From Bacteroidota bacterium (GTDB lineage: Bacteria; Bacteroidota; Bacteroidia; B-17B0; Aurantibacillaceae), in NCBI GenBank assembly GCA_018267655.1, contig JAFDYB010000034.1, forward strand, positions 1 through 64,000: DNA of 64,000 bases. Direction: 5' to 3'. This document shows positions 1 through 64,000 of this stretch, piece after piece. A model generated the notes under the pieces. It worked only from the letters and a program-made list of their open reading frames with translations. It was not told where the DNA came from and searched no databases. Both the position numbers and the translations under genes were made by a program. Position 1 is the first letter of the stretch; the number at the start of each line of letters is the position of its first letter.

Positions 1-236
1 ATATCGCCGCTACAATAAGGCATTTCAAGTAGGAACTTATCGCCTGTAATAGGAGAAAATGCTCCAAATAAATAAGTGTACTGAAACACTTGTTGAAAAT
101 TACAAACTGGTTGTACGCCTTTAGCGGTTAGCCCTCTCCCATATTTTGTGTGTAATCCAAAGCGACTCTCGTCCTCAAAATATAAATTGATGCTTTTGTA
201 TTGTAGAGGCGCAGCAAGGGCAATTTCAGCTATTTT
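1..236 (-). CDS. IS630-family transposase, orfB (DDE domain), partial
   Basis: This frame is the catalytic half of an IS630-type transposase. It reads IAEIALAAPLQYKSINLYFE and then DESRFGLHTKYGRG and ends at the window edge within a segment ending YCSGD. The FEDESRFG stretch is the usual surroundings of the first catalytic Asp of the DDE_3 domain. It lies in the -1 frame relative to the upstream orfA, and the two meet at a run of six A (- strand; plus-strand T at 233-238) just before the orfA stop at 230-232. It has no obvious start codon of its own, which fits production by -1 ribosomal frameshifting, although a simple inactivating mutation would look the same. The later catalytic residues are not in the window. 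Confidence 0.7.
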
Positions 237-742
237 TTGCGTAAAGTTTTTTTAAAAGCCTCAACCGCCTGTGGGTCTTTTTTTACATGGCTTTTTCTAG
301 CCACCTTTACTTTTGTGTTAAAATGGCGAATAGCATATTTAAGTAGGGTATTGTATTTTACCTCTTTTTTAAATTCTTGCTCTATCCATTCTTGTAGCTC
401 GATGTAACCAGCTAGCCCGTTTCTTGGGTCTTTTAACTTTTTTTCTATTTTCTCATGTTCTTGCTTAGTGAATACAGATGGTTTTCCGGCTTTCCCAATT
501 CTGCCATTGTAAAGCAAGGCTTCTAAACCTTTTTCTTTATATATAGTTCTCCAATCGTGAATGCTTTGGCTACAAGCACCCACGCTATTCATTAATTCTC
601 TTTTAGAAACAGCTTTTTCTCCTGCTTTTTTCATAACGATAAGCATCTTGATGCGAGGCTGCATCATAGGAGAAGCTTTTTTTAGTACTGAACGCAATTC
701 TTGGAGCGTTTCTTTAACGGGTATGTATAAGGCTAATGACAT
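230..742 (-). CDS. IS630-family transposase, orfA (helix-turn-helix half)
   Basis: A 170-residue protein that matches the N-terminal, DNA-binding half of IS630 transposases, whose full length is about 340 residues. Residues about 45-80 form a helix-turn-helix region (SKRELMNSVGACSQSIHDW), followed by the basic linker and second winged-helix-like part (GLAGYIELQEWIEQEFKK). The ATG at 742 gives a start that fits the family. The frame ends KKTLRKK-stop on an A-rich tract, and the DDE domain continues in the -1 frame (see the feature at 1-236). Function is inferred from family resemblance. The element could still be active if frameshifting occurs. Confidence 0.75.
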   Translation of the reverse strand: MSLALYIPVKETLQELRSVLKKASPMMQPRIKMLIVMKKAGEKAVSKRELMNSVGACSQSIHDWRTIYKEKGLEALLYNGRIGKAGKPSVFTKQEHEKIEKKLKDPRNGLAGYIELQEWIEQEFKKEVKYNTLLKYAIRHFNTKVKVARKSHVKKDPQAVEAFKKTLRKK

Positions 743-757
743 AATGATATTTATTAC

Positions 758-801
758 AGACCAAAATTAATAAAAAAAATTGAACCTACAAAATTTGGTC
801 T
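758..801. repeat. Inverted repeat at the IS630-like element end
   Basis: AGACCAAAATT at 758-768 faces AAATTTGGTCT at 791-801, so that both arms read AGACCAAA(A/T)TT from outside in. The outer arm abuts a TA dinucleotide and probably forms the element tip. The inner arm may be a second transposase-binding site, which is inference. Confidence 0.45.
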
Positions 802-823
802 AATTTATTTTTCACTATCGTAT

Positions 824-840
824 TATACCAAGTTCAGATA
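824..840. repeat. Solo sequence resembling the MITE-like terminal repeat at 55180
   Basis: TATACCAAGTTCAGATA matches the first 17 bases of the terminal repeat of the 55180-55341 element (TATACCAAGTACAAATA) at 15 of 17 positions. It lies between the IS630-like end and the patatin gene. No second arm was found within about 200 bases. It may be a decayed end of the same repeat family or chance in AT-rich DNA. Confidence 0.2.
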
Positions 841-863
841 AAATAGAATTAAAAAATTTTACT

Positions 864-3167
864 CTAATCAATTGACTTTCTATTAAAAATAATATACCCA
901 AAATGAAAAAACACTGAAAATGGATTAGTGTTTTTATCATAGTAGTTAAAGCTAACACAAAAAGGCCCAACAGGGCTATTATACACCAAAGCAGCCATAC
1001 CTGAAAAATAGCGATATAAAAATGGCTGACTGTAGTATGCGTTTCCGTTAGCGTCTTTTAATATTGAATTTACCGGCTGAAAAACATAAGCCTCTAAACG
1101 TATATCAAAATTTTTAATAGGCGTTGTAATTGTTTTTAATCCGGAGGCTAAATAATTGTGCGCACGGTAGGCATCAATAAAAAAAGTTTGACTTTCAGGA
1201 GTTGGATTGAATGCGGGAGCAGATAAAATAGTTGCTTGATAATTACTAAAAAATCCCATTGTTGAATAAACTCCTTCTGCAAAAATCCCGAACTTAAATG
1301 CTTTTGCCGGTTTTAAATATTTATCAACAGTTACTTTAACTTGCACCCAAGGTTTTTGTTTATAATCAAGAAATTTAACCTTATTAATACCTGTATTACC
1401 GGGTATAAACGATTCATCGCCCTGCAAAAAACGCCCTCTAATATTTACAAGGGTTCCCTCATCTGCATACATTTTGCGGTTAAGTGTGTTTATGTTATAG
1501 CTTGCTTGGGTATATAAGTAATTAAAATATGTTTTATCAGTAGTATCAAGTTTTGAAAAATTATTGGTTTGGTAATAAAAATTCCCCCATTGCGAATAGC
1601 CCCCGGCAATATTAAATTGCGAAATGTTTCCTACCGGCACTCCTACTTTTAATTCAGCAAACTGATCTTCTTGTATAAGATATGCGGGTTTTAAAAAATC
1701 ATAAAACAACACGCTACTATTGTAATAATCCCAGCGCGAATAAGTATATGATGGTTCTATATAAAAAGGTAATCTCCCTGGGAAATCTAAGCGAAATCGG
1801 GCATGGGTACTCGAGTTTAACTTTCCAAAATATCCATTTGCATACGCACTAAATCCAATTTTACCTAAATGGTTATATTGAATGCCTAAAAAAGCTTCGC
1901 TAATTGGGCGATTCGAAATTATTGCCCCTAAATCAATATATAATGGCTTTTCTTTTTTCCCAAATAATTCTAAATTATAAGCACCTGCTGAGTTTTTTGT
2001 TACTACCGGAAATAATGATTTTATTTTTTCATCGCTCACTAATTTAAAATATCTTTTTTTAAGCTGCTGCATTGTAAACGGCTTTTTATTAAAGATTAAA
2101 CTTTGCTCAACAAATTTTTGCTGTTTATTATTTAAACCTTTTGTTTCTATTGACGATATGATTATGTTGTTTTCACTAATTAACTTTCGATATTGCAATC
2201 GTTTTTCATTTATATTTTGAGTATTTGACATGTTATTTATTTTTTTGCGGATAAGCGGAATTGCTCTTAACGTAGCTGTGTAACCGCTATCAATTAAGCG
2301 CTTTGCATTTTCAAAATTAAATGTTGAAACATCGCTCCAAGGCTCAATTAAAACGCCTTTTTCATCTAAAGTATCAAAAACAGTTTTACTCATTAACATA
2401 CTTCTAATTTGCTGATAAACATTATCCTCATCGGGCGCTTTATTTGTTTCTGATACATTTGAACCAATAATAAAATCGGGATTAAACTCTTTTTGCATAA
2501 CATCAGCCGGAAAATTATCATACAACCCACCGTCAAATAAGAGTTTACCATCAATTTTAATTGGGCGCAAATAAAAAGGGTAACTCAAACTTGCCCTAAT
2601 AACACTTGAAAGAGAGCCGTTTTTAAATACAACTGTTTTTTTGTTTTCAATATCAGAAGCAATACAGCGGTAAGGAATGAATAAACTGTCAAAATTACCT
2701 TTAGCCGCAATAACAGGCGCGGAAAAGGTTTCCATTAAATAATAATCAATGGGTATTGAGTTAATTATGTTGGTAGGAATGTTTTTAATGTAAGGATCGC
2801 TAGGGTTAATTTTAAAAGTAATCCAAGAGGCATAATCATTTCTTTTTTTTATCAAAAAATCGTATTTAGAGGGCAAATCACCCTTAGTAACCCCTTTAAA
2901 AAATTCGGTTTTAACAATTTGCTCTATTTCATCTGGGCTATAGCCCGATGCGTAGTAAGCGCCTATTAAAGCGCCTATTGAAGCCCCGGTTATGTAGTTA
3001 ATAGGAATATTATTTTCTTCTAAAGCCTTCATAACGCCAATGTGCACTAAACCACTAGCCCCACCGCCACTAAGCACCAAGCCTATTTTTTGGCTTTGCT
3101 GCGCATGCAGTTTTGCTAAAAAAACGCAAAAAGAGATAAAAATCAATATTTTAAAAATCGGCTTCAA
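864..3167 (-). CDS. Patatin-like phospholipase with C-terminal outer-membrane beta-barrel
   Basis: A 767-residue protein with a signal peptide (residues 1-22, ending LHA) and a patatin hydrolase domain. The oxyanion loop GGGASG is at 34-39, the nucleophile motif GASIG has Ser63, and the second catalytic residue is Asp212 in DGGLYDNFP. From about residue 340 there is a POTRA-like stretch, and from about 410 to the end alternating beta-strands rich in aromatics as in BamA/TpsB barrels, closing with a strand ending in GYIIFNRKSID. This architecture is known in PlpD-type (type Vd) proteins and in Bacteroidota homologues annotated as patatin-like/BamA fusions. The likely role is a lipid acyl hydrolase displayed at the outer membrane, with substrate unknown. 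The start is a TTG at 3167. It is chosen because it opens the signal peptide and no ATG lies close by. Confidence 0.88.
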   Translation of the reverse strand: MKPIFKILIFISFCVFLAKLHAQQSQKIGLVLSGGGASGLVHIGVMKALEENNIPINYITGASIGALIGAYYASGYSPDEIEQIVKTEFFKGVTKGDLPSKYDFLIKKRNDYASWITFKINPSDPYIKNIPTNIINSIPIDYYLMETFSAPVIAAKGNFDSLFIPYRCIASDIENKKTVVFKNGSLSSVIRASLSYPFYLRPIKIDGKLLFDGGLYDNFPADVMQKEFNPDFIIGSNVSETNKAPDEDNVYQQIRSMLMSKTVFDTLDEKGVLIEPWSDVSTFNFENAKRLIDSGYTATLRAIPLIRKKINNMSNTQNINEKRLQYRKLISENNIIISSIETKGLNNKQQKFVEQSLIFNKKPFTMQQLKKRYFKLVSDEKIKSLFPVVTKNSAGAYNLELFGKKEKPLYIDLGAIISNRPISEAFLGIQYNHLGKIGFSAYANGYFGKLNSSTHARFRLDFPGRLPFYIEPSYTYSRWDYYNSSVLFYDFLKPAYLIQEDQFAELKVGVPVGNISQFNIAGGYSQWGNFYYQTNNFSKLDTTDKTYFNYLYTQASYNINTLNRKMYADEGTLVNIRGRFLQGDESFIPGNTGINKVKFLDYKQKPWVQVKVTVDKYLKPAKAFKFGIFAEGVYSTMGFFSNYQATILSAPAFNPTPESQTFFIDAYRAHNYLASGLKTITTPIKNFDIRLEAYVFQPVNSILKDANGNAYYSQPFLYRYFSGMAALVYNSPVGPFCVSFNYYDKNTNPFSVFFHFGYIIFNRKSID

Positions 3168-3261
3168 AACTCAAACTGTCCCCACAAAAATAAACTTTAT
3201 CTAAAAAAATGTTATATAAGTATTAAATATTTATATTCGCCTTGCTGTTAATTGAACCTAA

Positions 3262-4341
3262 GTGGTAAAATTTATACTTAAAAAAATAGGATATGGCGTA
3301 GTTGTGCTTTTTGGAGTAATTACTGCGGTGTTTTTTTTATTCAATGTATTACCTGGCGATCCTGCAACGGTAATGCTTGGTCAGCGTGCAAATAAAGAAG
3401 CTGTTGAAGCCATACATCGAGATTTGGGTTTTAACAAACCTGTTTATGAGCGTTATTTTAATTATCTTAATGATTTATCCTTTATTTCGGTTCACAATTA
3501 TAAAAATGCTCAAAGTTTTTGGTATTTATCTCCCGAAAAGTATAACTGGACTCCTTTATTTACAATAGGTACCCAAAAAGCTGTAGTTTTTAAACTCCCT
3601 TATTTGCGAAAAAGTTATATCACTAAACGTAACGTTTCAGAAATTATAAAAAACACCCTGCCAGAAACTGCTGTTTTAGCCTTTTCTGCTATTATAATTG
3701 CTTCTATTATTGGTATTTTTTTAGGCATTATTTCAGCTACTAAAAAAAATTCGTGGTTTGATAATATTACTTTTGTTTTAGCTACCGTATTTGGCATGAG
3801 TGCCCCTTCATTTTTAGTTGGACTTGTAATTATGTACTTATTTGGATATTTATTATCGAGTTACACTGGCCTAAGTCCATCTGGAAGTTTGTATGAGTAT
3901 GATGTTTGGAATGGAGAGGTTTTGAAATTAAAAAACCTAATACTCCCCGCAATTACATTAGGTATTAGGCCATTAAGTATTGTAATTCAACTCACGCGCA
4001 GCTCACTGCTCGATGTGCTTTCGCAAGACTATATACGCACAGCAAAAGCAAAAGGTTTGGCTTTTAAATCTATCATTGTAAAACATGCCTTAAAAAATGC
4101 CCTTAACCCTGTTGTTACGGCTATATCGGGCTGGTTTGCAGGACTAATGGCCGGCTCAGTATTTGTTGAGCGTATTTTTAGTTGGAAGGGCATAGGCAAT
4201 GAAGTTGTTGAAGCACTTGCTAAAAACGACTTGCCAATTGTAATGGGAGCAACCTTAATTTTTGCTACCATTTTTGTAATAACTAACATTGTGGTAGATA
4301 TTGTTTACGGTATTCTCGATCCACGCGTAAGAGTAAAATAA
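3262..4341 (+). CDS. ABC transporter permease, DppB/OppB type
   Basis: A 359-residue inner-membrane permease of the BPD_transp_1 family (oligo/dipeptide type). It has an N-terminal membrane helix (residues 8-30), the family's first loop with GDPATVMLG, and then about five further helices. The EAA-like cytoplasmic loop reads DYIRTAKAKGLAFKSIIVKHALKNAL near residues 255-280 and contacts the ATPase. The end LDPRVR is typical of DppB. The start is GTG at 3262 and no upstream ATG fits. No ATPase, second permease or binding protein is adjacent, so the transporter is split across the genome. It abuts tpiA with no spacing (TAA then ATG), which suggests co-transcription. Substrate is inferred as peptides only from the family. 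Confidence 0.9.
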   Translation: MVKFILKKIGYGVVVLFGVITAVFFLFNVLPGDPATVMLGQRANKEAVEAIHRDLGFNKPVYERYFNYLNDLSFISVHNYKNAQSFWYLSPEKYNWTPLFTIGTQKAVVFKLPYLRKSYITKRNVSEIIKNTLPETAVLAFSAIIIASIIGIFLGIISATKKNSWFDNITFVLATVFGMSAPSFLVGLVIMYLFGYLLSSYTGLSPSGSLYEYDVWNGEVLKLKNLILPAITLGIRPLSIVIQLTRSSLLDVLSQDYIRTAKAKGLAFKSIIVKHALKNALNPVVTAISGWFAGLMAGSVFVERIFSWKGIGNEVVEALAKNDLPIVMGATLIFATIFVITNIVVDIVYGILDPRVRVK

Positions 4342-5097
4342 ATGATGCGTAAAAAAATAGTTGCCGGTAACTGGAAAATGAATGGTTTAAAAACCGAGTC
4401 AGAAAGTTTAATCAATGAAATAATTTCACATAAAACTGATAATGGTGTTATAAAAATTATTTGCCCTCCTTACATTTATTTAGAACAAATAAAACACCAA
4501 ACAAAGCATTTAACTAATTTTTTTATTGGCGCTCAAAATTGCTCGCACCAAGCAAAAGGTGCATTTACCGGCGAAATTAGTGCCGCCATGATACACTCAA
4601 TAGGTTGCGAATATGTGATTATTGGGCACAGTGAGCGTCGAACATTGTTTAACGAATCAAACCAATTAATTGCTCAAAAAATAAATTTAGCCTTAACTGA
4701 AAACCTAAATGTAATTTTTTGCTATGGCGAAACATTGGCAGAGCGAGAAAAAAATACAGAAAAAATAACCGTAGAAACTCAGATAAGAGAAGGATTGCAA
4801 AACATTGAGCCGGCTAAATACAAAAACATTATATTGGCTTACGAACCTGTTTGGGCTATAGGCACAGGGTTAACAGCAACACCTCATCAAGCTCAGGAAA
4901 TGCATCAATTTAGCAGAAGCATTATTTCAAAAATTGCCGATGAAAGTATTGCGCAAGAAACTTCGATTTTATATGGTGGAAGTTGTAATGCTGCAAATGC
5001 AAAAGAACTTTTTATGTGTCCTGATGTTGATGGCGGACTAATAGGAGGCGCCAGTTTAAAATCACTCGATTTTTGTACTATTATTAATTCATTTTAG
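4342..5097 (+). CDS. tpiA: Triosephosphate isomerase
   Basis: Interconverts dihydroxyacetone phosphate and glyceraldehyde 3-phosphate in glycolysis and gluconeogenesis, in the cytoplasm. The 251-residue length is standard for the TIM barrel. All catalytic residues are visible: Lys12 in GNWKMN, His96 in IGHSERR and Glu168 in AYEPVWAIGTG, with the phosphate-binding YGGS near the C-terminus. Two ATG codons stand in tandem at 4342 and 4345. Either would do, and the first directly follows the stop of the ABC permease. prmA starts one base after the stop, so permease-tpiA-prmA are probably one transcript. Confidence 0.98.
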   Translation: MMRKKIVAGNWKMNGLKTESESLINEIISHKTDNGVIKIICPPYIYLEQIKHQTKHLTNFFIGAQNCSHQAKGAFTGEISAAMIHSIGCEYVIIGHSERRTLFNESNQLIAQKINLALTENLNVIFCYGETLAEREKNTEKITVETQIREGLQNIEPAKYKNIILAYEPVWAIGTGLTATPHQAQEMHQFSRSIISKIADESIAQETSILYGGSCNAANAKELFMCPDVDGGLIGGASLKSLDFCTIINSF

Positions 5098-5098
5098 C

Positions 5099-5929
5099 AT
5101 GCATTATTTAGCTTATGAGTTTACGGTAACCCCTGTTATTCCGGGGAATGAAGTGCTAATGGCATTTTTAGAAGATTTTCCGTTTGACAGCTTTGAAGAA
5201 AATGAAACCGGTTTTATTGCTTATATAAATACTGAAAATCAAATTAATAATGCAGAAATTGATTCGTTAAAACTAGAGGATATTTTATTTTCATATGCTA
5301 TTAAAAAAATTGAAACCGTAAACTGGAATCAAGAGTGGGAAAATAATTTTAAGCGTGTTGATATTGAAAATTTACTGAGTATTAGAGCGCCTTTTCACGA
5401 AATAAACAAAAACACCAAACACACAATTATTATTACCCCTAAAATGAGTTTTGGTACAGGCCACCATCAAACAACACAGCTTATGTGCGAATTAATGGCG
5501 ACACAAAATTTTAAAAACACAAACGTTTTAGATATGGGCTGCGGCACCGGAGTGCTTACTATATTTTCGGAATTATTAGGCGCAAAAACTGCATTAGGAA
5601 TTGACATTGACGATTGGAGTATTGAAAATAGTATTGAAAATGCTAAAATGAATAATTGCAATAGTTTATCTTTTTTAAAGGGAAATGTTGAAACTATTTC
5701 TACTAAGTCTCCGTACGACATAATTTTAGCAAACATTAATAAAAATGTTTTAAAAGCCCAAATGAATACTTATTCAACATATTTAAAATCAAACGGACTA
5801 CTTTTATTAAGCGGATTTTTTATCACAGATATTGATGAATTAATTGAAAAAGCAAAGCAGCAGCAACTATCTTTTATAACGAAAAAAAGTAATAATGAAT
5901 GGGCAGCGCTTTTGTTTACCCGAAACTAA
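5099..5929 (+). CDS. prmA: Ribosomal protein L11 methyltransferase
   Basis: SAM-dependent enzyme that trimethylates amino groups of ribosomal protein L11. The 276-residue protein has a short N-terminal substrate-recognition domain (residues 1-about 110). The class I Rossmann methyltransferase domain follows, with MSFGTGHHQTTQLM near 120, motif I LDMGCGTGVL near 148, the acidic motif II GIDIDDWS near 170, and ILANINKNVL near 215. This FGTGHHxT signature is diagnostic for PrmA. It follows tpiA with a one-base gap and is the last gene of that + strand run, which converges on nuoN. Confidence 0.96.
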   Translation: MHYLAYEFTVTPVIPGNEVLMAFLEDFPFDSFEENETGFIAYINTENQINNAEIDSLKLEDILFSYAIKKIETVNWNQEWENNFKRVDIENLLSIRAPFHEINKNTKHTIIITPKMSFGTGHHQTTQLMCELMATQNFKNTNVLDMGCGTGVLTIFSELLGAKTALGIDIDDWSIENSIENAKMNNCNSLSFLKGNVETISTKSPYDIILANINKNVLKAQMNTYSTYLKSNGLLLLSGFFITDIDELIEKAKQQQLSFITKKSNNEWAALLFTRN

Positions 5930-5959
5930 GCCCAGATACATCTTTAATGTTCTAAGCGC

Positions 5960-7357
5960 CTACATCTTAAACATATTAGCAATTAGCCCGGGTAAAACAC
6001 CTATTACTAATATAGCTAGCGTTGATAATACTATTGCAATAGCTTGAGGCTTGTCAAGTTCAAACGTTTTTTCGCCATCGTGCTTTTGATAAAACATTGC
6101 AATAACAATTTTTAAATAGTAATAAATGCCTATTGCAGATGCCAATATGGCTAATACTAATAACCATTTAAACGAAGTTCCTATTAGGGCAGTGAACACA
6201 AAATATTTTGCAAAAAATCCGGCAGTAATTGGAATGCCGCCTAAAGACAACATTGCTATTGTCATACAAAAAGCTAACATTGGATTTTTTTTAGCCAAGC
6301 CATTAAAAGCATCAGTGTTTTCGTTGCCATTTGCATTTTTAGCTGCTACGTGTAACACCCCAAAAGCTACAATGCTTGCTAAACTATACGCCAGTGAATA
6401 ATAAATAACTGCATTTAACGACAAATTGCTTCTAACATTTGCAAGCACAACCATTAGCATAAATGCAGCATGACTTATGCTTGAAAATGCCAACATTCGT
6501 TTTACGTTACTTTGCATTGCAGCCGAAAAATTAGCAATAACAAGTGACAAAGCAATTATAACTGCGAGTATTAATGTCCAACTTTCGCTAATGCCACTAA
6601 ATGCAATCATAAACAAACGCAATATAGCTGCAAAAGCAGCTGTTTTAACTACTGTACTCATTAAGGCAGTTATTAATGTAGGCGAACCATGATACACATC
6701 GGGTGCCCAAAAATGAAAAGGAGCGGCACTCACTTTAAAACTCATAGCAACTAATATCATTATTACACCAACGTAAAAAAACATTGGCATATTTGCTGCA
6801 TTTTGACTAGTATATTCGCTTATTAAATTTATATCGAATGTTCCTGTAGCGCCATAAATTAAAGCAATACCAAATAATAAAAAGCCACTTGCAAAGGATC
6901 CCATTATTAAATATTTAAATCCGGCTTCATTGCTTTTAATATCTTTCTTTTTACTTGATGCCAGTACATATAAAGGAATGCTCATAATTTCAATACCTAA
7001 AAACAAGGTTGTCATATTTTTAAATGCAGTTAGCATTAGAGCGCCAACTATTACAAAAAGCACTAATGTAAAATGGTCAACTAAATTACTGTCTTCTTCA
7101 AAATAATTGTGCGAAAGTATAAACCAAAAAAATGCTGTAATAATTATTATACCCGAAAAAGCAATTGCCACTTTGTCAAACGCAATCATGTTGCTGAAGT
7201 AAGAAATATCACAGGGCGTATTCCATTCAAAAACATTAAGTGTATATGCTAATGCTATGCCTATTAATACGAGCGGTAATAATACTTTTTTAAATTTAAA
7301 AATTTCGGCAAGCATTGCAATAATGCCTAATCCGCTAATAACAAGTAGTCCCTTCAT
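5960..7357 (-). CDS. nuoN: NADH-quinone oxidoreductase subunit N
   Basis: One of the three antiporter-like membrane subunits of complex I. The 465-residue protein is almost wholly hydrophobic, with about 13-14 predicted helices and the Proton_antipo_M core. Family signs are LGIEIMSIPLYVLASSKKKD around residues 120-140, KVSAAPFHFWAPDVYHGSP around 208-226 with the conserved Lys, and NVKRMLAFSSISHAAFM around 280-296. It is the last gene of the nuo operon and follows nuoM after 12 bases. The 30-base gap to the convergent prmA has no clear hairpin terminator. Confidence 0.97.
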   Translation of the reverse strand: MKGLLVISGLGIIAMLAEIFKFKKVLLPLVLIGIALAYTLNVFEWNTPCDISYFSNMIAFDKVAIAFSGIIIITAFFWFILSHNYFEEDSNLVDHFTLVLFVIVGALMLTAFKNMTTLFLGIEIMSIPLYVLASSKKKDIKSNEAGFKYLIMGSFASGFLLFGIALIYGATGTFDINLISEYTSQNAANMPMFFYVGVIMILVAMSFKVSAAPFHFWAPDVYHGSPTLITALMSTVVKTAAFAAILRLFMIAFSGISESWTLILAVIIALSLVIANFSAAMQSNVKRMLAFSSISHAAFMLMVVLANVRSNLSLNAVIYYSLAYSLASIVAFGVLHVAAKNANGNENTDAFNGLAKKNPMLAFCMTIAMLSLGGIPITAGFFAKYFVFTALIGTSFKWLLVLAILASAIGIYYYLKIVIAMFYQKHDGEKTFELDKPQAIAIVLSTLAILVIGVLPGLIANMFKM

Positions 7358-7369
7358 AATGCTAATACG

Positions 7370-8839
7370 TTATGGTTGTTTTATTAATGTGATAATTTGT
7401 TTTGCGCCTTCTTCTGCTATGTCGTTTAATGGTTTTGGATAAACACCAAAAGCTATAATTGCAATACAAATTACAATTAAAATAGTTTTATCGCTTGATG
7501 CCAATGGCCCAAATTCAACCCCGGCATTTTGTTTAATTTCACCGAGCATAATTTTTTGGTAGCTTCTAAGCATATACACCGCACTCAATATAATGGTTAG
7601 CCCTGCAAAAGCTGATGCTACTAAACTATACTTAAACACTCCGCTAAATGTTATAAATTCTCCAACAAAGCTATTTGTAAATGGCAGGGCAACTGCATCA
7701 AACGTAATTATTAAAAATAGTACGGCAAAGTTACCGTTCATATTTCTAATACCTCCTAGTTTAGTAATGTCACGCGTACCTGTGTGACGAAATAATATAT
7801 CAGCTACTAAAAACAAACCAACAACACTGCAACCATGCGCAAGCATTTGCATGTAAGCTCCCTGTATGCCCTGTTGATTTGCTGCCAATATACCGGCCGA
7901 CATAAAACCAACGTGTGCTATTGATGAATATGCAATTAAACGCTTATAATCCGTTTGAACAATAGCAATGCACGATGCATAAACAATACCAATTATTGAA
8001 AGTGTAATTGCCGTACCCCCGCTATGTGCTACTCCCATTGGCACCATTGGTAACAACCATTTTATTGCACCAAAAGTTCCCATTTTTAGCATTATGCCTG
8101 AAAGCAGCATAGTGCCTTGTGTTGGAGCATTAACATAGGTGTTTGGTTGCCACGTGTGGAATGGAAACACCGGCATTTTAACCGCAAATGCAAGAAATAT
8201 AAACCAAAACACAATGCTTTGTTGTTTTACTGTAAGCAATTTACCGGCTGCATACATATCATTTACATTCCATGATTTTAAACCATTTACATTTGTATGA
8301 TTGTAAATGTAAATTAAGCCAATAAGCATAAATAAAGAGCCTAGCAATGTGTAAACGAAAAATTTAAAGGTTATTCTTCCTCTATCCTCACCGCCCCATA
8401 ATAAGCAAATAAAATAAATTGGAATTAATGCAAGTTCCCAAAACACATAAAATAAAAAGCCATCGTTAGCCATAAACACGCCCAACATTGCGCTTTGCAT
8501 TAATAGTATTAAAGCAAAAAAATTATATGCTCTTTTGTATTCATTTTTAAATGCCGACAATACAATTAACGGTAACAAAAAATTAGATAACAAAACCAAT
8601 AATATTCCAACTGCGGTAATGCTCAAATCAAACCTTACGCCTAGCGAGTCTATCCATGGTAAATTGATTTTTAGTAAATCAGAATTTGGATTTGTTTTAA
8701 AAACAAACAGCGCAGCTAATGATAAAATAAACCCAAGCAAAGTGGTAGTTAAAGCTATTGACTTAGCTGATTGGCTTTTGCCAAAAAATAATACTAAAGC
8801 GCTAAGAAACGGTATGCCTAAAAGTAGTAATGTTAACAT
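7370..8839 (-). CDS. nuoM: NADH-quinone oxidoreductase subunit M
   Basis: Antiporter-like proton-pumping subunit of complex I, 489 residues, about 14 membrane helices. Characteristic stretches are FYVFWELALIPIYFICLLWGG near residues 128-148 (with the functional Glu of helix 5), AFAVKMPVFPFHTWQPNTYV near 217-236, and DYKRLIAYSSIAHVGFMSAG near 295-315. Length and motif order are normal for NuoM. It sits between nuoL and nuoN with gaps of 13 and 12 bases and is surely co-transcribed with them. Confidence 0.97.
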   Translation of the reverse strand: MLTLLLLGIPFLSALVLFFGKSQSAKSIALTTTLLGFILSLAALFVFKTNPNSDLLKINLPWIDSLGVRFDLSITAVGILLVLLSNFLLPLIVLSAFKNEYKRAYNFFALILLMQSAMLGVFMANDGFLFYVFWELALIPIYFICLLWGGEDRGRITFKFFVYTLLGSLFMLIGLIYIYNHTNVNGLKSWNVNDMYAAGKLLTVKQQSIVFWFIFLAFAVKMPVFPFHTWQPNTYVNAPTQGTMLLSGIMLKMGTFGAIKWLLPMVPMGVAHSGGTAITLSIIGIVYASCIAIVQTDYKRLIAYSSIAHVGFMSAGILAANQQGIQGAYMQMLAHGCSVVGLFLVADILFRHTGTRDITKLGGIRNMNGNFAVLFLIITFDAVALPFTNSFVGEFITFSGVFKYSLVASAFAGLTIILSAVYMLRSYQKIMLGEIKQNAGVEFGPLASSDKTILIVICIAIIAFGVYPKPLNDIAEEGAKQIITLIKQP

Positions 8840-8852
8840 AATTATTTAATTC

Positions 8853-10745
8853 TTAATTTATTGCCATGGTTAAAAGTACTATACACATGATAACTCCCAC
8901 AACCATGCTTATTATATAAAACCCAATATTTCCTTGTTGTAATAATCTTACCGCAGAACCCGATGTTTTTACAAAAGTTCCAACGCCATTTACAATTCCG
9001 TCAATTACTTGGTTATCTACAACTTTACTAAAGAAAGAAGATACAACGTCAATTGGTTTTTGAATAATTGTTTCGTAAATCTCATCAACATAGAACTTAT
9101 GAAACACTAATTTTTGCCAAGGTTTAAACTCATTTTCTTTTTCAACAGGAAGAACTTTGTTTTTCATATACAGCATATAGGCAAAATAAATACTCGCTGC
9201 GGCTGATAATATTGCTAAGCCCATTAATGTTGCTTCGGTTTCATGACTGAGCATTAATGGATTTTTAATTTTTATTACTTCATCTAAATGATGGTGCATC
9301 CAATTTGGTAAGCCTATAAATTCAGGCAAACCCAATAATCCTCCAATAATTGAAAGTGCTGCTAATACAATTAGTGGGAAAGTCATATTTGATGGCGACT
9401 CATGAAGATGATGTTCTTGCTCATGTGTACCCTTAAAGCTACCGTAAAATGTCAAAAAAATCATTCGGAACATGTAAAAAGCAGTAAGGATTGATGTTAG
9501 CATACCCACAAGCCATAATATTTTATTTTGCTCATAAACGTGCGCTAATAATTCATCTTTACTAAAAAACCCGCTAAACGGAGGAACGCCACTAATTGCT
9601 ATTGTTCCAATTAGCATTGTTATGAATGTGATTTTTATTTTTCCTTTTAATCCTCCCATTCTTCTAATATCTTGTTCGCCACCCATAGCATGAATTACAG
9701 AGCCTGCACCCAAAAATAAAAGTGCTTTAAAAAACGCATGTGTAGTAACATGAAATACTGCACTGCTATATGCGCCAACCCCAAGGCCTAAAAACATTAA
9801 CCCCAATTGCGAAACTGTTGAGTAAGCTAGAATTTTTTTAATATCATTTTGAAGTGTACCTATAATTGCAGCAAATAGCGCAGTAATAGCTCCAACAATA
9901 GCAACAAACGATGAGGCCTCTTGACTCATTGAGTAAAATACATTTGAGCGAACAATTATAAAAATACCCGCAGTTACCATTGTTGCAGCGTGTATTAAAG
10001 CTGACACAGGTGTCGGCCCAGCCATTGCATCGGGGAGCCAAGTATATAAAGGTAACTGAGCTGATTTTCCCATTGCGCCAATAAAAATAAATATAGCAAT
10101 TAACGTTATTGTGCTTGTTGAGGCTGTACCTGCTTTTTCAAATACTTCGGTATAACTTATGCTATTATAATTAGTGAAGATTAAAACGGTTGCTAATAAA
10201 AAACCTAAGTCGCCAATGCGATTCATTATAAAAGCTTTTTTTGCAGCGTTATTATAAGCAGTGTTTTTAAACCAAAAGCCAATTAGCAAGTAAGAGCAAA
10301 GTCCAACACCTTCCCAACCCACAAAGCTTACTACATAGTTATTGCCCAGCACTAGCAACAACATAAAAAACACGAATAAATTTAAGTAGGTAAAAAAACG
10401 AGAAAACCCTTCATCGCTATGCATATAACCAATTGAATAAACATGTATTAAAAAGCCTATTCCGGTAATTATTAATAAAAACCAAGCAGATAAAGGGTCA
10501 TATAGAAACTGGAAGGGAATTGTCAAATCACCTGAGTTTATCCAATCAAAAACATTTACAATGTTTTGCTTATGTGTAGAACTTTCTAATTCAAAAAATG
10601 CAAGTATCGAAATAATAAACGAAGCCAAAACACTGCCTGAGGCAATTATGCCACTCAAACTTTTAGTTATTTTTTTACCAAAAAAACCATTTATCAAAAA
10701 TCCAATGAGTGGAAAAAGCGGAACGAGTGATATTAATTTTATCAT
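8853..10745 (-). CDS. nuoL: NADH-quinone oxidoreductase subunit L
   Basis: The distal antiporter-like subunit of complex I, 630 residues. It begins with the Proton_antipo_N region (FVGWEGVGLCSYLLIGFW near 141-158). The core has AKKAFIMNRIGDLGFLLA near 168-185, KSAQLPLYTWLPDAMAGPTPVSALIHAATMV near 227-257 and NDIKKILAYSTVSQLGLMF near 300-318. A long C-terminal extension to residue 630 corresponds to the lateral amphipathic helix and the last membrane anchor. Length is normal. It is preceded by nuoK at 8 bases and followed by nuoM at 13 bases. Confidence 0.97.
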   Translation of the reverse strand: MIKLISLVPLFPLIGFLINGFFGKKITKSLSGIIASGSVLASFIISILAFFELESSTHKQNIVNVFDWINSGDLTIPFQFLYDPLSAWFLLIITGIGFLIHVYSIGYMHSDEGFSRFFTYLNLFVFFMLLLVLGNNYVVSFVGWEGVGLCSYLLIGFWFKNTAYNNAAKKAFIMNRIGDLGFLLATVLIFTNYNSISYTEVFEKAGTASTSTITLIAIFIFIGAMGKSAQLPLYTWLPDAMAGPTPVSALIHAATMVTAGIFIIVRSNVFYSMSQEASSFVAIVGAITALFAAIIGTLQNDIKKILAYSTVSQLGLMFLGLGVGAYSSAVFHVTTHAFFKALLFLGAGSVIHAMGGEQDIRRMGGLKGKIKITFITMLIGTIAISGVPPFSGFFSKDELLAHVYEQNKILWLVGMLTSILTAFYMFRMIFLTFYGSFKGTHEQEHHLHESPSNMTFPLIVLAALSIIGGLLGLPEFIGLPNWMHHHLDEVIKIKNPLMLSHETEATLMGLAILSAAASIYFAYMLYMKNKVLPVEKENEFKPWQKLVFHKFYVDEIYETIIQKPIDVVSSFFSKVVDNQVIDGIVNGVGTFVKTSGSAVRLLQQGNIGFYIISMVVGVIMCIVLLTMAIN

Positions 10746-10753
10746 ATAATTTT

Positions 10754-11065
10754 TTAATTTTTTAAATTACTTAATAAATCTGTGTCAATACTTTTAATAT
10801 TACGGTAAATCATACTTAATATTGCCAAGCCAACTGCTACCTCAGCCGCAGCCACCGCCATAATAAAAAACACAAAAACTTGTCCGGAGGCATCGTTATG
10901 AAGGACACTAAACGACACAAGCAATAAATTAACTGCATTCAGCATTAATTCAATGCACATAAAAATAATTATAGAGTTACGGCGTGCCATAACGCCTACT
11001 GCGCCTATAATAAACAATACCGCAGAGAGCAGTATATAATAATTTATTGAAATTCCATTTATCAT
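10754..11065 (-). CDS. nuoK: NADH-quinone oxidoreductase subunit K
   Basis: Small membrane subunit of complex I, 103 residues with three helices. It shows the family core [30 protein letters not shown] (residues about 23-52) with the conserved membrane Glu, and the second conserved Glu in [17 protein letters not shown] (about 71-87). Its ATG overlaps the stop of nuoJ by four bases, which points to translational coupling. Confidence 0.96.
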
Positions 11066-11574
11066 TTTATTTCTTTTTTACCTATCATTATTGCTCCAAC
11101 CAAAGCTGCCAATAACAAAATACTGGCTATTTCGAATGGAAATAAAAATTCGCTGAATAATACTTTTCCTAAGTTTTTTACTAATCCTATTTGGCTAGCA
11201 CCGTAAGTTGTAAGCTGCAACTGCTCTGACCCTTTTAATGACCCTACTAAGACAAACAGCATTAATCCTCCGGATATACCTGCAATTATTTTTGTTAACC
11301 ATGTTCGCTGTGGTTCAGTATCTTGATTTAAATTCATAAGCATTATAACAAAGAGAAACAAAACCATAATAGCGCCGGCATAAACAACAATATGCACTAC
11401 TGCCAAAAATTGAGCATTTAACAATAAGTAATGTCCTGCAATACAAAAAAAAGCCATCACAAGATAAAGCACGCTGTTAACAGGGTTTCGGCTAAAAACA
11501 ACCATTAGCCCAAACATAATGGCTAAGAACGAAAGTATTCCAAAAAGCCATTGAGTTATTGTATATCCTAACAT
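11062..11574 (-). CDS. nuoJ: NADH-quinone oxidoreductase subunit J
   Basis: Membrane subunit of complex I, 170 residues with five helices. The family stretch [23 protein letters not shown] (residues about 60-82) is present, including the pi-bulge region of helix 3. It follows nuoI after 22 bases and overlaps nuoK by four bases. The C-terminal end carries a short basic tail after the last helix. Confidence 0.96.
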
Positions 11575-11596
11575 ATTCTTCTAATTAATTCTTTAT

Positions 11597-12199
11597 TTAA
11601 TGTCCTTTTATTTTTTTTCCGTTCCAAAGCGTGTTATGTTTTGTTCCCGGTATTTTTTTAAACTCGGCTACTTCAATAGTTTGACGCTTTGTTACATCTA
11701 TGCGCTTGTCTATTTTTTCAACTAACTTATCTTTCCCATAAATAAAATCTTCACGTTCAAATTCAACATCTACAAGACGGTCGGTTAAAAATATAGCTTC
11801 TTTAGGGCATGCTTCTTCACACAAGCCACAAAAAATACAACGCAACATGTTAATTTCATAAATGCGTGCGTATTTTTCTTCGCGGTATAAATGCTCTTCT
11901 CCTTTTTTGCGCTCTCCACTTTCCATAGTAATTGCTTCAGCCGGACAGGCAACGGCGCACATACCACAAGAAGTACAACGTTCTGCACCATTTTCGTCAC
12001 GTTTTAAAACATGCTGCCCACGATACACAGGTGCCATAGGTCTTAACTCATCGGGATACTTAACAGTTGCTCTACGTTTAAATAAATGGCTCCCGGTAAT
12101 TAACATTCCCTTTATTATTTCAGGTAAGTATATTTTTTCGGAAGTGCTCATTACCTTATTTGAGACAACTTTGCTGCGGTTTGTAAGTTTCATTTCCAT
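11597..12199 (-). CDS. nuoI: NADH-quinone oxidoreductase subunit I
   Basis: Peripheral-arm subunit that carries clusters N6a and N6b. The 200-residue protein has two classical 4Fe-4S motifs: Cys75/78/81/85 (CTSCGMCAVACP) and Cys121/124/127/131 (CIFCGLCEEACP). A basic N-terminal segment with the RRATVKYPDE stretch lies before them. An in-frame ATG two codons downstream (12193) is an alternative start. nuoH ends one base before this gene starts, so the two genes are practically contiguous. Confidence 0.97.
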   Translation of the reverse strand: MEMKLTNRSKVVSNKVMSTSEKIYLPEIIKGMLITGSHLFKRRATVKYPDELRPMAPVYRGQHVLKRDENGAERCTSCGMCAVACPAEAITMESGERKKGEEHLYREEKYARIYEINMLRCIFCGLCEEACPKEAIFLTDRLVDVEFEREDFIYGKDKLVEKIDKRIDVTKRQTIEVAEFKKIPGTKHNTLWNGKKIKGH

Positions 12200-12200
12200 T

Positions 12201-13259
12201 TTAAAAATGTATATTTCCTCTTATAAATTCTATCACTACTGTAAGCGCCAAGTTAAACAACGACAGTGGCAATAATATTTTCCATCCTAAATTCATCAAT
12301 TGGTCGTATCGGAAGCGTGGTAAAGTCCAACGAATCCACATAAAAACGCAAATAAATATAACGATTTTAGTGAAAAATGCTCCAAATCCGATTAAAGAAA
12401 TCCAAATACTTCCTTCTTGTAAACCTAACGCATGGTATAACTCTTGTGCAAACGGAAAATTATATCCACCAAAGTAAAAAGCGCTCATGATAGCTGATGA
12501 AACAAACATATTAATGTATTCTGCAAATAAATATAATCCTAATTTCATTGAAGAATATTCTGTGTGGTAGCCTCCAACTAACTCCGATTCGCACTCAGGC
12601 AAATCAAATGGGGCGCGATTAGTTTCAGCTAAAGCACAAATAAAAAATATTAAGAACCCTAAAGGTTGCCATACAACATTTGCAACCCCTGCATCTTGCT
12701 GCTCTACAATATCGTGCAAACTAAGTGAACCGCCGGTTGATATTACTAAGCTAATAATACTAATACCCATTGCTATTTCATAACTAATCATTTGTGATGA
12801 AGCGCGTATAGCTCCTAATAAAGCGTATTTATTGTTTGATGCCCATCCGCCAATCATAATACCATATACTCCAATGGAAGCAACTCCCAATATATACAAT
12901 ACCCCTATGTTAATATCGGTAATTTGAAATGAAATGTGTTTGCCTGATGAAGTAATAAAATCTTTTCCCCAAGGAATTACGCTGCCCGTTAAAAGAGCTG
13001 TTATCATAAACAAACTTGGGCCTAAAATGAATAAAAACTTATTGCTCACATTAGGAATAATTTCTTCTTTAAAAAACATTTTGCCACCATCGGCTAAGGG
13101 CTGTAACAAACCCTTTGGTCCTGCTCTATCCGGGCCTACTCTATCTTGAAGTAATGCCGAAAATTTTCTTTCCCACAATGTTGAATACGCTGCTACTCCT
13201 AACGATATCGCAAATACAACGGTACAAGTAATTAACTTTATTAATATAAAACTTATCAT
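12201..13259 (-). CDS. nuoH: NADH-quinone oxidoreductase subunit H
   Basis: Membrane subunit at the junction with the peripheral arm, forming part of the quinone chamber. It has 352 residues and about eight helices. Diagnostic segments are WERKFSALLQDRVGPDRAGP (residues 29-48), ASSQMISYEIAMGISIIS near 157-175, AETNRAPFDLPECESELVGG near 220-240 and YHTEYSSMKLGLYLFAEY. The charged loop ETNRAPFDLPE is the most conserved signature of the family. It lies three bases after nuoG and directly before nuoI. Confidence 0.97.
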   Translation of the reverse strand: MISFILIKLITCTVVFAISLGVAAYSTLWERKFSALLQDRVGPDRAGPKGLLQPLADGGKMFFKEEIIPNVSNKFLFILGPSLFMITALLTGSVIPWGKDFITSSGKHISFQITDINIGVLYILGVASIGVYGIMIGGWASNNKYALLGAIRASSQMISYEIAMGISIISLVISTGGSLSLHDIVEQQDAGVANVVWQPLGFLIFFICALAETNRAPFDLPECESELVGGYHTEYSSMKLGLYLFAEYINMFVSSAIMSAFYFGGYNFPFAQELYHALGLQEGSIWISLIGFGAFFTKIVIFICVFMWIRWTLPRFRYDQLMNLGWKILLPLSLFNLALTVVIEFIRGNIHF

Positions 13260-13262
13260 AAT

Positions 13263-14246
13263 TTATGGTCGTTTATCAATTTTCATAAAGCCTAAGGCTT
13301 TTTGTTGTTTCATTATTTGAACTTTTAACTCATTTAAGTGTGTATAATGGTTTTGAGAAATTACACTATGGCGGTTAACTTTTGTTGGGCCTTCAATTAC
13401 CCAATCACTTGTTTTCTTTTTATCAAAACGGCATTCGTTACAAATAAAATCTTCCACTTCGCCCCATTCGTCTTTACGGCCCGTAACTCTTAAAATATCT
13501 TCGCCTTTATACCACAATCTAACATTGCCTTTGCATTTTTTACAATCTCTATGAGCATCAACCGGTTTAGTAAACCAAACACGTTGTTTAAAACGAAATG
13601 TTTTATCGGTTAAAGCACCCACAGGGCAAACATCAATTACATTGCCTGAAAAATCATTTTCAATTACATTTTCGATATATGTTGTAATTTCTGAAGCGTC
13701 GCCTCTATGCATCATGCCATGTACGCGCCCATCGGTTAGCTGTTCTGCCACTTTTACACAGCGGTAACAATGAATGCAACGGTTCATGTGTAATTTAATT
13801 TTATTGCCAATATCAATTACCTCATACTCACGTTTTTTAAATTCAAGGCGTGACTTTTCAGTTCCATGCCCGTAAGATAAATCTTGTAAATCGCACTCAC
13901 CAGCTTGGTCGCATACCGGGCAATCTAAAGGGTGGTTTAATAGTAAAAATTCTACAACCCCTTTGCGAGCTTCTAAAATATCTGGCGATGTAACGTTTTG
14001 AACAACCATTCCTTCCATAACTTCTGTTCTACAACTTGCAACAGGCTTTGGCATTGGGTTAGGGTTAGCTGCACTACCTTGCGTAACTTTTACTAAGCAA
14101 GTGCGACAATACCCTCCTGATGTTTTTAGTTTTGAATAGTAGCACATGGTGGGAGGTGCCACTTCGTGCCCTATCATACGTGCTGCTTGAAGAATGGTAG
14201 TTCCTTTTGGCACATCAATTTCTATTCCGTCTATTGTTACTTTCAT
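13263..14246 (-). CDS. nuoG: NADH-quinone oxidoreductase subunit G, short form
   Basis: Iron-sulfur subunit of the electron-input module. At 327 residues it is far shorter than the roughly 700-900 residues of proteobacterial NuoG, because the molybdopterin-oxidoreductase-like domain is missing. Visible ligands are the 2Fe-2S set Cys35/47/50/72, the N5 set His105/Cys109/112/118 and the N4 set Cys157/160/163/207. A further CxxC pair at 235/238 and 269/272 stands where the N7-like domain would begin. Short NuoG proteins are usual in Bacteroidota, so this is not a broken gene. The ORF6N gene, not nuoF, lies directly upstream, 18 bases away. Confidence 0.95.
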   Translation of the reverse strand: MKVTIDGIEIDVPKGTTILQAARMIGHEVAPPTMCYYSKLKTSGGYCRTCLVKVTQGSAANPNPMPKPVASCRTEVMEGMVVQNVTSPDILEARKGVVEFLLLNHPLDCPVCDQAGECDLQDLSYGHGTEKSRLEFKKREYEVIDIGNKIKLHMNRCIHCYRCVKVAEQLTDGRVHGMMHRGDASEITTYIENVIENDFSGNVIDVCPVGALTDKTFRFKQRVWFTKPVDAHRDCKKCKGNVRLWYKGEDILRVTGRKDEWGEVEDFICNECRFDKKKTSDWVIEGPTKVNRHSVISQNHYTHLNELKVQIMKQQKALGFMKIDKRP

Positions 14247-14264
14247 TTTATCTGAAATACTTTT

Positions 14265-14777
14265 TTAAACTTTATATCCTATTTTTTTCCGTTTAATAAT
14301 TTTTTCCTCTGCTTTTTTTGCGTCCATTAAATAATTTAACGCTTCATAAACATCAGAAAATTGTTTGTTGTACTTTTTTTCAACTTCTTCAATCTTTTTA
14401 GCTAAATCAGCATGTTGGAGTAACATTTGTTTTGCCGCAACAAATACGCGCATAATGCTAATGTTTACCTGTATAGCCTTTTTACTTTTTAGTACACTTG
14501 AAAGCATAGCCACACCTTGTTCTGTAAAGGCATAAGGCATTTTTTGGGTACCGCCCCTTTTTTCTGTTTTTGATATCACAATTTGTGACATCAAAGTTTC
14601 AAATTCTGTTTTAGTTAACTGAAACATAAAATCATCGGGAAAACGCTCAGCGTTCCTTTTCACAGCCTGATTTAAAACTCTTGTTTCAATTTCATACATA
14701 GCGGCCAAATCAAAATCAAGCATAACCTTTTGGTTACGGATTTCAAAAATTTTGCTTTGTATGTTTTTTATAATCAT
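14265..14777 (-). CDS. ORF6N-domain protein inserted between nuoF and nuoG
   Basis: A 170-residue protein unrelated to complex I. Residues about 8-95 form an ORF6N domain: [20 protein letters not shown], then [24 protein letters not shown], then [22 protein letters not shown]. This phage-type DNA-binding domain is related to KilA-N/BRO proteins and occurs in phages and in bacterial chromosomes. The C-terminal part (about 110-170) is helical and charged, probably coiled-coil. It sits in the nuo operon on the same strand, 6 bases after nuoF and 18 bases before nuoG, so it must be transcribed with nuo unless it has its own promoter. No flanking repeats were seen. A link to complex I is unproven, and a recently settled selfish or phage-derived gene is the simplest view. 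Confidence 0.88.
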
Positions 14778-14783
14778 TCTCTG

Positions 14784-16121
14784 CTATTTTGCTATTTTAT
14801 TTAATCGGTTATAATGACTTACATCATTAAATTTTTTACTTTTAGCAATATCAATAAACTCTTGTTTGAAATGGCGAATAGCAGCAGCTACAGGCCATGC
14901 AGCGGCTTCTCCTAAAGGACAAATAGTTTTTCCTTCTATTTTTCCTTGAACGTCCCAAAGCAAATCAACATCGCTTTCGTTTGCAGTGCCGTTCAAAAAT
15001 TTATGTAATATTTTTTCCATCCATGCAGTTCCTTCACGGCATGGCGAGCATTGCCCGCAAGATTCGTGGCGATAGAAGCGTGAGAAGGTAAATAAATTTT
15101 TAACAATACTTGTATCTTCGTCCATTACAATAAATCCACCAGAACCTAACATCGTACCGGTTTGAAAACCTCCATCAGAAAGGCTTTCGTATGTCATTAA
15201 ACGAGGCTCGCCTTTAGCGGTTTTTAAAATTAATTCGGTAGGCAAAATGGGTACCGATGAGCCTCCGGCTACCACAGCTTTTAATTTTTTACCGTTTCGA
15301 ATGCCTCCACAATATTCTTCACTATAAATAAACTCTTCTACGGGTACTCCTAATTCAATTTCATAAACACCGGGCTTATTGATATGCCCTGATGCTGAAA
15401 TTAATTTTGTTCCGGTTGATTTTCCAATGCCAATTTTTGCATACTCTTCACCACCCATATTTACAATTGGGCAAACAGCAGCAATGGTTTCAACATTATT
15501 AACTACTGTTGGGCAACCCCACAATCCTGCAACGGCAGGAAATGGTGGTTTAATGCGCGGATTACCGCGTTTGCCTTCTAATGATTCTAATAAAGCGGTT
15601 TCTTCACCACAAATATAAGCCCCTCCACCTACTTGCACTGATAATTCAAGTGAGTAATTAGTGCCTAAAATATTTTTTCCTAACCAGCCTGCTGCATAAG
15701 CTTCGCGAATGGCTTGTTCTAAAATACGCGCCACATAAAAATATTCGCCACGGATATAAATATAAGATTGATTGGCCCCCAACGCATAAGAAGAGGTTAT
15801 CATTCCCTCAACTAAAGCATGAGGGATTTTTTCCATTAAATAGCGATCTTTAAATGTTCCAGGTTCCGACTCATCGGCATTACATACTAAATAACGAGGC
15901 ACTCCTTCGGGTTTTGCTAAAAAACTCCACTTCAAGCCTGTAGGAAATCCTGCTCCTCCGCGCCCGCGCAATCCCGATTTTTTAACCTCATCGGTAACTT
16001 GATCGGGGGTCATTGTTTTTAAAGCTTTCTCTACTGAAGCGTATCCTCCATGGGCTCTATATACCTCAAGGGTGTGAATGCCTTGTACTTTATCATTATG
16101 TATTAAAAGTTTCTTTCCCAT
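14784..16121 (-). CDS. nuoF: NADH-quinone oxidoreductase subunit F
   Basis: The NADH- and FMN-binding subunit with cluster N3, 445 residues. It shows the NADH-binding loop GLRGRGGAGFPTGLKW (about 51-66), the FMN-binding stretch YLVCNADESEPGTFKDR (about 77-93), GGGAYICGEETAL (about 165-177) and the 4Fe-4S ligands in ESCGQCSPCREG (about 353-364) with a later Cys in TICPLGE. Its start codon overlaps the end of nuoE by one base. Downstream, only 6 bases separate it from the foreign ORF6N gene. Confidence 0.97.
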   Translation of the reverse strand: MGKKLLIHNDKVQGIHTLEVYRAHGGYASVEKALKTMTPDQVTDEVKKSGLRGRGGAGFPTGLKWSFLAKPEGVPRYLVCNADESEPGTFKDRYLMEKIPHALVEGMITSSYALGANQSYIYIRGEYFYVARILEQAIREAYAAGWLGKNILGTNYSLELSVQVGGGAYICGEETALLESLEGKRGNPRIKPPFPAVAGLWGCPTVVNNVETIAAVCPIVNMGGEEYAKIGIGKSTGTKLISASGHINKPGVYEIELGVPVEEFIYSEEYCGGIRNGKKLKAVVAGGSSVPILPTELILKTAKGEPRLMTYESLSDGGFQTGTMLGSGGFIVMDEDTSIVKNLFTFSRFYRHESCGQCSPCREGTAWMEKILHKFLNGTANESDVDLLWDVQGKIEGKTICPLGEAAAWPVAAAIRHFKQEFIDIAKSKKFNDVSHYNRLNKIAK

Positions 16122-16702
16122 TACAATGTGTTTTGATAGTCTAAATCAGTATAATTTCGTTGTTTGCCTTCCGATTTGTATTTTTCAAGAATAGAATCTA
16201 CTTTTTCGTACGTTAAATTTTCGTGAAAGGACGCTCCACATTGCAGCATCGGTGCGGTTCCACAAGAACCTAAACATTCGGCGGTTTTAAGTGTAAACAT
16301 ACCATCTTTAGTAGTTTCGCCCGCTTTTATGTTCAATTTTTTTTCGATGTATTTTACTATATCCTCTGCTCCATTTAACCAGCATGAGCTTGTTTGACAA
16401 ACCTCTAATACACACTTGCCAACCGGTTTTAAATTATACATGGTGTAAAACGAAGCCACTTCAAACACTTCAACAGAACGAATTTTTAAAACAGAAGCTA
16501 CATAATCCATCACTTCGGGGCTTAACCAGCCGCCAAACTCAGCTTGAGCTAAATGTAAAATAGGTAACAAAGCCGATTTTTGTTTTCCTTCAGGATAACG
16601 ACTAATAATTGTTTTTACGGTTTCCATTGCCGCATCGCTAAACTTTATTTCGGCTCGTTTAGCTTTATCAAAGTGTTGTGCTCCGTGTACTTGACTACTC
16701 AT
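16121..16702 (-). CDS. nuoE: NADH-quinone oxidoreductase subunit E
   Basis: Thioredoxin-fold 2Fe-2S subunit (cluster N1a) of the NADH-dehydrogenase module, 193 residues. The cluster ligands Cys102, Cys107, Cys143 and Cys147 are all present in the normal C-x4-C and C-x3-C spacing. The helical N-terminal region with LLPILHLAQAEFGGWLSPEV is typical. The gene follows nuoD after 24 bases and shares one base with nuoF. Confidence 0.97.
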   Translation of the reverse strand: MSSQVHGAQHFDKAKRAEIKFSDAAMETVKTIISRYPEGKQKSALLPILHLAQAEFGGWLSPEVMDYVASVLKIRSVEVFEVASFYTMYNLKPVGKCVLEVCQTSSCWLNGAEDIVKYIEKKLNIKAGETTKDGMFTLKTAECLGSCGTAPMLQCGASFHENLTYEKVDSILEKYKSEGKQRNYTDLDYQNTL

Positions 16703-16726
16703 TTATTTAAAAGTTTTATTTTTCAA

Positions 16727-17938
16727 TTACGCATCTAATTCTCCAGCAATTACATTCATGCTACTCATTGTTATTATGGCATCGCTTAACATGCTTCCTT
16801 TCACCATCTCTGGGTATGCCTGATAGTAAATAAAGCATGGTCTTCTAAAATGCAGGCGATATGGGGTTCTGCCGCCATCACTCACCAAATAAAATCCAAG
16901 CTCGCCATTACCTCCTTCAACACAATGATAAACTTCACCCTTTGGCGCATCAGTTTCTCCCATTACAATTTTAAAGTGATAAATTAAAGCTTCCATTTGG
17001 TTATAAACTTGTTCTTTTGGCGGCAGGTAAAAATCAGGCACATCGGCTCTAAAGCCACCCTCTTTGGGCATATTTTTTAAGGCTTGTTCTATTATTTTTA
17101 ATGATTGCCACATTTCCTCTTGCCGCACCATAAAACGATCGTAAGTATCGCCACTTGTGCCTACAGGTACAATAAAATCAAAGTCCTCGTATGATGAATA
17201 TGGGGAAGCTATGCGCACATCGTAATCAACGCCGGCTGCACGTAAGTTTGGGCCTGTAAAACTGTATTCTAAAGCCATTTCTGCGCTAATTGGGCCGCAG
17301 TTTATTGTACGGTCCATAAATATTCTATTTCTTTCTAAAAGCCCTGCAAATTCTTTTAATGCCTTAGGATATTCTTTTACAAAGCTCTGTATCAATTCCC
17401 ATGTTTTTGGCGACCAATCGCGCTCAAATCCACCTATTCTGCCAATGTTTGAGGTTAAACGACCGCCGCAAATTGACTCATAAATATCATATATTTTTTC
17501 GCGCCATTGGAAAATATATAAAAATCCTGTCATGGCGCCGGTATCAACGCCTATTACTGAATTGCAAATTAAGTGGTCTGATATTCGCGAAAGCTCCATG
17601 ATAATAATACGCATGTATTCAACACGCTTGGGTAGCTTTACGCCGTATAATTTTTCAACAGTCATTTCCCAACCCATATTATTAATAGGCGCCGAGCAAT
17701 AGTTTAATCTATCTGTTATTGGTGTAATTTGCCCGTAAGGGCGACGTTCTGCTAATTTTTCAAAAGCACGATGTATATAACCAACGGTAGGCGTAGCTTC
17801 ATGAATAATTTCGCCATCCATTTTTAACACGTTTTGAAAAATACCGTGTGTTGCAGGGTGCGTAGGCCCAAGATTTAGAGTAGAGTATTCTTTCTCTTCT
17901 TCTTGTGGTGTAGGTTCAATATTAATTTGCTTACTCAT
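16727..17938 (-). CDS. nuoD: NADH-quinone oxidoreductase subunit D
   Basis: The 49-kDa-type subunit of complex I that lines the quinone site, 403 residues, separate from NuoC as in most bacteria outside the enterics. Signatures are LNLGPTHPATHGIFQNVLKMDGE (about 21-43), GYIHRAFEKLAE (about 53-64), the YCSAPINNMGW stretch (about 80-90), and the C-terminal RPCFIYYQAYPEMVKGSMLSDAIITMSSMNVIAGELDA. The gene upstream is not nuoC but a methyltransferase that ends 7 bases before this start. Confidence 0.97.
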   Translation of the reverse strand: MSKQINIEPTPQEEEKEYSTLNLGPTHPATHGIFQNVLKMDGEIIHEATPTVGYIHRAFEKLAERRPYGQITPITDRLNYCSAPINNMGWEMTVEKLYGVKLPKRVEYMRIIIMELSRISDHLICNSVIGVDTGAMTGFLYIFQWREKIYDIYESICGGRLTSNIGRIGGFERDWSPKTWELIQSFVKEYPKALKEFAGLLERNRIFMDRTINCGPISAEMALEYSFTGPNLRAAGVDYDVRIASPYSSYEDFDFIVPVGTSGDTYDRFMVRQEEMWQSLKIIEQALKNMPKEGGFRADVPDFYLPPKEQVYNQMEALIYHFKIVMGETDAPKGEVYHCVEGGNGELGFYLVSDGGRTPYRLHFRRPCFIYYQAYPEMVKGSMLSDAIITMSSMNVIAGELDA

Positions 17939-17945
17939 TTATAAA

Positions 17946-18644
17946 TTATTTCAAAATTTCTTTTGCTTTAAGTATTGATTTGTTTAAGAATGAATTTTCG
18001 TTATCGTGGATTTTTTTTATTGCTTTTTGTGTAAGGTAGGACTTTATTGTTCCTCCAAATCGTTTAAAATGTAGCCAATCTCTTTCATCTGTGCCAATTT
18101 TTTTAAATACAGCTATGTTGCGAAGACTTTGAGGAATGTAATTAAAATCTTTACGATTTTTTTTTATATAATTAACTAAAAACGACGTACTTTCCATCCA
18201 AGTGTCGTGCAAAACTATGTACCCGTTTGTTTCGATGAGTAAAGATGCGTAATAAAAGTCAACAAATTGTCCGTCAAATTTATGATCTCCATCAATAAAA
18301 ATAAAATCAAAACTTCTTTTTTGGTTTAATAATTTAGGCAGGGCTTCGTGTGAAGGCTCGGCGTAAAACTCAAGATTATTTGTAAGCCCAAGTTTTTCAA
18401 TGTTTTTTAACCCGCAGTTTTGGTAATTTGCTTGAAATGGGTCAATACCTACATGCTTAGTATTTGTTGCGGTAATAATTGAAGCTGCAGAAAGGCCGAG
18501 ACCAAAACCTGTTTCAAGTGTTTTTTTAAAATTATTTTCTTTAATAAGATGATGAAGGTATTTGCCTTCGCTGAATTTTACAGCTGAAGATTTAATGTCT
18601 TCCGGCAGATCAATTTTATCTTTTATTTCTTCAATCCCTATCAT
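17946..18644 (-). CDS. Class I SAM-dependent methyltransferase inserted between nuoC and nuoD
   Basis: A 232-residue methyltransferase of the Methyltransf_24 type. Motif I is LETGFGLGLSAASI (about 42-55), followed by HVGIDPFQANYQ (motif II region), and the core strand FDFIFIDGDHKFDGQFVDF (about 111-129) has the IDGDH signature of this family. The C-terminal 60 residues are basic and helical. Such enzymes often stand in polysaccharide or natural-product clusters, and the substrate here cannot be read from sequence. Its placement is odd: it lies in the nuo operon with gaps of 5 bases from nuoC and 7 bases to nuoD, in the same direction, as though it were a normal member. A role in modifying a complex I subunit is possible but only inference. 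Confidence 0.85.
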   Translation of the reverse strand: MIGIEEIKDKIDLPEDIKSSAVKFSEGKYLHHLIKENNFKKTLETGFGLGLSAASIITATNTKHVGIDPFQANYQNCGLKNIEKLGLTNNLEFYAEPSHEALPKLLNQKRSFDFIFIDGDHKFDGQFVDFYYASLLIETNGYIVLHDTWMESTSFLVNYIKKNRKDFNYIPQSLRNIAVFKKIGTDERDWLHFKRFGGTIKSYLTQKAIKKIHDNENSFLNKSILKAKEILK

Positions 18645-18649
18645 TGTAT

Positions 18650-19150
18650 TTATCTTCCAAACATTTTATCCTCTTTATCATCTCTTGTTTGATCTTCAAG
18701 TGGAAACTCTTTTCTTAGAGGGAAAATATCCATTTCATCTACATTTAAAATGCGCTTTAGGTTTGGATGTCCTTTAAACTTAATTCCGAAAAAATCGTAA
18801 GTTTCGCGCTCCATCCAATTAGCTGCCGGCCATATATCGGTAGCGGTAGGCAATTCAGGTTTTGCTATATCAAAAAAAGTTTTAATGCGTACACGGTAAT
18901 TTTTAGGCATATTGTGTAGGTGATACACTACTCCCAATTTTTTTTCATCGGGGGTTTGAATACCTGTTAAATCAGTAAGAAAATGAAAATTTAAATCTGT
19001 ATCATTTTTTAAAAACGCTAATACTTGATGTATAAATTCATGTTTTATTTCAAAAACTGGGAAATTGTATGCCAATTCATCATGTATTATTGCTTCTGGC
19101 AATAGTGTTTTTATTTTCTCGGAAACAAGTGTATGTACTTCGGCGCTCAT
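18650..19150 (-). CDS. nuoC: NADH-quinone oxidoreductase subunit C
   Basis: The 30-kDa-type subunit of the complex I connecting module, 166 residues. The signature is in the second half: YRVRIKTFFD, then LPTATDIWPAANWMERETYDFFGIKFKGHPNLKRIL with the conserved ERE.YD.FGI core, and the end FPLEDQTRDDKED. It follows nuoB after 12 bases. The next gene, 5 bases away, is the methyltransferase rather than nuoD. Confidence 0.96.
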   Translation of the reverse strand: MSAEVHTLVSEKIKTLLPEAIIHDELAYNFPVFEIKHEFIHQVLAFLKNDTDLNFHFLTDLTGIQTPDEKKLGVVYHLHNMPKNYRVRIKTFFDIAKPELPTATDIWPAANWMERETYDFFGIKFKGHPNLKRILNVDEMDIFPLRKEFPLEDQTRDDKEDKMFGR

Positions 19151-19162
19151 TTAATTTTGTTT

Positions 19163-19723
19163 TTATTCAATACCATAACTATTTAGTAATCGCTTATACT
19201 CGGGCGAATCGCGCCTTCTTAAACTTTCATTTTTAGCCAGCTCTTGTATTTTCATTACGCCTTCAATAATTTGCTCTGGGCGTGGTGGGCAACCCGGTAC
19301 ATATACATCAACCGGAATAATTCTGTCTATTCCCTGTAATACGGAGTAGGTATCAAAAATACCGCCGCTACTTGCACAAGCGCCAACACTTAGTACCCAT
19401 TTAGGTTCTGCCATTTGCTCATATACTTGGCGTAGGGTTGGCCCCATTTTTTTAGCAATAGTTCCCATTACCATGAGCATATCAGCTTGGCGGGGTGAAA
19501 AGCTTAAGCGTTCACTTCCAAAACGGGCTAAATCGTAATTACTTGCCATTGTTGCCATAAATTCAATGCCACAACAAGAAGTAGCAAAAGGCAGTGGCCA
19601 TAACGAATTGGCGCGCGCCAATCCTATAACTTCTTCGAGCTTTGTAGCAAAAAAACCAGGCCCTTCAATACCTTGTGGCATTTTTGCCATCTCTAACTTT
19701 GTTCGTTTTGTAACTTCTTTCAT
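19163..19723 (-). CDS. nuoB: NADH-quinone oxidoreductase subunit B
   Basis: Carries the terminal cluster N2 that hands electrons to quinone. The 186-residue protein has all four ligands: the tandem Cys50-Cys51 in [10 protein letters not shown], Cys116 in VGACASSGG and Cys145 in [10 protein letters not shown]. The stretch [20 protein letters not shown] is the other family hallmark. The first 30 residues form an amphipathic basic N-terminus. It follows nuoA after 49 bases, the widest gap in the operon. Confidence 0.98.
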
Positions 19724-19772
19724 TTTAAATGTTTTAAAAAAGATAGATTTCTTTTTACATTGAATTTAATAA

Positions 19773-20147
19773 TTACTCTTCGTGTTTTATTGCCTTTTTT
19801 GAAAGCATATAATAAAATCCTATCAATAATAATACAACAAAGGTAAACACTTCAATAACACCCAAAAGCCCCAGTTCTTTAAAATTTACAGCCCAGGGGT
19901 ACATAAAAATCACTTCTATATCAAATAACACAAAAATAATGGCTACTAAGAAATATTTTATGGCAAAAGGCAAGCGCGCGTTTCCATGCGACTCAATGCC
20001 ACATTCAAATGTGTCGAGTTTAATTTTTGATTTTCGCTTAGGACCTAAGGCGTGTGATGCAAACATTGTTACAACTACAAAACCCAATGCCACAAAAAAC
20101 ATTATTATGATAGGAATGTAGTCGTGAGGAGAAGATAAAGCAGACAT
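19773..20147 (-). CDS. nuoA: NADH-quinone oxidoreductase subunit A
   Basis: First gene of the complex I operon. The 124-residue membrane subunit has three helices and the diagnostic loop KLDTFECGIESHGNARLPFAIKYFLVAIIF (about 43-72) with the conserved Cys, followed by DIEVIFMYPWAVNF. A TACTTTTG match to the Bacteroidota -7 element lies right at the start (20150-20157 on the - strand) but is too close to the ATG to be convincing. I therefore do not assign the operon promoter. Confidence 0.97.
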   Translation of the reverse strand: MSALSSPHDYIPIIIMFFVALGFVVVTMFASHALGPKRKSKIKLDTFECGIESHGNARLPFAIKYFLVAIIFVLFDIEVIFMYPWAVNFKELGLLGVIEVFTFVVLLLIGFYYMLSKKAIKHEE

Positions 20148-20623
20148 TTCAAAAGTAATTAGAATTTAGGCTGTAAGATTAACAATTTTTGAACGAACAT
20201 TCAAATATTTAAGTGAAAAATTATTTACGCTGCAAAAAATGTTAATAGCATTGCGCTAATGCAGATATATTTTATATAAAAACATAAAATTGTTTTTCAA
20301 TTAAGTAATAAAAAAGTTTTTGACATAACCAGGTATCACCTACTCAACATCAATTTATCTGCTTTTAGCAATTTACCTTGGCTATCGTTTAACTTTACAA
20401 AATATACGCCGGTTACTGTAAAGCCCGGTTTTGAGCTTTTTTTATTTTTATGTTATTTTTTTATGTGGTTTAAGCAAGGTTAATGCGCATGCTTTTAGAA
20501 CGCACTATATAAAAGTAAATTACCGTTTCTCAATCCGTAAAAAATGCAAGGGGTCATTAATCTCTTGTCTTATGTTTTTTGCAATCTCGTTTAAATATTT
20601 TGTTAATTTTATACTTTTGATTT
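20148..20623. other. Intergenic region upstream of nuoA
   Basis: AT-rich stretch between the divergent nuoA and RidA genes. It must hold the nuo promoter, but no TTG/TAnnTTTG pair with normal spacing was found. The only gene-like content is the T9SS-tail-like remnant at 20336-20437. No tRNA or clear hairpin was seen. Confidence 0.6.
20336..20437 (-). pseudogene. Remnant of a T9SS C-terminal sorting domain
   Basis: Read on the - strand, the frame gives KPGFTVTGVYFVKLNDSQGK and then LLKADKLMLSR-stop. The GVYFVKL...K.... pattern with a short end after it is the closing hairpin of type A sorting domains (compare GIYFVKV...KLIV in the intact protein at 35809-37956). Upstream the frame soon dissolves into A-rich DNA and has no start or protein body. 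It is best read as the surviving tail of a lost secreted-protein gene. Confidence 0.4.
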
Positions 20624-21046
20624 ATGAGTAATAACACTAAAATAGAATCGAACAAAGCCCCGGAACCGGTAGGTTTATACCCACACGCTCGTAAGGTTGG
20701 CAATTTATTGTTTTTGAGTGGCGTTGGCCCTCGCGAAAAAGGCACTAAAAAAATTCCGGGTGTAGATTTAGATGAGGCTGGGCAAATAGTAACATACGAC
20801 ATTGCTGCTCAATGCCATAGTGTTTTTAAAAATATAAAATATATTTTAGAAGATGCCGGAAGTAGTTGGGACAAAATTATTGACGTAACCGTTTTTTTAA
20901 CTAACATGAAAGATGATTTTAAAATATATAATCAAATTTGGGCAGAATATTTTAAAGAGAATCCTCCGTGCCGTACTACAATTGAAATAAACAAATTGCC
21001 AACTCCAATTGCTATTGAATTAAAAGTAATTGCGCTCGCTGAGTAA
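20624..21046 (+). CDS. RidA family protein (2-aminomuconate deaminase-like)
   Basis: A 140-residue YjgF/YER057c/UK114 (RidA) fold protein, which as a trimer deaminates reactive enamine/imine intermediates. The conserved Arg117 (PPCRTTIEI) that anchors the substrate carboxylate and Glu132 near the end are present. The N-terminal stretch EPVGLYPHARKVGNLLFLSG followed by VGPRE resembles the subgroup of bacterial 2-aminomuconate deaminases of kynurenine/anthranilate degradation. No other gene of that pathway is in the window, so a general imine-deaminase role cannot be excluded. It stands alone between the nuo operon and lpxH, converging on lpxH with a 15-base gap. Confidence 0.88.
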   Translation: MSNNTKIESNKAPEPVGLYPHARKVGNLLFLSGVGPREKGTKKIPGVDLDEAGQIVTYDIAAQCHSVFKNIKYILEDAGSSWDKIIDVTVFLTNMKDDFKIYNQIWAEYFKENPPCRTTIEINKLPTPIAIELKVIALAE

Positions 21047-21061
21047 TGTTAATAGGATTTT

Positions 21062-21814
21062 TTAAACCACTGATTTAAATTCTTTGAGTTCCAACTCTTT
21101 TCCATCAAAAACGGCATAAGTGTAGTATTTTATCCAATCGCCCAAATTGATATATTTACTGTTATTTAAGGCTATGTTTAAAGGTAAATGCCTATGTCCA
21201 AAAATAAAAAAATCGTAATGTTTTTTACGTAGCATTTCTTTGCAAAAAACATATAACCATTCATCTTCATTAGTTAAAAATTTTTCGTCTCCTGTTCCCG
21301 TACTGGCTCTGCTGCTTTTACTGCTTTTTTGTGCAATATAAAATGCTAAATTAGGGTGAAGCCTGCTATATAGCCATTGGCATATTTTTGAAGTAAATAT
21401 TTTTTTTAAAAACTTATAGCCTTTGTCTCCTGGTCCAAGCCCGTCGCCGTGCCCAATAAAAAAAGTTTTACCTTCGTAATTTAACTCAATTGGGTTATGA
21501 TGAATGGTTATGTTAAGTTCGGTAATTAAATAATTATTCATCCATAAATCATGATTGCCTGAAAAAAATGTAATTTTAATTCCAAGGTCGCTTAATTCAG
21601 CTATTTTACCTAAAAACCGAATAAAATGTTTTGGTGCAGTGTATTTATATTCGTACCAAAAATCAAAAATATCACCAACTAAATAAATTTCTTTTGCATC
21701 GTGTTTTATTGTATCGAGCCATTTGCAAATTAATTTTTCTCTTTGCAGGCTTTCATTAAAATTTGGGGCACCCAAATGAAAATCAGAAGCAAAATATACC
21801 TTATTGTTATTCAT
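21062..21814 (-). CDS. lpxH: UDP-2,3-diacylglucosamine diphosphatase (LpxH-type)
   Basis: Calcineurin-like metallophosphoesterase of lipid A biosynthesis that cleaves UDP-2,3-diacylglucosamine to lipid X and UMP at the inner face of the membrane. The 250-residue protein shows the metal-binding motifs in order: Asp11/His13 (ASDFHLG), Asp48 (VGDIFDFWYE), Asn87/His88 (SGNHDLWM), His122 (GHGDGLGPGD) and the final GHRH near 206. The DFW and GHGDG motifs separate it from general phosphodiesterases. Its start overlaps the stop of the M1 peptidase gene by one base. The gene occurs singly, away from other lipid A genes. Confidence 0.92.
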   Translation of the reverse strand: MNNNKVYFASDFHLGAPNFNESLQREKLICKWLDTIKHDAKEIYLVGDIFDFWYEYKYTAPKHFIRFLGKIAELSDLGIKITFFSGNHDLWMNNYLITELNITIHHNPIELNYEGKTFFIGHGDGLGPGDKGYKFLKKIFTSKICQWLYSRLHPNLAFYIAQKSSKSSRASTGTGDEKFLTNEDEWLYVFCKEMLRKKHYDFFIFGHRHLPLNIALNNSKYINLGDWIKYYTYAVFDGKELELKEFKSVV

Positions 21815-24800
21815 TATTGTGTTACCGACTTAACCCAATGGCGCGGGTTTAATTTGTGTATATCAAATGTAAAACGTATTCGTTGCCAATAACCTATATT
21901 ATTTAACTCAAGTGTGTTTTTAATTTCGGAGCTATAGACTAATGGTACAAATACCTCAACAATGTCGTCAGCAATACTAAAAGCAATGCCGGCATCATAT
22001 AAAAATTTATTATTGGTATTATCTGAAATAGCGGCATCGGCAAATGCGCTTAACACTCCAAAAAGTTTAGGGCTTTTTATATTGAGTGCTGTCATCCATT
22101 GCGTACTTTGACCATTGTAACTTAGTACTTTTAGTCCTCCGTCTGCTTGTGTAAATTGGCTAAAAGGAAATCCGTTTGCTTCATTACGGCCTACAAAGTT
22201 TGTGTTAAATAAATAATCATCGTAGCCGGCATAACCACTTGTTCTAAAGCGATAGTAGCCTTTAGCATTATTATTGCCATACAAAAAGGCTCCTGCAAAA
22301 ACTCTAAATTTAAAATTATATTTTTTTGTAATATCTAATTGATAGTTAAACGTGGCCGATGTTTTTGCCATTGCGCTGTTTTGTTGCACATTTAGGTTTA
22401 AGTAAAACGGGTTAATAGGGCGATTGTTTTGTAAATTATAATTAATCTGATTTACATAACTTAATACATTATTACTTCCAAATGTAAGAGTATCTTTTAC
22501 TATAGAAACAAAACCACTATCAGTTTTTAAGAAAGTGCTTGATAGTGTGATGTTTTGTGACAGAAACGATGTTGCTTTTAATGGCCTTATGTCAAACTTT
22601 AAATAAGGAGCAAATTTATAGTAGTTAAGTGCGTAAGAGTTAAAATTAGTTTGATAAAGTTTATTAATGTTTGATGCGTCTAGATAGTCATAAGCATAAC
22701 TTTTAAATTGCATGCCAATGCTAATTCGTTGAAATTTGCTTTTTGGGTAGATGTTGTAATTAATTAAAGCGGTTCCGGTTGGGGTTTTGCTTTTGAAGCC
22801 AAACAAAGGCATTATGCTGTATTCAAAAGGTTTTTCAAGTAAATTGTAATTGTGGAGCATTACACCTGCCATTACACCATTGTATGTATTATATGCAACC
22901 ACCGGAATGTAGTTAAGCTGCATTTTTCGAGGATTTTCAATTTTTGTAATAAAGTTTAATTGCAAAGGGTGAATTTTTTTAAAATGCCCGTGTACTTTTA
23001 TATAATTATTTCCGCGCTCAATGTCTGGCATTCTGTCGCCACCATCAATTTTAAAAAGATCAACATCTGCTACCGGAAATCCAACAATGCCCATACTATC
23101 AACGCCGGTTCGCCACACTTCGCCAACTAATTTTCCGTTTTTGTACCCGGTAATATTAAATGGCGCGTAGGTTCTTGTAACATTTTTTACTTTTATTTCA
23201 TACGATTTACTTGGTGTTGTTTTTATGCTTTCGATTTTATAATCAATATATTTTCGTTTATAAATAAGATTTTTAAAAAACCAATCGAGGTTTGTGCCGC
23301 TAAAATGACTTAATGTTTTTTCTAAATCAATTGTTGTTGGGTGTTTAAATTTATATTGTTCATAATAAAAGCGCATTGCTTTATTAAAAGTTTCTTCGCC
23401 CATGTAATCCATTAAATAATCAAAAGCAATTGCTGTTTTAGCATATACAATTGCACCATAATTAAAGTTTGTAAAGTCAACGGCGGGGGTATTAATTTTT
23501 TGATCGGAGCGTGAGCGTGCAGCTAAAAAATAATACGTTTCTTTATCGCGCCAAAACGGTATTTTGTTTAGTCCTAAAATATTTTTGGTTGAGTCCATGC
23601 CAAAATACTCAGAGAGTTTTCGAGAGGGATATTTTGCTCTTGTATATCGTAATTCGTATAATGAATTTAAGCCCTCGTCCATTGCCGGTTCATCGCGTTC
23701 ATTGCTTCCTAAAATTCCATAAAACCAATTGTGTCCTATTTCGTGCGCAATGGTAATGTCTAAATCAACACTATCGCGCATATCTCCAATTACAGTAATA
23801 TTAGGATATTCCATACCGCCGCCGGCCATAATAGTGCCATCTACTGCCGACACGTTGTTATATGGATAATCGCCCAACATATATGAGTAAAAATAAGTTG
23901 ACTCGTTTACGGCATTAATTGCAGATGCCCATGTTTCAAAATTTCGATTGGTAACGTAAATCCATGTATCAACTATTTTTTTTGTGTTAGGTAATACAAT
24001 TTGGTCGTGTACAACATTAAATCTTTTATCTGCAAACCATGCAAAGTCATGTACTCTAAATTGTTTAAACCGCACGGTTTTAAACTTAGTGCTTGATTCC
24101 GGAAACTTCATGTCATTTGTTCTAAAATCACGTTTTTCAAGGCGGTCAATTGTTCTTTTTACATTATCGTTTATAAAAGTATCTTCTGTTGGATTGTTGA
24201 TTCTATCACCTGTTGCGGCCAACACATAATTTTCGGGTAAGGTGATATTAACATCAAAGCTGCCAAATTCGCTGTAAAATTCACCTTGGTCAAGGTACGG
24301 TATGGGGTGCCATCCTTTTGCGTCATACACAGCCGGCTTTGGGTACCATTGTGTTATAAAGTAGGCTTGCCCAATATGCCCAAGGCGTGAAAATTTTGCA
24401 CTCGGAATTTTTACAAAAAACGGAGTTGTAATCGTTATTGTATCTAATGATTTAAGCGGCTCGTTTAAATATAGTTTACAAATGTCAATGCTGTCTCCTA
24501 AATATTCCATTTTTACCGGAGTGCCGTTTACTTTAAAATTTAAACTGTCAATATAACCGCGCTCTTCGGCATGAGAGTAATAAAAGCTGGTTTTTTTATG
24601 AACTAATAAATTTTTTGCAAAATCAGTTTTATGGTTTTTATAAGCATTTGGCCACAGGTGGACATAAATAAAATTTAATGCAGAGGGTGAGTTGTTGATG
24701 TATTGCATTTTTTCAAATGCAGAAAGCGTATTGTTTTTATCATTTAATTTTACATCTATTGTGTAATTAACCTCTTGTTGAAAATAAACCGGCTGCGAGT

Positions 24801-24858
24801 AATATGTTAATGTTGATAAAACAAAACAAACTGTGCTAATTAATTTATAAAACTTCAT
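21814..24858 (-). CDS. M1 family metallopeptidase, secreted
   Basis: A 1014-residue zinc aminopeptidase of the M1 (gluzincin) family. It has a signal peptide (1-21, ending YYS), an N-terminal beta-domain, and the catalytic domain with GGGMEYPN (347-354, the GAMEN-equivalent) and HEIGH at 372-376. Glu395 follows at the exact HExxH-x18-E spacing, so all zinc ligands are present. After about residue 600 comes a long beta-strand-rich region of about 400 residues with aromatic periodicity, which resembles an outer-membrane or cell-surface extension and is found in Bacteroidota homologues. It probably trims peptides in the periplasm or at the surface. lpxH overlaps its stop by one base. Confidence 0.92.
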   Translation of the reverse strand: MKFYKLISTVCFVLSTLTYYSQPVYFQQEVNYTIDVKLNDKNNTLSAFEKMQYINNSPSALNFIYVHLWPNAYKNHKTDFAKNLLVHKKTSFYYSHAEERGYIDSLNFKVNGTPVKMEYLGDSIDICKLYLNEPLKSLDTITITTPFFVKIPSAKFSRLGHIGQAYFITQWYPKPAVYDAKGWHPIPYLDQGEFYSEFGSFDVNITLPENYVLAATGDRINNPTEDTFINDNVKRTIDRLEKRDFRTNDMKFPESSTKFKTVRFKQFRVHDFAWFADKRFNVVHDQIVLPNTKKIVDTWIYVTNRNFETWASAINAVNESTYFYSYMLGDYPYNNVSAVDGTIMAGGGMEYPNITVIGDMRDSVDLDITIAHEIGHNWFYGILGSNERDEPAMDEGLNSLYELRYTRAKYPSRKLSEYFGMDSTKNILGLNKIPFWRDKETYYFLAARSRSDQKINTPAVDFTNFNYGAIVYAKTAIAFDYLMDYMGEETFNKAMRFYYEQYKFKHPTTIDLEKTLSHFSGTNLDWFFKNLIYKRKYIDYKIESIKTTPSKSYEIKVKNVTRTYAPFNITGYKNGKLVGEVWRTGVDSMGIVGFPVADVDLFKIDGGDRMPDIERGNNYIKVHGHFKKIHPLQLNFITKIENPRKMQLNYIPVVAYNTYNGVMAGVMLHNYNLLEKPFEYSIMPLFGFKSKTPTGTALINYNIYPKSKFQRISIGMQFKSYAYDYLDASNINKLYQTNFNSYALNYYKFAPYLKFDIRPLKATSFLSQNITLSSTFLKTDSGFVSIVKDTLTFGSNNVLSYVNQINYNLQNNRPINPFYLNLNVQQNSAMAKTSATFNYQLDITKKYNFKFRVFAGAFLYGNNNAKGYYRFRTSGYAGYDDYLFNTNFVGRNEANGFPFSQFTQADGGLKVLSYNGQSTQWMTALNIKSPKLFGVLSAFADAAISDNTNNKFLYDAGIAFSIADDIVEVFVPLVYSSEIKNTLELNNIGYWQRIRFTFDIHKLNPRHWVKSVTQ

Positions 24859-24930
24859 ACTTTTTAAATTTAATTATTTAGTTATGCTTTTTCATGTTAA
24901 GCAATTAAAACAGATGTTTTTAAAAAATAA

Positions 24931-26058
24931 TTATTTAAACAATTCGGCTAATTTTGCTTCAAGCGCTTCGCCTCTTAAATTTTTCTCTATTATTTTTCCG
25001 TCTTTATCAATTAATACTGTAAATGGAATGGCTTGAACACCGTATATTCTTGCAGGCTCACAATCCCATTGTTTTAGGTCACTTACTTGAGTCCATGTTA
25101 TACCAAGCGATTTTATTTTCGCTACCCAATTTTCTTTATTCATATCTAAGCTTACGCCGTAAACCTCAAAGCCTTTATTTTTATATTTTTCGTAAGCTGT
25201 TTTTACATTAGGCATTTCTTTAACGCATGGCCCGCACCACGATGCCCAAAAATCAATTAAAACTATTTTTCCTCTAAAACTGCTTAATGCAATTTCTTTT
25301 CCATCCGGGTTTGGTAATTTTATTTCAGGGGCTTCTTCGCCAACAGTTGACGATGACATGCGTTGTACAACTTCATGAAATTTTAAAACACTTGGTTCGC
25401 TTGGGAAACGCTTATATAAGCCATTATCTAAGGCTTTATATGTTTTAGTATATTTTTCAGGATCTAAGCCTTGAATTGCCATGATAGATGAAAATTTATC
25501 GGTGTTAGCCATTATTTTTTTAGAAACAATTTCGAAGTAATTATCCGTCATTTCGGTATAAGGTTTTTGTAGCACCTTACTAAAAGAATCGCGGCGTACT
25601 GAATCAAGTTTTAAGGATAAACTGGTTTGGTTAAAATACTGAACTAAAGAGTCGCTACGCTTTCGATAGTTTTTTACTAAATCATTATATTCTAAAAACA
25701 ATTGCGTTTCGGGTGATCCTTTTACTGAGTAGGTATTGCCCAAATCTGCGGCATTGCCGCTAAGTTCAATTTTATCAGCACTATCTAAAACAAGCATTGC
25801 AAAGTTTTGTTGGTTTATCTTTAATCTGTAAAAGCCGAGTTTTGGCTTGCAGTTATTTATCAAAAAATTTCCTGCTTCATCTATTTTTGCGCTATCCACA
25901 AGGGTGGGCTGAGGGTTTTCTAATTTTTCTAAATAAAGTGTTTCGCCTTTACTATTTAGTAATTTTCCTGAAAGTGCGAATGGACTTTCCTTTTTATTAT
26001 TGCTGCAAGATGTTATGAATATTGCAAGTGGTAAAACGAGATATATTGTTTTTTTCAT
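24931..26058 (-). CDS. DUF4369/TlpA-like thioredoxin-fold lipoprotein
   Basis: A 375-residue lipoprotein: signal peptide with lipobox ending at Cys18 (FITSCSN), a DUF4369 beta-domain (about 25-125), a helical linker, and a C-terminal AhpC-TSA/TlpA thioredoxin domain from about 240. The redox motif is Cys275-x-x-Cys278 in WASWCGPC, and the cis-Pro is in VQAIPFTVLID. These proteins are thought to act as envelope thiol-disulfide reductases. Many Bacteroidota carry several copies, and the target here is unknown. It starts one base after gatB stops, so it is likely transcribed with gatB. Confidence 0.93.
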   Translation of the reverse strand: MKKTIYLVLPLAIFITSCSNNKKESPFALSGKLLNSKGETLYLEKLENPQPTLVDSAKIDEAGNFLINNCKPKLGFYRLKINQQNFAMLVLDSADKIELSGNAADLGNTYSVKGSPETQLFLEYNDLVKNYRKRSDSLVQYFNQTSLSLKLDSVRRDSFSKVLQKPYTEMTDNYFEIVSKKIMANTDKFSSIMAIQGLDPEKYTKTYKALDNGLYKRFPSEPSVLKFHEVVQRMSSSTVGEEAPEIKLPNPDGKEIALSSFRGKIVLIDFWASWCGPCVKEMPNVKTAYEKYKNKGFEVYGVSLDMNKENWVAKIKSLGITWTQVSDLKQWDCEPARIYGVQAIPFTVLIDKDGKIIEKNLRGEALEAKLAELFK

Positions 26059-26059
26059 T

Positions 26060-27511
26060 TTAGTTATTAAGTGATGTTTGAATTAATTGATTTAAAAGTT
26101 TTGGATCAGCTTTTCCTTTGCTAAGCCTCATTACCTCACCAACAAAAAAGCCTTGAAGGCCTGTTTTTCCATTTTTAAACTCTGCAACTTTTTCAGGAAA
26201 TTTTGAAAGAACAGTATTAACAATATCTTGCAATTCATTACTATTGCTGTTTTGAATTAAGTCGAGTTCGGTTGCCAATTCTTTAGGCGATTTACTTGAG
26301 TTTTTAATTAATGCCGGAAAAATAGTTTCGCGTGCTGCTGTGCTACTGATAGTGTTTTCGTCAATTAAACAAATTATTTCGGCTATGCGATTAGGCTCAA
26401 TATTAAATTGATTAATGTGAACCGCATTTTCATTCAAATAGGACTTAATTGCGCCCAGTATCCAATTTGCAGCACTTTTATAGTTTGAAGTGTGTTTTAT
26501 TATTTGATCATAATACGCTGCAATTTCTTTATTTTCAATAATTTGATTGGCATCGTATTCGCTTAAATGGTAACTTGCTGTATAGGTTTGAAAAAGTTGA
26601 GAGGGCAAAGTTGGCATTGTTTTTTTTACTTCTTCAATATACGTTTTTGAAACATTGATGGGCTGTAAATCAGGTTCCGGAAAATAGCGATAATCGTTTG
26701 CACTTTCTTTTGAACGTAAACTAAATGTTTCTCCTTTTTCGGCATTAAAACTACGCGTTTCAACACTTATAGTTTCTCCTTTTTCAATTAAGTCAATATG
26801 ACGTTTAACTTCAAAGTCAATAGCGCGCTGAACGTTCCTAAAAGAATTCATGTTTTTAACTTCAACTTTTTTACCATAAGCAGTGGCGCCTTTTAATCTC
26901 ACCGATATGTTTGCATCACAGCGTAAACTTCCTTCTTCCATGTTTCCGTCACAAATATCTAAATACCTAACAAGTTTTCGAACTTCGGTTAAATAAGCAT
27001 AAGCCTCTTCGCCACTTCTTAAATCAGGTTCAGTAACAATTTCCAATAACGGTGTACCTGCACGGTTTAAATCAATTAAAGTGTCGTAAGGGTCAATATC
27101 ATGTAAACTTTTTCCGGCATCTTCTTCCATGTGTATTCGGGTAAGTGCTACTTTTAAAGTTTGACCGTCTTTAAGCTTTGCTTCTATGTAACCCCCATTA
27201 CAAATTGGTGTTTTGTCCTGAGTAATTTGATAGCCTTTTGGTAAATCGGCATAAAAATAATTTTTACGGGCAAATTCATTGTGTTCTCTTATGGTTGCAT
27301 GAGTGGCAATGCCTAATTTTACAGCAAACTCAAGTGCTTTTTTATTTACAACGGGTAAGGTGCCGGGGTGCCCAAGCGTAACAACACTAACGTTTGTGTT
27401 TGGAATAGCTCCGTATTCAGCAATATCTGAGCTATACATTTTTGTGTGAGTAAGTAATTGAACGTGACATTCCAAACCAATAACGGCCTCATATTTATTG
27501 TAAGCGTCCAT
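26060..27511 (-). CDS. gatB: Aspartyl/glutamyl-tRNA amidotransferase subunit B
   Basis: Kinase and tRNA-binding subunit of the GatCAB complex that converts Glu-tRNA(Gln) and/or Asp-tRNA(Asn) to the amide forms. The 483-residue protein opens with YEAVIGLECHVQLLTHTKMYS (the GLE.H.QL signature). It has VTLGHPGTLPVVNKKALEFAVKLG near 44-67, the metal-binding region near residue 85-150 with HMEEDAGKS, and EVKNMNSFRNVQRAIDFE near 220. The GatB/YqeY tail domain occupies about 335-480. gatA and gatC are not in the window. A -7-like element lies upstream. Confidence 0.97.
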   Translation of the reverse strand: MDAYNKYEAVIGLECHVQLLTHTKMYSSDIAEYGAIPNTNVSVVTLGHPGTLPVVNKKALEFAVKLGIATHATIREHNEFARKNYFYADLPKGYQITQDKTPICNGGYIEAKLKDGQTLKVALTRIHMEEDAGKSLHDIDPYDTLIDLNRAGTPLLEIVTEPDLRSGEEAYAYLTEVRKLVRYLDICDGNMEEGSLRCDANISVRLKGATAYGKKVEVKNMNSFRNVQRAIDFEVKRHIDLIEKGETISVETRSFNAEKGETFSLRSKESANDYRYFPEPDLQPINVSKTYIEEVKKTMPTLPSQLFQTYTASYHLSEYDANQIIENKEIAAYYDQIIKHTSNYKSAANWILGAIKSYLNENAVHINQFNIEPNRIAEIICLIDENTISSTAARETIFPALIKNSSKSPKELATELDLIQNSNSNELQDIVNTVLSKFPEKVAEFKNGKTGLQGFFVGEVMRLSKGKADPKLLNQLIQTSLNN

Positions 27512-27525
27512 AATAAATTAAGGCA

Positions 27526-27533
27526 CAAAGATA
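27526..27533 (-). promoter_or_regulatory. Possible -7 element for gatB
   Basis: TATCTTTG on the - strand matches the Bacteroidota -7 consensus TAnnTTTG, 14 bases upstream of the gatB ATG. No TTG is found at the expected -33 distance, so support is weak. Confidence 0.3.
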
Positions 27534-27612
27534 CTGTTTTTAGCTTTAGTTTGTAATAGAAATTTAGTCCCTTTTATGCTTATAACATATTAACAAAAGG
27601 ATATATTTTTAA

Positions 27613-29496
27613 TTATTTTTCGATTGTTTTGCCAATTAATAATTTAAACGATTGCTTCCACGACAATTTTCTTGAGCCACAAGCTAAAATAAACGAAATT
27701 AAAAAACTAGTAGCAATATTTATAATGCCAATTAGTATTATACCAAAAAACACAGTTAACAATAAGTCCAGCGCAAACGAATGTCCGCTGCCTAAAGCTA
27801 TTCCGTAGTTACCTGAGGAAATAGTAACGTGCCTTATGTCAAACGGTATTCCTATAAACTTACCCATATTTCCTGCCATGCCCAAACAAAAGCCTAAAAA
27901 TAAATTTCCTAATATCGCTCCTAAATTTTTTTCGATAAACAGCGCTATTTTTTCTCTTTTAGCAAATGTAAATTTGTAAATCATTTTTGGGTGTTTAACA
28001 ATTCGTTGAGGTATTTCAGAATAAACTACCTTATTATCAATATAGCCAATAACTACCCCTGCCAACGAAAGGAAAAAACCTGCAATACAAGCAAAAATAA
28101 GTGATGCACTATATAAAGGGTGATTAGAGTATAATTGATTTTTAGCCTCATCGAAACTAAAAACAGTATAATTAAAGAAATACGAAAATACCCAAGCACT
28201 TAAAAAACACAGGGGAAGTACAATAATTAAATTGCCTATTAACGAAATTAATTGACTTTTTAAAATTTGCTTAAAGCTTTTTAATACCTCGTTGTTGCTG
28301 TTGTTTGAGTTGTCAATACTGTTGGCTATATATGCCGCCGTCATGGCCGGTTGTTTTGTTGCAAGCGTAAAATGCCACAAATGCATGAGTACAAAACCAA
28401 TGCCGTAATTCAAGCCAAATAGCAAACCTTCAAAAAACAAAGATAAATGTAAGTCATGTATAAGTTGTTTGATGTAAACTAAAAATACCACAACTAATCC
28501 ACCACCCATAGCCGATTTGAACAGTTTAATGTTTTCAGACTTTGTAAAACCTATGTAATGCTCGCCTTTTTCAGAAGCATGGCTAACAATACGATACGCT
28601 AGTGTGCTTGTGTTTTCAAGAACAAATGAGGTTAAATTGTTTTTAGTTTGTTCTGCCTTTACAAGCTCTACTATCAAAGCACCGGTAACAATTGCTTTAT
28701 TGTTTTTATCAGAAGTAATTAATCTTAACAACAACTGTATGCGCTTTATTATTTGCTTGGCCCTCGTAATTTGGTAAGTTAAATGCAAACTGGTTCCAAT
28801 CTCGTCTTTTCTTTTTTGAAGCGTGTTAAATAAGTTTTCAGCTCTATTAATGGCTTCATTTATCTGGGTTAAATCTTCTATGGCAATATCAGGTGTTTTG
28901 TCGTTAAAATGTTTATTAATGAATTGCATTACCACATTATCTAACTCAAAAAAAACAGAGTTGTAATTATTCCCTTCTTTTATTTTTGAAAGTAAATACT
29001 GGTCAATTCCAATTGCTGTAAGCCTATGGCAAAGTATATTTACAGATGCTTGTAATTGTTTGGTTAGTTTTTCTGAATGTTGCAAAATCTCACCGGTATT
29101 TATTAAATCAAAAAAGCGTTCCCAGTTAGCATTGTTAATTTTATTAAGCCACAAATAATCGCCGGGTTTATCAAAAACAAAATTAATAACATGTACCAAC
29201 TCTTCGTTAGCATAGTTTAAGGGGAGTAGTTTATGTTTTAATCTCAAATAAATTTCCGGAAAAAACCCTCTGTTTGAAAGCACACCATACTCAGTAAAAG
29301 CATTGATTAATTCAGAATAATCAAACACAAAAAAACAAAACTCGGTTAGCTTTGTTTTAAAGCCGGTAACATTTAATTTGTTTTTTAAAAGTTCAGCTAG
29401 TTTGGTGTTAAATTCCGGCGTATCACTTGTTTTAAAACGCCTTATTTCAGTAATAAAAATTTTAACCTCCTTAAAATTTCCTGATAGTTCTTGCAT
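27613..29496 (-). CDS. Membrane protein of the 'site-specific recombinase' (SpecificRecomb/Gcr) family
   Basis: A 627-residue protein with a soluble helical N-terminal half (1-about 330) and about six membrane helices in the rest. The conserved family block is NYGIGFVLMHLWHFTLATKQPAMTAAYIANS (about 378-410). Other helices lie near 330-350, 430-460, 485-510, 550-570 and 590-615. This matches the family labelled 'site-specific recombinase' after the gonococcal gcr gene. No tyrosine- or serine-recombinase active site can be seen, and the membrane topology makes that name doubtful. The actual function is unknown. It is a single gene between gatB and carB, divergent from carB. Confidence 0.8.
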   Translation of the reverse strand: MQELSGNFKEVKIFITEIRRFKTSDTPEFNTKLAELLKNKLNVTGFKTKLTEFCFFVFDYSELINAFTEYGVLSNRGFFPEIYLRLKHKLLPLNYANEELVHVINFVFDKPGDYLWLNKINNANWERFFDLINTGEILQHSEKLTKQLQASVNILCHRLTAIGIDQYLLSKIKEGNNYNSVFFELDNVVMQFINKHFNDKTPDIAIEDLTQINEAINRAENLFNTLQKRKDEIGTSLHLTYQITRAKQIIKRIQLLLRLITSDKNNKAIVTGALIVELVKAEQTKNNLTSFVLENTSTLAYRIVSHASEKGEHYIGFTKSENIKLFKSAMGGGLVVVFLVYIKQLIHDLHLSLFFEGLLFGLNYGIGFVLMHLWHFTLATKQPAMTAAYIANSIDNSNNSNNEVLKSFKQILKSQLISLIGNLIIVLPLCFLSAWVFSYFFNYTVFSFDEAKNQLYSNHPLYSASLIFACIAGFFLSLAGVVIGYIDNKVVYSEIPQRIVKHPKMIYKFTFAKREKIALFIEKNLGAILGNLFLGFCLGMAGNMGKFIGIPFDIRHVTISSGNYGIALGSGHSFALDLLLTVFFGIILIGIINIATSFLISFILACGSRKLSWKQSFKLLIGKTIEK

Positions 29497-29644
29497 AGTT
29501 TGGCTTTAAATTGTTATTAAACAGCCTAAAGATGAGCATTGTTGGCGAATTAATTACAAGCTATGTTTCTCAATAATTGTTAATAACCTCATAACCTTTT
29601 AAAATAAAGTCAATATCTTTTCTTTTCAAATACAAATTGCTGCC

Positions 29645-29652
29645 TAAATTTG
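29645..29652 (+). promoter_or_regulatory. Possible -7 element for carB
   Basis: TAAATTTG matches TAnnTTTG 42 bases before the carB ATG, which would give a leader of about 35 bases. No well-spaced TTG was seen upstream. Confidence 0.3.
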
Positions 29653-29694
29653 TTCGATTTTTAAAAGAACAATTCTTTTAACTTCTATGTAAAT

Positions 29695-32511
29695 ATGCCA
29701 AAAGACACATCAATACAATCAGTTTTAATTATAGGTAGCGGCCCAATTATTATTGGGCAAGCCTGCGAGTTTGATTACAGTGGCTCTCAAGCCGCAAAAA
29801 GCCTACGCGAAGAGGGTATTACAGTTACGCTCATAAATTCAAATCCGGCAACCATTATGACTGATAAAGTTACTGCCGATAATGTTTATTTATTGCCACT
29901 CGAAGTTAAATCAATTATTAAAATTTTAGAAGAGCAAAAAATAGATGCTGTACTTCCAACAATGGGCGGGCAAACAGCTTTAAACTTAGCTTTAAAATGC
30001 GAAGATTTAGGTATTTGGAAAAAATACAATGTTCGCATGATAGGTGTTGACATAGATGCCATCAAAGTAACCGAAGATCGCGACTTGTTTAGAGCGCGCA
30101 TGGAAGAAATTGGCGTTAATATGGCGCCAAGCAAAATTGCCAAATCGTTTTTAGAAGGCAAAAGTGTAGCCCAAGAGTTTGGGTTTCCCTTGGTAATTCG
30201 CCCTTCATTTACCCTTGGAGGCAGTGGCGGTAGCGTGGTGTATGAAAAAGAAAATTTTGATACATTACTTAACAGAGGGCTAAAAACATCGCCAATACAC
30301 GAAGTGCTGATTGATAAAGCTGTATTGGGTTGGAAAGAGTTTGAGCTTGAATTATTACGCGATAAAAATGATAACGTAGCTATTATTTGTTCTATCGAAA
30401 ACTTTGATCCGATGGGGGTTCATACCGGCGACAGTATAACCGTAGCCCCCGCCATGACCCTAAGCGATAAAACCTATCAAATAATGCGTACCATGGCTAT
30501 TAAAATGATGCGCAGCATTGGAAATTTTGCCGGAGGTTGTAATGTACAATTTGCTGTAAGCAATGATGAAAAAGAAGAAATCATTGCTATTGAAATAAAC
30601 CCGCGTGTATCGCGCTCATCGGCCTTAGCCAGTAAAGCCACGGGTTACCCAATTGCTCGCATTGCCAGCAAATTAGCCATTGGTTATCAATTAGACGAAT
30701 TAATAAATCAAATTACAAAATCAACCTCTGCCTACTTTGAGCCAACCCTCGATTATGTTATTGTGAAAATACCACGTTGGAATTTTGATAAGTTTAAAGG
30801 CTGTAACCGCGAACTTGGTTTCCAAATGAAATCAGTTGGCGAAGTAATGGGTATTGGCCGCTGTTTTCAAGAGGCTTTGCAAAAAGCATGTCAAAGTCTT
30901 GAAATTAGAAGAAATGGCTTAGGTGCTGATGGCAAAGAACTTACCAATCAACAAGAGTTACTTAAAGCATTAGAACGCCCAAGTTGGAATAGGTTATTTA
31001 TGATTTACGATGCCATGAAGCTTGGTATTTCACTAAACACCATTCAAAAACTTACTAAAATTGATAAATGGTTTTTAGTTCAAATAGAAGAGCTAATCGC
31101 TTTAGAGCATGAAGTTTCAAAATATTCTCTCCAAAACATCTCAAAAGAATTGCTTTACGAAGCTAAACAAAAAGGTTATGCCGATAGGCAAATTGCGCAT
31201 TTACTTCGTTGTTTAGAAAGTGAAGTGTATAAAAAGCGCGAAGAATTAGGTATAAAACGTGTTTATAAATTGGTTGATACTTGCGCAGCAGAGTTTGAAG
31301 CTAAAACCCCCTATTATTACAGCACTTTTGAAACCGAAAATGAAAGCAAACAAAGCGCTAAGAAAAAAATAATTATCCTAGGAAGCGGTCCAAACCGCAT
31401 AGGACAAGGCATTGAGTTTGATTACAGTTGCGTTCACGGAGTGCTTGCTGCAAAAGAATGCGGGTACGAAACCATCATGATAAATTGCAACCCCGAAACA
31501 GTAAGTACTGATTTTAGCACGGCTGATAAACTTTACTTTGAACCTGTTTTTTGGGAACATATTTACGATATTATATTACACGAAAAACCCGAAGGTGTTA
31601 TTGTGCAATTAGGCGGGCAAACCGCTTTAAAGTTGGCAGAAAAATTAAATAAATACAGTATTAAAATTATTGGAACTGACTTCAAATCACTCGATTTAGC
31701 TGAAGATAGAGGCAGCTTTTCAACCCTACTAAAAAACAACAACATTCCTTACCCAAAATTTGGCGTTATTAATGATGCGGACGAAGCCCTCCATCTTTCA
31801 AAAGAATTGGGCTTCCCTTTACTTGTCAGGCCTAGTTATGTACTTGGAGGTCAAAGCATGAAAATTGTTATTAATGAACAAGAATTAGAGCAACATGTTG
31901 TAAAACTGTTAAACGACCTACCCGATAATAAAGTGCTTTTAGATCATTTTTTAGAAGGGGCTATAGAAGCCGAAAGCGATAGTATTTGTGATGGAAAAGA
32001 TGTTTATATTATTGGTATAATGGAACATATTGAACCAGCAGGTATTCATAGTGGCGATAGTTACGCCGTTTTACCGCCTTTTGATTTAAGTGAAAATGTT
32101 TTAAACCAAATTAAAGAGCAAACAAAAACTATTGCACTAGCATTAAACACAGTAGGCCTGCTTAACATACAATTTGCCATTAAAAATGAAAAAGTATTTG
32201 TTATCGAAGCTAACCCTCGTGCAAGTCGTACTGTACCTTTTATAGCCAAAGCATACGACGAGCCCTATGTAAATTACGCTACCAAAGTAATGCTGGGTGA
32301 AAAAAAGATAAAAGATTTTAACTTTAAACCGCGTCAAAAAGGCTATGCCATAAAAGTACCGGTGTTTAGCTATGAGAAATTTCCGGAAATTCAAAAAGAA
32401 CTAGGTCCTGAAATGAAAAGCACCGGTGAGGCCATCTATTTTATTGACGACTTAAATGACGAGTATTTTCAAAATATATATAGCGAACGCAATTTATATT
32501 TAAGTAAATAG
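29695..32511 (+). CDS. carB: Carbamoyl-phosphate synthase large subunit, form without regulatory domain
   Basis: Makes carbamoyl phosphate from bicarbonate, ammonia (from CarA) and two ATP for pyrimidine and arginine synthesis. The 938-residue protein has two homologous ATP-grasp halves. The first opens with [21 protein letters not shown] (10-30) and has [10 protein letters not shown] near 175. The second opens with [20 protein letters not shown] (about 559-578) and has GGQSMKIV near 717. It ends shortly after SFEYEKFP-like sequence, so the MGS allosteric domain that takes E. coli CarB to about 1070 residues is absent. The same short form is common in Bacteroidota, and no frameshift is seen at the end. 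carA is not in the window. Confidence 0.96.
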
Positions 32512-32534
32512 TAAATTTGAATAAAATTAATTGT

Positions 32535-32906
32535 ATGAAAAAAATTAGCGTAATTATACTTGTACTTAGCATTTTTAGCTACTGTAAATCAAAAAAAACA
32601 AGCACCTCAACCCCTGCAGTAAAAGCAACTGCTATCAATGTACCTAGCGATAAAGAATTAGCCGTTGCAAAAAAGATATGGCCAACTGCCACAATTGATG
32701 AGTTAAACGAGGGGCATAAGATTTTTTACAACCAATGCACACAATGCCACCAAGCATTCAACATACCTGGCTTTAGCGAGCGTAAATGGAAACATGAGAT
32801 TGACGATATGAGTCCTAAGGCTCAACTAACCGCCGAGCAAAAAGATAAGTTAACCAAATACATACTCTCATTTAGGGAGGCAAACACTCCGGCTAAAACT
32901 AATTAA
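32535..32906 (+). CDS. Small cytochrome c-like lipoprotein
   Basis: A 123-residue protein counted from the ATG at 32535. A TTG 18 bases upstream would add six residues but spoil the signal peptide. It has a lipobox with Cys17 (IFSYC), a low-complexity Ser/Thr linker, and one haem c motif Cys68-x-x-Cys71-His72 (CTQCH). A Met in DDMSPKAQLT is a plausible distal ligand. It probably carries one covalent haem in the periplasm, anchored to a membrane. The partner is unknown, as no oxidase or other cytochrome gene is adjacent. It lies between carB (23-base gap) and ruvX (no gap), in the same direction. Confidence 0.8.
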   Translation: MKKISVIILVLSIFSYCKSKKTSTSTPAVKATAINVPSDKELAVAKKIWPTATIDELNEGHKIFYNQCTQCHQAFNIPGFSERKWKHEIDDMSPKAQLTAEQKDKLTKYILSFREANTPAKTN

Positions 32907-33329
32907 TTGGCACGCATACTTGCTATCGACTATGGCTCAAAACGGGTTGGCATTGCTGTAACCGATCCATTAAAAATAATTGCTACTGCATTAACAACCA
33001 TACACAGTAAAGATGTGATTCCTTTTCTTAAAACATACATTGAAAAAGAAAATGTAGAATCTATTGTTGTAGGTGAACCAAAAACACTAGATAATAAAAG
33101 CAGTGACAGTGCCCGTTTTATTGACCCCTTTGTAACACATTTAAAGCGTACTTTTCCGTTAATTAATACTGTTCGTTTTGATGAGCGCTTTACAAGTAAA
33201 CTAGCATTAAACTCAATGATTGAATCGGGTGCAAGCAAAAAACAACGTCAAAACAAATCAAACATTGATGTTATTAGTGCGGTAATCTTATTACAAGATT
33301 ATTTGACCTATTTAAACACGCAAAAATAA
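32907..33329 (+). CDS. ruvX: Holliday junction resolvase-like YqgF/RuvX
   Basis: RNase H-fold nuclease of the YqgF family, implicated in 16S rRNA 5'-end maturation and in resolving Holliday junctions. The 140-residue protein shows the N-terminal Asp motif LAIDYGSKRVGIAVTDP, then VVGEPKTLD with the conserved Gly-Glu-Pro, DERFTSKLA with the second acid, and IDVISAVILLQDYL with the third. The start is TTG at 32907, directly behind the stop of the cytochrome gene. No ATG precedes the conserved core. Confidence 0.93.
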   Translation: MARILAIDYGSKRVGIAVTDPLKIIATALTTIHSKDVIPFLKTYIEKENVESIVVGEPKTLDNKSSDSARFIDPFVTHLKRTFPLINTVRFDERFTSKLALNSMIESGASKKQRQNKSNIDVISAVILLQDYLTYLNTQK

Positions 33330-33376
33330 TTTGAAATTTATTTTTTATTTTTGAATTATTTCTTTTCAATTTTTCG

Positions 33377-34627
33377 ATGTCAAAACTCTTATTAAAAAAT
33401 ATCAAAACCCTTATTGGAATTTTGCCTGAAAGTACAAGTAAGCTATCAGGGCAAGAGATGAAAACACTAGAACAGTTAAACAATGCTTGGCTAGCCTGCG
33501 AAAATGGAACTATACTGGCTTACGGCAGTATGGATGATTTTGAAGGGATAAGCAATTGGCAAAATTTATCTATAATTGATTGCGAAAATAAGATTGTTAT
33601 GCCCGGTTTTGTTGACAGCCACACACACATTGTGTATGCCCAAAATCGCGAGCAAGAGTTTGTAGATAGAATTAACGGACTTTCATACGAAGACATTGCC
33701 TTGCGAGGTGGAGGAATTTTAAATTCAGTTGAAAAATTACGTAACTGCAACGAAAACGATTTATTTGCACAAAGTTATCAGCGTTTTAAAGAAATAATTT
33801 CATTAGGAACAGTAGGTGTAGAAATTAAAAGCGGTTACGGATTAAATTTAAATGCTGAGCTAAAAATGCTTAGGGTTATTAAACAACTAAGCAATTTAAA
33901 ATTAATTCCGGTAAAAGCCACACTATTGGCAGCTCATGCCGTTCCAAATGAATACAAAGAAAATAAAACAAAATACATTGAGTATATCATCTCCGAAATT
34001 ATTCCGGCTGTTTCAGCTGAAAAAACAGCAGATTTTATAGATGTGTTTTGCGAAAAAAATTATTTTTCAAAAAAAGAAACTATTGAAATATTAAATGCAG
34101 GGATAAAACATGGATTAACACCAAAAGTACATGCCGAGCAATTAAGCCACAGTGGAGGAATTGAAGCAGGAGTTGAATGTGATGCCATTAGTGTTGACCA
34201 TTTAGAGTTTATAAACGATAATGATATTCAATTACTATTAAACTCTAAAACCATGCCCACTATATTGCCCGGTGCAGCTTATTTTTTAGGGTTGCAAGCA
34301 CCGCCCGCACGTAAACTAATTGATGCCGGATTAGCCTTAGCCTTTGCTAGTGATTACAACCCAGGCAGTTCTCCAAGTGGCAATATGATGCAAGTAATGA
34401 GTATGGCGTGCGTGCAATACAAGTTAAATCCCGAAGAAGCAATTAATGCTTGTACCATAAACACAGCTTACGCTGCAAACCTCCAAAAAACTTTAGGCTC
34501 AATTACACCCGGCAAACTTGCAAATCTTATCATTACAAAACCAATTTCATCATACAACTTTTTACCTTACGCTTTTGGCAGCAATTTAATAGAAAAAATA
34601 ATCATTAACGGAAAAGAATTTAATTAA
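33377..34627 (+). CDS. hutI: Imidazolonepropionase
   Basis: Third enzyme of histidine degradation, hydrolysing 4-imidazolone-5-propanoate to N-formimidoyl-glutamate. The 416-residue amidohydrolase has the metal-binding [17 protein letters not shown] (about 77-93), [10 protein letters not shown] (about 152-161), [20 protein letters not shown] (about 254-264) and the catalytic Asp region [16 protein letters not shown]. These five blocks are specific for HutI within the amidohydrolases. hutH, hutU and hutG are not nearby, so the pathway is either dispersed or incomplete. aroC starts one base after its stop. Confidence 0.95.
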
Positions 34628-34628
34628 T

Positions 34629-35708
34629 ATGGCCGGTAATTCATTTGGAACTATTTTTAAACTTACAAGCTTTGGCGAGAGCCACGGCGAAGCTATTGGC
34701 GGAGTTATTGATGGCTGTCCCGCAGGTTTAAAAATTGATTTTAGCTTTATTCAAAATGAATTAAATCGCCGCAAGCCCGGTCAATCAAAAATTACAACTA
34801 CGCGAAATGAATCAGATAGCGTTGAATTTCTTTCAGGAATTTTTGACGAAACCACCACCGGAACACCAATAGCATTTATCGTTAAAAACAACGACTCAAA
34901 AAGCGCAGATTATGAAAAATTAAAAGATGTGTATAGACCGGGACATGCAGATTATACCTTTGATAAAAAATTTGGAATTAGAGACTATCGTGGTGGCGGC
35001 AGAAGCAGCGCAAGAGAAACAATAAGCAGAGTTGTAGCAGGTGCAATTGCTAAATTACTTTTAAAGCAAGAAAACGTTTTAATTTATGCTTTTGTAAAAC
35101 AGGTAGGCAAAATAGCCACAACACTAAATTACAATACAATTGATGTAAGCGCTATTGAAAATTCAATGGTAAGGTGTCCCGACACAATTGTTGCCGAGCA
35201 AATGATTAAATATATTAATGAATTAAAATTATCCGGGAATACTGTTGGAGGCATTATACAATGCGCAATATTAAACACCCCCACTGGTTTAGGTGAGCCG
35301 GTTTTTGATAAATTAAATGCCACTTTAGCACATGCAATGTTTAGCATTAATGCTGTTAAAGGCTTTGAAGTGGGTGAAGGTTTTAATAGCATTAATAAAT
35401 TAGGCAGTGAATTAAATGACGCTTTTGTAAATGAAAGCAACTCTATAAAAACACTTAGCAATAATAGCGGAGGTATTCAAGGCGGTATAAGCAACGGCAT
35501 GCCCATTTACTTCAATGTTGCTTTTAAACCCATTTCAAGCATTTTACAAAAACAAAACACTCTAAATATCTTAGGTGAAAAGATTGAAATAAAAATTAGC
35601 GGGCGTCACGATCCATGCGTGCTCCCTCGTGCAGTTCCTATTGTTGAAAGCATGGCTGCACTAGTCATTGCCGATTATTTTCTTTTAAGCAAACTAAACA
35701 AACTTTAA
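34629..35708 (+). CDS. aroC: Chorismate synthase
   Basis: Converts 5-enolpyruvylshikimate 3-phosphate to chorismate with reduced FMN, the last shikimate-pathway step. The 359-residue protein carries all three family signatures: [20 protein letters not shown] (near 12-31), [25 protein letters not shown] (near 118-142) and [21 protein letters not shown] (near 325-345). Start ATG at 34629 lies one base behind the hutI stop. The gene is followed by an independent promoter for the T9SS protein. Confidence 0.97.
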
Positions 35709-35751
35709 AAAAATTAAGAATGATGTTAAAATTTAAAACCTAATAAAAACA

Positions 35752-35782
35752 TTGTTTTTATTAGATAATTTAATTATATTTG
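35752..35782 (+). promoter_or_regulatory. Bacteroidota-type promoter for the T9SS protein gene
   Basis: TTG at 35752-35754, a 20-base spacer and TATATTTG at 35775-35782 match the TTG/TAnnTTTG promoter consensus of Bacteroidota exactly. Transcription would start near 35789, giving a leader of about 20 bases to the ATG at 35809. Confidence 0.6.
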
Positions 35783-35808
35783 TTCAATTAAAATTTAAAA
35801 TAACTATC

Positions 35809-37956
35809 ATGAAGAAACACTTACTTTTAGGATTAGCTTCAACGATTTCTATTGGACTATCCGCACAAAGCAATGTTAAGCAGGCCATTCTTAAAAATGC
35901 TGTGCCTGTAAATGCAGCAGAAAATTTATCAGACCGTTACGCAGGTATTGAACCTGCACAAAGCACTGTTAAACCAATTACCAATAAGGTAAAAAAAACA
36001 AACTCAACCAGTGCAGCAGGAGCATGGACTATGATTGGGGGCTCTTCAAACATGTTTGGAGTACTTGTAAGCAATCAACGCCCTTTGCAGTACGATGCTA
36101 ACACAAATGCCTTATCATTCATACACCGCAAAAGTGCTAGTTATGCAGCTGTTCCAGCAAGTAACTCAGGTGCTATTGTAGCTGAAATTAATCACCCATT
36201 TGGTTCATCAACATGGGATAGTACTTGTGTTTGGAGCGATGCAAATAATTGGGGACGCTACCCGCAAGGTGGTATCTACAGTGTTGGTATCTCGTCATTA
36301 GCTAATGCGTATGTAACCGTGTCGGGTATGATTACAGTGGCTGCCGGTGGCTGGCAAGGTAACTTTTTTGGAAGCAAACAATTAAATACTTTTGATGCCA
36401 CAGCAAGCTCAGCGCCTGGCGCAATGCAGTTTTTATCAAACGCATCTCCTTTTGCTCCCACTGGTATTAAAGGTGATTTTTCACGTTCGTACCAAACTGT
36501 TACAAGCGATGGTAAGCTACGTTTTATTGGTATTTACGCTAAAAATGTAAACAACACATCAAGCAATTCGGCTTTTGGTTTAACTGGCTTTACGGTTTAC
36601 CGTGGCACCTTTGCAGCGGGTACTTTTACATTCGCCGCTGATACATTTAACTTTTCGGGTTTAACTAAAAAAGCAGCAGACTCATCATACAGTTTCTCAT
36701 CACAACCTTACATGGCTTGGAACTCTTCGGGAACTGTTGGCTATATTGTAGCTTTAGGTCAAAGTGCTTTTACAGGTTCTTTAGCAGGTGTTAACAACGG
36801 TTGGCAGCCTATTATCTACAAAACTACTAACAGTGGCTCAACTTGGAATGTTGCATCTGGAATTGACTTTTCAACACCTACTTTCTCAAACGTGCTTGAG
36901 CATATTTATCCAGTTGCTACAAACACAGCGCTTATTATCCCTCGTTTTAACGATGGTGAAGGCGTTGATGTGATGGTTGATGCCAATGACAAATTACATA
37001 TTTTCACTTCAGTTATTGGTATGTATAGCAGTAACCCAGATTCTGCAGGATATGTTACAACATTTAGTGTTGGTTCTAGTGGTTCTGGATGTTATTGGAG
37101 ACATACAACAGGTGAGCAACCTTACTTATATGATTTTGTTGGTGATGGTGCTTCTGCATGGAATTATGTAACCGTTGATTCAATGTCAACTGAAAGAGCT
37201 GCTACCAGTTCAGGACGTGGAGGATATAATCAGAATCCTTGGGATGTTCAATCTGGATCTAAAATTGGCTCGGGGGCACGTTTACAAATGACTAAAACTG
37301 TAGATGGGAATAACATTATTTATACTTGGGCAGAGTCAGATACAAACAATACAACTTTAGGTGTAAAATGGAATGTCTTACCTGATTTAAAAGCAAGGAT
37401 TGCAACGCTTAACTCAAGTTCGCCTACTGGTTACAAAGTTTGGGGTGGTACATCTCTTAATCCATCAGCTAATAAAACTAATTTAACGGGAGTAGATCCA
37501 AATGTTAGTAATAACGCTTGGTTCCATTATGCATCTCCACTTACAGTAAATGCTTATACAACACCTATTTCAGTAACTTATACCTTGCCAACTACTGTTA
37601 CATTTAACTCAAGTTATTTACAAAATAATAACTCTACACACTGGTATTCTGCAAACACAGCCTCTGCTACAGTTGGCATTAATGAAAACAGTCAAACGCA
37701 AGCTATAGCTTCGTTAAATGTTTATCCAAATCCTGCTAAAAATGAAGCCTTTGTAAAAGTTACATTAAATAATTCAAGCAATTTAACTATTCAAGTATTA
37801 AATGCTTTAGGTCAAGTTGTTAAATCAAGTTCGGTACAGGCCTTTGTTGGCAGCAATACATTAAATGTAGATTTACAAGGAATAAATTCAGGTATTTATT
37901 TTGTTAAAGTTAGCGATGGCACTCACGCTTCAACAACAAAATTAATTGTAGAATAA
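35809..37956 (+). CDS. Secreted protein with T9SS type A C-terminal sorting domain
   Basis: A 715-residue exported protein with a signal peptide (MKKHLLLGLASTISIGLSAQ). The ATG at 35809 is chosen because the promoter sits directly in front of it. An earlier TTG overlaps the -33 element. The body is rich in Ser, Thr, Asn and aromatics and reads like a beta-propeller or beta-sandwich, with repeated ...Y.W/S..G blocks. I do not recognise an enzyme motif. The last about 75 residues are a T9SS type A sorting domain (LNVYPNPAKNEAFVKV, GIYFVKVSDG, KLIVE). It should be exported across the outer membrane and processed by PorU-type sortase. A strong terminator follows. Confidence 0.85.
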   Translation: MKKHLLLGLASTISIGLSAQSNVKQAILKNAVPVNAAENLSDRYAGIEPAQSTVKPITNKVKKTNSTSAAGAWTMIGGSSNMFGVLVSNQRPLQYDANTNALSFIHRKSASYAAVPASNSGAIVAEINHPFGSSTWDSTCVWSDANNWGRYPQGGIYSVGISSLANAYVTVSGMITVAAGGWQGNFFGSKQLNTFDATASSAPGAMQFLSNASPFAPTGIKGDFSRSYQTVTSDGKLRFIGIYAKNVNNTSSNSAFGLTGFTVYRGTFAAGTFTFAADTFNFSGLTKKAADSSYSFSSQPYMAWNSSGTVGYIVALGQSAFTGSLAGVNNGWQPIIYKTTNSGSTWNVASGIDFSTPTFSNVLEHIYPVATNTALIIPRFNDGEGVDVMVDANDKLHIFTSVIGMYSSNPDSAGYVTTFSVGSSGSGCYWRHTTGEQPYLYDFVGDGASAWNYVTVDSMSTERAATSSGRGGYNQNPWDVQSGSKIGSGARLQMTKTVDGNNIIYTWAESDTNNTTLGVKWNVLPDLKARIATLNSSSPTGYKVWGGTSLNPSANKTNLTGVDPNVSNNAWFHYASPLTVNAYTTPISVTYTLPTTVTFNSSYLQNNNSTHWYSANTASATVGINENSQTQAIASLNVYPNPAKNEAFVKVTLNNSSNLTIQVLNALGQVVKSSSVQAFVGSNTLNVDLQGINSGIYFVKVSDGTHASTTKLIVE

Positions 37957-37976
37957 ATATACATTAATAATTTAAA

Positions 37977-38009
37977 AGAGGTTGTTTTAAAAAAACAACC
38001 TCTTTTTTT
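37977..38009 (+). terminator. Intrinsic terminator after the T9SS gene
   Basis: A 12-bp perfect stem, AGAGGTTGTTTT (37977-37988) with AAAACAACCTCT (37992-38003), a 3-base loop and a run of T to 38009. An A-run precedes the stem, so it can also stop transcription of the convergent gene at 38051-39061. Confidence 0.9.
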
Positions 38010-38050
38010 ATTCCTATTCCGAACTAATATTAGGTAATAGCTAATTTGAA

Positions 38051-39061
38051 CTAAAAAGTATTTACACCTTGTACAGTAGTGTATTTCATTGTGTATTTAA
38101 TACCGGGGTTAATATACTTATACGCACTATGGCTCATTAATGCTGCTTCGTGAAAACCACAAAGTATAAGCTTTAACTTATTTGCATAAGTGTTAATATC
38201 GCCAATGGCATATACACCTGGTACATTTGTGCTATAATCATCTGTGTTTACTTCAATAGCATTTTTATCTAAATTTAACCCCCAGGCTTCAATTGGACCA
38301 AGCTTTGGGCTTAAGCCAAATAGTGGTATTAAATGTTGAGTAGTTAAGACGGTAGTTGAATTGTCTTTAATATTTTTGATAAGAACTTTTTCTAACTGAG
38401 TGGTGCCGCTTACTTCTGTAATTGCAGAGTTTAATAGTAAGTTAATCTTTTTTTCTTCGGACAGTTTCATCACTTTATTTACACTATCCGGGGCGCCTCT
38501 AAAGCTTTCGCTGCGATGCACTAAAGTTAATTCGCTACAAATGCTTGATAAATATATTGCCCAATCTAATGCGCTATCTCCCCCTCCTGCTATTACCATT
38601 TTTTGATCTTTGTATTTTTCAGGGTCAAGAATCATGTAATTTATTCCCTTGCCATTTTCGAACTTATCTAATCCGGATACTTCTGGCTTTCGTGGTTCAA
38701 AGCACCCTAAGCCACCGGCAATTACAACAACTTTTGCTTGAATTACTGTACCCATATTAGTTGTAAGTGTAAAATCACACTCGGCATTTTTAACTAAGTG
38801 TTCTACCCTTTCACCTAAAGTAAATGTAGGTTTAAAAGGCTCGGCCTGTTTAAGTAAATTTTCAATAAGTTCTTGTGCTAATACAGAGGGATAACCCGGA
38901 ATGTCGTAAATAGGTTTTTTTGGATAAATTTCAGTAAGTTGTCCGCCGGCTTGGGGTAAATAATCAATTAAGTGGCAGCGCATTTTTAAAAGCCCTGCTT
39001 CAAAAATTGCAAATAATCCTACTGGGCCTGCGCCAATTATAGCTATATCAGTCGTTATCAT
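38051..39061 (-). CDS. Ferredoxin--NADP reductase, thioredoxin-reductase-like (YumC type)
   Basis: A 336-residue flavoprotein of the thioredoxin-reductase-like FNR group. The FAD site is IAIIGAGPVGLFAIFEAG (6-23) with HLIDYLPQAGGQLTEIYP, the NADPH site is VIAGGGDSALDWAIYL (near 155-170), and the second FAD segment is GVYAIGDINTY (near 278-288). The redox CxxC of true thioredoxin reductases is missing, as expected for this group. Length and the GGQLTEIYPKK block are diagnostic. It would exchange electrons between NADPH and ferredoxin or flavodoxin in the cytoplasm. Confidence 0.93.
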   Translation of the reverse strand: MITTDIAIIGAGPVGLFAIFEAGLLKMRCHLIDYLPQAGGQLTEIYPKKPIYDIPGYPSVLAQELIENLLKQAEPFKPTFTLGERVEHLVKNAECDFTLTTNMGTVIQAKVVVIAGGLGCFEPRKPEVSGLDKFENGKGINYMILDPEKYKDQKMVIAGGGDSALDWAIYLSSICSELTLVHRSESFRGAPDSVNKVMKLSEEKKINLLLNSAITEVSGTTQLEKVLIKNIKDNSTTVLTTQHLIPLFGLSPKLGPIEAWGLNLDKNAIEVNTDDYSTNVPGVYAIGDINTYANKLKLILCGFHEAALMSHSAYKYINPGIKYTMKYTTVQGVNTF

Positions 39062-39080
39062 TTATAAAAAATTGCGATTG

Positions 39081-39088
39081 CAAAGATA
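39081..39088 (-). promoter_or_regulatory. Possible -7 element for the ferredoxin-NADP reductase gene
   Basis: TATCTTTG on the - strand, 19 bases before the ATG, fits the -7 consensus TAnnTTTG. No good TTG at -33 is seen. Confidence 0.35.
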
Positions 39089-39139
39089 CTTATATTTTAT
39101 AAACCCTTATTATGCTATACGCAAACAAACTAATTTATT

Positions 39140-40699
39140 TTATAATGTTTTTTGTTGTAACTGACTGTATGCTGAGCTAATAAAAAAAACATAAAAACCA
39201 GCAAAAAATGTTAGGCCGGCCTGTGTTTCTAAAGTATCTTCAAAAAGAAATGAAAAGATTGAAATTAATATGAAACCTATGTAAAGAGGGTGTAAATATT
39301 TTTTAAGCAAAATGCTGGGGTAAAAAAGTAATAACAAAAATAAAAACAGTCCTACAATTCCTAAAGCAACTGTAATTGTTATAAATTGATTGTGAGGGCG
39401 TTTATGCCATTGCGTTTGCAAAGGACTATGGATTTCGGAATAAGCTTTATTTAAGGCTGTTTGCACATCGCCGGTACCCACTCCAAACAATATATTGTTT
39501 TTGATAACATGCAAAGCGGCTTGCCAAAAATATAAGCGCATGCTTAACGATTGATTATTAATAGAATTATTGTTTTTAGCAGATTGATATTCGCTAAGTA
39601 ACTCATATAGGCGTTTATAAAAAAAATTCCACTGTGTGTAGTCACAATTTGTAATCCCTTTTTTAATATTTATGATATCCTCTTCTGATAATTTTTGCAA
39701 TGCCAACGAATCTTTAATAAGTTGCATGCTACTCAAATATCTAATGGTAATAAAAAAAGTGCTTGTAAATTTCTCTGACTGTGTAATTGAGTTAGCACTA
39801 TCTGCAAAAAATATATGTTTAACTCCGCGTTTAATCTCATCCATTTGAACATTACGGTAAACAAAAAAACCATTTTCTTTATAAGTATTTGTATTATCAA
39901 AATGGTATAGCGATTTGTTATGTTGTGTTGTGTTTTGAATTTTATTGGCATTAGAGCTTGCCTCTGTTAACTGTGAACTAATAAATTTGTGAGAAAAAAA
40001 TATTCCGGTAATAAATACAATTACAATAGGAATTGCCAGCCAAAGCTTAGTTTTAATAATGCTAAATAAACCAATAAAAAGAATAATTATAAAAACAGCT
40101 GTACCACTACCTAAGCCAAGTATTATTAAACATAAGGCGAAAAAAAGTATTAAGACAAAAAAGATAGTTTTAAATTTTAATTGATTTTCACGTACAAAAA
40201 AATACCAGCAAGTTAATATAGCCATATTTAAATATAATCCTAAACGAATGTGGCTCATAAAGCGCGAAGATTGCCTGATTTCAATATCAGTATGTAAAAC
40301 AAAACTATAAAACAAGCACCAAGTTAAATTACATAATGTTCCAAGTAAAAAAGAATATAAGCAAAAATCAATTTCGGTTTTTGATAAAGGAGCTGTTGTA
40401 AATAAGATTAACGGTAATACTAGTAAAGGCAACTTTATTCGAATATCGTTAAGTCCATCAACATAATGAGTGCTGTACAACAAACCTATTAAATGAAGAA
40501 GATAAAATGCAGTAATGATATAAAAAAATTTGTTTTTTTTTAGTGCACTTATTTTGCGTGTAAAATCTCCTTCTATCAGCCAATTAATAATGAGTATAAA
40601 TTGCGGAATAGAAGTGGGAACCGTACCAAGCATCATTCCAAAAAAAAGACTAATTATTCCGAATAAAAATATTATTCTATGAATTTTAATTGAAAACAT
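39140..40699 (-). CDS. O-antigen ligase / Wzy-like membrane protein
   Basis: A 519-residue polytopic membrane protein with about ten helices. It has a large periplasmic-type loop (about 255-375) followed by the Wzy_C core LYFWQAALHVIKNNILFGVGTGDV and KRPHNQFITITVALGIVGL (about 395-450). GVGTGD and the HNQF motif are typical of WaaL/Wzy ligases and polymerases that join or extend lipopolysaccharide or capsule. Which reaction it performs cannot be told. No glycosyltransferase or transporter gene lies nearby, so it is an orphan relative to a polysaccharide locus. Confidence 0.82.
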   Translation of the reverse strand: MFSIKIHRIIFLFGIISLFFGMMLGTVPTSIPQFILIINWLIEGDFTRKISALKKNKFFYIITAFYLLHLIGLLYSTHYVDGLNDIRIKLPLLVLPLILFTTAPLSKTEIDFCLYSFLLGTLCNLTWCLFYSFVLHTDIEIRQSSRFMSHIRLGLYLNMAILTCWYFFVRENQLKFKTIFFVLILFFALCLIILGLGSGTAVFIIILFIGLFSIIKTKLWLAIPIVIVFITGIFFSHKFISSQLTEASSNANKIQNTTQHNKSLYHFDNTNTYKENGFFVYRNVQMDEIKRGVKHIFFADSANSITQSEKFTSTFFITIRYLSSMQLIKDSLALQKLSEEDIINIKKGITNCDYTQWNFFYKRLYELLSEYQSAKNNNSINNQSLSMRLYFWQAALHVIKNNILFGVGTGDVQTALNKAYSEIHSPLQTQWHKRPHNQFITITVALGIVGLFLFLLLLFYPSILLKKYLHPLYIGFILISIFSFLFEDTLETQAGLTFFAGFYVFFISSAYSQLQQKTL

Positions 40700-41003
40700 T
40701 TGTATAAAAATAATAATTATTGCTTCATGTTTAGCTATATGATTACTTTTAGAAGTATGATTTTTAAAATTCCTTTTCGTACCTTGTTTTTTCGATATAG
40801 GGCGATAAATATTATTTTTGTTTAAAAAAATTAAACCTTTTTATTTTGGTTGCGTAAAATACTAATAGAAAAACCAAACAACAAAAACCTAAACAAGCTT
40901 AAGATTGCTTAGAATACCGGTAAATTTATTTTGAGTTTTTATTTACACAGCAGTGTATATTTTTAATGCCAAACAATTTTTATTCAATTTAAAACTTATT
41001 GTT
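40700..41003. other. Intergenic region between divergent genes
   Basis: AT-rich, no coding signal in any frame that I can support. It contains a candidate promoter for the + strand gene at 40931-40963. Nothing else was recognised. Confidence 0.5.
40931..40963 (+). promoter_or_regulatory. Candidate promoter for the 41004 gene
   Basis: TTG at 40931-40933, a 22-base spacer and TATATTTT at 40956-40963, one mismatch from TAnnTTTG. The predicted leader is about 35 bases. Confidence 0.35.
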
Positions 41004-41615
41004 ATGAAAACTTTTATTTACATATTCGTTAGCATTATTATTGTAGCCGAAACAACCGCACAAAATACTGCAAAAATCTACTCAACTATCTCTAATAAAG
41101 AGTTTAACACTTCCATTATTACTAACACCTACACAAATGCCGAGCTATTATTAAAAGCAGACGCATTAAATAACGATGCAAATACCATGCTTATAAATTG
41201 TGTGTTTTTTTCAAATGAAGATAAAAAACAAATTAAACTGAAAGCTCTCAGTTTAAAAAAAGAAGCTGATGTAATTGTGCTACAGGTAAATGAAAATATT
41301 GTTGCAGAAAATATTGCCACATATATGCAAAACACAAATCAAATAGCAAAATTCTACGATCAAATTATTGATAATTCAACAATTCCTTTAAGCGTAACAT
41401 CGTTAATTAACGATGCTATAGCCTCATTTAAGTTGTCGTATGAAATACAACAAGAGTCGCAATCTATTAAATCAATTGCGGCACGTGCAGCTTCTTTAAG
41501 TAATGCTATTGAAAAGCAAATAATTGCACTTAACAAACAAAGCCTGGCTATTTCAATTGCTAAACAAATAATCAGCAATACAGGTCATTCAAAAAATGCC
41601 ATCGCTTTTAAATAA
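41004..41615 (+). CDS. Exported helical protein of unknown function
   Basis: A 203-residue protein, read from the ATG at 41004, which opens a signal peptide (MKTFIYIFVSIIIVAETTAQ). An upstream in-frame start at 40953 would bury that peptide. The mature part is almost entirely alpha-helical and rich in Ala, Ile, Asn and Lys, with heptad-like stretches (LLLKADALNNDANTML, IKLKALSLKKEADVIV). It suggests a coiled-coil periplasmic or surface protein. I recognise no domain. It converges on the next gene across a bidirectional terminator. Confidence 0.65.
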   Translation: MKTFIYIFVSIIIVAETTAQNTAKIYSTISNKEFNTSIITNTYTNAELLLKADALNNDANTMLINCVFFSNEDKKQIKLKALSLKKEADVIVLQVNENIVAENIATYMQNTNQIAKFYDQIIDNSTIPLSVTSLINDAIASFKLSYEIQQESQSIKSIAARAASLSNAIEKQIIALNKQSLAISIAKQIISNTGHSKNAIAFK

Positions 41616-41645
41616 TATTTAAAAATCATAAGGCTCTATTATACC

Positions 41646-41678
41646 AAAAAGGGAATGCAAAATTGCATTCCCTTTTTT
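41646..41678. terminator. Bidirectional intrinsic terminator
   Basis: A 15-bp perfect stem, AAAAAGGGAATGCAA (41646-41660) with TTGCATTCCCTTTTT (41663-41677), with a 2-base gap that in practice makes a slightly larger loop. A and T runs on each side let it serve both convergent genes. Confidence 0.88.
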
Positions 41679-41698
41679 GATGTGTATTTTTAAAGCAA

Positions 41699-42340
41699 TT
41701 ATTTTTTCTTTGCTTCTTTAAATTTATCTGGAAATTGTTTAACAACACCACTTGCCAAAACAGTTCCCATTTCCGACATGCTCTCACGAGCTTTATCATA
41801 AGTTTTAATGGCATTTGTGTAGTCTTTTTTTAGCAAGCTAACAGCGTATGAAATTGTTAAATCAATGTGTTCTTTCATCATTGGTTCAGTTTCAGTAGCC
41901 GGCCAATTTTTAGGGTTTGCCGAAGTTAAAAAATTTGCAATTTCTTTTGCATTTGCATACCAATCAGTAACAGCTTTATCTAGCGCTGACTTATCGTTAT
42001 TTTTTGCAGCAGTAAGCACCGGCACAGCCCCTTTAATATGAGCGGTTAAAAGCTCAGTAAGTTTATCCCCTGCAGCTTGCCCATAGACAGGAACTATAGC
42101 ATTTCCGATATCTTTTTGATTTTGTAATAATCTATCAAGTGACGATTGTAACGCACTTGGATTATTAAAAAACGCATCGACTGTGGCATAAGTCCATGTC
42201 ATGTGGTCTGCCCATAATTTTTGCATGGCAGTGTGCAATTGTTGTACTTTACTTTCTTTACCGCATAACTCGCAGGCTGTTGACGAATTGTTAAAAGCCA
42301 TTGTGGCAATTAAAATTGTAGATAATAAAATCTTCTTCAT
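41699..42340 (-). CDS. Exported helical-bundle protein of unknown function
   Basis: A 213-residue protein with a signal peptide (to about residue 22, STACELCGKE follows). The mature part shows QLHTAMQKLWADHMTWTYATVDAFFNNPSALQSSLDRLLQNQKDIGNAI, then AAGDKLTELLTAHIKGAVPVL and a second half with WYANAKEIANFLT. It looks like a duplicated helical bundle. The LW.DH.TWT and NQ.DIGNA motifs recur in uncharacterised bacterial proteins that I can recall only as hypothetical. The conserved His and Asp residues (HM/H and DH) could bind a metal, which is speculation. Its CELC near the mature N-terminus may be a lipid site or a metal site. Confidence 0.7.
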   Translation of the reverse strand: MKKILLSTILIATMAFNNSSTACELCGKESKVQQLHTAMQKLWADHMTWTYATVDAFFNNPSALQSSLDRLLQNQKDIGNAIVPVYGQAAGDKLTELLTAHIKGAVPVLTAAKNNDKSALDKAVTDWYANAKEIANFLTSANPKNWPATETEPMMKEHIDLTISYAVSLLKKDYTNAIKTYDKARESMSEMGTVLASGVVKQFPDKFKEAKKK

Positions 42341-42563
42341 TGGTTTTTAATTTTAAGTTGTTATTAAATTGATTTATTACCGTAATAGAGTTAATGTTTT
42401 CATAAAAGGTTACAAAATTATTACATATTCTAAAAAAATATGTTGGTTTAGCCACATCAAAAAAGCAATACTAATGTCTGTATGTCTTCAAATCAATCTG
42501 TACTTTTAATGGTATATAATTTTTATAGCAGAAAAAAAGCTTACTACCCACCAATATACTTGA

Positions 42564-42834
42564 CTATGGAAACAACTTATAAATTGTTTTTCTTGATAAA
42601 AAGCGCACTAACCAAATAGTATCACTCTTAATTATTGCGTCTATATGGTACGAATAATTTTGCGACTTAACATATATTCTGTAATGATGCACATAGCCTT
42701 CAAGCAAAATTAAACCGGTTATACTTAAAATGTTTTTTGCTTTTTCAATCTGCGTAATTTTTTCATCCAGCGCATGTAACTTTACGAACCTTTTCTGCGT
42801 CGCGATAAAAACTACCTTTCACAATAATTTTCAT
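42564..42834 (-). pseudogene. RelE/ParE-type toxin, frameshifted
   Basis: The ATG at 42834 starts MKIIVKGSFYRDAEKVRKVT and stops at TGA 42763-42765. Shifting frame near 42766-42790 restores LHALDEKITQIEKAKNILSI, then HHYRIYVKSQNYSYHIDAII, IWLVRFLSRKTIYKLFP-stop at 42564. The YRI...Y.YHI.AII....W.VRFL.RK..Y..FP pattern is typical of small RelE/ParE mRNA-interferase toxins. The total of 271 bases is not a multiple of three, confirming an indel. A sequencing error could mimic this, but the neighbouring antitoxin is also damaged. Confidence 0.65.
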
Positions 42835-43035
42835 CTATTTCAGTTTTTTGCGAAGTTTTGACAAAAGAACAGTTTCTGTTTTCATTCCTTCATCAATTAA
42901 TTGCGCAAACTGAAAATCATCTAAAGCCTTTCCTTTTAAAATTTTAGCCTTGCCATGCACTTTTTTAATTAACTGAACAATAAAGTTTGCATCTGCTTCA
43001 TTAAGTTGTGCTATTACTACCGAACTTATTTTTGT
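42835..43035 (-). pseudogene. Antitoxin partner of the RelE-type toxin, start codon lost
   Basis: The open frame reads SSVVIAQLNEADANFIVQLI, then HGKAKILKGKALDDFQFAQLIDEGMKTETV and LSKLRKKLK-stop, with the stop directly before the toxin ATG as in real antitoxin-toxin pairs. It has no ATG, GTG or TTG at its 5' end: an in-frame stop lies at 43036-43038 and the first codons are ACA AAA ATA AGT. It is therefore probably no longer translated. Confidence 0.5.
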
Positions 43036-43140
43036 TTAATTATTTGTTTTTCAATGGTAAAATGCAGTCGCTTTTGCTCGTGCCATTTTTTTGCTTTTGT
43101 TTTATACAGATACACAAAATATACCCCGTAAAACCATTTG
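43026..43140 (-). pseudogene. Possible T9SS-tail-like remnant
   Basis: A frame reading GVYFVYLYKTKAKKWHEQKR and LHFTIEKQIIKQK-stop, preceded in another frame by PANGFTG, suggests a frameshifted C-terminal fragment resembling a sorting-domain tail. It overlaps the antitoxin remnant. Evidence is weak. Confidence 0.25.
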
Positions 43141-43293
43141 CAGGCATTACAGCATGAAAAAAACACATCTCTCACAGACATCGAAGTTGACAAACTAGCA
43201 AATTCAATAGAAAATGTTATTACAAGTGACAGCTTGTAAATTTGTAATAAGATTAATAACCAAAAAGCATGAGTTTTTTAACGATACATGCTA

Positions 43294-43737
43294 TTAGGCT
43301 CCTAAGAGTTGTTTAACTATTTCTGAAATGATTTTATTATCTGCTTTTCCTGCTAAAGTTTTACTGGCAAGACCCATCACTTTTCCCATATCAGCAGCGG
43401 TTGTTGCCCCTACTTGAGTAAGTATTTTAGAAATCTCCGCTTTTACCTCATCTTCCGTCATTTGTTTTGGTAAATATGTTTCCAGCACACTTGCTTGATA
43501 TAATTCCGGATCAGCCAAATCAAGTCTGTTTTGAGCTTTATATATTTCCGCGCTTTCTTTTCGTTTTTTTACTTCTTTCTGAATTGCTTTTATAGCGCTG
43601 TCTTCTGTAAGTCCTTCAGGTGAAGTTTTAAGAAGTAATATAGCCGACTTAATTGCCCTTAGAGCTTCTAACTTTTGTGCTTCTTTAGCGAGCATTGCCG
43701 CTTTTATATCTGAATTTATTTTTTCTTCTATATTCAT
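43294..43737 (-). CDS. GatB/YqeY domain-containing protein
   Basis: A 147-residue protein that is wholly a YqeY domain, homologous to the tail domain of GatB. It shows MNIEEKINSDIKAAMLAKEAQKLEALRAIKSAI at the N-terminus, then EIYKAQNRLDLADPELYQASVLETYLPKQM and MGKVMGLASKTLAGKADNKIISEIVKQLL at the end. It presumably binds tRNA or assists an amidotransferase, but the biochemical role of free YqeY proteins is not settled. Normal length. The T9SS gene upstream is separated from it by a terminator, so this gene needs its own promoter. Confidence 0.93.
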   Translation of the reverse strand: MNIEEKINSDIKAAMLAKEAQKLEALRAIKSAILLLKTSPEGLTEDSAIKAIQKEVKKRKESAEIYKAQNRLDLADPELYQASVLETYLPKQMTEDEVKAEISKILTQVGATTAADMGKVMGLASKTLAGKADNKIISEIVKQLLGA

Positions 43738-43759
43738 ATTTAAGTTATTTGCAAAAATA

Positions 43760-43788
43760 AAAAAAGCCGAAATAAATTCGGCTTTTTT
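43760..43788 (-). terminator. Intrinsic terminator after the 43805-44812 gene
   Basis: A 12-bp stem, AAAAAAGCCGAA (43760-43771) with TTCGGCTTTTTT (43777-43788), with a 5-base loop. It lies 17 bases after the stop of the - strand T9SS gene. Confidence 0.88.
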
Positions 43789-43804
43789 ATTTTTAAATTA
43801 TTGA

Positions 43805-44812
43805 TTAATGTGCTACCGTAAATTTATTTATTGAAATTACTGCGCCATTATTATCGATAATTTTATAAATATAAATACCGGCATTTAAATTTAAGGTGTT
43901 TATTTCTGTCTTACCATTACTTAATGTTTCGTTTAAGACTACTTTACCTGTAATATCTAACACCTGAACATTTGCACTGATAGGATTTGCAGTTACAATT
44001 TGAAACGATGAATTTGCAGGGTTAGGGAAAGCCTTAATTTCACCTACAATAGATGCTTTTGCTTCATTGATACCTACAGCAATATAATTTTTTAATAAAG
44101 TTACCACTGTGCTGCTGTTAACGCCTGTCATTGGACTTGAAAGGGTGCTAGTTGCTATTGAAAATATAGCGGCTTTAGCAAGCGGAGAATAAAAACTGTA
44201 GGTTATTTGATTAATAGTTGCAGTTGTAATACCCATATTGGCATTTAATGTTTGTGAATTAACCACTCTTGTAACATTAGCAAATGTCATGCTTGGCAAA
44301 CTAAGTGTTCCGGTACCATCTAAAAGAGTAGTAGCGTTACCGGTAAAAGTACCGTTAAGAGACATGGCTGTTACACTTCCTGAAATAGCAGCAGCACTGT
44401 TTGTACCTAATGACATAGGATATTTTGCAAACGGCGCCGGCGCAGCAAATACTAAGTTTACAGCGTTAGATGCTACTGTAATTACGCCACCATAATAATA
44501 TAAGGCATTGACGCCAGAATTATAATAAGAAACATTACTTGTAGAAGCTGCTACAGCTACATTAGCTGAAGGATATGTGCCATTTGAATTGCTTGCACAA
44601 ACATAGTTTGATAAAATAGTAGAATGTGTGTTAATAGATGAAAAATTCCAAGTAACGCTTGAACCTGAGCCGCCTGGTGTTAAGCCCGTTGAATCGACTT
44701 GGTATGTTGAATAAGTATCGCCCGATGCTGGGGCATTGTTTGCTTGCGTAAGCGTTTGTGCATTTAAGCCGGCCATAAGCGCAAAGCTTGATAAAAATAA
44801 AATTTTCTTCAT
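43805..44812 (-). CDS. Secreted protein with T9SS type A sorting domain
   Basis: A 335-residue protein with a signal peptide (MKKILFLSSFALMAGLNAQ) and a body of Ser/Thr/Asn-rich beta-strands without a motif I recognise. A T9SS type A sorting domain covers the last 75 residues (IKAFPNPANSSFQIVTANP, VQVLDITGKVVLNETL, GIYIYKIIDNNG, KFTVAH). Proteins of this size and layout are often called 'T9SS type A sorting domain-containing protein' with unknown function. Exported and probably surface-anchored or released. It is followed by a strong terminator. Confidence 0.85.
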   Translation of the reverse strand: MKKILFLSSFALMAGLNAQTLTQANNAPASGDTYSTYQVDSTGLTPGGSGSSVTWNFSSINTHSTILSNYVCASNSNGTYPSANVAVAASTSNVSYYNSGVNALYYYGGVITVASNAVNLVFAAPAPFAKYPMSLGTNSAAAISGSVTAMSLNGTFTGNATTLLDGTGTLSLPSMTFANVTRVVNSQTLNANMGITTATINQITYSFYSPLAKAAIFSIATSTLSSPMTGVNSSTVVTLLKNYIAVGINEAKASIVGEIKAFPNPANSSFQIVTANPISANVQVLDITGKVVLNETLSNGKTEINTLNLNAGIYIYKIIDNNGAVISINKFTVAH

Positions 44813-45040
44813 TTGGTTTAATTTTTGGTTTTACGAATTTATTAATTATTTTAATATGGGCTCACCCATTTTAACAAAATTAAGTACGCAAATGGTTTAA
44901 AAAAGGTTGGTGAAAGTGTGATTTTGATTTTTTATTGAATTCATATATGCCTACAAGCCCTTTAAAAGGTATTTAACATGTTTTCAATACCCAGCATAAA
45001 TTTTTATTTTTTACAAGTTTTAATATTAGTTAATTATAAA

Positions 45041-45709
45041 TTAATCTAACGAAAATTCAAGATATTTTATTGAGAAACCTTTTTTAAAGAACAGTGACTC
45101 ATAATAAGTTTTAATTTCAATAAGTTCTTCTTTTCCGTCAGGGCAGTTAGTGTACAAATTATCTGTTTTAAATTTAAGATTTAAATTATTATTTAAAATG
45201 ACACTCAATGTATAATCATAAAAAAACAAACTATCAGTTTTAAGTTTAATTAAAGCATTATTTTTTAAAAAAGTTTTATATTTACTCAAAAACATAAAGT
45301 TAGTTAAGCGCTTTCGTTCTCTGGGCTTTTGCGGTTGTGGGTCGGGGAATGTAATCCAAATTTCACTTATTTCATTTTTATCAAAGCACTGCTCAATAAA
45401 ATCAATGCGTGTTCTTAAAAAAGCAACGTTTGTCAAATTTTCATCGAGCGCTTGCTTAGCACCGGTGTACATTCTGTTTGATTTAATATCAATGCCAATA
45501 TAATTAATTTGTTTGTTTTTTTTTGCTAAGCCAATGGTGTATTCGCCCCTACCACAACCCAATTCTATACAAATAGGATTTTGGTTTTTAAAAATCAAAT
45601 TATTCCACTTACCTTTTAATTCAAAGCTTTCGTTTAATTTTGAATATGGTTTAGTAAAAGTGTTTGAAAACTCTTTATAAGCGGCAAATTTTTCTATTTT
45701 ATTAGGCAT
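45041..45709 (-). CDS. trmB: tRNA (guanine-N7-)-methyltransferase
   Basis: Methylates N7 of G46 in the variable loop of tRNAs. The 222-residue class I methyltransferase has motif I CIELGCGRGEYTIGLA (about 48-62), IGIDIKSNRMYTGAKQA (about 71-87), and the diagnostic IWITFPDPQPQKPRERKRL (about 118-136). A conserved end with LKLKTDSLFFYDYTL follows. Start ATG at 45709. It is divergent from the lipoprotein gene at 45770 with a 60-base intergenic space. Confidence 0.95.
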   Translation of the reverse strand: MPNKIEKFAAYKEFSNTFTKPYSKLNESFELKGKWNNLIFKNQNPICIELGCGRGEYTIGLAKKNKQINYIGIDIKSNRMYTGAKQALDENLTNVAFLRTRIDFIEQCFDKNEISEIWITFPDPQPQKPRERKRLTNFMFLSKYKTFLKNNALIKLKTDSLFFYDYTLSVILNNNLNLKFKTDNLYTNCPDGKEELIEIKTYYESLFFKKGFSIKYLEFSLD

Positions 45710-45769
45710 AATACAATTGGTAAAAATATTAAAAATACTTGTATTAGTAAATTACAAAGCTTAATTTCA

Positions 45770-46762
45770 TTGGCGTTGAAATACACTAGTGTCATAATTA
45801 TTTTTTTGTTTTTTTCGTGCAGTGCTAAGCCCGATAAAAAATTTAGCAGTGCAACTAAAAAAAATATTTTACGCAACGATACTCCCCTGTGCGTTGGTAA
45901 TTTATGCTATAATGTAGTTGGCATTTATAATCCTTCTAGCAAATTAAACGAAAATTTTATTCTAGATAAACAACTGTACACTCTTAAAATTGATACTGTA
46001 CCTCAAGTAAAATTTTGGATGGAAATTATGCAGCTAAAAGAAGATAGTGCACTTATAAACATTGGCTTTAATCGATTTATTATTAAGAAAATTCATTTAA
46101 ACGAGTGGCAAGTACTTAGCGACTCTTCCAAAAATTTATATAAAGATAGTATTAGAAAAGTTTATATGCTTGATTCAACCTATAACATATACTTAACAAA
46201 TGGTAAAAAATATTTTTATGATTTTAATAAGGCATATCAAAATTTTAGCAAAGGCATTGATTGTTTTGTGGAAAACGGTGTTGATCCTTGGTATGCACAA
46301 GCAATTTTATTAATTGAAAGCCCTAATAAATTACAAAAGTCAAACGTAGGTGCTTACGGGCCTTTTCAATTAATGCCAAATGTAGCCCGGCTGTTCGGGT
46401 TAAAAGTAAATAAACATATTGATGAACGCGCAAACTTTGAAAGAAGCGCCTTTGCTGCAAGCTCATTAATTAAAAAAATATGTATTCCCAATACACTTCA
46501 AATACTTGATTCGCTGGGCTTAAAAAGCATCAATCAAAACGACTTATGGTTTAAGTTGTTGGTAATGCACGTGTATCATGCCGGGTTTTATAATGTGCAG
46601 CAAGCTTTACTAACAATTCAGCCCAAAACAGCCGATATGAGAATTATTTTTAAACTTTGGCAAACGCGTGCTGCAAAATTTAAAAATTCATCGCAAAATT
46701 ATTCGCAGTTAATTTTAGCAGCTATGCTTCAAATGAACACTCTTGTAAAAAACAATAATTAA
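45770..46762 (+). CDS. Lytic transglycosylase-like (SLT-domain) lipoprotein
   Basis: A 330-residue lipoprotein with lipobox LFFSCS (Cys17). A beta-rich region (about 30-150) is followed by a C-terminal SLT/lysozyme-like domain. The catalytic Glu is in AILLIESPNK (about 183), the domain hallmark is VGAYGPFQLMPNVARLFGL (about 193-212), and HVYHAGFYNVQQAL is the last conserved helix. It probably cuts peptidoglycan glycan strands from the outer-membrane side. No ATG fits. TTG at 45770 or the TTG two codons later at 45776, which gives a tidier MKYTSV... signal peptide, is the start. Confidence 0.8.
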   Translation: MALKYTSVIIIFLFFSCSAKPDKKFSSATKKNILRNDTPLCVGNLCYNVVGIYNPSSKLNENFILDKQLYTLKIDTVPQVKFWMEIMQLKEDSALINIGFNRFIIKKIHLNEWQVLSDSSKNLYKDSIRKVYMLDSTYNIYLTNGKKYFYDFNKAYQNFSKGIDCFVENGVDPWYAQAILLIESPNKLQKSNVGAYGPFQLMPNVARLFGLKVNKHIDERANFERSAFAASSLIKKICIPNTLQILDSLGLKSINQNDLWFKLLVMHVYHAGFYNVQQALLTIQPKTADMRIIFKLWQTRAAKFKNSSQNYSQLILAAMLQMNTLVKNNN

Positions 46763-46835
46763 CAACGCTATTTTAAGGATATCCAACAAATGTTACATTA
46801 TGGTGAAAATATATTATCGAAATTTGTATTCATAA

Positions 46836-47060
46836 ATGAAAAACTTAATAGCTAAATACAAGCCCGAAATTATTGGCGCAGCACTTGGTGGCGCAATAGG
46901 TTTGGCTTATTGGTATTTTATAGGCTGTTCTTCAGGAACTTGTGCTATTACCTCTAAACCATTAAACAGCACAATATATGGCATGCTTATGGGAAGCTTG
47001 CTATTTAATATTTTTAAATCAAATAAAAACATAAAAACAAATAACAATGAGCAAAATTGA
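46836..47060 (+). CDS. DUF6132-type small membrane protein
   Basis: A 74-residue protein with two membrane helices (about 12-30 and 47-63) and the conserved segment YWYFIGCSSGTCAITSKPLNS between them, followed by YGMLMGSLLF. The two Cys of GCSSGTC are the conserved mark of this family, which occurs in Bacteroidota next to rhodanese genes. It is the first gene of the small + strand cassette and overlaps the first rhodanese by 14 bases. A role in thiol or sulfur handling at the membrane is suggested by context only. Confidence 0.8.
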   Translation: MKNLIAKYKPEIIGAALGGAIGLAYWYFIGCSSGTCAITSKPLNSTIYGMLMGSLLFNIFKSNKNIKTNNNEQN

Positions 47061-47322
47061 GCAAGTAATCAAAGAAGGTAAGGCTTCAATTATTGATGTA
47101 AGAACCCATGCTGAATATATGGGCGGTCACGTTGCAGGAAGTAAAAATATACCTTTACAAGAACTTTCTGAGCGAATAAATGAAGTTAAAAACTTGAAAA
47201 ATATTATACTTTGTTGTGCTTCAGGAAATAGAAGCGGCCAAGCAGAACGATTTTTAAAACAAAATGGTATTGAATGCGAAAACGGCGGATCGTGGATGGA
47301 TATAAATTTTTTAACCCAATAA
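47047..47322 (+). CDS. Single-domain rhodanese
   Basis: A 91-residue rhodanese-fold protein. It has IIDVRTHAEYMGGHVAGSKNIPL (16-38) and the active-site loop CCASGNRSGQAERFL (about 57-71), in which the second Cys is the persulfide-carrying residue. Such proteins transfer sulfane sulfur as a Cys persulfide. No signal peptide, so it is cytoplasmic. Its start overlaps the DUF6132 gene and a second rhodanese follows after 7 bases. Confidence 0.92.
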   Translation: MSKIEQVIKEGKASIIDVRTHAEYMGGHVAGSKNIPLQELSERINEVKNLKNIILCCASGNRSGQAERFLKQNGIECENGGSWMDINFLTQ

Positions 47323-47329
47323 TTAAAAT

Positions 47330-47647
47330 ATGATACAATTAATTAAAAATATATTAGGCTTAGGGCCAAAAGTTAGTTATGCAGAACTACTTGCTAATGG
47401 CGGAATAATAATAGATGTTCGTACAAAAGAAGAGTATCAAGGTGGCCACGTAAGGGGATCCATTAATATTCCTTTAAATCAACTATCAGCAAGTATTAAA
47501 AAATTAAAAAATAAAGATCAAGCTATTATTACCTGCTGCGCGTCGGGCATGCGAAGTGCTAATGCTAAATCAATATTAAAAGGTGAGGGTTTTACAAATG
47601 TACATAACGGTGGGAGTTGGTATAGTTTACGAAAATTTGAAAAATAA
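47330..47647 (+). CDS. Second single-domain rhodanese
   Basis: A 105-residue rhodanese with an extra N-terminal segment (IQLIKNILGLGPKVSYAELLANGG). The core is IIIDVRTKEEYQGGHVRGSINIPLNQL and the active-site loop ITCCASGMRSANAKSIL (about 65-81), again with the catalytic Cys. It is clearly a paralogue of the preceding gene but not a fresh duplicate, since many positions differ. The two may hand sulfur between each other or to the thioredoxin downstream, which is inference. Confidence 0.92.
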   Translation: MIQLIKNILGLGPKVSYAELLANGGIIIDVRTKEEYQGGHVRGSINIPLNQLSASIKKLKNKDQAIITCCASGMRSANAKSILKGEGFTNVHNGGSWYSLRKFEK

Positions 47648-47651
47648 AAAT

Positions 47652-47912
47652 ATGAGCAACTTATTCCGAAATTGGACTTTTGTGAGATGGTTGAGATTGT
47701 CCTTTGGTATATTATTAGCCATTGAGGCCATAAAGTTGAACGATTGGCTTGCCGGTGCTTTTTCGATTTTATTTTTTTATCAAGCCTACACTAATTCCGG
47801 CTTTTGTCTTGGTAGATCTTGTTCTGTACCGCACAATACCACTACAAATTCAAATGAAATTGGATTTGAAGAAATTAAATTAGAATCACACAAATCTGAA
47901 AAGTTAAATTAA
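47652..47912 (+). CDS. Small membrane protein (DUF2892/YgaP-like)
   Basis: An 86-residue protein read from ATG 47652, four bases after the second rhodanese stop. A longer frame from 47583 overlaps that gene and is unlikely. One or two helices occupy about 12-50 (WLRLSFGILLAIEAIKLNDWLAGAFSILFFYQAYT), followed by GFCLGRSCSVP with two Cys. Membrane-associated rhodanese partners of the YgaP type are similar in size and place. The two Cys after the membrane part echo those of the DUF6132 gene. Confidence 0.72.
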   Translation: MSNLFRNWTFVRWLRLSFGILLAIEAIKLNDWLAGAFSILFFYQAYTNSGFCLGRSCSVPHNTTTNSNEIGFEEIKLESHKSEKLN

Positions 47913-47916
47913 ATAT

Positions 47917-48213
47917 ATGTCATCGTTTCAAGAATTAATACAGCAGGAAAAACCTCTATTAGTAGATTTTTCGGCACAATGGTGTGGCCCGTGTAAAGCA
48001 ATGAGCCCAATATTAAATCAGGTTAAAGAAATGTTGGGCAACTCGGCAACTATTATAAAGATAGATGTTGATGCAAACCCATCTGCTGCAAGTGCATACA
48101 ACATTCAAAGCGTACCAACATTATTATTGTTTAAAAAAGGAAAAGTTCTTTGGCGGCAATCAGGGGTTGTACCTGCAAATCACTTAAAAGACGTCATTTT
48201 ACAACATGTATAA
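47917..48213 (+). CDS. Thioredoxin
   Basis: A 98-residue thioredoxin with the active site WCGPCK (about 22-27) in VDFSAQWCGPCKAMSPIL, the cis-Pro in VPTLLLFKKGK, and the normal fold length. No signal peptide, so cytoplasmic. It is the last gene of the cassette, 4 bases behind the small membrane protein. It may reduce persulfides or disulfides on the rhodaneses. Other thioredoxins surely exist elsewhere in the genome. Confidence 0.92.
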   Translation: MSSFQELIQQEKPLLVDFSAQWCGPCKAMSPILNQVKEMLGNSATIIKIDVDANPSAASAYNIQSVPTLLLFKKGKVLWRQSGVVPANHLKDVILQHV

Positions 48214-48242
48214 TTTTGCCGTAATACTTTTTAATTGTTTTA

Positions 48243-48644
48243 GTGAGTAGTAACCCTATTATATCTGGTAAACGAAATGGTATAAGCAATTGGCTTAGGC
48301 AATTTAGCACCGTAGTTGATTGCGAGCACAAAACATACAAACTGCAAGAGAGCTTATTGGGGTTTATAAAATGGGGTACTTTTAAGCCATTACCTGAAAT
48401 TAAATACATATTAATTTTTAAGCAGTTTTTTGTAAAATGCGAATCGTGTTCTGTTGAAGATTTTGAAAATCAAGATTTGTTTTATTATCAAACTAGCTTA
48501 GTGCATGGCAATAACAGACGCATAATTATTCATGAAACTAAAGTGAAAACAAGTGCTTTTGAGACTGCGCGTAACTTAGCTCAAGCTCTAAATTTAAAAA
48601 TAAAAGATGCTGCAAGTATTAAAGGACAAGGGGTTTGGTTATAA
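48243..48644 (+). CDS. Conserved-looking protein of unknown function
   Basis: A 133-residue soluble protein from GTG 48243. It contains SNWLRQFSTVVDCEHKTYKL, then KPLPEIKYILIFKQFFVKCESC (a CxxC in a beta-strand context), FYYQTSLVHGNNRRIIIHETK and a C-terminal helix AFETARNLAQALNLKIKDAAS. It reads like a small PH-like or mixed alpha/beta fold. I do not recognise a named family. It may form the end of the sulfur cassette or be an independent gene, as 29 bases separate it from thioredoxin. Confidence 0.6.
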   Translation: MSSNPIISGKRNGISNWLRQFSTVVDCEHKTYKLQESLLGFIKWGTFKPLPEIKYILIFKQFFVKCESCSVEDFENQDLFYYQTSLVHGNNRRIIIHETKVKTSAFETARNLAQALNLKIKDAASIKGQGVWL

Positions 48645-48755
48645 TTACAAAAACGCTATTTAATTTTTAACTAAACGGGTTAATTGAACGAAGCTAAGAA
48701 GAAAGTCCCTCTCTCAAATTGCTCAGTATAAAAGAATAATTGGGAAAATAATTAT

Positions 48756-49886
48756 TCATTCCAGCAAAAATTCTAAAATAGAAAGTGGAATAATATCAGT
48801 TTTTGGAAATGAATTAGCTAATACCACTATTCCAGTTTTTTTTTCGGGATAAAACCCAATAAAGCTATAAAAACCGCCCGTGCCGCCATTGTGCCATATT
48901 AATTGATTTTGATTTTGCCGTTTGATTATTTGCCAAGCCATTCCCATTTTTTCTTTTAAAGCAAATAAAACAGTGTGTGTTTCATATAAAGCCGATTGAT
49001 TTTGCGATAAATTAAGCTTCAAATAAAGTAACATATCGTTTAGTGATGAGTACAAAGCACCACAACCTTGCATAGCTCCAAATTGCCATGTACACGTATT
49101 TTTACCTGCTTCGTTAATGCCTATTGCAAGTTTAAGACTATCGGTCTTAGTTAATGTTATTTTAGTGGTGTTTAAATTATTTGGCAACAAGAGCTTTTCT
49201 TTTAAAATATTTTCAAAATCTGCGGCATAAATATTTTGAAGTATGTAACCTAATAGTCCCATTCCGTAATTAGAATATGCGCAGTGGGTGCCAGGCTCTT
49301 CGTGTAAAACAATGGTTTTTAAATCGGCTAAAAGCAATTCGTTTGTGTAATTTTTGTATGGATTATTATAATCAAAAAAAGTTTGATTTTGTAAATTACT
49401 TGGTATTTCCGGCAAACCTGAGGTGTGTGTAACCAAATGCCGGATTAGTATAGGAATGTTTTTATAATTTAAATGTTGGTAATTGTGTTTAGGCAAGTAC
49501 TTTTTAATATCATCATCAAGCGAAATTTTATTTTCTTTAATCGCTTTAGATAACAACCAAGCCGTAAAAGTGTTACTAATAGAGCCTATTTGATAAACAG
49601 TTTCGTTATTTGGTAATTGGCCAGATAGTCGCCGATATTCGCCATAATGATAAATAAAAGAACTGTCGTTATTAATAATACCAATACTTAGTCCACAATT
49701 TCTACTGTCGCTCATATAATTTTTTACGGCAATATCAATAAACGAATCAAGTTTTGTTTTTAAAGGATTATTCTTTAAATAATTATCAAGTTTTGTATTA
49801 GGAAATTCATTATAAACTTTATGAGTATTTTGCGTGTAAAAACACAACGGCACAATAATAACAAGCATTTGAAGCATCTTATTCAT
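48756..49886 (-). CDS. Beta-lactamase-family serine hydrolase with altered SxxK motif
   Basis: A 376-residue exported protein with a signal peptide (to about residue 19). The fold of class C beta-lactamases, DD-peptidases and esterases is seen in VYQIGSISNTFTAWL, SNYGMGLLGYI and the HNGGTGGFYS triad region. The usual nucleophile motif SxxK reads Ser102-Ile-Ser-Asn105: the Lys is replaced by Asn (AAC in the sequence). The YSN motif (Tyr204-Ser-Asn206) and the HxG motif remain. It could be a diverged hydrolase or a catalytically weak one. It ends the - strand dapA group, 12 bases behind the alpha/beta hydrolase. Confidence 0.85.
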   Translation of the reverse strand: MNKMLQMLVIIVPLCFYTQNTHKVYNEFPNTKLDNYLKNNPLKTKLDSFIDIAVKNYMSDSRNCGLSIGIINNDSSFIYHYGEYRRLSGQLPNNETVYQIGSISNTFTAWLLSKAIKENKISLDDDIKKYLPKHNYQHLNYKNIPILIRHLVTHTSGLPEIPSNLQNQTFFDYNNPYKNYTNELLLADLKTIVLHEEPGTHCAYSNYGMGLLGYILQNIYAADFENILKEKLLLPNNLNTTKITLTKTDSLKLAIGINEAGKNTCTWQFGAMQGCGALYSSLNDMLLYLKLNLSQNQSALYETHTVLFALKEKMGMAWQIIKRQNQNQLIWHNGGTGGFYSFIGFYPEKKTGIVVLANSFPKTDIIPLSILEFLLE

Positions 49887-49898
49887 TTGCCAGCAGAA

Positions 49899-50855
49899 TT
49901 AAGTATTTATTAAAAAAGCAGAAATGTATTTATTTACCATTTTTGATTTTCGAAACAATACATCGTGTTTAATGTTTTTTAAAATAATTAATTGCGTTTG
50001 TAAAGGAAAAGCATTGTGAATGCTATTGCCTGTAAATAAAGGCACAACACCATCTCTATTCCCCCATATTAAAAGTGTTTTTGTGTTTTGTAAATTATAA
50101 TTTAATGTTTGATATTTTTTTTCGTTGTTAAGTAAAGCATCTATTATTTTATGTCGGTCTGCTTTTTGTTTCATAAAGTGCTCTGTAATAATTTTTCTTT
50201 TTATAAAACGAGGAATAAACATTTTTTTTGAAAGCATTGCTTTGCGCATAGCATCAAATTCTTTAATGTTTTCGGGCACCAGAATATGATATATATTTGG
50301 CGAGCCAACACTTTTTGCTAAACTATCTGCCAAAAGAGAAGAATAGAATTTAACCGGGCCTGCAATAATAATAAGTTTTTCAACTTTTTCATGAAAAATT
50401 TGGTTAAACATTGCTGCTGTTAAACCACCGTAACTATAGCCAGCTACGTACATTTTTTTAAAAAAATTTAATTGTGTAAGGGCTTCATTTATTTGTTGGG
50501 CTTGAAACTCAACAGTATAATTTTGGCTGAACGATTTGCTTTTCCCAAAATAAATTAAATCGGGAATTATTAAGTTATAGCTTTCCGATAAAATTTTCAC
50601 CTGTCGTTTCCACGTGCTTAATCCATTTAAACCTAAGCCATGCAGTAAAAGCAGATCTGGCTTATTTGGGTTTTGGTTATAGGTGATGTGAATGGTTGCG
50701 CTTGATGTTGATATTAAAGTATCGTGTTTTAAATAATTTAAACAATAATGTGCTGCTTTATTTTTTCGGTGATAAATTATTTTTGATTCATTATTTTGAG
50801 CAAAAACAGAAGCAGAAAAGCAAATTATAAAAATATATTTATGAATTAAGTGCAT
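49899..50855 (-). CDS. Alpha/beta hydrolase, exported
   Basis: A 318-residue alpha/beta-hydrolase fold protein with a signal peptide (to about residue 19). Oxyanion region is LLLHGLGLNGLSTWKRQV (about 73-90), the nucleophile elbow is AGYSYGGLTAAMF with Ser in GYSYGG (about 144), the acid lies in GNRDGVVPLF (about 264-273), and the His is in LKNIKHDVLF (about 296). The triad is complete. The substrate cannot be guessed. Its start shares one base with the stop of the phosphoribosyltransferase gene. Confidence 0.88.
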   Translation of the reverse strand: MHLIHKYIFIICFSASVFAQNNESKIIYHRKNKAAHYCLNYLKHDTLISTSSATIHITYNQNPNKPDLLLLHGLGLNGLSTWKRQVKILSESYNLIIPDLIYFGKSKSFSQNYTVEFQAQQINEALTQLNFFKKMYVAGYSYGGLTAAMFNQIFHEKVEKLIIIAGPVKFYSSLLADSLAKSVGSPNIYHILVPENIKEFDAMRKAMLSKKMFIPRFIKRKIITEHFMKQKADRHKIIDALLNNEKKYQTLNYNLQNTKTLLIWGNRDGVVPLFTGNSIHNAFPLQTQLIILKNIKHDVLFRKSKMVNKYISAFLINT

Positions 50856-51358
50856 TATTTAAGGTAAACAACTTCCTTCCCTTTTTTAGAAAAATCAACT
50901 TCGATATGTTCTTGAAGCGTGGTGCTAAGGCTAAGCCCCGTAAAATCAGCTTTTATAGGAAAACAGGTGTGCCCTCTATCCACTAAAACCAAAGTATGTA
51001 TTTTTTTTGTGGGAATATTTAAAAATGGTTTAACAGCGTACATTAAGGTTTTGCCGCTATTTAACACATCATCAACTAATAAAACATTTTTGTTCTTATA
51101 ATCATTTTCTTTAAAATCAAATATCGCATCTTCTTTCCAAGGTTCACCTTTATTAATGATAATTTTACCTGCTTTTGTTTTTAATTTTGATAAGCTATTT
51201 AAACGGGTAATGATATTTTGTGCTAATAGATAGCCGTTTCCGGCAATGCCAACAATTAAAATTTCTTTTTCATGAAAATTATTTTCATAAACTTCATAAG
51301 CCAAACGATTTAATTTTTGATTTATTTGCTGAGCATTAAGTATTTGTATTTTTTTCAT
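50855..51358 (-). CDS. Phosphoribosyltransferase family protein (PyrR-like size)
   Basis: A 167-residue type I phosphoribosyltransferase. The PRPP loop is VLLVDDVLNSGKTLMYAV (about 95-112) with the two acids, and a flexible-loop region stands near 60-80. Size and layout resemble PyrR or hypoxanthine-type enzymes, but the base specificity is not clear. It overlaps the DinB-like gene by four bases (ATGA) and the hydrolase gene by one base, so it is firmly in the group. Confidence 0.88.
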   Translation of the reverse strand: MKKIQILNAQQINQKLNRLAYEVYENNFHEKEILIVGIAGNGYLLAQNIITRLNSLSKLKTKAGKIIINKGEPWKEDAIFDFKENDYKNKNVLLVDDVLNSGKTLMYAVKPFLNIPTKKIHTLVLVDRGHTCFPIKADFTGLSLSTTLQEHIEVDFSKKGKEVVYLK

Positions 51359-51885
51359 TTCTTTTTACTAAGAAAAACATCTAATTGATTTTTTTGTTTT
51401 AAATGATGGTTAAAATGTAGAATAGAAAAATCCATCCATTGCTCAGCATTAAACATACCCAAATTTGGGTTTGGGTGTGGTAGCTTTCCGCCCTTATTAA
51501 ATTGTTTTGATTTAGCAACTAAAGCAGAAAAATCATGTGATAATTTTTTTAACGCATCAGAAATAAACTCTTTATTTACAGGCTGCTCAGGCGGATTTGT
51601 AACGTGTGTTGGCGCTTTAATTTTTTGTTCGGAAATAATTCCGGTATTAAATATTTTTTCAGCAGAGGAATTTATAGCAACGGCGCTATTTTCATTACTA
51701 TTTAAGCAATTTTCTGCTCTTTTTATCATTCTGTCACTCGATTCAATTAAATGCATATACAATTGCCCCATTGACCAAGTCCCTTGCTCAGGCGATTGTT
51801 TTAATTCCTCTAAAGTATAATCAGATAAATAATTATCCCAATCATTTATACATACTTTAAACCTTGCCTCATAGTTATTTGCCAT
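51355..51885 (-). CDS. DinB-like four-helix protein
   Basis: A 176-residue protein of the DinB/YfiT-like metal-binding four-helix bundle type. Signs are GTWSMGQLYMHLIESSDRMIKR (about 36-57) with the first His and FSILHFNHHLKQKNQLD (about 152-168) with the other His residues of the usual three-His metal site. Such proteins are often thiol transferases or of unknown function. It is followed by the phosphoribosyltransferase with overlapping stop and start codons, and dapA lies one base upstream. Confidence 0.8.
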   Translation of the reverse strand: MANNYEARFKVCINDWDNYLSDYTLEELKQSPEQGTWSMGQLYMHLIESSDRMIKRAENCLNSNENSAVAINSSAEKIFNTGIISEQKIKAPTHVTNPPEQPVNKEFISDALKKLSHDFSALVAKSKQFNKGGKLPHPNPNLGMFNAEQWMDFSILHFNHHLKQKNQLDVFLSKKK

Positions 51886-51886
51886 A

Positions 51887-52768
51887 TTATATTAATTTTA
51901 ATAAAGATGCAATTTTTGTTTTTACTTCAGTTTTAGGCTCACACAGGGGTAGGCGAACCATTGATTCGCAAATTGACAGTTGTTTTAATGCCTGCTTTAT
52001 TCCACCGGGGTTTCCATCGGCAAATAATTGATCTGTAAAGTCTAATAACTTATAGTGTAAATTCTGGGCACCTTTAAAATCTCCGCTTAAAGCTTTTCTT
52101 ACTAGTTCAGACATTTGCAAAGGAAAGGCATTTGCAACAACAGATATTACACCAAGTCCGCCACAAGCAATTAAAGGAAGGGTTAAATTATCATCGCCAC
52201 TTAAAACCATAAAATCTTTAGGTTTATGTTTTAGTATTTTCATCATTTGTTCAATATTACCGCTGGCTTCTTTTGTTGCAGCAATATTTTTAAAATCCTT
52301 AGCAATTTTTATTTGTGTTTCCCAAGTGATATTGCTGCCGGTTCGCCCCGGAATATTATATAAAATAATAGATTTTTTTGTAGCTTCTGAAATTGATTTA
52401 TAATGCTCGTAATACCCTTGCTGATTAGGCTTATTATAATATGGTGCAACCGACAGTATGGCTTCAAACGGCTTTAAATCACTTGCTTTTAAAGCCTTTA
52501 CTACTTCGGCCGTATTATTACCTCCAAGGCCTAACACTAATGGAATTTTATTAGCATTAGCTTTTATTACAGTTTCAATAACAAGTTGTTTTTCGCTCTG
52601 TGAAAGAGTTACACTTTCTCCTGTAGTACCCATTACCACAATGTATTCAACCTTACCTTTATGTAAATGTTTTATTAATTTAGTTAATGCGTTTGTGTCC
52701 ACTTCGCCTAACTTATTAAATGGTGTAACAATTGCAACACCTGTGCCTATTAAATTTCTATTTCTCAT
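51887..52768 (-). CDS. dapA: 4-hydroxy-tetrahydrodipicolinate synthase
   Basis: First committed step of lysine and meso-diaminopimelate synthesis, condensing pyruvate with aspartate semialdehyde. The 293-residue TIM-barrel enzyme shows GTGVAIVTPFN, VVMGTTGESVTLS (about 44-56), SVAPYYNKPNQQGYYEHYKS (about 131-150 with the catalytic Tyr) and AATKEASGN with the Schiff-base Lys (about 167-175). All family residues are present. It heads the - strand group, with the DinB-like gene one base behind it. Confidence 0.97.
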   Translation of the reverse strand: MRNRNLIGTGVAIVTPFNKLGEVDTNALTKLIKHLHKGKVEYIVVMGTTGESVTLSQSEKQLVIETVIKANANKIPLVLGLGGNNTAEVVKALKASDLKPFEAILSVAPYYNKPNQQGYYEHYKSISEATKKSIILYNIPGRTGSNITWETQIKIAKDFKNIAATKEASGNIEQMMKILKHKPKDFMVLSGDDNLTLPLIACGGLGVISVVANAFPLQMSELVRKALSGDFKGAQNLHYKLLDFTDQLFADGNPGGIKQALKQLSICESMVRLPLCEPKTEVKTKIASLLKLI

Positions 52769-52976
52769 TTATAAAATACAGTCAAATGTAATAAAAATTC
52801 TATGGTTTAATTGCGGTTGCTATTTTATAATTTATAGAATTGTTTGTATGCGCATTAACATTATTTCACATCGAACTTAAATATTTGGCAAAGCTATTGT
52901 TTACCTTAGTGTAAGCTAACTTCTTTTTTCCTCATGTTTGGTATAAATTCTAAAATAATTAATTAAAAAATTAGAT

Positions 52977-54272
52977 ATGAAAACGCTAAAAAAAATACTG
53001 TTGCTGATGTTTGTTTTGTTTTTTTCTACTACATTTTATTCGCAAAATAATCCTTATCTAAAAAGCGACTCCTTAGGTTTACCGGGTGATAATTTAAATT
53101 TAAATGCAGTGTTAGACTTATTTAAAAACTCTGAGTCAATTCAAGATTTTGAAAAACAACTCAACACGTCCAACAACAAGGTTAATAATTTAGATTTAAA
53201 TAACGATGGTAAAACCGATTATATAAAAGTGCAAGAATACGGTAAAAGCGATAATCACACACTCGTTCTTCAAGACATACTTGATAGTAACGAAATACAA
53301 GATGTGGCTGTAATTAATGTTTCAAAAAAAGACGATGGTAATGTAAAGGTGCAAATAATAGGTGATAAACAATTATATGGCAATAATTATATTATTGAAC
53401 CTAACACTCAATTTAACGTTGCCGACTCACCTACAATTACGCCACAACAACAGGACACTCTACAGAAAAAAACAAACGTAATTGTAAATAACACAAATCA
53501 AAATAACACACCTATAGTGAATAATAATTATGTAACTAATAATTATTATTCAGGGGGCAATTATTATCGGCCATCGGCATGGTCAATTATACGCTTAATG
53601 TTTATGCCTAATTATACTTATTGGATTTCGCCATATTATTGGGGTTATTATCCTTATTGGTGGTCGCCATGGGCACCTGTATATTACCCAACTTATTGCT
53701 CTTATTGGGTTGGAAATTCATGGGGAACTTATTATAATCGTACTACTGTATTTTATAATTCTTGGGGATACAGGCGTTATTCATGGTTTAATCGCACAAG
53801 CTCTCCAATGGTTCAGCGCAATATCAGGCAAAATATTTATAGAGCCAATAGCTATAATGCGGTAGCTGCTAATAATCATAAAATATATACCGGCACGCGC
53901 TCTAATTGGGGAGGTTTTTCAAATACTTCCATTATGCAAAAAACTAATTATGATAAACCTCGTAGGGCTTCGTGGGGTGGGTTTGTTAGTGGCAATAGCA
54001 CCAATAACTCAACACCTCGTAACTTTAATAACAACAGTTTTTCGCTTCCACATAGAAGTTATAGTAACGGCGGCTTTGAAAAACCTCATAATACTTTTCA
54101 GTTCACCCCTCGAGGTAGTAGTTTTCAAGGAGGTTTCTCAAGCCCAAGGAGTTTTAATCACTCCTATTTTTCAATACATCAACAATCATTTTCTATGCCG
54201 GCTAGGTCAAATTTTGGTGGGTCAAGTTTTCATGGTGGGGGCGGTTTTCATGGAGGTGGTTTTCATAGGTAA
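52977..54272 (+). CDS. Exported protein with aromatic-rich core and Gly/His-rich tail
   Basis: A 431-residue protein with a signal peptide (MKTLKKILLLMFVLFFSTTFYSQ). The N-terminal domain (about 30-150) has an EF-hand-like loop DLNNDGKTDYIKV and repeats of the type ...D..GNVKVQIIGDKQLY. Residues about 190-275 are extremely rich in Tyr and Trp (YYWGYYPYWWSPWAPVYY). The tail is Ser/Gly/Asn/Arg-rich and ends in FHGGGGFHGGGFHR. No domain name can be given. The composition suggests an envelope-associated or adhesive structural protein. The gene is single, with its own upstream region. Confidence 0.7.
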   Translation: MKTLKKILLLMFVLFFSTTFYSQNNPYLKSDSLGLPGDNLNLNAVLDLFKNSESIQDFEKQLNTSNNKVNNLDLNNDGKTDYIKVQEYGKSDNHTLVLQDILDSNEIQDVAVINVSKKDDGNVKVQIIGDKQLYGNNYIIEPNTQFNVADSPTITPQQQDTLQKKTNVIVNNTNQNNTPIVNNNYVTNNYYSGGNYYRPSAWSIIRLMFMPNYTYWISPYYWGYYPYWWSPWAPVYYPTYCSYWVGNSWGTYYNRTTVFYNSWGYRRYSWFNRTSSPMVQRNIRQNIYRANSYNAVAANNHKIYTGTRSNWGGFSNTSIMQKTNYDKPRRASWGGFVSGNSTNNSTPRNFNNNSFSLPHRSYSNGGFEKPHNTFQFTPRGSSFQGGFSSPRSFNHSYFSIHQQSFSMPARSNFGGSSFHGGGGFHGGGFHR

Positions 54273-54355
54273 TCCAGTGGATAAACCTAATATAATTATC
54301 TGCACTTGATATTAAAATCAAACTTTGAATAAAATTATAAAGAAGTAAAGAAATT

Positions 54356-55135
54356 TTAATTTGCGCCCTCTACCACAATTGAGTCTGTATATAATTTAGC
54401 TAAAATATCTTTTTGTTTTATCAGTTGTTTTACATTTTTCTCAATTACAATACAGCCTTCGTTAAACGTTTTGTAATCGTAGCTACAAAATGTTGAATCG
54501 GTTTTATAGTATAAAACATTACCATTAACTTGAAAATTTTTTAGGTTTTTTATAGATACAATTCTGCTAAATGCGGCAAAAATATCGAAAACATAAATAC
54601 CAATATTAGGACTGTTAACATATAAATAGCCGTTATGTTCGAGCATAAAATTGGGACTAATATCTGACCTTAATACTTGTTTTAAGTTGCCTGTTTGCGA
54701 TATTTTATTTGAATTTTCATCAAACCTAATTAACTCGTTATTTTGTTTGTCATATATCCAAAAACTATTGTTCATACTGGCACAAACCAAGTCAGTTTGT
54801 TGATAGCCCAAAAGTTCCAAACTAATATTATCACTATTTACAGAAAGTTGGTCATCTAAAAAAACAATTTGTTGATAATCGCGATAGTACACTAATATTT
54901 TAAGCGGATTCATTACATCAACCGAAGTAACATTGCCTAATTGAAGATTGCTGTATCGCGTAAAGTATTTTCCGCTAGCTAAATATTTTACAATTTCATT
55001 ATTACGAATCAGTAAGGCGTTGCCCAAATTATCAATGGCAAATGAATCTGCTTTTGCAAGAATTACTTTTTTTGAATCAGATAAAGGCGTAAACGACAAC
55101 AAAAGAAAAACAGCTATTAAAATAAAATTTCTCAA
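54356..55135 (-). CDS. Exported beta-repeat protein of unknown function
   Basis: A 259-residue protein with a short hydrophobic N-terminus (MRNFILIAVFLLLSFTPLS) that is a signal peptide or anchor. The rest alternates short beta-strands in a way that fits a beta-propeller fragment: FAIDNLGNALLIRNNEIVKY, QQIVFLDDQLS, SFWIYDKQNNELIRFDENS, YLYVNSPNIGIYVFD. I do not recognise a family name. It converges on the gene before it and lies next to the MITE-like element upstream of its start. Confidence 0.65.
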   Translation of the reverse strand: MRNFILIAVFLLLSFTPLSDSKKVILAKADSFAIDNLGNALLIRNNEIVKYLASGKYFTRYSNLQLGNVTSVDVMNPLKILVYYRDYQQIVFLDDQLSVNSDNISLELLGYQQTDLVCASMNNSFWIYDKQNNELIRFDENSNKISQTGNLKQVLRSDISPNFMLEHNGYLYVNSPNIGIYVFDIFAAFSRIVSIKNLKNFQVNGNVLYYKTDSTFCSYDYKTFNEGCIVIEKNVKQLIKQKDILAKLYTDSIVVEGAN

Positions 55136-55179
55136 TTAACAATATTAAATGCAAAGAATTTTATTTAAAGATACAAAAT

Positions 55180-55341
55180 TATACCAAGTACAAATATGTT
55201 TTAGTCTAAAGATGCGAAATTATTTCTTGCTTAGGCAATGAAAAAACCTTTGCACAGCAATAGCTACGGAAATGTCTTTTGAGGAAGTATAAACGAAAAA
55301 TAACAAGTAGATTGGGCTACAATATATTTGTACTTGGCATA
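55180..55341. mobile_element. MITE-like element with 21-bp terminal inverted repeats
   Basis: Left end TATACCAAGTACAAATATGTT (first base 55180) and right end, read inward, TATGCCAAGTACAAATATATT (outer base 55341) agree at 19 of 21 positions. The element is 162 bp, holds no gene, and is flanked by AAT on both sides (55177-55179 and 55342-55344), a possible 3-bp target duplication. The shape is that of a non-autonomous transposable element. Whether it is moved by an insertion sequence in this genome is not known from the window. Confidence 0.6.
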
Positions 55342-55380
55342 AATACAGTTAATTTATTGCATTATACACATGCTTAAAAA

Positions 55381-55422
55381 ATGAAAAAGAGAAAATTTAC
55401 AACTGAGGAAACCTTGAATTAA
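55381..55422 (+). pseudogene. Short frame resembling the start of an IS3-type orfA
   Basis: MKKRKFTTEETLN-stop looks like the N-terminal codons of transposase orfA proteins of the IS3 group, cut off by a stop after 13 codons. It could also be chance. It stands just outside the MITE-like element. Confidence 0.2.
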
Positions 55423-55432
55423 TTTGATGTCA

Positions 55433-58400
55433 TCAGCGTTCAGTTTTAATTTCCCCCTCAATCCACTTTCTTGCATTAATAAAAGCTTCTATCCAAGGCG
55501 ATACAGTGTCATTTTTTCTATCGGCATAGTGAGCCCAATTCCAAGGGAAGGTAGAACGCTCGATATGTGGCATCGTTACTAAATGTCTGCCGCTAATATC
55601 GCACATCATGGCTGTATTAAAATCAGAACCATTAGGATTTGCAGGATAATTAGCGTAAGCATATTTTGCAATAATGTTGTATTTATCTTCGCTGTATGGT
55701 AATTTGAATTTCCCTTCGCCGTGCGATACCCAAACACCTAATGTGCAACCTTCAAGTGTAGATAACATCACCGAATTATTTTTCTGAATTTTTACAGAGG
55801 TAAAAATACTTTCGTGTTTGCCTGAAGTATTATGCTGCATTTTACCGTGTACTTCATGTTCTGGATTAATTAAATCCAATTCCATAAATAATTGGCAGCC
55901 GTTACAAATACCAATCGATAAAGTGTCTTTGCGCTTAAAGAAATTATTTAAAGCTGTTTTTGCTTTTTCGTTATATAAAAATGCACCTGCCCAACCTTTT
56001 GCAGAGCCTAATACATCGGAGTTAGAAAAACCTCCCACAGCTCCAATAAATTGAATATCTTCTAAGGTTTCTCTTCCAGAAATTAAATCCGTCATGTGAA
56101 CATCTTTCACATCAAAACCTGCTAAATACATGGCGTTTGCCATTTCGCGCTCAGAGTTAGAGCCTTTTTCACGAATGATGGCTGCTTTGGGGCGTTTTGT
56201 GTTTGCATCGAGCGAAGTCGAGATGCCGGTAAAATGTTTTGGAAACGTAAATTGCAATGGTTGATTTTTATAATTGTTATAACGCTCTTGTGCCATCCCG
56301 TTTTTAGATTGTTTAGAGTCCAGTAGGAATGAGGTTTTGTACCAAGTATCACGAATTTCATTTACGTTAAATGTAAAATTATCTTGATGATTTTTGATAC
56401 TAATAGTGTTACCTTCTACAACTGTTCCAATTTTAAAAATTTCAATTTGCTGTTTAATAAATTCTGCTTCTACGCTTTCATCAGCTTGAAAAACAACGGC
56501 ATTATTTTCATTAAAGAAGGCTTTAACGCTATCATTTTCTTTTAAAGAAGTTAAATCATAATTAGCAGCAGTGTTAGTATTAGCAAAGCATAACTCTAAT
56601 AAAGTGGTAATTAATCCGCCGCTGCCAACATCATGTCCGGCAATAATTTTTCCGGCTTTAATTAATTCTTGTAATGTATTAAATGCTTTTTTAAAGTAAG
56701 CGGCATTTGTTATGTTTGGCACTTCGTTACCAATTTTATTGAGTATTTGTGCAAATGAAGAACCGCCTAATTTAAAAGTATCTTGTGATAAGTTAATGTA
56801 ATAAATAGCTCCGCCTTTATGTTGTAAAACAGGTTCAACAATTTTATTAATATCACTACAATTACCAATAGCAGAAATAATCACAGTTCCTGGAGCAATC
56901 ACTTCTTCGTTAGGATATTTTTGCTTCATAGATAGAGAGTCTTTTCCGGTTGGAATATTAATTCCTAACTCAATAGCAAAATCTGAACAAGCCTTTACAG
57001 CTTCATATAAACGAGCATCTTCGCCCTCGTTTTTACAAGCCCACATCCAGTTAGCTGATAAAGACACCGAACTTAAATTATTAGCCAATGGCGCCCACAC
57101 AATATTAGTTAGGGCTTCAGCAATAGAATTTTTAGAACCCGCAGCAGCATCTACCAACGCTGAAATAGGCGAATGACCAATACTTGTTGCTATACCATTT
57201 TTACCTTTGTAATCTAAAGCCATTACACCTACGTTGTTTAATGGTAGCTGTAATTGCCCGGCGCATTGTTGTTTTGCAACTCGTCCGCCAACGCATCTAT
57301 CTACTTTATTTGTTAACCAATCTTTACAAGCTACAGCTTCTAATTGCAATACTTGATTTAAGTAGTGAGGAATTTCTTTTGATGAATAATTTAATGATTC
57401 ATAATTTATTTGAATATGTTTATCTGTCATAATTGTTTTTGGAGAGCTCCCAAAAAAATCAGATAAAGCATAATCCATCGGTTTTTTGCCGGTAGTTTTA
57501 GATTGAAATGTAAAACGATGATCGTTTGTTACATCACCAACAGTGTACATTGGAGCACGTTCACGTTCCGAAATTTCTTGTAAGGTATGAATGTCTTTTT
57601 CTCCAATCACTAATCCCATACGCTCTTGCGACTCATTACCAATAATTTCTTTAGCTGATAAAGTAGGATCTCCAACTGGTAATTTATCCATATCAATTAA
57701 ACCACCGGTACTTTCTACTAATTCTGATAAACAGTTCAAATGTCCGCCGGCACCATGATCGTGAATAGATACAATAGGATTATTATCACTTTCAACCATA
57801 GCTCTAATTGCATTAGCAGCACGTTTTTGCATTTCGGGGTTAGAACGCTGAATAGCATTTAATTCGATACCTGTTCCAAAAGCGCCTGTATCGGCAGAGG
57901 AAACTGCTGCTCCGCCCATACCAATACGATAATTTTCTCCACCTAAAATCACAATTTTATCACCAGCTTTAGGCGATTTTTTAATCGCTTGATTTTGTTT
58001 GCCATAACCAACGCCACCGGCCAACATAATTACTTTATCAAAACCTAATTTGCGAGTATTTTCAATTTCATTTCCACTAGTATTTTTTTCCTCGTGCTCA
58101 AACGTAAGCACAGAGCCAGTTATAAGCGGTTGTCCAAATTTATTTCCAAAATCAGATGCACCGTTTGAGGCTTTAATTAAAATATCAATAGGTGTTTGGT
58201 ATAGCCATTGGCGTTCTTTCATGCCATTTTCCCAATTTCTATTTTTCTCTAAACGAGAATAGGCAGTCATGTAAACGGCAGTGCCAGCCAAAGGTAAAGA
58301 ACCTTGTCCGCCGGCTAAACGATCTCTAATTTCTCCACCCGAACCTGTTGCGGCACCATTAAAAGGTTCAACGGTAGTTGGAAAATTATGTGTTTCTGCT

Positions 58401-59131
58401 TTTAAAGAAATAACTGAATCAAATTCTTTTTCTTCGTAAAAATCGGGTTTGTTATTTGATTTAGGTGCAAACTGAACGGCTTTTGGTCCCTTTAAAAAAG
58501 CAACATTGTCTTTATAAGCAGAAACTATTTCGTTAGGATTGGTTTCAGAAGTTTTTTTAATTAACTTAAATAACGAACTTGGTTTTTCTTCACCATCAAT
58601 AATAAAAGTACCATTAAAAATTTTATGACGACAGTGTTCGGAATTAGCCTGAGAAAAAGCAAATACTTCTGAATCGGTTAATTTTCGATTTAATTTTTCG
58701 GATAAATTATTAAGGTATTCAACCTCTTCTGCACTAAGTGCTAAACCTTCTTGTTTATTGTAAGCAGCAATATCAGATATTTCTAAAATAGGTTCAGGTT
58801 TAATATTGATAGCGTAAATAGTTTGGTTTAACTCATTATACTTTTGCGAAATCATTGGATCAAATGCAGAAGATTCAGTAGCTCTCTCAAACTCTTCAAT
58901 ACGAATAATGCCTTCAATTCCCATGTTTTGAGTAATCTCAACGGCATTGGTACTCCATGGTGTTACCATAGCAGCACGCGGACCAATAAAAGTATCAGCA
59001 ATAACTGTTTGGTTAATTTTTTGGGTATTGCCAAACAACCAATTTAATTTTTGAATATCGTTAGGTGAAATTTCATTTTGAGCTTGAACAGCGTAAATTT
59101 TATGAGTTGGATTACCAAAAAAATGAATCAT
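55433..59131 (-). CDS. purL: Phosphoribosylformylglycinamidine synthase (long form)
   Basis: Fourth step of purine synthesis, with glutamine amidotransferase and synthase fused as in the long PurL form. The 1232-residue protein has an N-terminal PurS-like domain and then two AIRS-type halves with SEHCRHKIFNG (about 163-173), LKAETHNFPTTVEPFNGAATGSGGEIRD (about 243-270), HDHGAGGHLNCLSEL and HDVGSGGLIT. The C-terminal glutaminase follows, with the catalytic Cys in SIGICNGCQLFMELD and the His in MPHIERSTFPWNW. Length and motif set are normal. The gene has its own promoter and no close partner. Confidence 0.97.
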   Translation of the reverse strand: MIHFFGNPTHKIYAVQAQNEISPNDIQKLNWLFGNTQKINQTVIADTFIGPRAAMVTPWSTNAVEITQNMGIEGIIRIEEFERATESSAFDPMISQKYNELNQTIYAINIKPEPILEISDIAAYNKQEGLALSAEEVEYLNNLSEKLNRKLTDSEVFAFSQANSEHCRHKIFNGTFIIDGEEKPSSLFKLIKKTSETNPNEIVSAYKDNVAFLKGPKAVQFAPKSNNKPDFYEEKEFDSVISLKAETHNFPTTVEPFNGAATGSGGEIRDRLAGGQGSLPLAGTAVYMTAYSRLEKNRNWENGMKERQWLYQTPIDILIKASNGASDFGNKFGQPLITGSVLTFEHEEKNTSGNEIENTRKLGFDKVIMLAGGVGYGKQNQAIKKSPKAGDKIVILGGENYRIGMGGAAVSSADTGAFGTGIELNAIQRSNPEMQKRAANAIRAMVESDNNPIVSIHDHGAGGHLNCLSELVESTGGLIDMDKLPVGDPTLSAKEIIGNESQERMGLVIGEKDIHTLQEISERERAPMYTVGDVTNDHRFTFQSKTTGKKPMDYALSDFFGSSPKTIMTDKHIQINYESLNYSSKEIPHYLNQVLQLEAVACKDWLTNKVDRCVGGRVAKQQCAGQLQLPLNNVGVMALDYKGKNGIATSIGHSPISALVDAAAGSKNSIAEALTNIVWAPLANNLSSVSLSANWMWACKNEGEDARLYEAVKACSDFAIELGINIPTGKDSLSMKQKYPNEEVIAPGTVIISAIGNCSDINKIVEPVLQHKGGAIYYINLSQDTFKLGGSSFAQILNKIGNEVPNITNAAYFKKAFNTLQELIKAGKIIAGHDVGSGGLITTLLELCFANTNTAANYDLTSLKENDSVKAFFNENNAVVFQADESVEAEFIKQQIEIFKIGTVVEGNTISIKNHQDNFTFNVNEIRDTWYKTSFLLDSKQSKNGMAQERYNNYKNQPLQFTFPKHFTGISTSLDANTKRPKAAIIREKGSNSEREMANAMYLAGFDVKDVHMTDLISGRETLEDIQFIGAVGGFSNSDVLGSAKGWAGAFLYNEKAKTALNNFFKRKDTLSIGICNGCQLFMELDLINPEHEVHGKMQHNTSGKHESIFTSVKIQKNNSVMLSTLEGCTLGVWVSHGEGKFKLPYSEDKYNIIAKYAYANYPANPNGSDFNTAMMCDISGRHLVTMPHIERSTFPWNWAHYADRKNDTVSPWIEAFINARKWIEGEIKTER

Positions 59132-59166
59132 AATTAGCCTTTTTAGGTTGATTTTATAAGAAAATG

Positions 59167-59197
59167 CAAAGTTAAGCTACTTAACAAATAAAGCCAA
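59167..59197 (-). promoter_or_regulatory. Bacteroidota-type promoter for purL
   Basis: On the - strand, TTG (59197-59195), a 20-base spacer and TAACTTTG (59174-59167) match the TTG/TAnnTTTG pattern. Transcription would start near 59160, about 29 bases before the ATG at 59131. No purine riboswitch-like fold was recognised in so short a leader. Confidence 0.5.
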
Positions 59198-59282
59198 TTA
59201 GTTTGGGCATGTTTTTATCCTCAAAAATTAACAATTACCATAAAACTGAAAAAATACGCAGAATAGCGCGAATAAATTTGTA

Positions 59283-61202
59283 TTAAGATTTGTTTTTACA
59301 ATCTGTATTAAACAAAATTATAACTTGAGTATAATTATTTAAAACACTTTTATATTCTATCTCAGCACCAATATTTTTTGCCCGTGCAGCAATATTAGTT
59401 AAGCCATATCCATTTTTTGAATTTTTATAATCAAATCCAATGCCATCGTCTTTAAGAAGGATAGTGATGTTGTTATTGTTATAGAGCTCAATATAAAAGT
59501 TTTTTGCCTTAGCGTGCTTTACGGAATTATTAATGGTTTCTTGAGCAATTCTATATAAATTTAAGGCACTTTCAGGACTTAAAACAAAGTCGCATGATGT
59601 GTTTTTAAAGTGAAGTTTTACTTTGGAGTTTTCAAAGGCCCTGGTGGCAAAATCACGAATTTTAATTCCAAACTGAGTTATTGAAATAGCGTCTTCGCTA
59701 ATAGTCCAAATAGTGTCGCGCATAAGCGCTGAGGCTTTTCGCAATTGATCTGAAATTTTTTCTAAATCTTGTTTGTCGTTTATTTTTTCAATATGATATG
59801 TTTTAATGTCGATGGCAGAGCTGATAATTGTTAACTCTGCACCTAAATTATCGTGCAAATCTTTTGAAATTCGCCACCGTTCGTTTTGAATTTTTTTTTG
59901 AAACACTATTTCATTTTTTTTGAAAGCAATTTTATTTCGTTGTATCACAAATACAATTAATAAAAGTAAAATTACAAAGGCAAAAACAAAACGTATTAAA
60001 TAGGCATTACGTTTATTTATGATTAACTGATTTTGAACAATGATGTTTTTTTGTGAGAGAATAGTGTTTTCTTTTTCTTGCAGCCTGTATTGCGCTTGTA
60101 ATTTACTAATTTTATTTTGGCCATCTTCATTATATAAACTATCGCTTATTTTTTGATGTTTTTCTAAATAAAAATTAGCAAGTTTATAGTTTCCCTTATT
60201 GTGTTCAAGGGTGTATAGGCCTATATATGCTTTTTTTTGCCAAAGCAAACTTTTAATTTCTATGGCTTGCTTTAGTCCTTTTTCTAAAAAAACAGTTGCT
60301 TCTTTATATTTGCTTAAGTCGGTATAACACAAGCCTATATTAACATTAATAATTGACATGCCGCTTAACGATCCTATACGATCGTAAATTTCTTTTGCTT
60401 TTAAATAATTTTCTAGCCCCTTTTGTGTGTTATTTAAAAGACGTTGGCTTACGCCTAACGATTGGTATATTTGAGACAAATACTCTTCGCGGCAATATTG
60501 TTTACAAACAGGGATTAACTCATTAAAAATAATAATTGCGTTTTTTACATTTCCTAATTGTTGTAAATTTTGTGCGTAATTGCTTTTTGCAATTACATAA
60601 CTTTCGTAATCTTTAAATTTTAAGGCCCCTTCAGCAGAGGCTAAATGCATATTTTTAGCTTCAACTAATTGATTGTTTCTTTCATAAATGCTTGCTATAT
60701 TATTTTGTAATCTATAAACTTCTTTAAATGCTTTTGCTTTTTCAAATAAGGCTAATGCCGTTAAGTTTGTTTCCAAGCTAATTCCGTAAGCGCCTTTTTC
60801 ATAGTGCCCTAAAGCTTCTTTGCTGAGGCTTGCAGCCGCATCTCGCCATTGCTTTTTTTGAACACGTATATTGTATGCGTTTCGGGCGAGTATAATACAA
60901 CTATCAAAGTTGCCTTTATAATAATAACTTATACTTAAATCATTCATGCAAGATGCTAATAATAAAGAATCTTTTGTGGCTTTTGCTAATTCGCAAGATT
61001 TGTTTCCAAATAAAATGGATTGATCAATATTAGTAGTAGATGTATAATAACACAAATCATTAAGTGCTTTTATTTTTTCAACGCCATGTAAAGTGTTTAA
61101 TCGCTTTTCTATAGAATCTATATTTTGTGAAAAACAAAAAACGTTTAAAAGCAGTAAAAAACGTATTAAGAACCAATATGATTTATGTTTAAAAGAACCC
61201 AC
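59283..61202 (-). CDS. TPR-containing sensor histidine kinase (HisKA_3 type)
   Basis: A 639-residue membrane sensor kinase. It has a signal-anchor (about 8-25), several tetratricopeptide repeats (about 60-375), a coiled-coil, one membrane helix (AYLIRFVFAFVILLLLIVFVIQ, about 398-420) and a HisKA_3 dimerisation domain with the phospho-acceptor His in RISKDLHDNLGAELTI. The HATPase_c domain has ESALNLYRIAQETINNSVKHA, DDGIGFDYKNSKNGYGLTNI. TPR sensors of this kind are frequent in Bacteroidota. It overlaps the response-regulator gene by 14 bases and is surely its partner. Confidence 0.92.
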   Translation of the reverse strand: MGSFKHKSYWFLIRFLLLLNVFCFSQNIDSIEKRLNTLHGVEKIKALNDLCYYTSTTNIDQSILFGNKSCELAKATKDSLLLASCMNDLSISYYYKGNFDSCIILARNAYNIRVQKKQWRDAAASLSKEALGHYEKGAYGISLETNLTALALFEKAKAFKEVYRLQNNIASIYERNNQLVEAKNMHLASAEGALKFKDYESYVIAKSNYAQNLQQLGNVKNAIIIFNELIPVCKQYCREEYLSQIYQSLGVSQRLLNNTQKGLENYLKAKEIYDRIGSLSGMSIINVNIGLCYTDLSKYKEATVFLEKGLKQAIEIKSLLWQKKAYIGLYTLEHNKGNYKLANFYLEKHQKISDSLYNEDGQNKISKLQAQYRLQEKENTILSQKNIIVQNQLIINKRNAYLIRFVFAFVILLLLIVFVIQRNKIAFKKNEIVFQKKIQNERWRISKDLHDNLGAELTIISSAIDIKTYHIEKINDKQDLEKISDQLRKASALMRDTIWTISEDAISITQFGIKIRDFATRAFENSKVKLHFKNTSCDFVLSPESALNLYRIAQETINNSVKHAKAKNFYIELYNNNNITILLKDDGIGFDYKNSKNGYGLTNIAARAKNIGAEIEYKSVLNNYTQVIILFNTDCKNKS

Positions 61203-61836
61203 TTTTTTTAGCTTTATTTACAGCCTCTAATTTACTATGAACATTTAATTTTTTATAAATATTTTCAAGATGTTTTCTAACAGTGCCATAGCTGATGCCG
61301 GTATTGCTTGCAACCTCTTCGTAACTCATGCCTTGAGAAATTAATTCTATTATTTCCACTTCGCGCTTAGTTAATTGATTTTCTGCTTGAATTTCGCTGT
61401 TTTTTTCAGCAATAGGGTTTTTAATTAAATTAAGTGCTTTTAATGCAATACTTGGGCTCATAGCGCTTCCACCTTCTACAATTTCGAAAATTGCGCGATG
61501 AATTTTTTCCGGTTTTTCGTCTTTTAATAAATAGCCTTTTGCTCCGGCGCAAATGGCTTTAAATAGATTAGTGTCGTCGTTAAAAACCGTACACATTAAA
61601 ATTTTTGGTTTCGAAAATTTTGCGGTTATCTTTTCGGTAGCTTCAATGCCATTCATTTCTGGCATTTCAATATCCATAATAATTACATCTGGCGAAAGCC
61701 CTTTTAATAGTGCGTGATAAATTTCTTTTCCGGAGCTGTACTCTCCTATAATTTCAAAATCTTTTGAAAGAGCTAATTTGTCAATAATAATTCGTCTTAC
61801 TATTTTATTATCATCTACTACAGCTATGCGTATCAT
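61189..61836 (-). CDS. LuxR/NarL-type response regulator
   Basis: A 215-residue transcription regulator read from ATG 61836. A longer frame from 61872 would add an unneeded N-terminus. The receiver domain shows VVDDNKIVRR, VIIMDIEMPEMNGIEA with the phospho-acceptor Asp (about 54), CTVFNDDTN and GYLLKDEKP with the conserved Lys. The C-terminal LuxR-type helix-turn-helix is LTKREVEIIELISQGMSYEEVASNTGISYGTVRKHLENIYKKL. It lies directly upstream of, and overlaps, the sensor kinase gene. The regulon is unknown. Confidence 0.95.
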   Translation of the reverse strand: MIRIAVVDDNKIVRRIIIDKLALSKDFEIIGEYSSGKEIYHALLKGLSPDVIIMDIEMPEMNGIEATEKITAKFSKPKILMCTVFNDDTNLFKAICAGAKGYLLKDEKPEKIHRAIFEIVEGGSAMSPSIALKALNLIKNPIAEKNSEIQAENQLTKREVEIIELISQGMSYEEVASNTGISYGTVRKHLENIYKKLNVHSKLEAVNKAKKSGFF

Positions 61837-61863
61837 GTTAATTAAATGCGATAATTTTTTTAC

Positions 61864-61892
61864 AAAGAACAACTACATTATAGTTGTTCTTT
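61864..61892 (-). terminator. Hairpin between the T9SS gene and the response regulator
   Basis: A perfect 12-bp stem, AAAGAACAACTA (61864-61875) with TAGTTGTTCTTT (61881-61892) and a 5-base loop, 19 bases after the T9SS gene stop. The T-run after it on the - strand is short (TTTGT), so termination may be partial. Confidence 0.6.
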
Positions 61893-61911
61893 ATTTTAAA
61901 AGTATAAAAAT

Positions 61912-63660
61912 TTATTGAATTATTATTTTTCCCGATTTAATTAACGATTGCCCATTTTTTACATGATATAAATAAATGCCTGCACTTATGTTGGGTAATT
62001 CTATGGTTTGTTTACCGGAATAAATATTTGCTTCATAAACCATTTGCCCAATTGAATTATAAATGCTCATGGTTAATTTGGTTTTAAGTGAATAAGGATT
62101 AATATCTACATTTAAATTAGTATTGCAAGGATTTGGATATAACGAAAATTCGAAATTATTTTCTTGTTCTTTTAGTCCTGTAAGCACTCCTATTTTTGCA
62201 ATAAAAAGATCGGAGTAATATCCTGCCCCGCCACAAGTTAGTGTAGTTGTTCCAAAGGCTGCATTAGCAGTAATTTTTCCGGTTATTCCAATTTCTCCTG
62301 TAGTGTTTACGCTTATTCCCATACTTTCATCGGCGTAAATACTTCCAACATTTTTTACCCAACTAAGCAAACCTGTTGAAGTATATTTTCCAAGAAATAT
62401 ATCGTAATTATTGCCTCCTGAATTCGTATTTGTTACCGTATAGGTAACAAAATTGCATATAGTTCCATTAAATATACCGGTAAAAAAAACATTACCGCTA
62501 CCGTCGCATGAAACGCCTCTACCCATTGACCCTCCTGCATTATACCCTGCATTTTTTGCCCATAAAGCAGTTCCCGATGGGTCTAATTTTGCAATAAAAA
62601 AGTTAGTATTATTCCCAATGTTATTTAAAGTTACTGTACCAATAGATAATGTGTTAGCATTGGTATATCCTGTAAAAAAAATATTTCCGTTACCGTCGCT
62701 GCACAAGGCATTGGCTTGGTGATTGCCTCCGTTTGCTATAGCAGATTTTGCCCATTGCTCGTTCCCATTATTATCATATTTTGCAATAAAAATATTGTTG
62801 TTAGCTGATGCAGATAGTGTGGTAGAACCAAAAGCAATAGTTGAGCCTAATCCTGAAAAAAAGCCGCTAATAATCACATTATTTGATGGATCAACAGTAA
62901 TTCCGTTTCCGGTATCACCGCTTGAAGTAGAGCTAGAGCCTAATGTTTTTGCCCAACTTAAAGTACCCGAAGAGGAATATTTAGCAACAAAAATATCAGT
63001 TCCCAAAAAATAGGTTCCAGGCGCGCCGTTATTGGGGCTTGTTAATGTTGTGCTGCCAAGCGACATTGATTTACTGCGATAAATACCTGTAACAAAAACA
63101 TTACCCGAATTATCAACCGCAATAGCTTTAGCTAAGTCGGGCATATTTCCGCCCGCGCTATTAGCCCATAAAACATTGCCAGAGGGGTCTAATTTTGCAA
63201 CAAACATATCGCCCGGCGTGCTGGCGCTTGTGTCTTTTGCGGTTAAAGTGTACGTTCCAAAAACGATTCGATTCATAAAGAAACCGGCTATATATACATT
63301 TTTTGATGCGTCTGTTGTTATTGCATATCCAATTCCTCCGCCACCGTCTAAACCTAAAGTATTTACAGGCGATGCAAATGCTTTTGCCCATAATACATTA
63401 CCGGAAGGGTCTTGTTTTGAAACGTAAACGTTTGCAAACCATGGGGTAATAGTATTTAATGTAGTGCTTCCAATGGTTAATGATGCAGGAAAAGTTCCGG
63501 TTGTATAAACATTTGCATCTGCATCTAAGGCGATAGCGTTACTTACTTCGTCGTTTGCGGCATTGCCGGCACTTAACGCCCATTGCCACGAAGGCGCTTG
63601 AGCGTTAATAAAAAGACATTTTAAACTAAGTGTGATAGATAGTAATAAGATTTTTTTCAT
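61912..63660 (-). CDS. Secreted SBBP-type beta-propeller protein with T9SS sorting domain
   Basis: A 582-residue protein from ATG 63660, where a clean signal peptide begins (MKKILLLSITLSLKCLFINAQ). The body has about eight repeats of the form ...FVAKLDPSGNVLWANSAGG...AKAIAVDNSGNVFVTGIY, the SBBP beta-propeller pattern. The T9SS type A domain ends the protein (FSLYPNPCNTNLNVDINP, IYNSIGQMVYEANIYS, GIYLYHVKNGQS, GKIIIQ). It should be a secreted surface protein of unknown ligand. It lies upstream of the response regulator/kinase pair but a hairpin separates them. Confidence 0.9.
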   Translation of the reverse strand: MKKILLLSITLSLKCLFINAQAPSWQWALSAGNAANDEVSNAIALDADANVYTTGTFPASLTIGSTTLNTITPWFANVYVSKQDPSGNVLWAKAFASPVNTLGLDGGGGIGYAITTDASKNVYIAGFFMNRIVFGTYTLTAKDTSASTPGDMFVAKLDPSGNVLWANSAGGNMPDLAKAIAVDNSGNVFVTGIYRSKSMSLGSTTLTSPNNGAPGTYFLGTDIFVAKYSSSGTLSWAKTLGSSSTSSGDTGNGITVDPSNNVIISGFFSGLGSTIAFGSTTLSASANNNIFIAKYDNNGNEQWAKSAIANGGNHQANALCSDGNGNIFFTGYTNANTLSIGTVTLNNIGNNTNFFIAKLDPSGTALWAKNAGYNAGGSMGRGVSCDGSGNVFFTGIFNGTICNFVTYTVTNTNSGGNNYDIFLGKYTSTGLLSWVKNVGSIYADESMGISVNTTGEIGITGKITANAAFGTTTLTCGGAGYYSDLFIAKIGVLTGLKEQENNFEFSLYPNPCNTNLNVDINPYSLKTKLTMSIYNSIGQMVYEANIYSGKQTIELPNISAGIYLYHVKNGQSLIKSGKIIIQ

Positions 63661-63791
63661 AAGATTTTTTTTCAAAAGTAGGCACTTGATGTGAGGTGTG
63701 AAATACGAAGAATTACGTATTTAGCATAAAGCTAAATTATTTATGCTTGCTCTAAATTTATTACAATAATTTTTTTGTCTTTAAATGCAGA

Positions 63792-64000
63792 TTAAATCCA
63801 ACGTTTGCGACGAAAATAATAGAGCATAGCCATAATAATGCCAATCATTACAAGCCATACACTCGCATACCCGTATTTTGATTTTAGTTCGGGCATGTAT
63901 TCAAAATTCATTCCATAAACACCAACAATAAACGTAATGGGTATAAAAATGCTACTCATTATAGTTAACACCTTCATTATTTCGTTCATTTTATTGGCAT
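63792..64000 (-). CDS. corA: CorA-type magnesium/cobalt transporter, C-terminal part
   Basis: The end of a CorA protein whose beginning lies outside the window. The frame is open to the edge (ANKMNEIMKVLTIMSSIF...). It shows the first pore helix with the ion-selectivity GMN motif (VGVYGMNFEYMPE) and the second membrane helix (YASVWLVMIGIIMAMLYYF), closing with the basic tail RRKRWI. This layout is diagnostic for the family. It transports Mg2+ or Co2+ across the inner membrane. Confidence 0.9.
   Translation of the reverse strand, partial: ANKMNEIMKVLTIMSSIFIPITFIVGVYGMNFEYMPELKSKYGYASVWLVMIGIIMAMLYYFRRKRWI

Follow-up and report, generated by a model that had tools for sequence, protein, structure and literature searches.

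The methyltransferase gene seated between nuoC and nuoD in the window (the whole stretch of 64,000 nucleotides that was analysed) is probably a long-resident passenger, or accessory, gene of the nuo operon. It is rare and dispensable for complex I, being carried by 3 of the 87 genomes of the order, whereas NuoD was found in 79 of them. It evolves under purifying selection, and the nuo junctions of the family frequently hold passenger genes. The gene would be transcribed with nuo, and its product is predicted to be a small O-methyltransferase of the catechol/caffeoyl-CoA fold group that probably works with the help of a metal and would act on a small molecule with no link to complex I.

The nuo operon runs from nuoA to nuoN at positions 5960 to 20147 on the minus strand, as do all the genes described here. 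The methyltransferase gene (17946 to 18644) codes for 232 amino acids from an ATG start and lies 5 bases downstream of nuoC (18650 to 19150, Complex1_30kDa) and 7 bases upstream of nuoD (16727 to 17938, Complex1_49kDa), both of which were identified with Pfam and NCBIfam. The open reading frame coordinates and the Pfam matches thus agree with the initial annotation, in which a SAM methyltransferase had been placed at this junction with the same two gaps. The operon had also been described as complete and ordered from nuoA to nuoN. This applies to the remainder of the operon, but a second passenger had been missed, a gene coding for an ORF6N-domain protein of 170 amino acids (14265 to 14777) between nuoF and nuoG, with gaps of 6 and 18 bases.

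The methyltransferase belongs to the class I SAM-dependent enzymes and is O-methyltransferase-like. Its best Pfam match is Methyltransf_24 (PF13578; E = 1.7e-12, 48.6 bits, cut-off 26.3), a broad family whose name reveals no substrate; the IDGDH...HD motif is intact in the protein. Methyltransf_3 (PF01596), the profile of the metal-dependent O-methyltransferases, is also above its curated cut-off (47.2 bits against 22), and NCBIfam gave the protein no name. Two other species have orthologues at this junction, and omega = 1 was strongly rejected (2dlnL 217-263), from which we conclude that this is a real gene under purifying selection and that neutral evolution is out; the omega values themselves were unusable because synonymous sites were saturated, and only the rejection of omega = 1 was retained. 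The comparison with related genomes proposed in the initial annotation therefore did recover the same gene at nuoC|nuoD in three species. In a scan of the nuo operon genes for promoters and terminators, sites were no commoner than in shuffled sequences. Since no such sites above chance separate these genes, and since the methyltransferase gene is separated from the adjacent genes by a few bases, its co-transcription with nuo is likely.

With presence defined as a match at E<=1e-15 across the 87 genomes of the order, the methyltransferase was found in 3 of the 40 genomes of the genus and in none of the 47 outside it. The carriers are the window's own genome (G000), G028 (75 % identity; record JANYBY010000372.1, a Bacteroidetes metagenome assembly) and G002 (71 % identity), and in all three the gene lies at nuoC|nuoD on the same strand as its neighbours, with gaps of 3-18 bases. 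The 37 congeneric genomes lacking it, nearly all of which have nuoD, include G033, whose NuoD is the most similar in the genus (89 %). An ordinary short spacer, with no insert of more than 250 bases, was present at 68 of the 73 resolved nuoC|nuoD junctions of the family, and a search of the empty spacers for remnants of the methyltransferase gave short, chance-level matches only. Absence from the nuo operons of close relatives had been named in the initial annotation as the observation that would speak against a role in complex I, and apart from the two other carriers this is what was seen. The gene is thus not kept with nuo across relatives, as a conserved complex I accessory gene would be; the junction is empty in relatives and homologues occur in unrelated contexts, as in a nuo-junction passenger.

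The three carriers do not form a clade. A tree of NuoB to NuoF rejected a single clade of carriers (lnL 122 lower, p-AU 0.005), and the CarB+GatB tree needed three changes to account for the carrier pattern. In the latter the G028 row is unreliable, having a suspiciously long branch and possibly consisting of merged fragments of an internally duplicated protein, so GatB was also used alone, with marginal rejection of the single clade (p-AU 0.042). The methyltransferase must therefore have been lost repeatedly or have moved. With a single entry, the nuo tree would require some seven losses (by visual count), and three separate arrivals at one and the same junction would be coincidental unless recombination via the nuo flanks carried the gene. 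The history would then have been one entry at nuoC|nuoD, followed either by loss in most lineages or by spread between relatives through recombination in the flanking nuo genes. The methyltransferase tree pairs G000 with G028 (89/89), whereas in the nuo tree G002 is nearer to G028 and G000 stands apart; because alternative topologies of the methyltransferase tree were not rejected (p-AU 0.057 and 0.061), this difference between gene and host trees only suggests transfer between carriers. The residence appears to be old, since divergence among the carrier methyltransferases is about that of NuoC, with differences near 50 % at third codon positions and of 8-14 % at second ones, and since GC3 is close to that of the host nuoC (0.246, 0.353 and 0.234 for the methyltransferase against 0.235, 0.329 and 0.230 in the three carriers), i.e. 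codon use is host-like. A point against a mere passenger is that three non-sister carriers share an identical junction and that purifying selection acts on the gene; its position could therefore matter.

To place this insertion in context, every resolvable nuo junction of the family was measured (loci L063-L100 and L107-L146), more than 250 extra bases being counted as an insert. Inserts were present at 83 of 796 junctions (about 10 %), most often at nuoF|nuoG (34 of 63, 54 %), followed by nuoJ|nuoK (14 of 55) and nuoD|nuoE (13 of 72), and at none of the 61 nuoG|nuoH junctions. The atp operon, a control of one operon and three junctions only, had inserts at 1 of 88 junctions when 30 genomes from the genus were examined. 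The difference gave Fisher p = 0.002, or 0.034 when nuoF|nuoG was left out; both values are too small because related genomes were counted as independent. Among 15 other families of the class, inserts were found at 7 of 145 nuo junctions.

The cargo is diverse, including 23S rRNA intervening-sequence proteins (23S-IVP), a nucleotidyltransferase with a HepT-like partner, DUF4160 with DUF2442, ORF6N, TonB-C/TPR proteins, DUF805, VOC, SUKH and lipoprotein-like open reading frames. With nuo inserts so frequent and so varied, one more tight insertion is unsurprising, and tight packing within a core operon is weak evidence for shared function where insertions into that operon are common. The uptake of horizontally acquired genes by operons that already exist has been discussed (PMC2259305, where Omelchenko et al. 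2003 is cited for mosaic operons). The present case resembles it in that an unrelated gene is tightly placed inside a conserved operon, and differs in that several junctions of one core operon have received inserts time and again across a family, and the cargoes are many and different. The wider pattern is thus that about one nuo junction in ten, and half of those at nuoF|nuoG, hold inserts in this family, nucleotidyltransferase/HepT pairs and the ORF6N protein among them. The ORF6N protein of the window matches the PADLOC candidate defence family PDC-S05 and phage anti-repressor families, and G002, G014, G036 and G071 have relatives of it in their nuo regions. Carrier G028 (L089) has a DUF4160 gene at nuoE|nuoF and two nucleotidyltransferase/HepT-like pairs at nuoF|nuoG. 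In another family of the class, G051 (L241) has an open reading frame of 586 amino acids with a signal-peptide-like start at nuoC|nuoD, which is not a homologue of the methyltransferase.

The initial annotation had suggested that the enzyme acts on NuoD or NuoC, with a possible convergent parallel in NDUFAF7, which dimethylates Arg85 of NDUFS2 (PMC3829151). That the enzyme, as a convergent counterpart of NDUFAF7, methylates NuoD, NuoC or an adjacent subunit while complex I is being assembled is considered distinctly improbable. The shared junction in non-sister species and the purifying selection argue for it, as does the presence in NuoD of Arg57 (codon at 17768 to 17770), the positional equivalent of Arg85 (motif GYIHRAFEK against GLLHRGTEK). 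This arginine is, however, invariant in all 77 NuoD sequences that have a residue at this alignment position, with or without the methyltransferase gene, and a search of NuoB, NuoC, NuoD, NuoE and NuoF for residues common to the three carriers and rare elsewhere returned none, so that no trace of the enzyme acting on NuoD or NuoC was seen. The equivalent arginine is dimethylated in Paracoccus denitrificans, unmodified in complex I of E. coli and replaced by threonine in Thermus (PMC3750175), and bacteria can therefore manage without the mark. The small-molecule O-methyltransferase fold, the homologues outside nuo and the 37 congeneric genomes without the gene also speak against this assignment. 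In G024 (L085), NuoD is apparently in two overlapping pieces in different frames, the result of a frameshift or an assembly error.

NDUFAF7 had been assigned to a different methyltransferase family (MidA/DUF185), correctly, as the protein studied here has no PF02636 match and only those to PF13578 and PF01596. The likeness to NDUFAF7/MidA is that of a SAM methyltransferase with a link to complex I, which in this case is one of gene position alone, and the differences are the missing PF02636 domain, the O-methyltransferases as fold relatives, the target arginine that is independent of the gene and the patchy occurrence in relatives. MidA itself was found in 2 of the 40 genomes of the genus, G032 (L276) and G011 (L277), both of them less complete or more contaminated assemblies. 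It was not found in the other 38, which include all the carriers, so MidA does not already occupy the role, and this favours a part in complex I; the genus nevertheless shows no sign of needing the NDUFAF7/MidA job. An unlikely broader proposal is that some Bacteroidota have taken a COMT-type methyltransferase into their nuo operon for the modification of complex I or the quinone pool, as an independent bacterial parallel to NDUFAF7 in a genus almost wholly without MidA. If true, bacteria would have a system for modifying complex I (or quinone) that operates without MidA.

The structure of the methyltransferase was modelled from an alignment of 13 sequences (pLDDT 75, pTM 0.75), with most of the core at 85-96 and the C-terminal third poor; a model from a two-sequence alignment (pLDDT 33) was discarded. 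A Foldseek search of the PDB with the model gave catechol, caffeoyl-CoA-type and norbelladine O-methyltransferases as the best matches (E about 1e-11, TM about 0.65), headed by the catechol O-methyltransferase of Niastella koreensis (7cvu; E 7.5e-12, TM 0.64-0.68), so that the predicted fold is COMT-like. A five-sequence profile searched against the PDB retrieved the same catechol/caffeoyl-CoA group. Because the model and the sequence profile are both closest to these enzymes, a small-molecule substrate is the default expectation, although the enzyme may instead methylate a protein.

The enzyme shares with the COMT/CCoAOMT group (PF01596; 7cvu, 1sui and 5kva from sorghum) a score above the Pfam cut-off, the overall fold and two aligned aspartates, and differs from it in having only about 15-24 % identity; the comparison includes a C-terminal third that is poorly modelled. 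Asp118 and Asp147 align with conserved aspartates of the group, among them those of 8gxo. The asparagine and the lysine (of the DADK motif) that we take to be the metal-binding and catalytic residues of the group correspond to Thr148 and His121. Two of the three usual metal ligands are thus aligned, the third presumably being that asparagine, and this weakens the idea that the enzyme O-methylates a quinol or catechol-like redox metabolite of the respiratory chain, with a functional placement in nuo and complex I not the substrate. The nearest solved folds do act on catechols, and the gene is positioned for co-expression with a quinone-reducing enzyme. On the other hand, no quinone-pathway gene was seen alongside the methyltransferase, and the homologues examined are not near genes of quinone biosynthesis, apart from the one in G218 discussed below; we regard such a substrate as very unlikely.

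Sampling 395 genomes from the class and another 395 from the phylum yielded two further full-length homologues, with 44-50 % identity to the three carriers and neither of them in a nuo operon, which is too few to reveal the role of the methyltransferase family. The homologue in G218 stands alone amid unrelated genes, about 4 kb from a gene for a chorismate-binding enzyme, and that in G408 closes an lpx (lipid A) run, following lpxD, lpxC/fabZ, lpxA and an ABC ATPase gene. A more distant homologue in G572 comes after a polysaccharide deacetylase. The G408 and G572 contexts, together with the breadth of Methyltransf_24, are what favours a stray sugar or polysaccharide methyltransferase, the alternative put forward in the initial annotation. 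No glycosyltransferase was found among the scanned neighbours of the two closest homologues, which lie outside glycan clusters save for the position of one at the end of the lpx run, and both sequence and fold are closest to catechol/caffeoyl-CoA O-methyltransferases of the small-molecule type. That alternative is accordingly judged to be quite improbable. A defence role was also considered, and the methyltransferase was without a match in PADLOC; it also had no match in phage records. Matches in plasmid records were distant only, and relatives on viral contigs were also distant, the best having 38 % identity over two thirds of the protein.
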